From positions 1 through 36,481 of the forward strand of contig JAOPXN010000100.1 in the NCBI GenBank assembly GCA_025965155.1: 36,481 bases of DNA, read 5' to 3'. Below are positions 1 through 36,481 of the stretch, piece by piece. Source of the DNA: Propionibacteriaceae bacterium. GTDB lineage: Bacteria > Actinomycetota > Actinomycetes > Propionibacteriales > Propionibacteriaceae. Position 1 is the stretch's first letter, and the number at the start of each line of letters is the position of its first letter. The notes beneath the pieces are model-generated. The model was given only the letters and a program-made list of their open reading frames with translations, was not told the DNA's origin and made no database searches. The position numbers and the translations under genes were made by a program.

Positions 1-1569
1 CGGATCGCGATCGCGCCGTTTGCGGAGCTGGAACGCGCCCCGGAACACATCCACACCTATCGGCTGACGCCACTGGGTCTGTGGAACGCGCGCGCAGCCG
101 GCCATGACGCCGAGCAGGTGGTCGACACCTTGTTGACCTACAGCCGCTATCCGGTGCCGTCGTCGCTGCTGGTCGACGTCGCAGACACGATGGACCGGTA
201 CGGCCGGCTCCGGATCGAGAAGCATCCCAGCCATGGCCTGGTCCTGGTCAGCACCGACCGTCCCGTCCTCGCGGAGGTGCTGCGCAGCGCCAAGGTTAAG
301 GGGCTGGTCGGCGCGAGGATCGACGAGGACACGGTGATCATCCATCCGTCCGAGCGCGGCCACCTCAAGCAGGTACTGCTCAAGCTCGGCTGGCCGGCCG
401 AGGACCTCGCCGGCTACGTCGACGGTGAAGCCCATGCGATCGACCTGGACCAGTCCGGCTGGCACCTGCGCCCGTACCAGCAGCAGGCTGCCGAGTCGTT
501 CTGGCATGGCGGCTCGGGGGTCGTGGTTCTTCCTTGTGGTGCAGGGAAAACGATCGTCGGTGCTGCCTCCATGGCACAGGCCCGGGCGACCACGTTGATC
601 TTGGTCACCAACACCGTGTCGGCCCGCCAGTGGCGCGACGAGCTGATCAAGCGGACCACGCTGACCGAGGACGAGATCGGCGAGTACTCCGGAGCGAAGA
701 AGGAGATCAGGCCGGTCACCATCGCCACGTACCAGGTGATCACCACCAAGCGTGGCGGCGTGCACCCGCACCTGGAGCTGTTCGACGCCCGCGACTGGGG
801 CTTGATCATCTACGACGAGGTGCACCTGCTGCCTGCTCCGGTCTTCCGGATGACCGCTGACCTGCAGGCGCGCCGGCGGCTGGGGCTGACTGCGACCCTG
901 GTCCGCGAAGACGGGCGCGAGGGCGACGTGTTCTCGCTGATCGGACCGAAGCGCTTCGACGCGCCCTGGAAGGACATCGAGCAGCAGGGCTACATCGCGC
1001 CGGCCGACTGCGTCGAGGTGCGGGTCACGCTGAGTGACTCCGAGCGGATGACGTACGCGGTGGCTGAGCCGGATGTGAAGTACCGGCTGGCCGCCAGCGC
1101 CGAGTCCAAGACCGACGTCGTCGTCGACCTGGTGGCCAAGCACAAGGGGTTGCCGACCCTGGTGATCGGCCAGTACGTCGACCAGCTGGACGACCTGTCG
1201 CAGCGGCTGGGCGCACCGTTGATCAAGGGCGACACGACGGTCCGGCAGCGGGAGAAGCTGTACGAGCAGTTCCGGTCCGGCGAGATCGACCTGCTGGTGG
1301 TCAGCAAGGTGGCCAACTTCTCAGTCGACCTACCGAGCGCGCAGATCGCCATCCAGGTGTCGGGGGCGTTCGGCTCGCGGCAGGAGGAGGCGCAGCGGCT
1401 GGGTCGGCTGCTGCGGCCGAAGTCCGACGGGGTCAGCGCCCGGTTCTACGCCGTGGTCTCCCGGGACACCGTGGATGCCGAGTTCGCCCAGCACCGGCAG
1501 CGGTTCCTGGCCGAGCAGGGCTACGCCTACCGCATCCTGGACGCAGAGGACGCCGTCGCGCCCGACTGA
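1..1569 (+). CDS. XPB/ERCC3-type DNA repair helicase (5' end outside window)
   Basis: Superfamily 2 ATP-dependent DNA helicase of the bacterial XPB family, expected to unwind DNA in the cytoplasm in a repair role. The reading frame is open from base 1, so the true start lies upstream; the first 39 codons seen here already match the family's N-terminal domain (RIAIAPFAELERAPEH and so on). Walker A PCGAGKT is at 532-552, the DEVH box of motif II at 814-825, a GLTATL motif III about 30 codons later, and the C-terminal helicase lobe ends with the motif VI signature EEAQRLGRLLRP. The last residues follow closely after motif VI, so the C-terminus looks complete. Actinobacterial members are about 540-560 residues; 522 are visible, so few residues are missing. 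Family assignment is firm; the biological role is known mainly by analogy with archaeal and eukaryotic XPB. Confidence 0.95.
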   Translation, partial: RIAIAPFAELERAPEHIHTYRLTPLGLWNARAAGHDAEQVVDTLLTYSRYPVPSSLLVDVADTMDRYGRLRIEKHPSHGLVLVSTDRPVLAEVLRSAKVKGLVGARIDEDTVIIHPSERGHLKQVLLKLGWPAEDLAGYVDGEAHAIDLDQSGWHLRPYQQQAAESFWHGGSGVVVLPCGAGKTIVGAASMAQARATTLILVTNTVSARQWRDELIKRTTLTEDEIGEYSGAKKEIRPVTIATYQVITTKRGGVHPHLELFDARDWGLIIYDEVHLLPAPVFRMTADLQARRRLGLTATLVREDGREGDVFSLIGPKRFDAPWKDIEQQGYIAPADCVEVRVTLSDSERMTYAVAEPDVKYRLAASAESKTDVVVDLVAKHKGLPTLVIGQYVDQLDDLSQRLGAPLIKGDTTVRQREKLYEQFRSGEIDLLVVSKVANFSVDLPSAQIAIQVSGAFGSRQEEAQRLGRLLRPKSDGVSARFYAVVSRDTVDAEFAQHRQRFLAEQGYAYRILDAEDAVAPD

Positions 1570-1637
1570 CCTGCGGCGTTCTTCGAGCCTGTGCCCGGCA
1601 TTCCGGCGTACCCTCATAGCACAGCGAGGAGGATCCA

Positions 1638-1895
1638 ATGGCCAGTGTCACCAGACGACGTGCGCGACGGACCGCCAAGAAGCTCGACCCGCAGCGGGAG
1701 TCGGCTGTCAGGGCCTACCGGCGGCTGCGCCGGCAGCGCGGCGGGTGGTTCGGCGAGCCACCGTTCCCCGATGAACCTGAAGGTGGCGCCGGGGTGCGGG
1801 AGCCGCGTCGGCCACTGCCAACGATGCCGACCCAGTCGATGGCGCTGGAGCCGCCGCTGCTGGACCAGCTGGACCTTCGCGCGTCCGCTCTCTGA
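1638..1895 (+). CDS. small basic protein of unknown function
   Basis: An 85-residue protein I cannot assign to a family. Its first 45 residues are very rich in Arg and Lys (RRRARRTAKK near the start, YRRLRRQRGG near 33-42), as in a nucleic-acid-binding helix, followed by a Pro/Glu-rich acidic-to-neutral tail. The support for a real gene is a perfect Shine-Dalgarno AGGAGG about 6 bases before the ATG, and its position filling the gap between the helicase and the convergent NUDIX gene without overlap. A TACCCT hexamer at 1609-1614 could be a -10 element. It has no signal peptide or membrane segment. It may be co-transcribed with the helicase 68 bases upstream. Function unknown. Confidence 0.6.
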   Translation: MASVTRRRARRTAKKLDPQRESAVRAYRRLRRQRGGWFGEPPFPDEPEGGAGVREPRRPLPTMPTQSMALEPPLLDQLDLRASAL

Positions 1896-1898
1896 GCC

Positions 1899-2480
1899 TC
1901 AGCTGTCGTGCTTGGTCGCGGCGACGGCAAGGGTCGACTCCTCCTGGTCACCCAGGTCGAGCGGCCATCGGCTCGGGTCCCCGGCGATGTCCCAGAGCTG
2001 GAGCAGCTCGGCCGGCCAGATCCATGCATCCGTCCTGGCCAGCTCGTCTGCTGACCACCAGCGGCTCTGCTGCAGCGTGAGCTGTTCCTCCTCGGTGTGC
2101 CCGGCGATGTCGACGTCGAAGTTGGCGACCCGGGCGAAGAAGAACGCTTCGTCCTGCTCGATCACCTGGTCGGAGTAGCCGTGCAGGATGTGTCGCCGAG
2201 CCACCGGTCCGAGCAGGTGCTCGGGCGGCATCAGGTAGCCGGTCTCCTCGGCCACCTCACGCACCGCCGCGTCGACCTCGCTCTCGCCCGGGTCGATCCC
2301 GCCGCCCGGGGTCACCCACCAGCGGAACTCCGGCAATCCCGGGTCGCTGTCCTCGAAGAGCAGCGTCTCGTTGTCGGCGTTGACCATGATCACCCGCACG
2401 GTGCTCCGGGCCTTGCGTGGCCGGTCCGCTGGATCGTCGGGGATCGGGAACTGCGGCCTGCTGATGTCGTCAGTCGTCAT
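1899..2480 (-). CDS. NUDIX hydrolase
   Basis: A 193-residue pyrophosphohydrolase of the NUDIX superfamily, which cleaves nucleoside diphosphates linked to another moiety in a Mg-dependent reaction. The complete NUDIX box GX5EX7REUXEEXGU is present at residues 60-82 (GGGIDPGE, then REVAEETGY), preceded by a typical RVIMVN beta strand and the RWWVTPGG lead-in. The start is set at the ATG at 2480 because GGGGAG lies about 7 bases upstream; an in-frame start at 2543 would add 21 residues with no family resemblance. It is transcribed away from the HelD-like gene, with a 278-base divergent intergenic region between them. Substrate cannot be told from sequence. Confidence 0.9.
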   Translation of the reverse strand: MTTDDISRPQFPIPDDPADRPRKARSTVRVIMVNADNETLLFEDSDPGLPEFRWWVTPGGGIDPGESEVDAAVREVAEETGYLMPPEHLLGPVARRHILHGYSDQVIEQDEAFFFARVANFDVDIAGHTEEEQLTLQQSRWWSADELARTDAWIWPAELLQLWDIAGDPSRWPLDLGDQEESTLAVAATKHDS

Positions 2481-2686
2481 GTTGTCTCCCCGGGCCCGCT
2501 GATCGCGATGTCCCACTTGGCACGATGTCTGGACCCTCAGCATGCCCTACGGCTCCCCGGGCGCTGGCTGCGCCGCCGCGATGAAGTCCAGAAATCTGCC
2601 CCTCGTCGTCCCGAATGACCCCGCAGCACGGTGTGTCGGCCGGCGGCCCGCGACGAGCGTCAGCTTTATGGACGCCGTTAATCCCA

Positions 2687-2715
2687 TGGACGGCTCTCCC
2701 GGCCGCGTGTAACGT
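2687..2715 (+). promoter_or_regulatory. candidate promoter for the HelD/HelR gene
   Basis: TGGACG at 2687-2692 and TAACGT at 2710-2715 are separated by exactly 17 bases and lie 43 bases before the chosen start of the HelD-like gene. The -10 fits the actinobacterial TANNNT pattern; the -35 is only a partial match. I see no rifamycin-associated element (GGGGCTTGCA-type dyad) here, unlike many known helR promoters. Confidence 0.35.
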
Positions 2716-2758
2716 GGCGCCTCGCCCCAGACACCCGCCGAGCATCGGAGATCTCTGC

Positions 2759-4798
2759 ATGCCCGCAGCCGACGACAGTGACATCCTGACCGCCGAACGG
2801 CAGCATCTGCTGGACTCCAGGGCGGCGCTGAACCGGATGCGGGAGCACACCGCCGGCCTGGACGCCCAGGGCGGGGACCGCGTCTCCACCGAACACCTCA
2901 AGCAGGCCCTCTACCGACGGATGAAGGCGCTGGAGGACGACCCGACGGTCCCCCTGTTCTTCGGCCGGCTCGACTACGCCACCGAGCTGGGAGCCGACCA
3001 CGACGAGACGCTCTACATCGGCCGGCGGCACGTAGTCGGCGAGGCCGGCGGCGAGCCGATGGTGATCGACTGGCGGGCGGGCATGTCGTTGCCGTTCTAC
3101 CAGGCTCGCCCCGGCGACCCGATGCGCGCGCGGCTGCGCCGGCGGTTCGGCTTCCACGCCGGCCAGCTGACCGCCTACGAGGACGAGGACCTGGTCCGCC
3201 CGGCCTCGGCGGCAAGCTCGGAGATCTTGGAGTCCGAGATCGAGCGTCCCCGGACCGGACCGATGCGGGACATCGTCGCCACCATCCAACCCGAACAGGA
3301 CAGCATCGTCCGAGCAGGTCTGGCCCAGTCGCTGTGCGTTCAGGGGGCGCCTGGCACCGGTAAGACCGCCGTCGGGCTGCACCGCGCCGCGTATCTGCTG
3401 TATGCGTTCCGTGACCAGCTGTCCAGGTCCGGCGTGCTGGTGGTGGGCCCCAACGACAGCTTCTTGTCCTACATCGCCGACGTGCTGCCGGCGCTGGGCG
3501 AGATCGACGCCACCCAGGCCACCGTCACCTCACTGGTCAGCGCCGCCACCAAGGTCAGCGTCACCGGCCTGGACACCGTGCCGGCCGCGTTGATCAAGGG
3601 CGATGCCCGGATGGCGGAGGTACTCCGCCGGGCGGTCTGGGGGCATCTCGGCACCCCGTCGACCACGCTGGTGGTGCCGCGCGGGGCGCACCAGTGGCGG
3701 GTGGCGGCGTACCTGGCGGAGGAGATGGTCGGGGAGCTGAAGACCCGCGGGGTCCGCTACGAGGCGGGTCGGGCGATGCTGCCGCAGCGCCTCGCGCACC
3801 AGATCCTGCTCCGGATGGAGGCCGCCGGCGACTCCCCCGACGACCGGGTCCAGAACGCGGTGGCCCGGAGCCGTCCGGTGAAGACGTACGCCGATTCGCT
3901 CTGGCCGGCCCTGAACCCGGCCAAGCTCGTCCTCCGGCTGCTCACCGACGCGGACTTCCTGGCCGGCGCGGCCGACGGCATCCTGACGGCCGAGGAGCAG
4001 CAGACCATCCTGAGCCGCAAGCCGGCCCGCTCGGTCACGTCAGCTCGCTGGTCGTTGGCCGACGCGGTGCTGATCGACGAGGCGGCCGACCTGCTGCACC
4101 GTACGCCGAGCCTCGGACACGTGATCATCGACGAGGCTCAGGACCTCTCCGCCATGCAGCTCCGGGCGGTCGGCCGGCGGGCCAGCACCGGATCGGTCAC
4201 CGTCCTGGGTGACCTGGCCCAGGCCACCACCCCGTGGGCCACCCGCTCCTGGGAGGAGTCGCTGACCCACCTCGGCCAGCCGGACACCGTGATCGAGGAG
4301 CTCGTCGCCGGCTTCCGGGTCCCGGGCGCCGTGATCGACTTCGCGGCCCTGCTGCTGCCCAGCATCGCGCCGGCCCTGACGCCTCCGCACTCGGTCCGTC
4401 GTAGCCGCGGCGAGCTGGACCTGCGCCGCGGCACAGCGCCGCTGGACGACCTCGTCGACGCGACCCGGGCCGCGCTCGAGCAGGAAGGCACGGTCGGCGT
4501 GATCGTGCCGGACGCCTCCGTCCAGCCGGTACGCACAGCGCTGGAGCAGCAACGGATCCGCTACGACCTCCTCGGGGAGGATGCGCAGATCTTCGACTCC
4601 AGAGTTGATCTTGTCCCGGCGTCGTTGGCCAAGGGTCTGGAGTTCGACCACGTGGTGCTGCTGGAGCCGCACGACATCGTGGCAGGCGAGCCGGACGAGG
4701 TCACCGGGCTGCGCCGGCTGTACGTCTGCCTGACCCGGGCGGTGACCTCGCTGGTGGTCGTGCACGCCCACGACCTGCCCGCCGTGCTCGCTGCCTGA
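2759..4798 (+). CDS. helR: HelD/HelR-type RNA polymerase recycling ATPase (UvrD-like)
   Basis: A 679-residue superfamily 1 ATPase of the HelD family, which pries stalled RNA polymerase off nucleic acid; actinobacterial HelR members also displace rifamycins. The N-terminal 90 residues are helical and charged, as expected of the arm inserted into the secondary channel. Next comes the family block around VIDWRAGMSLPFYQA, then Walker A GAPGTGKT at residues 196-203, the Walker B/DEAQ motif VIIDEAQDLSAMQ, the motif VGDLAQATTPW-like segment, and the C-terminal AKGLEFDHVVLLEP and YVCLTRA motifs of UvrD-like enzymes. The start at 2759 is preceded by GGAG about 9 bases upstream; the longer in-frame start at 2615 adds 48 residues unlike the family. 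It ends 6 bases from the convergent ldcA-like gene. HelD-family call is firm; the rifampicin role is inferred. Confidence 0.88.
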   Translation: MPAADDSDILTAERQHLLDSRAALNRMREHTAGLDAQGGDRVSTEHLKQALYRRMKALEDDPTVPLFFGRLDYATELGADHDETLYIGRRHVVGEAGGEPMVIDWRAGMSLPFYQARPGDPMRARLRRRFGFHAGQLTAYEDEDLVRPASAASSEILESEIERPRTGPMRDIVATIQPEQDSIVRAGLAQSLCVQGAPGTGKTAVGLHRAAYLLYAFRDQLSRSGVLVVGPNDSFLSYIADVLPALGEIDATQATVTSLVSAATKVSVTGLDTVPAALIKGDARMAEVLRRAVWGHLGTPSTTLVVPRGAHQWRVAAYLAEEMVGELKTRGVRYEAGRAMLPQRLAHQILLRMEAAGDSPDDRVQNAVARSRPVKTYADSLWPALNPAKLVLRLLTDADFLAGAADGILTAEEQQTILSRKPARSVTSARWSLADAVLIDEAADLLHRTPSLGHVIIDEAQDLSAMQLRAVGRRASTGSVTVLGDLAQATTPWATRSWEESLTHLGQPDTVIEELVAGFRVPGAVIDFAALLLPSIAPALTPPHSVRRSRGELDLRRGTAPLDDLVDATRAALEQEGTVGVIVPDASVQPVRTALEQQRIRYDLLGEDAQIFDSRVDLVPASLAKGLEFDHVVLLEPHDIVAGEPDEVTGLRRLYVCLTRAVTSLVVVHAHDLPAVLAA

Positions 4799-4804
4799 GT
4801 ACGG

Positions 4805-5725
4805 TCAGGCCAGGGTCAGGACTGCGGCGTGCCCGGCCGTGGCGTTCAGCCGGACCTGGGCGCCCAGCGGCAAGGCCAGGTTGCGGACTCCGTGGCCCAC
4901 CTGAGCGCCACGCAGGATCGGCACCCCGAGGACGTCGAGCCGGTCCGCCACCACGTGCTCGATCAGGGTAGGTTCGGCCGACTCCGCGAAGTCGCCGATC
5001 ACGATCCCGACCACCCGGTCGAACCAGCCCGCTCGCAGCAGCTGGGTCAGCATCCGGTCGACCCGGTACCCGTCTTCGGCCACGTCCTCGAAGACCGCAA
5101 TCCGCGGCTCGGTCGGGATCGGCTCGACGCCGAGGTCGCTGGCGACCAGGCTCAGGTTGCCACCGACCAGCCGCCCCTCCACCAGGCCCCGATGGACCGA
5201 CGGTCCGCGGGCCAGCACGGTTCCCGGCTCTGCGTGTCCCAGAAGCAGCTTCTGCAGTTGCGCCACGCTCGGCGCGTCATTGAGCTGGGTCAGGGACGCG
5301 ACGACCGGTCCATGGATCGTCACCTGGCCGAGTTCCCGGCCAACGCGTGTATGCAGCGCGGTGATGTCGGAGAATCCCACCAGATGCTTGGGTCCCGCGG
5401 CGCGGAGCCGGTCGAAGTCGATTCTGTCCACCATCCGCTGCGCGCCGTAGCCGCCGCGGGCAGCCCAGACGGCGGAGGTGGCCGGATCGGTCCAGGCGGC
5501 GGTGAAGTCGGCAGCCCGGGTCCGGTCGTCGGCGGACAGATAGCTCAGCCGCTTGTGGCTGCCCAGGGCGTGCTGCCCGTACCGGACCTCAAGCCCCCAC
5601 GACTCGAGGATGGCAGCCCCGGCGCGGACGCGGTCCGCGTCGAAGGGCCCACTCGGCGCCACCACGGTGACCACATCACCGGCAGCCAGCGGAGCCGGCC
5701 AGCGGCGGCCGCCCGGGTCAGCCAC
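4805..5725 (-). CDS. ldcA: LD-carboxypeptidase (muramoyltetrapeptide carboxypeptidase, S66)
   Basis: A 306-residue serine peptidase of family S66, which removes the terminal D-Ala from murein tetrapeptides during peptidoglycan recycling. The nucleophile lies in GFSDITALH (Ser119), and the partner residues are Glu213 (VFED) and His278 (GHGVRNLALPLG), all in the order and spacing of the family. There is no signal peptide, so the enzyme is cytoplasmic. The GTG start at 5725 sits one base after the stop of the DUF4031 gene, so translation is probably coupled. It is the last gene of a four-gene operon (dipeptidase, cutC, DUF4031, ldcA), whose two peptidases suggest peptide salvage from cell-wall turnover. 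Length is normal for the family. Confidence 0.93.
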   Translation of the reverse strand: MADPGGRRWPAPLAAGDVVTVVAPSGPFDADRVRAGAAILESWGLEVRYGQHALGSHKRLSYLSADDRTRAADFTAAWTDPATSAVWAARGGYGAQRMVDRIDFDRLRAAGPKHLVGFSDITALHTRVGRELGQVTIHGPVVASLTQLNDAPSVAQLQKLLLGHAEPGTVLARGPSVHRGLVEGRLVGGNLSLVASDLGVEPIPTEPRIAVFEDVAEDGYRVDRMLTQLLRAGWFDRVVGIVIGDFAESAEPTLIEHVVADRLDVLGVPILRGAQVGHGVRNLALPLGAQVRLNATAGHAAVLTLA

Positions 5726-5726
5726 G

Positions 5727-6008
5727 TCAGCCTCCCGACCGACCGAGCCGGGAGATCTTGCGCCGGCGCAGGCCCGAGCGGTGCAGCAGGGCGACGATCT
5801 CCCGCGAGGTCACCAGTACGGCACCGGCGTCCAGCGCCTGGCTGTGCCGGTCGGCGATCACGTCGTAGTGGTCACGCTCGAACGCGCGGGGCGGAATGCC
5901 GAGCGCAGCAGCGAAGTCGTGCAGCTCGTCGTAGGAGGTGTCGCTGACCATGTGGGCCCAGAGCCGACCGTGCCCGGGCCAGTCCGGTGAGTCGATGTAG
6001 ACGGTCAC
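5727..6008 (-). CDS. DUF4031 domain protein
   Basis: A 93-residue protein of the DUF4031 family, small cytoplasmic actinobacterial proteins of unknown function. The signature is all there: an opening [17 protein letters not shown], then HMVSDTSYDELHDFAAALG, the FERDHYDV block and a C-terminal basic SGLRRRK tail. The GTG start at 6008 shares the four bases GTGA with the cutC stop codon, which fixes the start well although the frame stays open further upstream inside cutC. The conserved Asp, His and Asp residues hint at a metal or nucleotide site, but this is only an inference. Located between cutC and ldcA. Confidence 0.9.
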   Translation of the reverse strand: MTVYIDSPDWPGHGRLWAHMVSDTSYDELHDFAAALGIPPRAFERDHYDVIADRHSQALDAGAVLVTSREIVALLHRSGLRRRKISRLGRSGG

Positions 6009-6715
6009 GTGGCCGGGGCGCCGCGACGTACGACGTCGTCGATCAGGCCTCGCCAGCTCCCCACCAGGTCCGCGTCGACGTAGGCCTTCCAGGAGCCGCC
6101 CGGGCGTGCCGAGGAGCCGATGTGGAAAGCCCGGACGCCGGCCCGGGCCAGCCACGGCACGTGCTCGGCCAGCAGTCCGCCGCCCGCCATGATCATCGAC
6201 TGGGCGAACGGATCGGACCGGGCCCGCTGGACCAGCTCGTCCAGACCTTCGGCCACCCCGCGTGCCGACCCTGCGGTGAGTACCTGGTCGAGACCGGGAA
6301 GGGTGGCAAGGGTGCGCCAGGCGCGGTCAGTGGAGAAGCACGAGTCGACGGCGCGGTGGAACGTCCAGCCAAAGTCGGGCTCGCCGACGATCTCGCGGAC
6401 CACGTCGGCGTCGATGTCAGTGTGCGCGTTGAGGAAACCGAGCACCACCCCGTCCGCGCCGACCGACCGGTACGCGTCGACCAGACCACGGAGCCGCACC
6501 ACCTCGCCGCCATCGGTGCCGAACCCTTCCCGCAGCCGGAGCATCACCCGGATCGGCAGGCTGGTGGCGCGGCGCACCTGGCCGACCAGCGCCGGCTCCG
6601 GCGACAACCCGTCGAAGTCCATCGACCCGACCAGTTCGATCCGGTCGGCGCCACCGGCCTCGGCCCGTTCCGCGTCGGCCGCATGCAGCGCGATCACCTC
6701 CAGCAGACCGCTCAC
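6005..6715 (-). CDS. cutC: CutC family copper homeostasis protein
   Basis: A 236-residue TIM-barrel protein of the CutC family. The family was named for copper tolerance in E. coli, but the biochemical role is still unclear. Hallmarks are [26 protein letters not shown] at the N-terminus (seen as [12 protein letters not shown] then GADRIELV), the VMLRLREGF strand, [18 protein letters not shown] and LTAGSARG followed by IMAGGGL, which are the CutC core strands. The GTG start at 6715 overlaps the upstream dipeptidase stop by four bases (GTGA), and its own stop overlaps the DUF4031 start in the same manner. Nothing in this operon is clearly linked to copper, so its partners here are peptidases rather than metal transporters. 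Confidence 0.93.
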
Positions 6716-7890
6716 GGCTGGACCGCTCCCACCGTCGGACCGTCGAGCTGTTCCAGGGTGGCGATCGAGGGGCCGCGCCGCTGCCGCAGCCCCAGCGCGA
6801 CGTCCTCGGCGGCCCGCATGGTACGAGTGATGTTGCGGTGGCCCAGCTTGGCGAGGTCGTCATCGGACCAGCCCTGCTCCCGGAGCGCGTCGAACAGGGC
6901 CGGGTAGGCCGACACGTCGGATAGGCCGTCGGGGACCTGGGTCACCCCGTCGAAGTCGCCGCCGATGCCGATGTGGTCGATGCCTGCCACGTCTCGGATG
7001 TGCTCACAGTGCGCCACCACGTCGGCCAGGGTCGCAGTGGGCGGCCGGCTCGGGTAGCGCTCGATGAAGGCCTCCATCGCGGCCAGGTCGCGGACGTCCA
7101 CCCCTGCCTCGGCGGCTGCGGCGTTGACCTGGAGTCCCCACTCCCGTACGGCGGGGCTGACAAAGCCGGGCACGAAGGTCACCATGCAGGTGCCGCCGTT
7201 CGCAGCCAGGGAGGCGAGCACGTCGTCCGGTACGTTGCGCGGATGGTCGCAGACGGCCAGCGCCGAGGAGTGGGAGAAGATCACCGGCGCCTGCGAGGTC
7301 TCCAGCGCATGCCGCATGGTCGTCGGAGCGACGTGGGACAGGTCGACCAGCATGCCGAGCCGGTTCATCTCACCGACCACCTCGCGGCCGAACGCGCTGA
7401 GCCCGCCCACCCGAGGGGCATCGGTGGCCGAGTCCGCCCAGGGGGTGTTCTCGTTGTGGGTCAGGGTCATGTACCGCACCCCGAGCCGGTAGAGCGAGCG
7501 CAGGGTGCCGAGCGAGTTGTCGATGGAGTGGCCGCCCTCGGCACCCATCAGGCTGCCGATCTGCCGGCCCGACTGCAGGGTCTGCTCGAGCCCGTCGGCG
7601 CTGGTGACCAGCACCAGGTCGTCGGGATAGCGGCTGATCATCGAGTAGACGGCGTCGACCTGCTCCAGCGTCGCGGTCACCGCCCGCTGGCCGGTCAGGC
7701 TGCAGGGCACGTACACCGACCAGAACTGCGCACCGAGCCCGCCAGCGCGCATCCGCGGCAGATCGGTGTGCAGCTGCGGCTGGGCGACGCTGATGTCCAC
7801 CGCGTCGAAGTCGTAGTGCACCTTCCGCATGGCCCAGGGGAGGTCGTTGTGCCCATCGACAACCGGGATGAACGTGCTCACGAGAGCCAT
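6712..7890 (-). CDS. membrane dipeptidase (renal dipeptidase family, M19)
   Basis: A 392-residue zinc dipeptidase of family M19, which hydrolyses dipeptides including those with a C-terminal D-amino acid. The metal-binding DGHND (His14, Asp16) follows the start closely; the bridging Glu is in MGAEGGHSI; further ligands fall in DLSHVAP and FSHSSA, and the C-terminal half has GIGGDFDG. I chose the ATG at 7890 because the family begins a few residues before DGHND. The alternative GTG at 7959 lies inside a hairpin that looks like the groL terminator. It is the first gene of a minus-strand operon with cutC, DUF4031 and ldcA. No signal peptide is visible, so it is probably cytoplasmic despite the family name. 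Confidence 0.92.
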
Positions 7891-7957
7891 CTTGTCGTAT
7901 CGGTACCCGATCGGGGCCACAGCGGCCGTGTCGGCCGAGGCAACTGCGGCGAAACGC

Positions 7958-7988
7958 ACGATGGCGGCCCCGTCGGGACCGCCATCGT
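7958..7988 (-). terminator. hairpin downstream of groL
   Basis: An inverted repeat 34 bases after the groL stop: ACGATGGCGG pairs with CCGCCATCGT, extended after one mismatch by CCC/GGG, with a 3-base loop. Only a short TTT follows on the minus strand, so it is a weak intrinsic terminator or an RNA-stabilising 3' end. It separates the very highly expressed groL from the dipeptidase operon. Confidence 0.55.
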
Positions 7989-8021
7989 GTGAGTGTCTGA
8001 GCGGAGCTCAGGTGCGTGGAC

Positions 8022-9692
<1,671 letters not shown>

Positions 9693-9768
9693 CTAGTTGG
9701 CATGGATGAAGGTTCTCCCAAACGATGCCCGCGACGGACGACCCCAGAGGATCTCACCGCTTGTAGAG

Positions 9769-9795
9769 GTGGCACTCTCACATGGAGAGTGCTAA
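9769..9795. promoter_or_regulatory. CIRCE operator (groL-proximal)
   Basis: The HrcA-binding element TTAGCACTC-N9-GAGTGCTAA: the right half GAGTGCTAA is perfect, the left half reads GTGGCACTC (7 of 9), with the canonical 9-base spacer. It lies upstream of groL on the same side as a second copy. Confidence 0.9.
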
Positions 9796-9802
9796 GTCAG
9801 TT

Positions 9803-9829
9803 TTAGCACTCCCCCCATGAGAGTGCAAA
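9803..9829. promoter_or_regulatory. CIRCE operator (groL-distal)
   Basis: A second HrcA element: the left half TTAGCACTC is perfect, the right half reads GAGTGCAAA (7 of 9 or better), spacer 9 bases. The two CIRCE centres are 34 bases apart, about three helical turns, which would let two HrcA dimers bind on the same face of the DNA. Confidence 0.9.
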
Positions 9830-9878
9830 CACTTCTTGGCGGGCCCGGACTCCCGTGTCGGAGGAGTTCTTTAGGCTG

Positions 9879-9960
9879 GGAATGTATTCCTGACCAGTGA
9901 GGCCGGGGATGGGTTCCGGACCAGTGAGGCCCGGGAATGTTTTGCCGACCAGTGAGGTTC
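9879..9960 (+). repeat. three imperfect 27-28 bp tandem repeats before the exporter gene
   Basis: The unit is roughly GGGAATGTNTTCC followed by GACCAGTGAGG. The invariant core GACCAGTGAG occurs at 9892-9901, 9919-9928 and 9947-9956, so the periods are 27 and 28 bases. The last copy ends 8-9 bases before the exporter ATG and supplies its GAGG ribosome-binding motif. Variable parts differ at several places, so this is not a recent exact duplication. Confidence 0.85.
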
Positions 9961-9968
9961 GCGAAGTC

Positions 9969-11411
9969 ATGGCGCAACAGCAGATCACCCGGGCCGACGT
10001 CGGTCTTCGATCCGAACGCGGTCCGGTCCTGCTGGCGATCATGCTCAGTATGGGACTGGTCGCGATCGACGCGACCATCCTGGCCACGGCCGTACCGTCG
10101 ATCGTGAACGACCTCGGCGGTTTCGCCCAGTTCCCGTGGCTGTTCTCCATCTACCTGCTGGCCCAAGCGGTGTCTGTGCCGATCTACGCCAAGTTCTCCG
10201 ACCAGGTCGGCCGGAAGCCCATCATGCTGATCGGGATCGCTGCGTTCGTCCTCGGCTCGGTGCTCTGCGGCGTGGCCTGGAGCATGCCTGCGCTGATCGT
10301 GGCGCGAGCGATCCAGGGCCTCGGCGCCGGAGCCGTGCAGCCGACCAGCATGACCATGATCGGCGACCTCTACTCGGTCGCGGAGCGGGCCAAGGTGCAG
10401 GGGTACGTGGCCAGCGTCTGGGCGATCTCGTCCGTCGTCGGCCCCACCCTCGGCGGCCTGTTCTCCGACTACCTCAGCTGGCGGTGGATCTTCTACGTCA
10501 ATATCCCGCTCGCGGCTATCGCGGCCTGGATGGTGATCCGGCGGTTCCACGAGGACGTCCACAAGACCCCGCACGCGATCGACTACCGCGGCGCCGTCCT
10601 GCTCACCCTGGGCAGCTCGCTGGTCATCCTCGGTCTGCTCGAGGGCGGCGTCATCTGGGACTGGGACTCGTTGCCCAGCGTCGGCGTGCTGGCCGGTGGC
10701 GGGGTGCTGCTCGTCCTTTTCGGCCTGGCGGAGCGCCGTGCGGTGGAGCCGATCCTGCCCGGCTGGGTTTTTCGGCGACGGATCCTCAACAGCACCAACC
10801 TGGTCAGCCTGACCGTTGGCGTGATGGTGATCGGCCTGACCTCGTACGTGCCGCTGTTCAGTCAGGGCGTGCTGGGCACCAGCGCCGTGGTTGCCGGATT
10901 CGCCCTGGCTGCGATGACCGTCGGCTGGCCGCTGTCCGCATCGCTGGCCGGCCGGATCTACCTGCGCCTCGGCTTTCGCACTACCGCCCTGCTCGGCGCC
11001 GCCGTCACCGTGGTCGGGGCCGGACTGCTGACTCTGCTGGGCCCCCAGAGCTCGGTCTGGCAGGTCGCGGCGACCTGTTTCGTGGTCGGGGTCGGACTCG
11101 GCCTGGTGGCCAGCCCGACCCTGGTCGCGGCCCAGGCCACTGTGGACTGGAAGAGCCGTGGCGTCGTCACCGGCACGAACATGTTCGCCCGGTCGATGGG
11201 CAGCGCGCTGGGCATCGCCATCTTCGGAGCGATCGCGAACGCCTCGCTCGGCCATAAGGTCAACACCCACGGCTCGAGCACCGCTGCGGCGGTGCCCGCG
11301 GCCACGCTGGACACCGCAATCGGCCACGTCTTCTGGGCCGCCGCCGTCACCGCCGTGGTGCTGTTGGCCGCAGTCGCCCTGATGCCCCGGAAGCAGCCCA
11401 AGCCCGGGTAG
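9969..11411 (+). CDS. DHA2-family drug:proton antiporter (MFS, EmrB/QacA type)
   Basis: A 480-residue inner-membrane exporter of the major facilitator superfamily, 14-helix DHA2 group, which expels hydrophobic drugs or metabolites using the proton gradient. Helix 1 carries the motif D1-like IDATILATAVPSI (residues 33-45), motif A is AKFSDQVGRKP (74-84), and motif C-like GPTLGGLFSDYLSWRWIF sits at the end of helix 5. Alternating hydrophobic stretches continue to residue 475. The ATG at 9969 is chosen because GAGG lies about 11 bases upstream and the protein then begins with a short cytoplasmic tail; the frame is open further upstream only through the tandem repeats. It has no regulator gene next door. 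The direct repeats in front of it are the obvious regulatory candidate. Confidence 0.93.
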   Translation: MAQQQITRADVGLRSERGPVLLAIMLSMGLVAIDATILATAVPSIVNDLGGFAQFPWLFSIYLLAQAVSVPIYAKFSDQVGRKPIMLIGIAAFVLGSVLCGVAWSMPALIVARAIQGLGAGAVQPTSMTMIGDLYSVAERAKVQGYVASVWAISSVVGPTLGGLFSDYLSWRWIFYVNIPLAAIAAWMVIRRFHEDVHKTPHAIDYRGAVLLTLGSSLVILGLLEGGVIWDWDSLPSVGVLAGGGVLLVLFGLAERRAVEPILPGWVFRRRILNSTNLVSLTVGVMVIGLTSYVPLFSQGVLGTSAVVAGFALAAMTVGWPLSASLAGRIYLRLGFRTTALLGAAVTVVGAGLLTLLGPQSSVWQVAATCFVVGVGLGLVASPTLVAAQATVDWKSRGVVTGTNMFARSMGSALGIAIFGAIANASLGHKVNTHGSSTAAAVPAATLDTAIGHVFWAAAVTAVVLLAAVALMPRKQPKPG

Positions 11412-11428
11412 TCACTCCGGCTCCCGAT

Positions 11429-11444
11429 AGGAACGCATGTTCGA
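11429..11444. promoter_or_regulatory. candidate LexA (SOS) box
   Basis: GGAACGCATGTTCGA contains the palindrome GAAC-N4-GTTC, the core of the Gram-positive/actinobacterial LexA operator; one outer base departs from CGAAC-N4-GTTCG. It lies just upstream of a TAGCAT -10 hexamer, so a bound LexA would overlap the -35 region. Confidence 0.5.
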
Positions 11445-11451
11445 TTTCGAG

Positions 11452-11457
11452 TAGCAT
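11452..11457 (+). promoter_or_regulatory. -10 element of a leaderless promoter
   Basis: TAGCAT, six bases before the GTG at 11464, fits the actinobacterial leaderless pattern TANNNT-N6-GTG. There is no Shine-Dalgarno sequence between it and the start. Confidence 0.55.
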
Positions 11458-11463
11458 CGCGGT

Positions 11464-11700
11464 GTGGTCCACCATCCGATCCCGCCCGAGGCGCAGCACG
11501 TCTGGGTGCACCAGCGCGGACAGTACGGCGCCCCCGCGCCCGGCGTGGTGGTGGGCTGGCAGCACACGCCCGAGCACCACGCCACTACCAGCGGCTGGCT
11601 TGCGCTGGTGGTCGCCGCTCCCTTCGACGATGCGTTGGCGGTGCAATGGGTCGAAGCGGAACGACTGACTTCGGTCCGCGACCCCACACCCCGGGCATGA
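11464..11700 (+). CDS. small protein, first of a tandem paralog pair
   Basis: A 78-residue cytoplasmic protein with no named domain that I can assign. It resembles short actinobacterial proteins of the plan HVWV...PGVVVGW...GWLALVV...VQWVEAERL, probably a small beta-barrel. The following gene has the same plan, and the two align over about 50 residues (HVW, GW, V.W and a basic C-terminal segment). The GTG start at 11464 is favoured by the leaderless promoter spacing. Its stop overlaps the next start by four bases (ATGA), implying coupled translation. A candidate LexA box in front suggests DNA-damage induction. Function unknown. Confidence 0.65.
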   Translation: MVHHPIPPEAQHVWVHQRGQYGAPAPGVVVGWQHTPEHHATTSGWLALVVAAPFDDALAVQWVEAERLTSVRDPTPRA

Positions 11701-11930
11701 GGCGACCCCACACTGGGGGCACCCGCACCGGCGGCCGGCCGCCCCGGATCCGACACGTCTGGGCCACCATGAGCGGCGGGTACGTCTACCCGGCGCTGCT
11801 GATGTCGTGGCGGCGCGGCGACAGCGGCTGGGAGGCGCAGGTGGCGATCGCGATGCGCGGCACCGTGCTGGTCCGGTGGCTCCCCGGATCCCAGGTCCGG
11901 CCGGTCACCGACGACGGCTGGGAACGCTAA
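11697..11930 (+). CDS. small protein, second of a tandem paralog pair
   Basis: A 77-residue protein following the same layout as its upstream neighbour: a basic Arg/Gly-rich N-terminus, then RHVWATMSGG, ALLMSWRR, GWEAQVAIAM and VLVRWLPGSQVRPV. The ATG at 11697 overlaps the previous stop codon (ATGA). The frame is open further upstream to 11646, but that part would lie inside the first gene. A C-terminal WLPxxxxRPV ending is common in small actinobacterial proteins of this kind. No membrane segment or catalytic motif is seen. The two could form a heterodimer. Function unknown. Confidence 0.65.
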   Translation: MRRPHTGGTRTGGRPPRIRHVWATMSGGYVYPALLMSWRRGDSGWEAQVAIAMRGTVLVRWLPGSQVRPVTDDGWER

Positions 11931-11954
11931 CCGACCAGCCGAGTGACTCCGGCA

Positions 11955-11960
11955 TACACT
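11955..11960 (+). promoter_or_regulatory. -10 element of a leaderless promoter
   Basis: TACACT followed by exactly six bases and the GTG at 11967; no Shine-Dalgarno sequence is present, so the lipoprotein mRNA probably starts at its initiation codon. Confidence 0.6.
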
Positions 11961-11966
11961 GCCCAG

Positions 11967-13307
11967 GTGGGGGGCCACCCAGCTCGTCGGGGCCCGGCCG
12001 GGCGCATCGTGGCCACGGTCGTCGCGCTGTGCTGCGCCCTGGTCGGGTGCACCTACTCCGACGATGAACCCGGCCTCTTCGGTCACCCGCCGCCCTCGTC
12101 GCCGCCGCCGATCCGACCCTCAACGCCGGTAGACCGGACACCGTCGCCACCCAACCCGGACCTTCCCGTGGTGGGACAGGCGGTCTGGACCTCAGGCGAC
12201 GGGTTGGCGATCCAGCTCCGGATCGCCGTGCATGCAGTTCGACGGATCGAGGGCGGCACGGTGCTGGACTGGTCGGTCACTCCGCTACGAGGCCCGAACC
12301 TCGGCGTCGGCGACGCAGTACCGCAGGGCCTGAACCTCGGCCTGTCCCGGTTCGGCGAGGGCACCACCAACGTCTTTCTGATCGATGCGTTCCGGCGGAA
12401 GGTATACCGGCCGCTCACCCATGCCCAACCGCGCGAGCTGCAGCACTGCCTGTGCTCCCCGATCTGGCTGGCTCAACGCAGCCTCCGCGTCGGGCAGACC
12501 ACCCTGCTGCAGGTCGCCTATCCCGAGATCCCCGAGGGTCTGCACACCGTCGACGTGGACATCGCGACCGTGCCGCTGTTCTGGCACGTTCCGGTAACCC
12601 CGATCGGGATGGTGCCGCAGGCCACCAGTCCCACGGAGCTGAGCCGTCCGGCCGAGCGATCTCCGGTGCTCGCCTCCACGGCTGTGTTCGGCTACCCGCG
12701 GCAGCGGCAGCAGCAGCAGTTCCTTATTCACATCGATGCGGTGCTGGCCAGCAGCACCTTCACCTCGTTGCAGTGGTCTCTGCAGTCGGTCACCAGGGGC
12801 GACGGGCTGGAGGCGGCCACACTGCCGCCGATCGCCGACGACGGTCTCGAGGAGACAAAAAGGTACAACGCGGTCGCCGCGACCGGGCCCCGGATCGTGC
12901 CGACAAATGCGCGGTCGGGCCCGTTGCGTACCCGTTTGATGACCACCCGGCTTCGGGACCTGGGCGGCCTGGAGTGCCTGTGCAGCGACCTCCGACTGTG
13001 GGCCACGGTGATGCGCTCACCTCGGCAGACGGTCAGCGTGGTAACCAACCTGCCGGCGCTGCCCAACGGCACAACGTCGGTCAGCGTGCTGCTACCCGGG
13101 CTCCCCACTCTGGCCCGGATCCCGGTGACCCCGGCCCCGGACGGTACCGCCTCGTCCGCGGGCCCGCTGGAACGCCAGAGCAAGGCCTGGACCTATACGG
13201 CCAGCGACCCGCCCGCCGGCTGGTCGCCGGACCAGTGGCCGACCCCGCTCCCGCGCAGCAGCCAGCTCAACAGTTACGTCGCAACGGTTGACGACCTGGT
13301 CGGCTGA
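11967..13307 (+). CDS. large secreted lipoprotein of unknown function
   Basis: A 446-residue predicted lipoprotein, anchored to the outer face of the membrane. The signal has basic residues (HPARRGPAGR), a hydrophobic core (IVATVVALCCA) and the lipobox LVGC with Cys28. A Pro/Ser-rich linker (about residues 38-66) leads into two apparently related halves: each carries beta-rich segments, a conserved ECLCSDL- or QHCLCSP-like Cys-X-Cys motif, and a VTPLR/VTPAP type strand ending. This suggests an internal duplication of a beta-sandwich domain with paired cysteines. No enzymatic motif is visible. It follows the small paralog pair by 36 bases but has its own leaderless promoter, and is convergent with the Ldh-family gene. 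Confidence 0.8.
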   Translation: MGGHPARRGPAGRIVATVVALCCALVGCTYSDDEPGLFGHPPPSSPPPIRPSTPVDRTPSPPNPDLPVVGQAVWTSGDGLAIQLRIAVHAVRRIEGGTVLDWSVTPLRGPNLGVGDAVPQGLNLGLSRFGEGTTNVFLIDAFRRKVYRPLTHAQPRELQHCLCSPIWLAQRSLRVGQTTLLQVAYPEIPEGLHTVDVDIATVPLFWHVPVTPIGMVPQATSPTELSRPAERSPVLASTAVFGYPRQRQQQQFLIHIDAVLASSTFTSLQWSLQSVTRGDGLEAATLPPIADDGLEETKRYNAVAATGPRIVPTNARSGPLRTRLMTTRLRDLGGLECLCSDLRLWATVMRSPRQTVSVVTNLPALPNGTTSVSVLLPGLPTLARIPVTPAPDGTASSAGPLERQSKAWTYTASDPPAGWSPDQWPTPLPRSSQLNSYVATVDDLVG

Positions 13308-13342
13308 CCGCGAGGTGGTGGCAGGCGGTCGGCAGGGCCGGG

Positions 13343-14329
13343 CTACCGGCTCCAGGGCACCTGGACACCGAACTCGTCGGCCACCGACTCCAGCTTCTCC
13401 TGGTGCGTCTCCCCCACCGGGATCCCGTCTCGGGTATAGCTGCGGAACCGCTCGGCCTCGATGCCACCCGGCAGGAAGGAACGTTGCCCCTCGACGAACG
13501 ACTCCAGACCCGAGACCGCCCGTACATAGCGGTCCATCTCCGCCTTGAACTGCTCCGGCGGCAGGAACAGGTCGATCCGGAACGCGATCACCATCGATCC
13601 CTGGTTGGCGCCCGGAAAGGTTCGCTCGGCCCGCTCCGGATCCAGCGGCACGCCGGCCAGGAAGCCACCCCAGGACTGGCAGACCGCGCCCATCCCGATG
13701 GCGCGGTGCACGATTCCGGGAGCCTGTGCCGCGATCGAGTCCCGGTGCGGCGCCCCGCTGTACAGGTCGTGCATGGCGCCGAAGTCCAGCACCAGCGGGT
13801 CCTCCTCGGCGGTGGGGGCGCTGAACGACATGGGTGAACCTCCGGCTGCGGCATAGACGGAGTCCTCCGGGGCCAGCGTCAGCTGGTGCCCCGAGGTCAC
13901 GAAGCACAGCAGGTCGTGCTCGAGCGTCATCCGGGAGTAGAGACCGGCCGCCCCGAAGTGCCCGTGGTTGCGGGTGACCAGGATGGCGATGCCGCTGGAC
14001 TGCACCTTCTCGATCAGCCGTTGGGTCCCCCCGTACGCCGGGAAGTAGCCCAGGCCACCGTCTCCGTCCATCAGCAGGCTGGAGCCCGTCTCCCGGACCA
14101 CACGCGGCTCAGCTGTCGGGTTCAGGACGCCGTCACGCAGCAGCCGGGCATAGGTCGCTAGCTGCTCGGTGCCGTGGCTGAACACGCCCCGGAGGTCGTT
14201 GCCGACCAGCAGTCCGGCGAGCTGCTGCGCGCGCGCCGACGGGAGCCCGGCCGCCTCGGCAAGGGTTGCCCCGAAAGACTCCAGCTGTTCCGCGGGCACT
14301 CTGACGAACGAGTCGGGTGGGATGTTCAA
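13343..14329 (-). CDS. Ldh family oxidoreductase (malate/L-lactate/ureidoglycolate type)
   Basis: A 328-residue NAD(P)-dependent dehydrogenase of the Ldh_2 family, which oxidises 2-hydroxy acids such as malate, lactate, sulfolactate or ureidoglycolate. Family marks are DLRGVFSHGTEQL (catalytic His region), the GGLGYFPAYGG turn, VTRNHGHFGAAGLYSRM and WGGFLAGVPLDPE. The start is placed at the TTG at 14329, because GAGGAG lies six bases upstream; a TTG further up at 14368 would put this Shine-Dalgarno inside the gene. The C-terminus ends close to that of the lipoprotein gene (convergent, 35 bases). Substrate is not predictable from context. Length is slightly short but includes the whole core. 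Confidence 0.88.
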   Translation of the reverse strand: MNIPPDSFVRVPAEQLESFGATLAEAAGLPSARAQQLAGLLVGNDLRGVFSHGTEQLATYARLLRDGVLNPTAEPRVVRETGSSLLMDGDGGLGYFPAYGGTQRLIEKVQSSGIAILVTRNHGHFGAAGLYSRMTLEHDLLCFVTSGHQLTLAPEDSVYAAAGGSPMSFSAPTAEEDPLVLDFGAMHDLYSGAPHRDSIAAQAPGIVHRAIGMGAVCQSWGGFLAGVPLDPERAERTFPGANQGSMVIAFRIDLFLPPEQFKAEMDRYVRAVSGLESFVEGQRSFLPGGIEAERFRSYTRDGIPVGETHQEKLESVADEFGVQVPWSR

Positions 14330-14389
14330 CTGTTCTCCTCGACTGCGACGGGTGAGCGACCCGGTCAACCTACCGGGTCGTTCGTCGGC

Positions 14390-14395
14390 CAGACT
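14390..14395 (+). promoter_or_regulatory. possible -10 of a leaderless promoter
   Basis: CAGACT, six bases before the ATG at 14402, resembles the other leaderless -10 elements in the window except that the first base is C. No Shine-Dalgarno sequence is present before this start. Confidence 0.35.
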
Positions 14396-14401
14396 TGCGC
14401 C

Positions 14402-14941
14402 ATGGTGTCGTTGCTGTCCCCGGAGCAGGCGACCAGGCTGGCGGCCTCCGGTCTCAGCTATGCCGAGGTCGGACAGACCCGGGGCGAGCTACCCGCGGGA
14501 TACCAGCTGGTACGCCGAGAGGCCGTGTTCGGCACCGGATCCGCCTGCTTCCACCGAGCGGTCGATGAGCTGCTGAGCTGGCAGCTCCAGCGCCGGGCCG
14601 GTGTCCGGGTCGTACCGTCGGCGCCACGAGTCGCCGACGGTGTGGTGGCGAATCTGCTGCTGGGCGTGCGGTCGTTGGCGCTCAAGGCTCCGGTCAAGGT
14701 GGTCTACGTCATCGACGAACCACGACGACGGGGCTTCGGCTACGGCACCTTGGCCGGGCATCCGGAAAGCGGCGAGGAGTCATTTATCGTCGAGCACCGG
14801 CCAGACGACACGGTGGCCATCGTGATCACCGCGTTCTCCCGCCCAGCGTCCCTGCTGGCCCGAGTCGGCGGTCCGCTGGCCTCGGCGGTGCAACGAGCGG
14901 TCACCTCGCGCTACCTCCGGGCCCTGTCCCCGCGCGAGTGA
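14402..14941 (+). CDS. DUF1990 family protein
   Basis: A 179-residue protein of the DUF1990 family, actinobacterial and plant proteins of uncertain function with a lipocalin/START-like fold suggested for relatives. Recognisable parts are LSYAEVGQTRGELPAGYQ at residues 19-36, the HRAVDELLSWQLQRRAGV segment, the RRGFGYGTLAGHPESGEE motif with its conserved GYGTLxGHPExGEE signature, and the C-terminal FSRPASLLARVGGPLA. The ATG at 14402 fits both the family N-terminus and a leaderless promoter; the longer open frame upstream overlaps the divergent Ldh gene. Convergent with the HAD phosphatase gene, 13 bases apart. Confidence 0.9.
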   Translation: MVSLLSPEQATRLAASGLSYAEVGQTRGELPAGYQLVRREAVFGTGSACFHRAVDELLSWQLQRRAGVRVVPSAPRVADGVVANLLLGVRSLALKAPVKVVYVIDEPRRRGFGYGTLAGHPESGEESFIVEHRPDDTVAIVITAFSRPASLLARVGGPLASAVQRAVTSRYLRALSPRE

Positions 14942-14954
14942 GACCAGTGCCGGC

Positions 14955-15794
14955 TCAGACGTAGTCGGCGCTGGTCTCGTCCTCTTCCCGCGGGGCCAGC
15001 TCGCCGACCACGCTGACCAGGTCGGCGACCGAGTCCACGATCCTGGTCGGCCGGTACGGGAAGGTGCCCACCTGTTCCTCCCTGGTCGATCCCGTCAGCA
15101 CCAGCACGGTCCGCAGGCCGGCCTCGATGCCGGCGATGACGTCGGTGTCCATCCGGTCCCCGACCATCACCGTGGACTCCGAGTGGGCCTCGATCCGGTT
15201 CAGTGCCGAGCGCATCATCAGCGGGTTCGGCTTCCCGATGTAGTACGGCTCCACTCCGGTGGCCCGGGTAATCAGCGCCGCCACCGAGCCGGTGGCCGGC
15301 AGCGGGCCATCCGGTGACGGTCCGGTCGCATCCGGGTTGGTGGCGATGAACCGGGCACCCCGCAACAACAGCCGAATGGCGGTGGTGATCGCCTCGAAGG
15401 AGTAGGTCCGGGTCTCGCCCAGCACCACGTAGTCGGGGTCCCGCTCGGTCAGCACGAACCCTGACTCATGCAGCGCGGAGGTCAGCCCGGCCTCGCCGAT
15501 CACGTACGCGGAGCCGCCGGCACTCTGGTCGGCAAGGAACTTCGCCGTCGCCAGGGCCGAGGTCCAGATCGAGTCCTCGCGCAGGTCGATCCCGCTCCCC
15601 CGCAGGCGTGCGCGCAGGTCGCGGGCGGTGTAGATGGAGTTGTTGGTCAGCACCAGATACCGCCGCCCGTAGCGCTCAAGAGCGGCGATGAAGTCCGACG
15701 CACCCGGGATGGCCCGCTGCTCGTGCACCAGCACGCCGTCCATATCGGTGAGCCAGCAGGAGACAGGCTTGCCCTCGTCCATGAGGTCAGGCAT
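14955..15794 (-). CDS. HAD-IIA family phosphatase (NagD-like)
   Basis: A 279-residue haloacid dehalogenase-type hydrolase with a class IIA cap, related to NagD and 4-nitrophenylphosphatases, which dephosphorylates small phosphometabolites. Motif I is DMDGVLV (nucleophile Asp17, Asp19), motif II is LTNNS, the motif III Lys is in IGKPNPLMM, and motif IV is VGDRMDTDV. The cap domain lies between motifs II and III. The ATG at 15794 has no clear Shine-Dalgarno sequence; an AATACT hexamer 14 bases upstream could be its -10, giving a very short leader. Transcribed divergently from the small lipoprotein, 70 bases away. Cytoplasmic. Confidence 0.93.
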   Translation of the reverse strand: MPDLMDEGKPVSCWLTDMDGVLVHEQRAIPGASDFIAALERYGRRYLVLTNNSIYTARDLRARLRGSGIDLREDSIWTSALATAKFLADQSAGGSAYVIGEAGLTSALHESGFVLTERDPDYVVLGETRTYSFEAITTAIRLLLRGARFIATNPDATGPSPDGPLPATGSVAALITRATGVEPYYIGKPNPLMMRSALNRIEAHSESTVMVGDRMDTDVIAGIEAGLRTVLVLTGSTREEQVGTFPYRPTRIVDSVADLVSVVGELAPREEDETSADYV

Positions 15795-15852
15795 ACCGGT
15801 TCGGCGGCAGTATTGCCAACACCAAGACCCTTACGCAGTTTCCTGGCGGACG

Positions 15853-15858
15853 TAGTCT
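15853..15858 (+). promoter_or_regulatory. -10 element of a leaderless promoter
   Basis: TAGTCT followed by six bases (GGAAGG) and the GTG at 15865. The intervening GGAAGG touches the start, too close to serve as a Shine-Dalgarno sequence, so leaderless initiation is likely. Confidence 0.55.
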
Positions 15859-15864
15859 GGAAGG

Positions 15865-16137
15865 GTGAAACGGACCGTTGCGATCTGCCTGGCCGTGCTG
15901 GCCGGAGCGTCGGCGACGGCCTGTTCCGGTGGCGCCGACCACCCGGCAGCGCCGGTTCCCAGCTCAACCTCTCCGGCCTCCGCCAGCCCGAAGCCGGTGG
16001 CGCCGACCGACGCCGACCGACCTGAAGTGAGCCCGAGCGATATCGAGAGCCAGAGCGGTGTCGGCGGGCTCGATGTTCGCTATCTCGACGACGACGACAC
16101 CGTCAAGACGCTGAAGGTCAAGGACTTCAAGCACTAG
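15865..16137 (+). CDS. small lipoprotein of unknown function
   Basis: A 90-residue predicted lipoprotein. It has a short signal (MKRTVAICLAVLAGASA) with lipobox ATAC and Cys20, a Pro/Ser/Ala-rich linker to about residue 50, and an acidic C-terminal part (DVRYLDDDDT, then alternating Lys: KTLKVKDFKH). The charged alternation at the end could bind cations or a partner. No homologous family comes to mind. It has its own leaderless promoter and precedes the copper genes by 185 bases. GGGAT and ATCCC arms at 16154-16169 form a weak hairpin behind it that may end its transcript. Confidence 0.75.
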   Translation: MKRTVAICLAVLAGASATACSGGADHPAAPVPSSTSPASASPKPVAPTDADRPEVSPSDIESQSGVGGLDVRYLDDDDTVKTLKVKDFKH

Positions 16138-16322
16138 CAGGCTTCGAGCACCAGGGATAGGTTCATCCCCGCTCCGGCCTTGGCCACGCCGCGGCAGTAA
16201 ACACGCCGTTTTGTGCCCGCGAGGCGCGCTCCGGCGCTAGTCTCGGCGCACACCGGGTCCGATTCCTGACGAGTCAGCGGCACCCGTCCGCACTGGCGCT
16301 CGCAGCAGAAGGACGCTCACCC

Positions 16323-17045
16323 ATGACACCGACTCAGGGCACCCACCGCGCGGTCCGCGGCGCTGCCACCATCGCCGCAGCCGCCGGTCTGGTCGCCTTG
16401 TCCGCCACCACCGCGGCCGCCCACGTCTCGGTCAGCCCGAACTCCTCCGCCGCGGGCGGGTTCAGCCTGCTCACCTTGTCGGTGTCGCACGGCTGCGACG
16501 GCTCGCCCACCACCAGGCTGGACATGAAGATCCCCGACGGTATCAACGCGGTCACCCCAACCGTCACCGACGGCTGGACCGTCACCAAGGTGATGAGCAC
16601 CTTGGACACGCCCATCACCGACTCGCACGGCAGCACCATCACCGAGCGGGTCTCGGAGGTGGTCTACACCGCCAAGACGCCGCTGCCCGACGGGTACCGC
16701 GCCGCGTTCGAGCTGTCGATGCAGCTACCCGACAAAGCGGGCGAGACTTTGGCCTTCCCGACCGTGCAGACCTGCGAGCGGGGCGAGGCCGCCTGGATCG
16801 AGATCCCCGACGAGGGCCAGACCGAGGACGACCTTGAGGCACCGGCACCCGCGTTCACGATCACCGCAGCAGCCGCCGGCGAACACGTCGCAGACGTAGA
16901 CACTCACCCAACAGCGGAACCTCGAACAGCCGCCGACGAGACCACGGCCTCGGCCGCGGGTGCAGTCGCCTGGGCCGCCCTGGCCCTCGGAGCGATCGGG
17001 GCCGTCCTCGGTGGGCTCGGCTTCGCGCGCTCCCGACGGAGCTGA
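16323..17045 (+). CDS. YcnI-like copper-binding protein (DUF1775)
   Basis: A 240-residue secreted, membrane-anchored protein of the YcnI family. After the signal peptide the predicted cleavage AAA|HVSV leaves His34 as the new N-terminal residue. In YcnI of Bacillus, the N-terminal His with a Glu and a Trp binds Cu(II) as a mono-histidine brace. A Trp lies in the equivalent EAAWIEI (Trp158), and Cys58 and Cys151 could form a disulfide. The C-terminus has one membrane helix (about 210-233) and a basic RSRRS anchor. AGAAGGA lies about 9 bases before the ATG. The CopC-CopD gene begins 6 bases after its stop, so the two form an operon for copper capture and import at the cell surface. Confidence 0.92.
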   Translation: MTPTQGTHRAVRGAATIAAAAGLVALSATTAAAHVSVSPNSSAAGGFSLLTLSVSHGCDGSPTTRLDMKIPDGINAVTPTVTDGWTVTKVMSTLDTPITDSHGSTITERVSEVVYTAKTPLPDGYRAAFELSMQLPDKAGETLAFPTVQTCERGEAAWIEIPDEGQTEDDLEAPAPAFTITAAAAGEHVADVDTHPTAEPRTAADETTASAAGAVAWAALALGAIGAVLGGLGFARSRRS

Positions 17046-17051
17046 GCGGCC

Positions 17052-18794
17052 GTGAGAGGTTCCGGGCGGAGTCGAGCAGTACTGGCCGGACGACCGGGGG
17101 TGCGTGGCGCCCGGACGGCGCTCCTAGCGGTGCTGCTCGGCGTGTTCAGCCTGCTTCTCAGCGCGGGTCCTGCGGCGGCGCACGCGGCGCTGGAGCGGAC
17201 CGACCCCGAAGGCGGGACTGTGCTGCCGAGCGCCCCGACCCAGATCGCCCTGTTCTTCAATGAGCCGGTTTCGCTGCAACCCAAGGGCATCCGGGTCTTC
17301 GACGCGGTGGGGACGCCCGTCACTGTCTCCCCCCACGTAGTCGATGAGCGGGCGGACATCGTCTTCGGTGAGGACCTGGCCCAGGGGACGTACCTGGTCA
17401 GCTGGAGGGTGACCTCGAGCGACGGCCATGCCATCAGTGGCATCTTCGACTTCTCGGTGACCCAGACCAGCGAGATACGGTTCACGCCGACCGACCCGGA
17501 GCCGACTACCGCGCTGACCACGGCGCTGCGGGTGGCGAACGGCATCAACTACGCAGCCCTGCTGACTACCACCGGACTGGCGCTGTTCATGGCCTACCTG
17601 GTTCCACGGTCGGCGACCTCCATGGCCGCCACCCGGCACAGACTCGCCACCCTCAGCCTCGTCACCGCCGCGCTGGCGCTGGCGGCCACAGTGTTGCTGA
17701 TCCCGCTGCTCACTCTCTGGCAGTCCGCGGGTTCGGTCTCGGAGCTGACCACCGCCGACGCCTGGGCGAGCCTGCGTTCGGTAGCCGTGCTGGCGCCGAT
17801 CCCAATGGTGGCGGTCGGGCTGGGACTGGTGATCCTTGCCCAACGCGACGATCTTCGCCGGCTGGGCGCCACCGGCGACGCCAGTGCCGACGCCGCCCTT
17901 GCTCCCACATCGCTGCTGCTGGGCGGTACCGCGCTGGCCCTCTCGTCCCTGGTGATCAACGGACACACCCGGTCGTACGGCCCGACCTGGATCTCCTTCC
18001 CGGCGGACCTGCTGCACGTCAGCGCCGCCGCGATCTGGCTCGGCTCCCTGGTGGGGCTGGTGGTCGCCACCCGACGTTCATCGCGGGCGCTGCCAGCCGA
18101 GATCGCCGATACTGTGGCCAGGTTCTCCGGCATCGCTGTGGAGACGATCTTGGTGCTGTCCGTGGCGGGTGTGATCATGTCGTTGCTGATCTTGGACTCG
18201 CTGTCAGCCCTGCTGGAGAGCTCCTGGGGCGTGACGCTGTTGATTAAGGTCGGGCTGGTGGTGGTGATCATGGGAATCGCCTTGCTGAACAGGTACAAGC
18301 TGATGCCGCGGGTTCAACGCGAGCCCGACTCCGCGGTGGCCTGGGCACGGCTACGCCGGCTGCTCCGGCTCGAGGTGATAGCTCTGCTCATGGTCGTCTC
18401 CGCCACCGGCCTGTTGGTGACCAAGACTCCGATCATTGAAGCGACGGCCGCGGAGTCACGCATCCCGGCACAGACGTTGCAGAGCCAGGTCCCGCTGGGG
18501 AGCGGCCAGCTGACCGTGTCGGTGCAGCCGGTGCAGCGCGGAACCAACACCGTCACGTTCACTCTCGCCGACGCCGATGGCAACCCGCTGAAGGTGCCGT
18601 CCGCACCAATCCTGAAGACCAACTACCAGGACCTGGGGCTGGGACCGTTCGAGCAGGAGGTCACCGAGGTACGGCCGGGCACCTACACCGCCACGACGGA
18701 GCTCGACTTCACCGGGCGATGGCTGTTGAACTTCACCATCCGGTTGGAGAAGTACGGTATTGCCACCCCGGAGATCGGCGTAGACATTCCTTAA
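17052..18794 (+). CDS. CopC-CopD fusion copper transport protein (YcnJ-like)
   Basis: A 580-residue fusion. The N-terminal CopC domain is exported: cleavage after GPAAA leaves His44 first, and with Asp124 and His126 (SSDGHAISG) this gives the CopC Cu(II) site. The CopD part follows with about eight transmembrane helices (residues 175-460), including the HVSAAAIWLGSLVGL segment whose His and Trp are typical. A beta-rich C-terminal domain of about 100 residues (from QVPLGSGQ) resembles the extra domain of YcnJ/FixH-like proteins. GTG start, 6 bases after the ycnI-like stop. Probable role is copper uptake across the cytoplasmic membrane. No copper-responsive regulator gene or clear CsoR box is visible nearby. 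Confidence 0.93.
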   Translation: MRGSGRSRAVLAGRPGVRGARTALLAVLLGVFSLLLSAGPAAAHAALERTDPEGGTVLPSAPTQIALFFNEPVSLQPKGIRVFDAVGTPVTVSPHVVDERADIVFGEDLAQGTYLVSWRVTSSDGHAISGIFDFSVTQTSEIRFTPTDPEPTTALTTALRVANGINYAALLTTTGLALFMAYLVPRSATSMAATRHRLATLSLVTAALALAATVLLIPLLTLWQSAGSVSELTTADAWASLRSVAVLAPIPMVAVGLGLVILAQRDDLRRLGATGDASADAALAPTSLLLGGTALALSSLVINGHTRSYGPTWISFPADLLHVSAAAIWLGSLVGLVVATRRSSRALPAEIADTVARFSGIAVETILVLSVAGVIMSLLILDSLSALLESSWGVTLLIKVGLVVVIMGIALLNRYKLMPRVQREPDSAVAWARLRRLLRLEVIALLMVVSATGLLVTKTPIIEATAAESRIPAQTLQSQVPLGSGQLTVSVQPVQRGTNTVTFTLADADGNPLKVPSAPILKTNYQDLGLGPFEQEVTEVRPGTYTATTELDFTGRWLLNFTIRLEKYGIATPEIGVDIP

Positions 18795-18827
18795 CCTGTG
18801 AGGTTTGGCGTCCTTCCCGAAGGTTAA
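18791..18827. repeat. inverted repeat between CopCD and zwf
   Basis: TTAACCT at 18791-18797 and AGGTTAA at 18821-18827 form a 7-bp dyad with a 23-base loop. The left arm contains the CopCD stop codon. It may be an operator for zwf or the end of the copper transcript; no U-run follows. Confidence 0.4.
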
Positions 18828-18844
18828 ACGGCCAGCGTTCTGGG

Positions 18845-18850
18845 CATACT
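18845..18850 (+). promoter_or_regulatory. possible -10 of a leaderless zwf promoter
   Basis: CATACT, six bases before the GTG at 18857. The spacing equals that of the other leaderless starts here, the first base departs from TANNNT, and there is no Shine-Dalgarno sequence. Confidence 0.45.
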
Positions 18851-18856
18851 GAGTTG

Positions 18857-20257
18857 GTGGCAAACAGCAACGAGCAACCGACTGCTTTCATCCTCTACGG
18901 CGCCACCGGTGATCTGGCCAAACGGATGGTGCTGCCCGCCTTCTATGAGCTCTTCACCCGCGGCCTGCTGCCGAGGAGGTGGAAGCTGGTCGGTAACAGT
19001 CGCCGAAGCCTCTCGCACGAGGATTTCCGCCGCCGGGTTTACGACTCGCTCACCGAGTTCGCCGAGACACCCGAGCCGAAGGCGTGGGAGGAGTTCTCCG
19101 CCAGCGTGATGTTCGCCGGCGGCAGCTTCCGCGAGGACGACCCCGGCAGCATGCTGGATGTGCTGGCCGAGGTCCGCTCGGATCTGGGTGAGGAAGTCAC
19201 GATCGTCCACTACCTGGCTATCCCGCCGCAGGCGTTCGCGCCCACCACCAAGGCGATCAAGGCCCACGACCTCGCGAAGAACGCCAAGGCCGTGTACGAG
19301 AAGCCGTACGGGACCTCGCTGCAGAGCTTCTACGAACTGGACGAGCTGGTGCACACCGTCTTCGACGAGGAGCAGGTGTACCGGATCGATCACTTCCTCG
19401 GCAAGGAAGCGACTCAGAACCTGCACCTGGCCCGGTTCGCCAACCGCGTACTCGCCAACACCTGGAACCACGAGAACATTGCGCAGGTGCAGATCGACGT
19501 CCCCGAGTCCCTGGACATCGCCGACCGGGCGGAGTTCTACGACCAGACCGGTGCTGCGCTCGACATGCTGGTCACGCACCTGTTCCAGGTTGCGGCCGAG
19601 GTAGCCATGGAGCCACCGGCCGACCTCAGCGCACAGTCGGTGCTGGATGCGCGCGAGACGGTCATCGCTGCGTTCCGTCCGCTCAACCCGGACGAGGTTG
19701 TCCTCGGCCAGTTCCGCAGCTACCGCCAGACACCTGGGATTCCGCCCGACTCCACTACCGACACCTACGTCGCTGCCCGGTTGTGGATCGACACTGACCG
19801 ATGGCTGGACGTGCCGTTCGTGTTGCGGACGGGTAAGAAGCTGGCCGCGGACGCGCAGCGGGTCAGCCTGATCTACAAGCAGGCCGAGGGACCGGTCCGT
19901 ACCGGCAAGAATGCCAACGTGCTGACCTTCGACCTGAAGGGTTCCGGTGCAATTGAGTTCGAGATGACGGTGAAGAAACCGGGACCGGACCCGGTTCCGG
20001 CCGACAGCTGCACCTCACTGATGCTGGCGAACGTGGCGGAGGGGGCGATGGCCCCGTACACCTCGCTGCTGCACGACGTGCTGATCGGCGACCGGTCACT
20101 GTTCACCACCTCGGCCGGGCTGGAGGCCGCGTTCCGCGCTTTTGAGCCCCTGCTCAGCGATCAACGACCCGACATAGTGTTCTACGACGACTATTCGTGG
20201 GGTCCTCCCGAGGCGGACAAGCTCACCGGCGACATCGGCTGGCATCTGCACGGCTGA
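18857..20257 (+). CDS. zwf: glucose-6-phosphate dehydrogenase
   Basis: A 466-residue enzyme that oxidises glucose 6-phosphate to 6-phosphogluconolactone with NADP, the entry to the oxidative pentose phosphate pathway. The coenzyme fingerprint is YGATGDLAKRM (residues 14-23), the substrate-site EKPYG is at 148-152 and the catalytic RIDHFLGKEATQN at 176-188; the C-terminal half has FVLRTGKKL as in the family. The GTG at 18857 puts the fingerprint 14 residues from the N-terminus as usual; the longer open frame overlaps the CopCD gene. It stands apart from the usual tkt-tal-zwf-opcA cluster, so it may be a second isoenzyme. The next gene is a zinc alcohol dehydrogenase 232 bases downstream. Confidence 0.96.
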   Translation: MANSNEQPTAFILYGATGDLAKRMVLPAFYELFTRGLLPRRWKLVGNSRRSLSHEDFRRRVYDSLTEFAETPEPKAWEEFSASVMFAGGSFREDDPGSMLDVLAEVRSDLGEEVTIVHYLAIPPQAFAPTTKAIKAHDLAKNAKAVYEKPYGTSLQSFYELDELVHTVFDEEQVYRIDHFLGKEATQNLHLARFANRVLANTWNHENIAQVQIDVPESLDIADRAEFYDQTGAALDMLVTHLFQVAAEVAMEPPADLSAQSVLDARETVIAAFRPLNPDEVVLGQFRSYRQTPGIPPDSTTDTYVAARLWIDTDRWLDVPFVLRTGKKLAADAQRVSLIYKQAEGPVRTGKNANVLTFDLKGSGAIEFEMTVKKPGPDPVPADSCTSLMLANVAEGAMAPYTSLLHDVLIGDRSLFTTSAGLEAAFRAFEPLLSDQRPDIVFYDDYSWGPPEADKLTGDIGWHLHG

Positions 20258-20489
20258 TCCCGGTGGCGTCCGTCCACGTGCCTGGGAAGGGGCGGATCGG
20301 GGGCCCACGACAGCGCCCGCGGACCGGTTATACGCTGTCAACCACAGGGGTCTCCAGAAACCGGGATCTTGCCGCGTCGGACGCCTGTGCCCGCTCGGAC
20401 TGGTTGTCTTCCGGTCCGTCGTCTCTGGTCTTCCGACCGGTCCAGAATCGTGCCGTTGCGCGATCACAACCGACGACGGAAGGAAGTCC

Positions 20490-21674
20490 ATGAGAGCAGT
20501 GACCTGGCAGGGGCCGCGAAAGGTGTCGGTGGATACGGTCCCCGACCCGCGAATCGAGCAGCCCACGGACGCCATCATCAAGATCACCAGTACCAACATC
20601 TGCGGTTCCGACCTTCATCTTTATCAGCCTCTGGCCCCGTTCATGAGCGAGGGCGACGTGATGGGCCACGAGCCAATGGGCGTCGTGCAGGAGGTCGGCA
20701 GTGAGACCGGGGACCTGAAGGTCGGAGACCGCGTCGTCATCCCGTTCCAGATTTCCTGCGGTCACTGCTACATGTGTGACCAGACTCTGTACACCCAGTG
20801 CGAGACCACCCAGGTCAAGGAGATGGGGACCGGCGCCGCGTTGTTCGGCTTCTCCAAGCTGTACGGGGAGGTCCCCGGCGGTCAGGCCGAGTACCTGCGC
20901 GTACCGCAGGCCCAGTTCACTCACATCTTGGTACCCGAGGGCGCGCCGGACGACCGCTTCGTCTACCTGTCCGATGTGTTGCCCACCGCCTACCAGGCCG
21001 TGGAGTACGCGACCGTGCCCGAGGGTGGCACGCTGGTGGTGCTCGGCCTCGGTCCTATCGGTGACATGGCGACCCGGATCGCCCAGACCAAGCCGATCTC
21101 GCGGGTGATTGCGGTGGACCTGGTGCCGGAGCGGCTCGCTCGGGCCCGGGCGCGGGGAGTCGAGGTCGTCGACCTGAACGAGCACGACGACGACCTCGGC
21201 GACGTCATCCGCGAGATGACCGGTGGCCGCGGCCCCGACTCCGTGGTCGACGCCGTCGGGATGGAGGCGCACGGCTCGCCAGGAGCTTCCTTTATCCAGA
21301 AGGTGGCAGGGTTGCTGCCCGATGTCGTCGCTCGGCCGCTGATGGAGAAGGCCGGCGTGGACCGGCTGGCGGCTCTCTACTCCGCCATCGACATCGTGCG
21401 GCGCGGCGGCACAGTGTCGCTGATCGGTGTCTACGGCGGAATGATGGACCCGCTGCCGATGATGATCATGTTCGACAAGCAGATCCAGCTTCGGATGGGT
21501 CAGGCCAACGTCAAGAAATGGGTTCCCGACATCATGCCGCTGCTCACCGACGAAGACCCGCTGGGCGTGGATAGCTTCGCAACCCACCGGTTGCCGCTGG
21601 ACCAGGCGCCGCATGCGTATGACATCTTCCAGAAGAAGGCCGACGGCGCGGTCAAGATCATCCTGAAGCCCTGA
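20490..21674 (+). CDS. zinc-dependent alcohol dehydrogenase (MDR, formaldehyde-dehydrogenase-like)
   Basis: A 394-residue medium-chain dehydrogenase that oxidises an alcohol or hydrated aldehyde with NAD(P), cytoplasmic. The catalytic zinc site has Cys38 (NICGSD) and GHE at 59-61. The structural zinc is held by Cys90, Cys93, Cys96 and Cys104. The Rossmann motif is GLGPIG. The long insert (about 245-275, GSPGASFIQK and so on) groups it with the glutathione-independent formaldehyde dehydrogenase-like branch. GGAAGGA lies about 7 bases before the ATG. In the 232 bases before it a TACGCT hexamer near 20332 might be a -10, and nothing else is clear. It may detoxify formaldehyde or another small aldehyde; substrate uncertain. 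Confidence 0.92.
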   Translation: MRAVTWQGPRKVSVDTVPDPRIEQPTDAIIKITSTNICGSDLHLYQPLAPFMSEGDVMGHEPMGVVQEVGSETGDLKVGDRVVIPFQISCGHCYMCDQTLYTQCETTQVKEMGTGAALFGFSKLYGEVPGGQAEYLRVPQAQFTHILVPEGAPDDRFVYLSDVLPTAYQAVEYATVPEGGTLVVLGLGPIGDMATRIAQTKPISRVIAVDLVPERLARARARGVEVVDLNEHDDDLGDVIREMTGGRGPDSVVDAVGMEAHGSPGASFIQKVAGLLPDVVARPLMEKAGVDRLAALYSAIDIVRRGGTVSLIGVYGGMMDPLPMMIMFDKQIQLRMGQANVKKWVPDIMPLLTDEDPLGVDSFATHRLPLDQAPHAYDIFQKKADGAVKIILKP

Positions 21675-21711
21675 TCTTCGCCGCACCTCTCCGCGACCCA
21701 GTTCCAGGAAT

Positions 21712-21779
21712 CGGCCCCTCATCGCTGTAGCGATCGCAACACACCGTCGATCGGCGTTCGGCACGGTGATGAGGGGCCG
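21712..21779. terminator. large inverted repeat between convergent genes
   Basis: CGGCCCCTCATC at 21712-21723 and GATGAGGGGCCG at 21768-21779 make a perfect 12-bp stem around a 44-base loop. The loop holds its own ATCGCT-GT-AGCGAT hairpin and two CGATCG palindromes. It lies between the convergent dehydrogenase and gntR genes. A short TTT follows on the plus strand. Probably a bidirectional terminator, although the long loop is unusual. Confidence 0.6.
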
Positions 21780-21789
21780 GTTTATGGAC

Positions 21790-22476
21790 TCAGACCGGTT
21801 TGTCGGGTAGGTCGAGCTTCTTCAGCCGCTCGTAGGCACCACTCAGGTGCTTCTCCACCGCAGCGCAGGCAGCTGCCGGATCAGCCTGGCTCAGCGCGTT
21901 CCGCAGCTCCAGGTGTTCTGGGTACCCGACGTCGGTGAAGTCGGGAAAGTTGACATTGCGGGTGTGCAGGAAGAACGACACCTGGCTACGGATGGACGTC
22001 CAGACCCGCTGCACCCGTTGGTGGTCGCAGGCGGCGTAGATGATGTCGTGGAACTGCAGATCGAGACGCACCGCGTCCTCTGGCTTGACGGGCCGGGTCG
22101 CCGCCTTCATCTTCTCCAGCACCGCGTCCATCGCGGCGAACTCCGGCTCCCCCATCCGGGTACAGGCGCGCTCGGCGGCCAGCCGCTCGATCGCGGTCCG
22201 CAACGTGTGGACCTCCTCGACATCGACCCGGGTCAGCGTGCTGACGAAGGCGCCGCGGTGACGCCGTAGCTCCACGTGCCCCTCGGCCTCGAGCTGGGTC
22301 AGTGCCTCCCTGACCGGGCCGCGGCTGACCTTCAACGCCGTGGCCAGCTCGGCCTCCTTGAGGTGCTGTCCTGGCTTGAACTGGCCGGCGGAGATCATCT
22401 CCCGCAGGATCTTCAGGACCACTTCGCTCAGCGAGGGCTGGCTCGGCTGCGGCAGCAGCAGACCGTCGGGAATCAT
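21790..22476 (-). CDS. GntR family transcriptional regulator (FadR/FCD subfamily)
   Basis: A 228-residue DNA-binding repressor. The winged helix-turn-helix occupies residues 14-80, with the recognition region KVSRGPVREALTQLEAEG and the wing LRRHRGAFVST. The C-terminal FCD domain is all-helical with the metal- or ligand-binding His and Asp residues in DLQFHDIIYAACDH, then EHLELRNAL and AVEKHLSG. The ATG at 22476 follows GAGGTGAGGG; the in-frame start at 22608 would add 44 residues unlike the family. It is divergent from the glycosidase operon, and a 26-bp dyad lies between them, so it most likely represses that operon until a sugar acid or similar inducer binds the FCD domain. Confidence 0.92.
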   Translation of the reverse strand: MIPDGLLLPQPSQPSLSEVVLKILREMISAGQFKPGQHLKEAELATALKVSRGPVREALTQLEAEGHVELRRHRGAFVSTLTRVDVEEVHTLRTAIERLAAERACTRMGEPEFAAMDAVLEKMKAATRPVKPEDAVRLDLQFHDIIYAACDHQRVQRVWTSIRSQVSFFLHTRNVNFPDFTDVGYPEHLELRNALSQADPAAACAAVEKHLSGAYERLKKLDLPDKPV

Positions 22477-22590
22477 TCCCTCACCTCGAATCGTCCAAGC
22501 CTGGCCTCCCGGGGCAGGGCGATCTGCCGGCCCGTTGATGCACGTGGAGCATACCTCGGCAGGTACCCCAACTCCCGCGATCGACACACG

Positions 22591-22616
22591 ATCGTAAATT
22601 GTTAGCAATTAACGAT
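22591..22616. promoter_or_regulatory. operator-like dyad, probable GntR site
   Basis: ATCGTAAATTG and CAATTAACGAT face each other across a 4-base centre, 10 of 11 positions matching; the inner part AATTG-TTAG-CAATT is perfect. The dyad touches the TTGACA at 22616-22621, a probable -35 of the glycosidase operon, so a bound repressor would block polymerase. It is AT-rich against a GC-rich background. Confidence 0.7.
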
Positions 22617-22645
22617 TGACAATCCTCGGTCCTCGGCACGAGACT
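22616..22645 (+). promoter_or_regulatory. candidate promoter of the glycosidase operon
   Basis: A perfect -35 TTGACA at 22616-22621 is followed 18 bases later by GAGACT at 22640-22645, a weak -10. The -35 abuts the operator dyad. Confidence 0.4.
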
Positions 22646-22740
22646 CGACATACACCCCGATGGGCACCGAAGAGCTGGCCCGCGGAGCGGAAATCCCTTT
22701 GATCTGGTCACACCCCGATGTGGAAGGCAACGAGCCGACA

Positions 22741-24468
22741 GTGAGCATTGACACCCAAGAGCAGAACCCTGGACTGGCCGTGGAAGACCACGAGTTCCCC
22801 CGCTCGGCGCCGAGCGATCCCTCGGCACCGCACGTCGTGGAGGCGAGGGTGACGGTCAACGCGTCGCAGGACCGCGGGCCGCTGAGCCGGATCTGGGAGA
22901 GCTTTGGCTACGACGAGATCAACTGGACCTACACACCAACGGGCAAGCGACTGCTGCGGACGTTCAGGGAGTTCGCGGACCGGCCCTACTACGTGCGTCC
23001 GCACTACGTGTTCTGCTCGGGTAGCGGGTTCGGGATTCCGCACTGGGGCAACGGGAACGTCTACCACGAGGACGCCGACGGCAACCCCTACTACGACTTC
23101 ACCATCGCCGACCAGACCTACGACGCCATCGTCGGGGCCGGCCATCACGTTCTGGTCGAGCTGGCCTTCACCCCACGCGACATGCTCCCGGACGAGGCCG
23201 CCCAGCTAGTGGTGGAGAGCAGCCCCACCGTCTACAGCAACTACGAGGCCGGCGCCTGGGCCTACCCGCCCCGGAACTACGAGAAGTGGCGCGGGCTGAT
23301 CGCCGCCCACGCCCAGCACTGCCTGGAGCGGTACGGCGAGGAGGAGGTCAACAGCTGGCTGTGGGAGCTGTGGAACGAGCCGGACATCTTCTACTGGCGC
23401 GGAACTCCCGAGCAGTTCTACGACCTGTACACCGTCACCGCTGAGGCGGTTCGCAGCGTGCTGCCACAGGCCAAGGTGGGCGGCCCGGCCGTGACGGGCG
23501 GCGGGGTGGAGTTCCTCCGAGGATTCCTGCGCCACACAGCCGCGAACGAGGTCCCGCTCGACTTCGTCTCCTTCCACACCAAGGGATCGGCCTTCACGCC
23601 GTGGCGGGTCTACGGCCCGACCGGCGGTCCGGCGCCGGAGAAGCAGAACCCGTCGGCCAACAAGATGCTGTTCGAGATTCGCCGGCTGCTCCGGGTCATC
23701 GGCGAGTTCGAGCAGTACGCCTCACTGCCGGCCATCGTGGACGAGTGCGATGCCGGGGTGCCGGCGCACTACAGCGTCTACGACAACGCGAACTTCCAGT
23801 TCCAGAACACCGAGTACTACCCCACCTTCCAGGTGAAGCTGTTCAAGAAGATCCTGGACCTCAACGAGGTGGAGACGGTCTCGGTGGAGCAGGCCACCTC
23901 CTGGAGCTTCTACTTCGAAGGGGAACGCTACTTCGAAGGCACCCGCGCGTTTCTGACCGCCGGCGGTATCGAGAAGCCGCTGCTGAACGCGTACCGGATG
24001 ATGGCCCAGCTGGGAGCGCGACGGGTCGACGCCACCTCGACGGCCGAGTGGCCGATCGCCGAGCTGGACAACGCCGGTGGGCGGAGCATGCCGGAGGAGG
24101 TGGACACCCTGGCGTCCAAGGACGACGACGGCACGGTCGCCGTGCTGGTGTGGCGGCATACCGACGACCAGTACCAGACCGACGACAAGGAAACCCCGGT
24201 TGAGCTGCGGGTCACCGGCCTGGACGCCGCCCGGTACTCAGTGACCCACTTCCGTATCGACGCATCGCACAGCAATGCCCACACGGTGTGGCAGTCCCTC
24301 GGCTCACCGCAGGACCCCACCGATGAGCAGCTGCTGACGATCAAGGAACGGCAGGGGCTGGAGCAGCTGACCGAGCCAGCCGAGATGTCGCCGACCGAGG
24401 GCTCCGTGTCGATGCAGGTCGACCTGCCGCTGCCGTCCGTGTCGCTGCTCGTGCTGCAGCCGCGATGA
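22741..24468 (+). CDS. GH39 family glycosidase (beta-xylosidase-like)
   Basis: A 575-residue retaining glycoside hydrolase of family 39, in which beta-xylosidases and alpha-iduronidases are known. The barrel begins near RIWESFGYDEINWTYTPTGK; the acid/base is in WNEPD (Glu213 from this start), the nucleophile is expected at Glu335 in IVDECDAG, and a C-terminal beta-sandwich follows. No signal peptide, so it acts inside the cell on imported glycosides. The GTG at 22741 is preceded by GGAAGG 13 bases upstream; an ATG at 22660 is an alternative adding 27 residues. Its stop overlaps the aldo/keto reductase start (ATGA). Substrate may be a xyloside or a related pentoside or uronoside. Confidence 0.85.
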   Translation: MSIDTQEQNPGLAVEDHEFPRSAPSDPSAPHVVEARVTVNASQDRGPLSRIWESFGYDEINWTYTPTGKRLLRTFREFADRPYYVRPHYVFCSGSGFGIPHWGNGNVYHEDADGNPYYDFTIADQTYDAIVGAGHHVLVELAFTPRDMLPDEAAQLVVESSPTVYSNYEAGAWAYPPRNYEKWRGLIAAHAQHCLERYGEEEVNSWLWELWNEPDIFYWRGTPEQFYDLYTVTAEAVRSVLPQAKVGGPAVTGGGVEFLRGFLRHTAANEVPLDFVSFHTKGSAFTPWRVYGPTGGPAPEKQNPSANKMLFEIRRLLRVIGEFEQYASLPAIVDECDAGVPAHYSVYDNANFQFQNTEYYPTFQVKLFKKILDLNEVETVSVEQATSWSFYFEGERYFEGTRAFLTAGGIEKPLLNAYRMMAQLGARRVDATSTAEWPIAELDNAGGRSMPEEVDTLASKDDDGTVAVLVWRHTDDQYQTDDKETPVELRVTGLDAARYSVTHFRIDASHSNAHTVWQSLGSPQDPTDEQLLTIKERQGLEQLTEPAEMSPTEGSVSMQVDLPLPSVSLLVLQPR

Positions 24469-25304
24469 GCGCCGTAGAGTCGGTCCAGCTGAACAACGGG
24501 CACAGCATCCCTCAGCTGGGACTTGGCGTCTTCCAGATCCCACCGGCCGAGGTCCAGCAGGTGGTGGAGTTCGCTCTCGAGAGCGGCTACCGGCATATCG
24601 ACACCGCCGCCGCGTACAACAACGAGGCCGGGGTCGGTGCGGCACTCAAAGCCTCCGGCCTGAAGCGGTCTGAGGTGTTCATCACCTCCAAGCTGCGAAA
24701 CGGCGAGCAGGGGTACGAGTCCGCGCAACGTGCCTACTTCGACAGCTGCGGCCGGCTGGGAGTGGACCAGCTGGACCTGTACCTGATCCACTGGCCCAAT
24801 CCGTCGGCGGGCCGCTACCTGGACAGCTGGCGTGCCTTGGAACGGCTGTCGACCGACGAGCAGGTGCGGGCCATCGGCGTCTCCAACTTCACCGCGCCCT
24901 ACCTGGACGAGTTGCTCCGCCACGGCGAGATCGTTCCCGCCGTGAACCAGATCGAGCTGCACCCGACCTACCAGCAGCGTGAGCTGGTCCGCCGCAGCAT
25001 CGACCATGGGATCGCTGTGCAGGCTTACTCACCGCTTGGTCAGGGCGCAGACCTCGACTCGGCTGCTGTGCGCGAGATCGCGGCTGCGCACCAGCGCACG
25101 CCGGCTCAGGTCGTGCTGCGATGGCACCTGCAGCGCGGCCACATCGTCATCCCGAAGTCCGCCAGCCGGCACCGCATCATCGAGAACCTCCAGGTCACTG
25201 ACTTCGAGCTCAGTCCGGCCGAGCTCGACCGTGTCACCGCACTGGAAGCAGGTAACCGGATCGGCAACGACCCGGCCGCATTTGCCCTCAGCCAGATCCG
25301 CTAG
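24465..25304 (+). CDS. aldo/keto reductase
   Basis: A 279-residue NADPH-dependent oxidoreductase of the AKR5-like group, which reduces aldehydes, ketones or sugars (2,5-diketo-gluconate reductase type). The catalytic tetrad is visible as Asp46, Tyr51 (HIDTAAAYNNE), Lys76 (ITSKLRN) and His109 (LIHWP). The C-terminal coenzyme motif is VIPKSASRHRIIENLQVTDFEL. The ATG overlaps the upstream glycosidase stop by 4 bases, so translation is coupled. Probable task: reduction or, in reverse, oxidation of a sugar released by the GH39 enzyme. Length is typical. Confidence 0.93.
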   Translation: MSAVESVQLNNGHSIPQLGLGVFQIPPAEVQQVVEFALESGYRHIDTAAAYNNEAGVGAALKASGLKRSEVFITSKLRNGEQGYESAQRAYFDSCGRLGVDQLDLYLIHWPNPSAGRYLDSWRALERLSTDEQVRAIGVSNFTAPYLDELLRHGEIVPAVNQIELHPTYQQRELVRRSIDHGIAVQAYSPLGQGADLDSAAVREIAAAHQRTPAQVVLRWHLQRGHIVIPKSASRHRIIENLQVTDFELSPAELDRVTALEAGNRIGNDPAAFALSQIR

Positions 25305-25329
25305 CTGGGAGAAGGAGGGAGACTGATCA

Positions 25330-26049
25330 ATGGCGACACTCTCTGTCGGGGCCGACCCCAACGACTTCGGCTACATCGTGCAGGGCAGTTGGAACTTCAC
25401 GGTGGCCAACGCGCGTACCCGCTGGGCCTCCGGGGCCGCAGGCTTCTTCCCCGACAGCCCTTGGTGTGCCGGTGGGGTGAAGAACATCCTGGCCTCATTC
25501 GTACCGACCCCCAACGTCGGCCCGCTGCTGAAGGCCGAGTCCAGCTCTGCGGTGACCGTCTACCGCGGCGCCCCGGGCTCGCAGTTCTTCATCGCCGGGA
25601 ACTCGAAGGACCCGGCGAACGCCAGCAAGCTGCTGGAGTCGTTCACCACGCCGGAGTACCAGAAGGGTCTCGCGGCCGGCATGGACCAGCCGCCGCTGAA
25701 CCTCGATGTGGTGGACACCGCCGATGTGATCGAGCCCTACAAGAAGGTCGTCTCGTACTTCAAGGAGACCATCTACCGCGCCCCACAGGCGCTGATCCGC
25801 AACCCGCAGATCGCTGTCGCCCAGGCGCAGTCCAAGCCGATCAGCACCCACCTCGGGAACATCATCCAGGGCTACCTCGGCGGCGACATCGCCGATCTGC
25901 GCGGAGCGCTGAGGAAGCTCAACGACGACTTCGAGAAGGACCGGGAGGCCGCGCTCAAGGCCGCTACCGCGCAGGGTGCGAAGGTGTCAGTGGACGACTA
26001 CGCCTTCCCGGACTGGAAGCCCGGCGCCGACTACAGCTACGCCAGCTGA
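25330..26049 (+). CDS. C-terminal part of an ABC sugar-binding protein, N-terminally truncated
   Basis: A 239-residue product matching only the C-terminal half of a family 1 extracellular solute-binding protein: IVQGSWNFTVANAR, a FFPDSPW segment, then QFFIAGNSKDPANASKLLESF and YQKGLAAGM, followed by the helical tail with the DWKPGADYSYAS ending. Full-length relatives are about 430 residues with a signal peptide and lipobox; none is present, so the product cannot be exported as it stands. Yet a strong AAGGAGGGAG lies about 9 bases before the ATG. No remaining N-terminal half exists in the 25 bases upstream, and no permease or ATPase genes follow. It looks like the scar of a deletion that removed the transporter and joined this tail to another gene's start. 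The frame is intact. Confidence 0.75.
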   Translation: MATLSVGADPNDFGYIVQGSWNFTVANARTRWASGAAGFFPDSPWCAGGVKNILASFVPTPNVGPLLKAESSSAVTVYRGAPGSQFFIAGNSKDPANASKLLESFTTPEYQKGLAAGMDQPPLNLDVVDTADVIEPYKKVVSYFKETIYRAPQALIRNPQIAVAQAQSKPISTHLGNIIQGYLGGDIADLRGALRKLNDDFEKDREAALKAATAQGAKVSVDDYAFPDWKPGADYSYAS

Positions 26050-26076
26050 CCTATGACCAACCGACTAGGAACTCCC

Positions 26077-26844
26077 ATGACAACATTTCCGGACCTCAAG
26101 ACGGTCATCATCACCGGTGCCACCTCGCCCCGAGGCATCGGCCGGGCCACCGCCGACCTGCTGGCATCCTCCGGCTGGAATGTCGGCATCATCGATCTCG
26201 ACGAGGCTGAGTGCAAGAACCTGGCCAACGAGCTGTCCAGCAGGTACGGCATCCAGGCGTACGGCGCGGCAGCCGACGTCGCCGACGAGGTGATGGTGCG
26301 GGCAGCGATCGACCAGGTCGAGAACAACCTGCCGCAGATCGTCGCCCTGGCCAACATCGCCGGCGTGAGCTCGGCGGTCGGCTATCTGGAGCTGACCTCG
26401 CAGGAGTGGCACCGGGTGCTGAACGTCAACCTCCATGGAGTTCACTACGTCACCCACCGGGTGGTCGAGACCATGGTCCGCCACGGGGTGGGCCGGATTG
26501 TCAGCATCTCCTCGGTCTCGGCCCAACGAGGTGGCGGGACGTACAGCAAGACCCCGTACTCAGTGGCCAAGGCCGGCCTGATCGGGCTGACCCGGTCGCT
26601 GGCGCGCGAGCTCGGGCCGCACAACATCACCGTGAACGCGATCGCGCCCGGTCCGATCGACACCGACATCATGGGCGGCACCCTGAGTGAGGAGCGCAAG
26701 GCCGAGCTGGTCGAGGATCTGGTGGTGACCCGGCTCGGGACCACGGCCGACATCGCCTCGGCGATCCGCTTCCTGCTGGCCGAGGACGCGGGCTACATCT
26801 CAGGACAGACGCTCAACGTTGATGGCGGCCTCTACATGCACTAG
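26077..26844 (+). CDS. short-chain dehydrogenase/reductase
   Basis: A 255-residue classical SDR, an NAD(P)-dependent oxidoreductase of alcohols or sugars. The coenzyme motif is TGATSPRGIG (residues 13-22), a slight variant of TGxxxGxG with two extra residues; NIAG is at 93-96. Catalytic Ser145/146 (SISSVS), Tyr161 and Lys165 (YSVAK) are in place, and the C-terminus has the SGQTLNVDGG motif. The ATG at 26077 is preceded by AGGAA at 8 bases; the frame also opens at 26053 directly after the previous stop. It sits in the sugar operon, so a sugar or sugar-acid substrate is likely. Confidence 0.92.
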   Translation: MTTFPDLKTVIITGATSPRGIGRATADLLASSGWNVGIIDLDEAECKNLANELSSRYGIQAYGAAADVADEVMVRAAIDQVENNLPQIVALANIAGVSSAVGYLELTSQEWHRVLNVNLHGVHYVTHRVVETMVRHGVGRIVSISSVSAQRGGGTYSKTPYSVAKAGLIGLTRSLARELGPHNITVNAIAPGPIDTDIMGGTLSEERKAELVEDLVVTRLGTTADIASAIRFLLAEDAGYISGQTLNVDGGLYMH

Positions 26845-26877
26845 ACACAGATCAGCACGTCACCGCCGAGGAAAAGG

Positions 26878-27831
26878 ATGAGTCTTGTGAGCAATCCCAA
26901 CACCGCACAGCACTGGCCGATCGCTGCGGCGATGATCAACTTCCCCGGCGTGCTGGCCGACGGCACGGCCGTCCACGACCAGCCCGCCGAGGCGTGGCTG
27001 GACCCGCTGCAGCAGGTCGCCGACGCCGGGTTCGACTACGTCGACCCGACCGACTCCTGGATCCGGGTGGCGGATCTGGAGGAGAGCCGGCTGGCCCAGT
27101 TCGAGCAGCTGCTGACCGAGGTCGGCCTGGCCGTCGGGGGCATCTCAACGGCCCGCCGCAGCGTGATCGACCACGAGCATGGCCTGGACTACCTCGCCTA
27201 CTCGCACCGGGTGATCGACACGGCCGCGCGGCTCGGAGTGTCCGACGTGTCGTTCGGGCTGTTCGAGGCGCTGACCGACGCCCAGAAACGAGCACTGTGG
27301 TTCTGGACGGCGGAGGGCCATGTCAGCTCACCGGACCCGGACAGCTGGAAGCTGGCGGTCAGCCGGTTCCAGGACCTGGCTGCCCATGCCGAGCGGGTCG
27401 GGGTGCACATCTCCCTGGAGATGTACGAGGACACCTACCTCGGCACCGCAGACTCGGCTGTTCGTTTCCTCACCGACATCGGCTCCTCGCATGTCTGGCT
27501 GAACCCCGACATCGGCAACCTGCAGCGGCTGCACCGGCCGGTGGAGCACTGGCAGAGCATGATCGAGAAGACGGTGCCGCATGCGCGCTACTGGCATGTG
27601 AAGAACTACTTCCGCACCGAGGACGCCACCACCGGCGCCATCGTCACCGCTCCAGCGCCGATGGAGTTCGGTGTGATCAACTACCGGATGGCGGTCCGGC
27701 AGGCGATCGCGACGGGCTTCGACGGCACCTTCCTGTGCGAGCACTACGGTGGGGACGGGCTCAGCGTCAGCGCCACCAACCGTGAGTACCTTCGGCGGAT
27801 CCTGCCGGCGCGGGTGCCTCGCACACGCTGA
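26878..27831 (+). CDS. sugar phosphate isomerase/epimerase family protein
   Basis: A 317-residue TIM-barrel protein of the xylose-isomerase-like superfamily (AP endonuclease 2 fold), whose members isomerise, epimerise or decarboxylate sugars using a divalent metal. Expected metal ligands are Glu in LEMYEDTYLG, Asp in LNPDIGN, His in YWHVKNYF and Glu in FLCEHYGG; all four are present in the usual order. GAGGAAAAGG precedes the ATG. It lies between the SDR and the 3-hydroxyacyl-CoA dehydrogenase-like gene, 33 bases after the first and 74 before the second. Likely acts on the oxidised sugar of this pathway, either as an isomerase or as a 3-oxo acid decarboxylase; which one cannot be told. Confidence 0.87.
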   Translation: MSLVSNPNTAQHWPIAAAMINFPGVLADGTAVHDQPAEAWLDPLQQVADAGFDYVDPTDSWIRVADLEESRLAQFEQLLTEVGLAVGGISTARRSVIDHEHGLDYLAYSHRVIDTAARLGVSDVSFGLFEALTDAQKRALWFWTAEGHVSSPDPDSWKLAVSRFQDLAAHAERVGVHISLEMYEDTYLGTADSAVRFLTDIGSSHVWLNPDIGNLQRLHRPVEHWQSMIEKTVPHARYWHVKNYFRTEDATTGAIVTAPAPMEFGVINYRMAVRQAIATGFDGTFLCEHYGGDGLSVSATNREYLRRILPARVPRTR

Positions 27832-27905
27832 CCTGTATCGCAAGGGTTCGAAGGCCGGGGCAGCCGCGGCTGCCCACCACTACCGGATCGATCTCGAGGG
27901 AGAGC

Positions 27906-28913
27906 ATGCGCACAGCGATAGAGAAAGTGGCTGTCATCGGAGCTGGCTACATGGGAGGCGGGATCGCCCAGTCGCTCGCCATCAACGGCGTCGACGTGGT
28001 GATGGCCGACCGTGACCCGGCGATCACCGCCCGGGCGTTTGACCGGCTGACCGCCGAGACGGCAACGCTGCAGGAGCAGGGACTGGTGCCACCCGGGTCG
28101 ACCGACCGGCTGGCGGCACATCTGTCGGTGGCGGGGTCGATCGCCGAGGCGGTAGCCGACGTGGACTTCGTTGAGGAGGCGGTGTTCGAGGACGTGGCGG
28201 TGAAGCATGCCGTACTCGCCGAGATCTCCGCTGCCGCCCGCCCGGACACGGTGATCGGCAGCAACACCTCCACGATCCCGGTGCATGTGCTCTGCACCGC
28301 GGTGGAACGTCCGGAGCGGTTCCTGATCGTCCACTGGTCCAACCCCGCACCCTTCATCCCCGGCGTCGAGATCGTCGCCGGTGCCGACACCGACGCGGCT
28401 CTGGTTGCGCCGGTGAAGGAGCTGCTGGCCCGCGCCCACCACTTCGGCGCCGAGGTTGCCGACACTCCCGGCTTCGTGCTGAACCGGCTCCAGTACGCGC
28501 TGCTGAAGGAAGCCACCGCGATCGTGGAGGAGGGGATCGCGACGCCGGAGGATGTGGACACCATCGTCAGCACCACGTTCGGTTTCCGGCTGGCGTTCTT
28601 CGGTCCGTTCGCGATCGCCGACATGGCCGGGCTGGACGTCTATCGCAACTGCTTCACCACCTTCGAGGACGCCTACGGGGAACGGTTCGCGACGCCTTCG
28701 GTGCTGACCGAGCAGGTGGAGGCGGGCAGGCACGGCTTCAAGACCGGCGCGGGGTTCACCGGCGAGCACACCGCCGAGGAGATCGCCCGGATAGTGGACT
28801 ACCGCAGCCTCGCCTACAGCAAGCTGGCGCAGCTGCTCCACGAGCTCGGTCCATCGGGCATCTGGGCTTCGGGGGCAAAGGCCCGAGCTGGAGCCGGCGA
28901 CTCAGAGGAATAG
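27906..28913 (+). CDS. 3-hydroxyacyl-CoA dehydrogenase family protein (L-gulonate 3-dehydrogenase-like)
   Basis: A 335-residue NAD-dependent dehydrogenase with the two-domain 3-hydroxyacyl-CoA dehydrogenase fold. The Rossmann motif is GAGYMGGGIAQ near the N-terminus; the catalytic region has SNTSTIPV and the His in HWSNPAPFIPGVE, then NRLQYALLKEA in the helical domain and RHGFKTGAGF at the C-terminus. Family members include 3-hydroxybutyryl-CoA, carnitine and L-gulonate 3-dehydrogenases. Since the whole operon concerns sugars, oxidation at C3 of a sugar acid is more likely than fatty-acid oxidation (inference). GAGGGAGA precedes the ATG. The 3' end overlaps the convergent VOC gene by 12 bases. 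Confidence 0.87.
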   Translation: MRTAIEKVAVIGAGYMGGGIAQSLAINGVDVVMADRDPAITARAFDRLTAETATLQEQGLVPPGSTDRLAAHLSVAGSIAEAVADVDFVEEAVFEDVAVKHAVLAEISAAARPDTVIGSNTSTIPVHVLCTAVERPERFLIVHWSNPAPFIPGVEIVAGADTDAALVAPVKELLARAHHFGAEVADTPGFVLNRLQYALLKEATAIVEEGIATPEDVDTIVSTTFGFRLAFFGPFAIADMAGLDVYRNCFTTFEDAYGERFATPSVLTEQVEAGRHGFKTGAGFTGEHTAEEIARIVDYRSLAYSKLAQLLHELGPSGIWASGAKARAGAGDSEE

Positions 28914-29276
28914 GCAGAACGGATGGCCGGCGGGGTCGAGATAGACCCGGACGTCGTCTTGTGGCTGGAACTCGGCGAGCTGGGCGCCGGATGACACTGC
29001 ATGGTCGCCGGCCGCTTCCAGATCGTCGACGGCGATGTCCAGGTGGATCATCATCTGCTGGTCACCGGCGGCGGCCGGCCAGGTGGGGCGGCGGTAGTCG
29101 GTCTCGGTCTGAAACGACAGCCCGGCCGTACCCTCGGGCGGCATCAGCTTCACCCAGTCAGGTTCGTCCTGGGTCCGTTCCCAACCGAGCAGCCGCTGGT
29201 AGAAGCCGGCCAGCTCTGAGGCGTCGGGCGAGTCGAGCACGATGCCCGAGAGCTCGAAACGGAGTGGTTGGGCCAC
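28902..29276 (-). CDS. VOC (glyoxalase/bleomycin-resistance) family protein
   Basis: A 124-residue single-domain protein of the vicinal oxygen chelate fold, which binds a metal or a small hydrophobic ligand as a dimer. Features are the opening ELSGIVLDSPDASELAGFYQ, LLGWERT, MIHLDIAVDDLEAA in the second beta-alpha-beta unit, and the usual ending YLDPAGHPFCL. His of HLDI and the end Asp/His could be metal ligands. The GTG at 29276 follows AGGAGG; upstream in-frame residues do not resemble the family. Specific role unknown. It overlaps the dehydrogenase gene tail and faces away from the DUF6458 gene. Confidence 0.9.
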   Translation of the reverse strand: MAQPLRFELSGIVLDSPDASELAGFYQRLLGWERTQDEPDWVKLMPPEGTAGLSFQTETDYRRPTWPAAAGDQQMMIHLDIAVDDLEAAGDHAVSSGAQLAEFQPQDDVRVYLDPAGHPFCLFL

Positions 29277-29408
29277 GTTCCCTCCTAAGGTCACGGTGCG
29301 GTGCCGCCGGCTGCGACACAGATGGCAGAACCCGCCGCAAACCTCGTTCGAGGATGCTTGGGCACTACTGTGGTTGAAGTTCCCCCACCACGAAGGAGTT
29401 AACACGCC

Positions 29409-29639
29409 ATGGGTCTAGGAGTAGGCATTTTCCTGCTGGTCGTCGGCGGCATTCTTGCGTTTGGCGTGCGCGACCAGTGGAGTGCGATCGACCTGACCGC
29501 GATCGGCTACGTCTGCCTCGTGGTCGGTGTGCTGGCGCTCGCCTTGTCGTTGATCATCCAGCAGCAACGCCGGAAGACCTCGCACACCTCCGTCGTGGAG
29601 CGCCGCGACGACCGCGGCACTCCCCCGCCCACCATCTGA
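29409..29639 (+). CDS. DUF6458 family small membrane protein
   Basis: A 76-residue actinobacterial inner-membrane protein. Two hydrophobic helices (about residues 3-18 and 29-50) flank the loop VRDQWSAIDLTAIGY, followed by a basic tail QQQRRKTSHTSVVERRDD that stays in the cytoplasm. The opening MGLGVGIFLLVVGGILAF and the DLTAIGY motif are typical of the DUF6458 family, whose function is unknown. AAGGAG lies about 11 bases before the ATG, and a TACTGT at 29366-29371 may be the -10. Convergent with the recQ-like gene. Confidence 0.88.
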   Translation: MGLGVGIFLLVVGGILAFGVRDQWSAIDLTAIGYVCLVVGVLALALSLIIQQQRRKTSHTSVVERRDDRGTPPPTI

Positions 29640-29679
29640 GCGCCTCCGGCCCGCTGAGCCGCAGGTACCTTTGTCGAGG

Positions 29680-31746
29680 TCAGGGCAGCTGGTGGATGGC
29701 CAGCGGCAGCACGGCGGTCGCTCCCGCCTCGGCCAGCAGCGATGCGGCCACCGTCATCGTCCACCGGGTACGAATGGTGTCGTCGACCAGCAGCACCGGC
29801 CCGTCGAAGCCGACACCCGGTCGCAGCGTGGTGGTCGCCAGCAGATCCTTGACCCGTACGGCCGAGGCGGCTTCGGCTGCTGGCGGCGGGCCGCTGATCA
29901 TCAGCGCATCAACCAGCGGCAACCGGCCCACGTCAGCCAGATGCGAGGCAACCGACCCGATCAGCAGCGGGAAGCGGCGGGACGGCATCGCCACCACTGC
30001 GACGGGCCGGTCCCAGGACCGGGCCCAGCGCCGCAACACCTCAACGGCGGCCTGCCTGATCTCGTCCGGGGCTTCCTGATCTCTTCGCCACAGCGACGAC
30101 AGTGTGTCCTGCCAACCCGGGTCGTCGGCGTACGCGATGGCCCGGCCTGGTGCGATCCCACCGATCCGGCCCTTGCGCCGGCCCAACCCGGACGCCCACA
30201 TCTTGCGGGGCTCCACGATTACATCCTGGCCGCGGAAGTATCGCTGTGCCGCCTGCACCAGGTCCGGTCCAGGCCGCAGCCCTGGCGCCGGTAGCTGCCC
30301 GTCACAGACGGAGCAGCGGCCACAGGGACCGGGGTCGGGATCGTCCAACGCGCGCTGCAGGAACTCCATCAGGCAGCCTTCACCGTGGGCGTACCGGCGC
30401 ATCAGGTCCGCCTCCGCCGCCCGCACCCGACGCAGTTCGGCCCACTTACGCTCGTCGAAGTACCAGGGCCGCCCGGTCGCCGACCAGCCGCCCTGCTCCC
30501 GGACGACCGCGTCGTCCACGGCAAGGATCTTCAGCATGGTCTCCAACCTGCCGCGCCGGATCCCGGTAGCCGCCTCCAGCGCTGGCACCGACTGCGGGGA
30601 CTCGCGCAGCGCGTCGAGCACCCGCTCGACCTGTGGTTCGTCGGGGATCCCGGCGGTGGCGAAGTAGTCCCAGATCCGCTCGTCGGAGTCCGACGGCACC
30701 AGGACCGCCGTGGCGTCGTCCAGCGCCCGGCCCGCCCGCCCGACCTGCTGGTAGTACGCGACCGGCGACGCCGGGGACCCCAGGTGGATGCAGAACGCCA
30801 GGTCTGGCTTGTCATAGCCCATGCCGAGCGCCGAGGTGGCGACCAGTGCCTTCACCTCGTTGCGCCGGAGTCTGTCCTCAAGTTGCTCGCGGTCCTGGGA
30901 CTGGCCCGAGTACGCGGCCACGTCGAGGCCCTGCTCGTTCAGGAACCCGGCGAGCCGCTCGGTCTCGGCCACGGTCAGCACGTACACGATGCCGGAGCCG
31001 GGCAGAGACTGCAACGCCTCGGCGACCCACGCGTATCGCTCCAGCGGCGTCAGGCCGGGGACCACCGCCAGCCGCAGCGAGGCCCGCGCCAGGGACCCAC
31101 GGAGGGTGACGGTGTCCTCGCCCAGCTGCCGCGCCACGTCGAGAGTCACCCGGGCGTTGGCTGTGGCGGTGGTGGCCAGCACCGGAGTGTTCGGCGCCAG
31201 CGACAGCAGCGTCCGGGTCAGCCGCTGGTAGTCCGGGCGGAAGTCGAAACCCCAGTCGGAGACACAGTGGGCCTCGTCGATCACCAGCAGCCCGCAGGCG
31301 CCCAGCAGCTCCGGCAGCCGGTTGGCGAACGCGGGGTTGGCCAGCCGTTCCGGTGAGATGAGCAACACGTCGAGCTGGTCGGCCCGGATGGCGGCGAACA
31401 CCTCAGGCCAGTCGTCGACGTTGGTGGAGTTGATGGTGGCGGCTCGCAGCCCGGCACGCTCGGCCGCCGAGATCTGGTCCCGCATCAGGGCGAGCAGCGG
31501 CGAGACCACCAGCGTGGGCCCGGCCCCACCGGCACGGAGCGCCGCGGTGGCGCCCCAGTAGACGGCGGACTTTCCCCAGCCCGTCGCCTGCACCACCAGG
31601 ACTCGCTGCCGCTCCTCGACCAGGTGCCGAACGGCGCTGATCTGGTCCGGCCGCGGCCGGGCATCAGGCCCGGCGACTGCGGCGATGGTCTGGCTGAGAT
31701 AGCTAGCGCTGGTGTCCGACACGCCAGCCATCATCTCCCCCGGCAC
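29680..31746 (-). CDS. recQ: RecQ-type DNA helicase fused to a phosphoribosyltransferase-like domain
   Basis: A 688-residue superfamily 2 helicase. RecQ parts: motif 0 around RPRPDQISAVRHLV, Walker A QATGWGKSA (53-61), DEAH box VIDEAHCVSDWGFDFRPDY (DEAH 157-160), LATTATAN motif III, the QQVGRAGRALDD motif VI, and a RecQ zinc module with Cys in EGCLM and PCGRCSVCDG. Residues from about 490 on are not RecQ: a region with DALMISGPPP and VLLVDDTIRTRWT (651-665) resembles the PRPP loop of phosphoribosyltransferases, but the usual TGxT reads TRWT. The start is uncertain: GTG 31746 is reported; ATG 31734/31731 and GTG 31722 are alternatives, the last lying 12 bases after GGGGGAG. It follows the cysO-like gene by 23 bases and could be read through from the riboswitch transcript. 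Confidence 0.9.
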   Translation of the reverse strand: MPGEMMAGVSDTSASYLSQTIAAVAGPDARPRPDQISAVRHLVEERQRVLVVQATGWGKSAVYWGATAALRAGGAGPTLVVSPLLALMRDQISAAERAGLRAATINSTNVDDWPEVFAAIRADQLDVLLISPERLANPAFANRLPELLGACGLLVIDEAHCVSDWGFDFRPDYQRLTRTLLSLAPNTPVLATTATANARVTLDVARQLGEDTVTLRGSLARASLRLAVVPGLTPLERYAWVAEALQSLPGSGIVYVLTVAETERLAGFLNEQGLDVAAYSGQSQDREQLEDRLRRNEVKALVATSALGMGYDKPDLAFCIHLGSPASPVAYYQQVGRAGRALDDATAVLVPSDSDERIWDYFATAGIPDEPQVERVLDALRESPQSVPALEAATGIRRGRLETMLKILAVDDAVVREQGGWSATGRPWYFDERKWAELRRVRAAEADLMRRYAHGEGCLMEFLQRALDDPDPGPCGRCSVCDGQLPAPGLRPGPDLVQAAQRYFRGQDVIVEPRKMWASGLGRRKGRIGGIAPGRAIAYADDPGWQDTLSSLWRRDQEAPDEIRQAAVEVLRRWARSWDRPVAVVAMPSRRFPLLIGSVASHLADVGRLPLVDALMISGPPPAAEAASAVRVKDLLATTTLRPGVGFDGPVLLVDDTIRTRWTMTVAASLLAEAGATAVLPLAIHQLP

Positions 31747-31769
31747 TGACAGGTCACCGGGTTGGGGGA

Positions 31770-32045
31770 TCAGCCGCCGGCGACGGCGGGGATGATCGAG
31801 ATCTTGGCGTTGTCGGCAACCGTGGCGTCGAGGCCACCGGCGAAGCGGACGTCCTCGTCGCCGACGTAGATGTTGACGAAGCGGCGCAGCGCGCCGGTGT
31901 CGTCCAGCACCCGGGCCCGGATGCCGGGGTGGTTGGCCTCCAGCGACTCCAGCACCTCCGCCAGCGTCGAGCCGTCGGCGGTCACCTCGTTTGCTCCGCC
32001 GGTGTAGTTGCGAAGGATGGTGGGGATGCGGACAGATGCGCTCAT
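31770..32045 (-). CDS. cysO: CysO/MoaD-family sulphur carrier protein
   Basis: A 91-residue ubiquitin-like protein ending in Gly-Gly (PAVAGG), as needed for adenylation and thiocarboxylation by an MoeZ/MoeB-type enzyme. Its sequence closely follows mycobacterial CysO: SVRIPTILRNYTGG at the start, LEANHPGI in the middle and FVNIYVGDEDVRFAGG before the tail. CysO-COSH donates sulphur for cysteine synthesis by CysM in Mycobacterium. Here neither cysM nor the releasing protease Mec is adjacent. Instead the ATG overlaps the stop of the threonine-synthase-like gene by four bases (ATGA). The pair is behind a SAM-I riboswitch, which points to sulphur transfer for methionine rather than to threonine or molybdopterin synthesis (inference). 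Confidence 0.92.
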   Translation of the reverse strand: MSASVRIPTILRNYTGGANEVTADGSTLAEVLESLEANHPGIRARVLDDTGALRRFVNIYVGDEDVRFAGGLDATVADNAKISIIPAVAGG

Positions 32046-33328
32046 GCTTGGTATTCCTTCCAGAAGTCGGCGAACGCCTCGTAGCGCGGCGCGATCGTCA
32101 CCTTGGGGCCGACCTTGTCGGCCACCGCGTCGAGGGTCTTGAGTCCGTCACCGGAGTTGATCACCACGGTCTCGGCGCCGGGGTCGAGCACGCCGTCCTT
32201 GATCAGCTTCGCGGTCACGCCGATGGTCACCCCGCCCGCGGTCTCGGCGAAGATGCCTTCGGTCCGGGCCAGCCGCTGGATGTTCTCCACCACTATGACG
32301 TCATCGACGTCGGCGATCAGGCCGCCGGTCCGGCGTACCACGTCGAGTACATACGGGCCGTCGGCCGGGTTTCCGATGGCGAGCGACTTGGCGATGGTGT
32401 CCGGCTTGACCGGGGCGACCACGTCGTGGCCGGCGCGGAACGCCTGCGCGATGGGCGAGCAGCCGGTGGCCTGGGCGCCGAAGATCTTGACCGGCTTGTC
32501 CTCGACCAGGCCAAGCTTGATCAACTCGGCGATGCCCTTGTCGATCTTGGTCAGCTGGGATCCGGAGGCGACCGGGATGACGATCTGGTCCGGCAGCCGC
32601 CAGCCGAGCTGCTCGGCGATCTCGTACGCCAAGGTCTTGGAACCCTCGGCGTAGTAAGGGCGGACGTTGACGTTGACGAAGGCCCAACCCTCTTCCTCGC
32701 CCGCGATCTCGCTGGCGAGCTTGTTGACGTCATCGTAGGTGCCTTCGATGGCGATCAGCGTGGTGTCGTAGACCGCCGACGCGATGATCTTCTGCTTCTC
32801 GAGGTTCTCCGGCACGAACACCACCGACTTGATGCCAGCCCGCGCGGCCGCGGCTGCGACGGCGTTGGCAAGGTTGCCGGTGGACGGGCAGGCAAGCACC
32901 TTCAGACCGAGCTCGCGAGCGGCGGACAGTGCCACCGCGACAACCCGGTCCTTGAAGGAGTGGGTCGGGTTGCCGGAGTCGTCCTTGACCCACAGCTTCT
33001 TCAACCCGAGGTCGGCGGCGAGGTTGCCTGCGTCGACCAGTCGGGTGAAGCCGGGGTCCGTGGACGGAAAGCTGGCGATGTCAGCGGGCACCGGCAGCAG
33101 CGGCGCGTACCGCCAGATGCTCTTCGGACCGGACTCGAGCTGCGCCCGGGTGATGCTCGGGAACTCGTATCCCACCTCCAGCGGGCCGAAACACTCCATA
33201 CAGGCGTAGAACGGGCCGAGCGGGCTTTGCGCGCCGCAGGCCCGGCAGACCAGATGGGTGGCGTTGCCGAAGGCGCCGTCACGGGCACCGGTGGCGGGGT
33301 GGAGGGAGGTGTCGAACACCGCAGTCAT
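32042..33328 (-). CDS. thrC: threonine synthase family PLP enzyme, possible homocysteine synthase
   Basis: A 428-residue fold-type II PLP enzyme of the threonine synthase family, which normally converts O-phosphohomoserine to threonine. The PLP Lys126 is in NPTHSFKDR; the phosphate-binding STGNLANAVAA follows at 149-159. An N-terminal zinc-ribbon-like segment holds Cys28, Cys31, Cys43 and Cys46, which marks the longer subgroup rather than the ~350-residue enzyme of the usual hom-thrC-thrB operon. Three contextual facts argue for a sulphur role: a SAM-I riboswitch in its leader, a four-base overlap with a CysO-like sulphur carrier gene, and absence of hom or thrB. It could use O-phosphohomoserine and the carrier thiocarboxylate to form homocysteine (inference). 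AGAAGGA precedes the ATG. Confidence 0.92.
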   Translation of the reverse strand: MTAVFDTSLHPATGARDGAFGNATHLVCRACGAQSPLGPFYACMECFGPLEVGYEFPSITRAQLESGPKSIWRYAPLLPVPADIASFPSTDPGFTRLVDAGNLAADLGLKKLWVKDDSGNPTHSFKDRVVAVALSAARELGLKVLACPSTGNLANAVAAAAARAGIKSVVFVPENLEKQKIIASAVYDTTLIAIEGTYDDVNKLASEIAGEEEGWAFVNVNVRPYYAEGSKTLAYEIAEQLGWRLPDQIVIPVASGSQLTKIDKGIAELIKLGLVEDKPVKIFGAQATGCSPIAQAFRAGHDVVAPVKPDTIAKSLAIGNPADGPYVLDVVRRTGGLIADVDDVIVVENIQRLARTEGIFAETAGGVTIGVTAKLIKDGVLDPGAETVVINSGDGLKTLDAVADKVGPKVTIAPRYEAFADFWKEYQA

Positions 33329-33343
33329 CGATTCAGTCCTTCT

Positions 33344-33470
33344 TCATCTGTCTTGGTCGACTGTCGACCAAGCGGAGTTGGCACCGTGTCGTCGGACCAC
33401 CTCAGTCAAGGTAGACCTCAGCCGGTTGCCGGGGAGTCATCGGGCCGTTCCCTAATCCCCTCTGGATGAG
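33344..33470 (-). ncRNA. SAM-I (S-box) riboswitch
   Basis: In RNA order on the minus strand: P1 5' strand UCAUC (33469-33465); CAGAG (33464-33460); P2 as GGGGA...UCCCC; GGGA; GGCCCGAUGA (33446-33437); CGGCAACC (33431-33424); P3 closed by ACCG...CGGU; GGUGCCAACUCC (33385-33374); P4, a perfect 9-bp hairpin CUUGGUCGA-cag-UCGACCAAG (33372-33352); P1 3' strand GAUGA (33348-33344). Motifs and order match the S-box consensus (the P4 position as in Bacillus yitJ). The P1 3' strand directly abuts the thrC Shine-Dalgarno AGAAGGA and no U-rich terminator follows, so control is probably translational. A TAGGCT at 33484-33479 may be the -10. Confidence 0.9.
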
Positions 33471-33574
33471 CGGTCACTAGCCTAGGGTGAAGTCCGCGGC
33501 GGCGCACATCCGGGTCCGCATCATGGGAATCCCGTCCACACAGTGAGATCCGGAGCGTGGTGCAATGATGCATC

Positions 33575-34087
33575 ATGGTTCGGAAGGGATCTCGCCCACA
33601 AAACCGACGGCAGTGGGTCCGCGCCGTCGGGAACATCGTCAACCTGTCCACCCCCGCCGGTGTGCTGGTGAGCGTCCTCGGCGGCGCCCGGATCCAGACA
33701 GGGCCGCGCGGGCTGCTGCTGGCAGAAGGGTACCGGCCACGGTTTCCGGTCGCTGGAGCGTTTACGGTCGGGAACGTGATCGTCAGCCGGCAGCCCTGGG
33801 ACCTGCTCGCGCGACGGTTCCCCCAGCTGCTCGAGCACGAGGAGAGGCATACCTGGCAGTACCTCTACTGCGGGGGCCTGCTGTACTACCCGGCCTACAC
33901 GGCGTGCATGGGATGGTCGGTGCTGCGCACCGGGGACCGCGCCTCAGCCAACTTCTTCGAGCGGCGGGCGGGCCTGGCGGCCGGTGGCTACCACGAACGA
34001 CCGGCGCGTCCGCTCAGGAGCGCGGTGGGCGCTCAGATGTCGATGTTGAGGTCGATCCCGAGGCGCTTGGCCGAGCGGTTCCGCTGA
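33575..34087 (+). CDS. small protein with an HEXXH motif
   Basis: A 170-residue protein found in actinobacteria that I cannot name. It has a basic N-terminus (KGSRPQNRRQW), a strand-rich middle, then LLEHEERHTWQYLYCGG with HEERH (His88, Glu89, His92), the zinc-protease HEXXH pattern, followed by an aromatic hydrophobic stretch (LLYYPAYTACMGW) and SANFFERRAGLAAGGY, where Glu129 could be a third ligand. No signal peptide. Whether it is a working protease is unknown. The ATG at 33575 has no Shine-Dalgarno; TGCAAT eight bases upstream might be a -10. The gene is divergent from the riboswitch-thrC unit. Its 3' end overlaps the DUF3263 gene by 55 bases. Confidence 0.72.
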   Translation: MVRKGSRPQNRRQWVRAVGNIVNLSTPAGVLVSVLGGARIQTGPRGLLLAEGYRPRFPVAGAFTVGNVIVSRQPWDLLARRFPQLLEHEERHTWQYLYCGGLLYYPAYTACMGWSVLRTGDRASANFFERRAGLAAGGYHERPARPLRSAVGAQMSMLRSIPRRLAERFR

Positions 34088-34341
34088 CGGGTCGCCCGAA
34101 GCCGCCGGAGCCGCTTCACCAGCAGCGGATCCTGGGCCAGCGCCTCCGGCTTGTCGATCAAGGCGTTGAGCACCTGGTAGTAGCGGGTCGCCGACATCTG
34201 GAACCGGTCCCGGATGGCCTGCTCCTTGGCGCCGGCGAACTTCCACCACTGGCGCTCGAAGGCCAGGATCTCCGCATCACGATCGCTCAGCTCACCGATC
34301 GACTCAGCGGATGCGTGCTGTGGGTTCGAGGCAGCGACCAT
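34033..34341 (-). CDS. DUF3263 family protein
   Basis: A 102-residue cytoplasmic protein of the DUF3263 family, found across Actinobacteria and probably DNA-binding: the core LSDRDAEILAFERQWWKFAGAKEQAIRDRF (seen as LSDRDAEILAFERQWW then GAKEQAIRDRF) continues into MSATRYYQVLNALID, a helix-turn-helix-like segment, and a basic tail KRLRRLRATRQRNRSAKRLG. The ATG at 34341 is set by a perfect leaderless promoter, TACTAT then six bases. An in-frame start further upstream at 34458 would add 39 residues without resemblance. It overlaps the end of the HEXXH gene by 55 bases, tail to tail, and is divergent from the oxidoreductase gene. Confidence 0.92.
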   Translation of the reverse strand: MVAASNPQHASAESIGELSDRDAEILAFERQWWKFAGAKEQAIRDRFQMSATRYYQVLNALIDKPEALAQDPLLVKRLRRLRATRQRNRSAKRLGIDLNIDI

Positions 34342-34347
34342 GCGCCC

Positions 34348-34353
34348 ATAGTA
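34348..34353 (-). promoter_or_regulatory. -10 element of a leaderless promoter
   Basis: TACTAT on the minus strand, followed by GGGCGC and the ATG at 34341; the best TANNNT match in the window. Confidence 0.65.
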
Positions 34354-34427
34354 GGCGCAAACAACACCGGTGTCATTCAGTTCGCATTCGCCAGTCGGCG
34401 GCCCGAAGCGGCCGGAGGTACGAAAGG

Positions 34428-35450
34428 ATGGTGGCTGTGACCCTTGATGACTTCGCACCGATCGGCTGGGGCATCCTCAGCACCGGCCACATCGCCTCCG
34501 TGTTCGCCAAGGATCTGGCGATCCTCCCCGACGAAGCGCGACTGGTGGCGGTCGGCTCCCGGGACCAGTCCAAGGCCGACGCCTTCGCTCAGGAGTACGG
34601 GTTCGAGCGGGCCTATGGCTCGTACGCGGAACTGGCGAACGACCCCGAGGTCGACGTGGTCTACATCGCGTCCACCCACAACGACCACTTTCCGTCCGCC
34701 AAGCTGTGCCTGGAGGCCGGCAAGCACGTACTGGTGGAGAAGCCGCTCACCGTGACCCCGGACGAGGCGGCCGAGCTGGTAGAGCTGGCGCGGGAGCGGA
34801 AGCTGTTCTTGATGGAGGCGGTGTGGACGCGGACCAACCCGTTGATCCGCAAGGCGGCGGAGGTGGTGGCCTCCGGCGAGCTGGGCGCCGTTCGGCACGT
34901 GGCGGCCTCGTTCGGCTTTGCCTTCGACGGCGAGGAGTCGCATCGGCTGCTCGACCCGGAGCAGGCCGGGGGTGCGATCTTGGACCTCGGCGTCTACCCC
35001 GCCCACGGCGTGAACCTGTTCCTCGGTGAGCCGGACGCGGTTCTGGGGTACGGCAGCCACGCCAGTACCGGTGTCGACTCGCATGCGGCTGCCACGCTTG
35101 TCTACCTCGCCACCGCTGACCGGCCGGCAGCCACCGCCAGTGTGCTGTGCACGTTGGAGGCGACCGTCCCGACTCGGCTCGAGGTGTTCTGCACCGACGG
35201 TTCGGTCACCATTGACAGCTTCATCCGCCCGACCGAGATCTCGATCAGGCGCGGCAACGACCGGGACATCGAGCCGGAGACCGCCATCACCCAGCTGCCG
35301 GGCGGCGGTTACACCTTCCAGGCACAGGAGGTGATGCGCTGTATCCGGGCCGGAGAGCTGGAGTCGCCACTGGTGCCCTGGGCTTCCACCCTTGCCACGA
35401 TGCGCACGCTGGCTGCCTGGCGTGAGGCTGTGGACAAAGGCGTGGCCTGA
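34428..35450 (+). CDS. Gfo/Idh/MocA family oxidoreductase
   Basis: A 340-residue NAD(P)-dependent dehydrogenase of sugars, inositols or their derivatives. The N-terminal Rossmann domain opens with GWGILSTGHIASVFA and VAVGSRDQSKADAFA; the catalytic Lys is in VLVEKPLTV (EKP at 104-106); the second domain begins at EAVWTRTNPL and includes ILDLGVYPAHGVNLFLGEP. The ATG at 34428 is 8 bases after GGAGGT. The stop TGA shares one base with the next start (TGATG), so it is translated together with manA. This pairing suggests a hexose or mannose-derived substrate, although close relatives include trans-1,2-dihydrobenzenediol dehydrogenases. Confidence 0.93.
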   Translation: MVAVTLDDFAPIGWGILSTGHIASVFAKDLAILPDEARLVAVGSRDQSKADAFAQEYGFERAYGSYAELANDPEVDVVYIASTHNDHFPSAKLCLEAGKHVLVEKPLTVTPDEAAELVELARERKLFLMEAVWTRTNPLIRKAAEVVASGELGAVRHVAASFGFAFDGEESHRLLDPEQAGGAILDLGVYPAHGVNLFLGEPDAVLGYGSHASTGVDSHAAATLVYLATADRPAATASVLCTLEATVPTRLEVFCTDGSVTIDSFIRPTEISIRRGNDRDIEPETAITQLPGGGYTFQAQEVMRCIRAGELESPLVPWASTLATMRTLAAWREAVDKGVA

Positions 35451-36481
35451 TGGATCGGCTGCACGGCACCATCCAGCCGTACGCCTGGGGTTCCACCACC
35501 GCCATCGCCGAGCTCCTCGGAACCGAACCGACCGGTGAGCCGCAGGCGGAGCTCTGGCTCGGCGCCCATCCATCGGCGCCGGCCCGGCTCGACGACCGGG
35601 GGCTGGACGAGGTGATCCGCGAGGACCCGGAAGCAGTGGTCGGGGCTGCGTCGGTCGCCGAGTACGGGCCGCGGCTGCCGTATTTGCTGAAGGTGCTGGC
35701 CGCGGCGAAACCGCTGTCGCTGCAGGCACATCCGTCGCGAGCCGAGGCCGAGGAGGGGTTCGCCCGGGAGGAGGCCGCCGGGGTGGCCATCGATGCGCCC
35801 GACCGTACCTACCGCGACGACTGGCCCAAGCCTGAGGCACTGTGCTCGCTCGGGGAGATGGAGGCGCTGGTCGGCTTCCGGGAGCCGGCCGAAACGTACC
35901 GGCTGTTCGCGGAGCTGAAGGTGCCGGCGGCGTTGGAGGTGGTCGCGCCGCTTCGTACCGGGGGTGCCGAAGCCCTGGCCGAGGTGTTCGAGCGGTTGCT
36001 TCGGATGTCTGACGGCGAGCTTGAGCTGGTGGACACGGTCGCGGCGGCAGCCGCAGAAGTGATCCGCGCCGCGGCCGCGGCCGAAGTGACCCGCGCAGCG
36101 ACCGCCGCCGAGGTGAAGGCCGACGGTGATCTTGCTCTGTTCGCCCGCACAGCGACCGAGCTGGCGGAGCACTACCCGCGTGATCGCGGCGTCCTGGCGG
36201 CGCTTCTGATGAACCGGGTGTCGTGCGGACGCCACCAGGCGATGTTCCTGGCCGCGGGCAACCTGCACGCTCACCTCCACGGAACCTTCGTGGAGATCAT
36301 GGCGAACTCCGACAACGTGCTGCGCGGCGGACTTACCCCCAAGCACATCGACGTCCCAGAGCTGTTGAAGCTGCTGGACTTCACGCCCGGCCGGCCGGAC
36401 CTGATCGAGGGCGTGGAGCAGACGCCCGGCGTGTTCGCCTACCCGACGCCAGCGCCGGAGTTCGCGCTCTGGCGGGTGGAG
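35450..36481 (+). CDS. manA: mannose-6-phosphate isomerase, class I (3' end outside window)
   Basis: A zinc enzyme interconverting mannose 6-phosphate and fructose 6-phosphate; 344 codons are visible before the right edge cuts it. Signatures are IQPYAWGSTTAIAELLG at the start, the zinc-binding SLQAHPS (Gln92, His94), WPKPEALC with the zinc Glu, the helical insert, VLAALLMNRV and GNLHAHLHG (catalytic Arg/His region), then NSDNVLRGGLTPKHID. The ATG at 35450 overlaps the preceding stop by one base. An Ala-rich repeat of three nine-residue units is inserted around 36044-36121. Probably lacks only a few dozen C-terminal residues. Confidence 0.95.
   Translation, partial: MDRLHGTIQPYAWGSTTAIAELLGTEPTGEPQAELWLGAHPSAPARLDDRGLDEVIREDPEAVVGAASVAEYGPRLPYLLKVLAAAKPLSLQAHPSRAEAEEGFAREEAAGVAIDAPDRTYRDDWPKPEALCSLGEMEALVGFREPAETYRLFAELKVPAALEVVAPLRTGGAEALAEVFERLLRMSDGELELVDTVAAAAAEVIRAAAAAEVTRAATAAEVKADGDLALFARTATELAEHYPRDRGVLAALLMNRVSCGRHQAMFLAAGNLHAHLHGTFVEIMANSDNVLRGGLTPKHIDVPELLKLLDFTPGRPDLIEGVEQTPGVFAYPTPAPEFALWRVE
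36044..36121 (+). repeat. three 27-bp in-frame tandem repeats within manA
   Basis: The units encode AAEVIRAAA, AAEVTRAAT and AAEVKADG-like peptides; the AAEV start recurs at 36050, 36077 and 36104, exactly 27 bases apart. Third bases differ between units, so it is not a fresh duplication. Confidence 0.75.

Follow-up and report, generated by a model that had tools for sequence, protein, structure and literature searches.

The window, by which we mean the whole 36,481-nucleotide stretch of Propionibacteriaceae DNA analyzed here (contig JAOPXN010000100.1 of assembly GCA_025965155.1), very probably carries a metM–metO operon, a unit for the SAM-repressed synthesis of homocysteine from O-phosphohomoserine, in which a carrier protein would supply the sulfur and the catalysis is predicted from sequence. 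An earlier sequence-only reading had proposed a carrier-based homocysteine route at this site, and that proposal is supported, with catalysis in this host as its predicted part. The core route is already known from Streptomyces albulus, where it was described in 2024, and the window is a further member of that system in another lineage.

A riboswitch, an enzyme and a carrier form one unit

The host genome comprises 4.49 Mb in 134 contigs and is rated 100% complete. On the minus strand of the window, three elements follow one another in order of transcription: a SAM-I riboswitch (33472–33341), metM (33328–32042), and metO (32045–31770). metM encodes a threonine-synthase-family PLP enzyme of 428 residues, a predicted homocysteine synthase, and metO a ThiS/MoaD-type sulfur carrier of 91 residues, which ends in AVAGG and matches the Pfam ThiS model at 58.9 bits (cut-off 22.5). 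The ATG of the carrier gene (32045–32043) overlaps the TGA of the enzyme gene (32044–32042), and the resulting ATGA (32042–32045, minus strand), plain in the sequence, suggests coupled translation of metM and metO; among class loci with an adjacent carrier, 32 of 97 share this four-base overlap. The sequence-only reading had named the aptamer, the 428-residue enzyme, the CysO-like carrier with its Gly-Gly end, and the ATGA overlap, all of which we recover. Its span of 31770–33470 stands for the parts and their order and needs correction only at the outer limit, because the aptamer begins at 33472.

The arrangement is far beyond chance, since the aptamer precedes metM in all 43 named actinobacterial relatives and at 134 of 136 class loci. 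With a carrier directly downstream at 97 of those 136, we discarded a chance neighborhood as an explanation.

The aptamer belongs to the SAM-I class and predicts translational control

The Rfam family SAM (S-box, RF00162) matches positions 33341–33472 of the minus strand over the whole length of the model, with a score of 64.1 bits, where the gathering score is 44.4, and an E-value of 7.8e-13. This is the sole Rfam match above a gathering score in the window and the sole RF00162 match found genome-wide, in a search that scored 150 of the 321 candidates from a first look. We aligned 23 aptamers, that of the window and those of 22 named relatives, and built our own covariance model from them. 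In the alignment, 98.1% of cells pair and nine pairs change on both sides, a count reached by none of 500 shuffles, although the structure was predicted from the same 23 sequences, which favors it. The score above the gathering cut-off and the covarying helices place the window aptamer in the SAM-I class. Folding of the single leader sequence did not reproduce the whole aptamer and gave a modest z-score (-1.85); the call rests on the covariance model rather than on that fold.

The P1 helix consists of five pairs between the 5' strand UCAUC (33465–33469, minus strand) and the 3' strand GAUGA (33344–33348), four of them invariant in the 23 sequences and the fifth held in 22. Directly after P1 lies a likely Shine-Dalgarno sequence, AGAAGGA (33337–33343, minus strand; read by eye), which overlaps the last three bases of the aptamer model. 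The distance from the end of the aptamer to the start codon is 12 nt in the window, 7–18 nt in all 44 loci compared, and 6–18 nt in the class loci for which a pattern search gave an answer (128 of 136). We considered a terminator of transcription downstream of the aptamer and rejected it, as a start codon 6–18 nt away, where resolved, leaves no room for one; control of metM is therefore predicted to be translational. SAM would switch the unit off by making the ribosome-binding site inaccessible.

In the SAM-I switches described as acting by direct occlusion, the ribosome-binding site forms part of the 3' side of P1, and direct control of this kind, over riboswitches in general, is most frequent in Actinobacteria and Cyanobacteria (Barrick and Breaker, 2007; PMC2258182). 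The window resembles these switches in that the start codon and ribosome-binding site follow immediately after P1. It differs in that the Shine-Dalgarno sequence abuts P1 and overlaps the end of the aptamer and is not contained within the five pairs of P1; we find no other essential difference. At three related loci (L203, L207, and L208), the riboswitch search returned two pieces each. On the Rfam alignment, L203 is one aptamer with a 139-nt insert, and at L207 and L208, where Rfam matched the upstream piece only, we infer that the aptamer is split.

MetM differs from threonine synthase at conserved positions

The window MetM scores 269.5 bits against the NCBIfam threonine synthase model thrC (TIGR00260, cut-off 167.1), and the best matches among proteins of known structure are threonine synthases (E 9.8e-47 to 3.5e-29). 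From its motif, we take K126 to be the PLP lysine. We compared MetM proteins with a ThrC set made up of the ThrC encoded in this genome plus 22 Firmicutes relatives, which we treat as ThrC on the grounds of similarity alone. The MetM alignment and tree omit five short MetM fragments and a second copy of the window. R223, T363, and A254 are present in 173 of 173 MetM sequences, where N, P, and G stand in 23 of 23 of the ThrC set, and T398 is present in 172 of 173, against D in the ThrC set. MetM therefore does not carry the canonical threonine synthase residues at these class-specific positions. The four residues presumably lie in motifs near the cofactor and the substrate, and they would fit a changed reaction. 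A plain threonine synthase was rejected as the identity of the window enzyme, given the separate thrC in the genome and several differing residues. The MetM clade has a support of 0.738, and the deep nodes inside it are weak.

The host genome encodes the partners of a carrier-based route

The sequence-only reading had suggested searching the genome for a second, short thrC near hom and thrB, for metX, metY, or metB, for MoeZ, and for a Mec-type protease. A thrC of 383 residues lies on contig C111 (TIGR00260, 288.4 bits, cut-off 167.1) between open reading frames read by eye as hom and thrB, so that threonine has its own synthase. MoeZ is encoded on C107 (NCBIfam equivalog, 704.9 bits, cut-off 647); the same contig also holds a second, partial ThiF-family match, in a 366-residue frame. 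The only Prok-JAB (JAMM-type) protease match in the genome is the mec gene of a mec-cysO-cysM cluster on C102, beside which murI was read by eye. Three ThiS-type carriers are encoded: CysO, the window MetO, and a thiS beside thiazole genes (by eye).

These checks favor the proposal, with one reservation. MetX is not detectable in the genome, where the best match reaches 34.1 bits over 61 of 351 positions; in the class, MetX proteins score 313–448 bits, and the 500-bit cut-off of the model is reached by none of 197 genomes and by no control. A search of the genome for MetA/HTS gave no match. The reservation is that a cystathionine gamma-synthase homolog above its family cut-off is present (equivalog on C67, 653.5 bits, cut-off 513), together with a related enzyme on C75 that falls below its family cut-offs and a cystathionine beta-synthase (CBS) equivalog on C101. 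Because no acylhomoserine maker was found, this set reads best as reverse transsulfuration, which would lead from homocysteine to cysteine.

With these partners, the predicted route would begin with MoeZ, which would charge MetO at its Gly-Gly end to give the thiocarboxylate. MetM would make a vinylglycine-type intermediate from O-phosphohomoserine and add the thiocarboxylate to it, so that carrier sulfur would replace the phosphate. The carrier adduct would then shift from thioester to amide, and Mec, the sole JAMM-type protease found in the genome, would release homocysteine. Under repression, SAM binding would stabilize P1, whose 3' strand abuts the likely Shine-Dalgarno sequence; with P1 closed, translation of metM would fall, and that of metO with it through the ATGA coupling.

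metM and its riboswitch are widespread in the class

A scan of GTDB genomes yielded 66 loci, 43 in Actinobacteria (60–92% identity) and 23 in Firmicutes (27–36%), the closest named relatives being an uncultured Propionibacteriaceae metagenome-assembled genome (92%) and Microlunatus (86–87%). A SAM-I riboswitch lies just upstream of metM in all 43 named actinobacterial loci, versus none of the 16 Firmicutes loci, of the 23, that this first search covered. A carrier follows metM in 35 of the 43 and is missing from eight.

We also surveyed the class through an even draw of 197 genomes, with a MetM cut-off of E 1e-60. Matches were found in 137 genomes, one of which (G007; 38% identity, with a stop) was dropped to leave 136, and the other matches are 60–75% identical to the window MetM. 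With our own covariance model, the riboswitch was found at all 98 class metM loci of one batch and at 36 of the 38 of another, that of the window included (134 of 136), and the two loci that lack it are gene fragments at contig ends; one locus of the survey (L206) repeats a named locus (L061). The same search found no riboswitch at the 24 control loci, namely the thrC of this genome and the 23 loci from Firmicutes.

MetX scores above 300 bits in 112 of the 197 genomes, where matches of 145–170 bits in four genomes (G019, G053, G136, and G172) are counted as absent. Both MetM and MetX occur in 59 genomes, MetM only in 77, MetX only in 53, and neither in eight (Fisher p 4e-9, uncorrected for ancestry), so that at least one of the two is present in 189 of 197. 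That MetM occurs in 136 of the 197 genomes, 77 of them without MetX, suggests that the MetM route is a main methionine route in the class; against the route we count the 59 of 136 MetM genomes that also have MetX.

Many metM loci have no metO

Over its full length, the window carrier can be aligned with CysO, the Mycobacterium tuberculosis carrier (chain 3dwg_C), in a structure that we take to be the CysM–CysO complex. In carrier trees, in which identical carriers were counted once, all 52 distinct CysO form a single group (support 0.992) that excludes the 127 distinct MetO. The window carrier lies outside the CysO clade and away from mec and cysM; the CysO of the genome is the one on C102. 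In M. tuberculosis, MoeZR charges a Gly-Gly carrier, the carrier thiocarboxylate reacts with a PLP intermediate derived from an O-phospho amino acid, and the product is released by Mec (PMC3227635). The end-to-end alignment of the carriers links the window to that system, with the differences that the window enzyme is ThrC-like rather than CysM-like, that its substrate would be O-phosphohomoserine, and that MetO and CysO form separate clades.

Among the 136 class metM loci, a carrier lies directly downstream in 97, three are cut off by the end of a contig, and 36 show no carrier over 590 nt or more, so that a dedicated MetO is not obligatory. A carrier match was found elsewhere in 34 of these 36 genomes (in G015 a weak one, 1e-16), and the two without any carrier match are 84% and 82% complete. 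We inspected 11 of the 36, and in all 11 the other carrier is the cysO of a mec-cysO-cysM cluster. Nor is CysO universal: among the 97 genomes whose metM has a neighboring carrier, four yield no second one under the same cut-off. The MetM tree makes an adjacent carrier ancestral, with seven changes (shuffled mean 38), a rough count given the weak deep nodes. MetX is also missing from 17 of the 36 genomes and present in 19. These observations suggest that CysO stands in for MetO at metM loci without an adjacent carrier; read most simply, they mean that MetM can be served by CysO.

MetO often ends in Gly-Gly-Cys

The 132 MetO ends comprise 101 Gly-Gly, 29 Gly-Gly-Cys, one Gly-Gly-Cys-Ala, and one Gly-Gly-Ala. 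A Cys thus directly follows Gly-Gly in 30 of 132 MetO, against one of 53 CysO (the genome's own and two further sets of 20 and 32). Tails are present in 35 of these 53 CysO, mostly starting with Ala or Ser, a count that includes one locus (L232) treated as tailed, with no AVAGG in its last 22 residues. Tails are accordingly commoner in CysO than in MetO, yet Cys comes first in 30 of 31 MetO tails versus one of 35 CysO tails (Fisher p 1.7e-16, uncorrected for ancestry). From genomes with an adjacent MetO come 29 of the 53 CysO, of which 21 are tailed, one with a tail that starts with Cys. Gly-Gly-Cys is scattered over the MetM tree, with 17 changes where shuffling gives a mean of 26.5. The difference from CysO argues for a specific role of Gly-Gly-Cys.

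A candidate for this role is the Mec protease, which hydrolyzes the CysO-cysteine adduct in Mycobacterium (PMC3227635). By analogy, the encoded Cys may copy that adduct, in which case Mec would mature MetO and also free homocysteine. A Prok-JAB protease is present in 132 of 136 MetM genomes versus 30 of 61 others; the four MetM genomes without one are 78–86% complete, and the protease is present in all 21 class genomes whose MetO has a Cys tail. The association is not proof, because CysO and CysM also need Mec. The MetO of the window ends at Gly-Gly and would therefore need no clipping. We tentatively propose, at somewhat less than even chances, that in many Actinobacteria the synthesis of cysteine and that of methionine draw on a single CysO, MoeZ, and Mec, that MetO was dropped about seven times and CysO used, and that elsewhere MetO often carries a Gly-Gly-Cys end imitating the CysO-cysteine adduct, which Mec must clip before sulfur can be carried.

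Alternative explanations

We give very little credence to the enzyme being a second, SAM-regulated threonine synthase with the carrier as a chance neighbor. Its TIGR00260 score lies on the threonine synthase side of the cut-off, and the cyanobacterium Microcystis aeruginosa has a MetM-like ThrC, with 51.6% identity to MetM of S. albulus, that is reported to have threonine synthase and deaminase activity and not to function fully as a MetM homolog in cells (PMC12172450). Against this, a short thrC already sits between the presumed hom and thrB, several residues set all 173 MetM apart from ThrC, SAM control suits methionine rather than threonine, 77 of the 136 MetM genomes are without MetX, and the carrier adjoins metM in 97 of the 136. 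It is also improbable that MetM uses free sulfide in the cell and that the carrier is an efficiency accessory, often absent for that reason. The loci without an adjacent carrier (36 of 136 in the class, eight of 43 named) would be explained, but 34 of the 36 genomes keep a carrier elsewhere, if a weak match in one, and the other two are incomplete; the carriers inspected all lie in mec-cysO-cysM clusters, and the protease of the carrier route accompanies MetM in 132 of 136 genomes, though CysO and CysM alone could explain that last association. Another possibility is that homocysteine arises mainly by transsulfuration, with a MetB homolog using O-phosphohomoserine, as plant cystathionine gamma-synthase does, and the metM unit playing a minor part. 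The gamma-synthase equivalog and the weaker related enzyme on C75 are in its favor, but the only SAM-I riboswitch found in the genome precedes metM, and the CBS equivalog makes the reverse route from homocysteine to cysteine the better reading; we consider it very unlikely. The metM–metO operon is thus the reading that we retain for the window.

For the Cys after Gly-Gly, neutral slippage, in which duplication of CTG turns GGC-TGA into GGC-TGC-TGA and no protease site is selected, is plausible as an origin and, as the full explanation, unlikely but deserving of serious weight. TGC-TGA closes 24 of the 29 exact Gly-Gly-Cys ends, and the scatter of these ends over the MetM tree agrees with such an origin. 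CysO, however, also ends in Gly-Gly with or without a tail and yet has Cys first in one of 35 tails against 30 of 31 in MetO. Genomes with an adjacent MetO supply 29 of these 53 CysO. If adenylation needs a free Gly-Gly end, a tail of neutral origin would likewise have to be removed.

Relationship to known systems

Hasebe et al. (2024, AEM 90:e01247-24) reportedly described how MetM and MetO of Streptomyces albulus make homocysteine from O-phosphohomoserine. According to PMC12172450, MetM of S. albulus is a homocysteine synthase, metO encodes a carrier, and a SAM riboswitch lies upstream of metM. The sequence-only reading mentioned related systems in Streptomyces; the chemistry being already published, the route is not a new candidate. 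The window shares the three parts reported for S. albulus: a ThrC-family enzyme, here distinct from the genome's own ThrC, a downstream carrier with a Gly-Gly end, and an upstream SAM riboswitch. Homocysteine formation from O-phosphohomoserine, described there, is predicted here, and the window comes from another lineage, nearest to the Propionibacteriaceae genome (92%) and Microlunatus (86–87%). A further relative is the system of HcyS, HcyD, and HcyF with MetY in Wolinella succinogenes, said to have been described by Krishnamoorthy and Begley in 2011 (cited in PMC5764234) as protein-thiocarboxylate methionine synthesis, in which a metalloprotease reportedly clips an Ala tail from the carrier. 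Thiocarboxylate-based methionine synthesis and a clipped carrier tail are the likenesses, and the use of O-acetylhomoserine and MetY and a tail of Ala are the differences from the system of the window.

Our literature searches, which left subscription papers outside, found no MetM paper besides PMC12172450 and no mention of metM without metO or of Gly-Gly-Cys tails in MetO. The repeated absence of metO where another carrier is kept, and the Gly-Gly-Cys tail, are observations of the present survey and may be new. With the window, a methionine route described only recently gains a further actinobacterial lineage. metM genes score as threonine synthase in NCBI models, as that of the window does, and pathway tools may therefore wrongly call such bacteria methionine auxotrophs.

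Two-piece riboswitch matches and distant relatives of MetM

In three of the four class-sample genomes belonging to genus g65 (loci L203, L207 and L208), the match to the metM riboswitch is split into two pieces; the aptamer of the fourth, at L209, is undivided. The two pieces at L203 read as a single aptamer carrying a 139-nt insert. At L207, a second, internal P1-like strand (GATGAGCC) is able to close the 5′ half of the aptamer, a possible alternative fold of the riboswitch.

MetM has an N-terminal Cys-containing segment in common with threonine-synthase-like proteins from Oscillospiraceae and relatives within the Firmicutes (loci L062–L082 and L084; 34–36% identity), and a riboswitch search of these loci found no SAM-I switch.

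Methionine and cysteine pathway genes

Eight of the 197 class-sample genomes (G007, G010, G014, G076, G081, G084, G140 and G150) count as having neither MetM nor MetX by the cut-offs used: an E-value of 1e-60 or better for MetM, with the 38%-identical, stop-containing match of G007 set aside, and >300 bits for MetX. Several of the eight are incomplete; G010 and G081 are 99–100% complete, and these two may use a different methionine route.

On contig C102 of the window's own genome (locus L002, 577–3143), mec, cysO, cysM and murI, the last recognized by eye, form a compact cluster on one strand. The genes mec, cysO and cysM are likewise clustered in all 20 additional loci fetched.

Other genes beside the operon

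Just outside the metM-metO operon in the window lies a minus-strand gene for a DUF3263 protein (34033–34458; 131.5 bits). Also on the minus strand, 29680–31746 encodes a 688-residue DEAD-box/RecQ-like helicase, within whose C-terminal part a phosphoribosyltransferase-like stretch (LLVDDTIRTRWT) can be read by eye.
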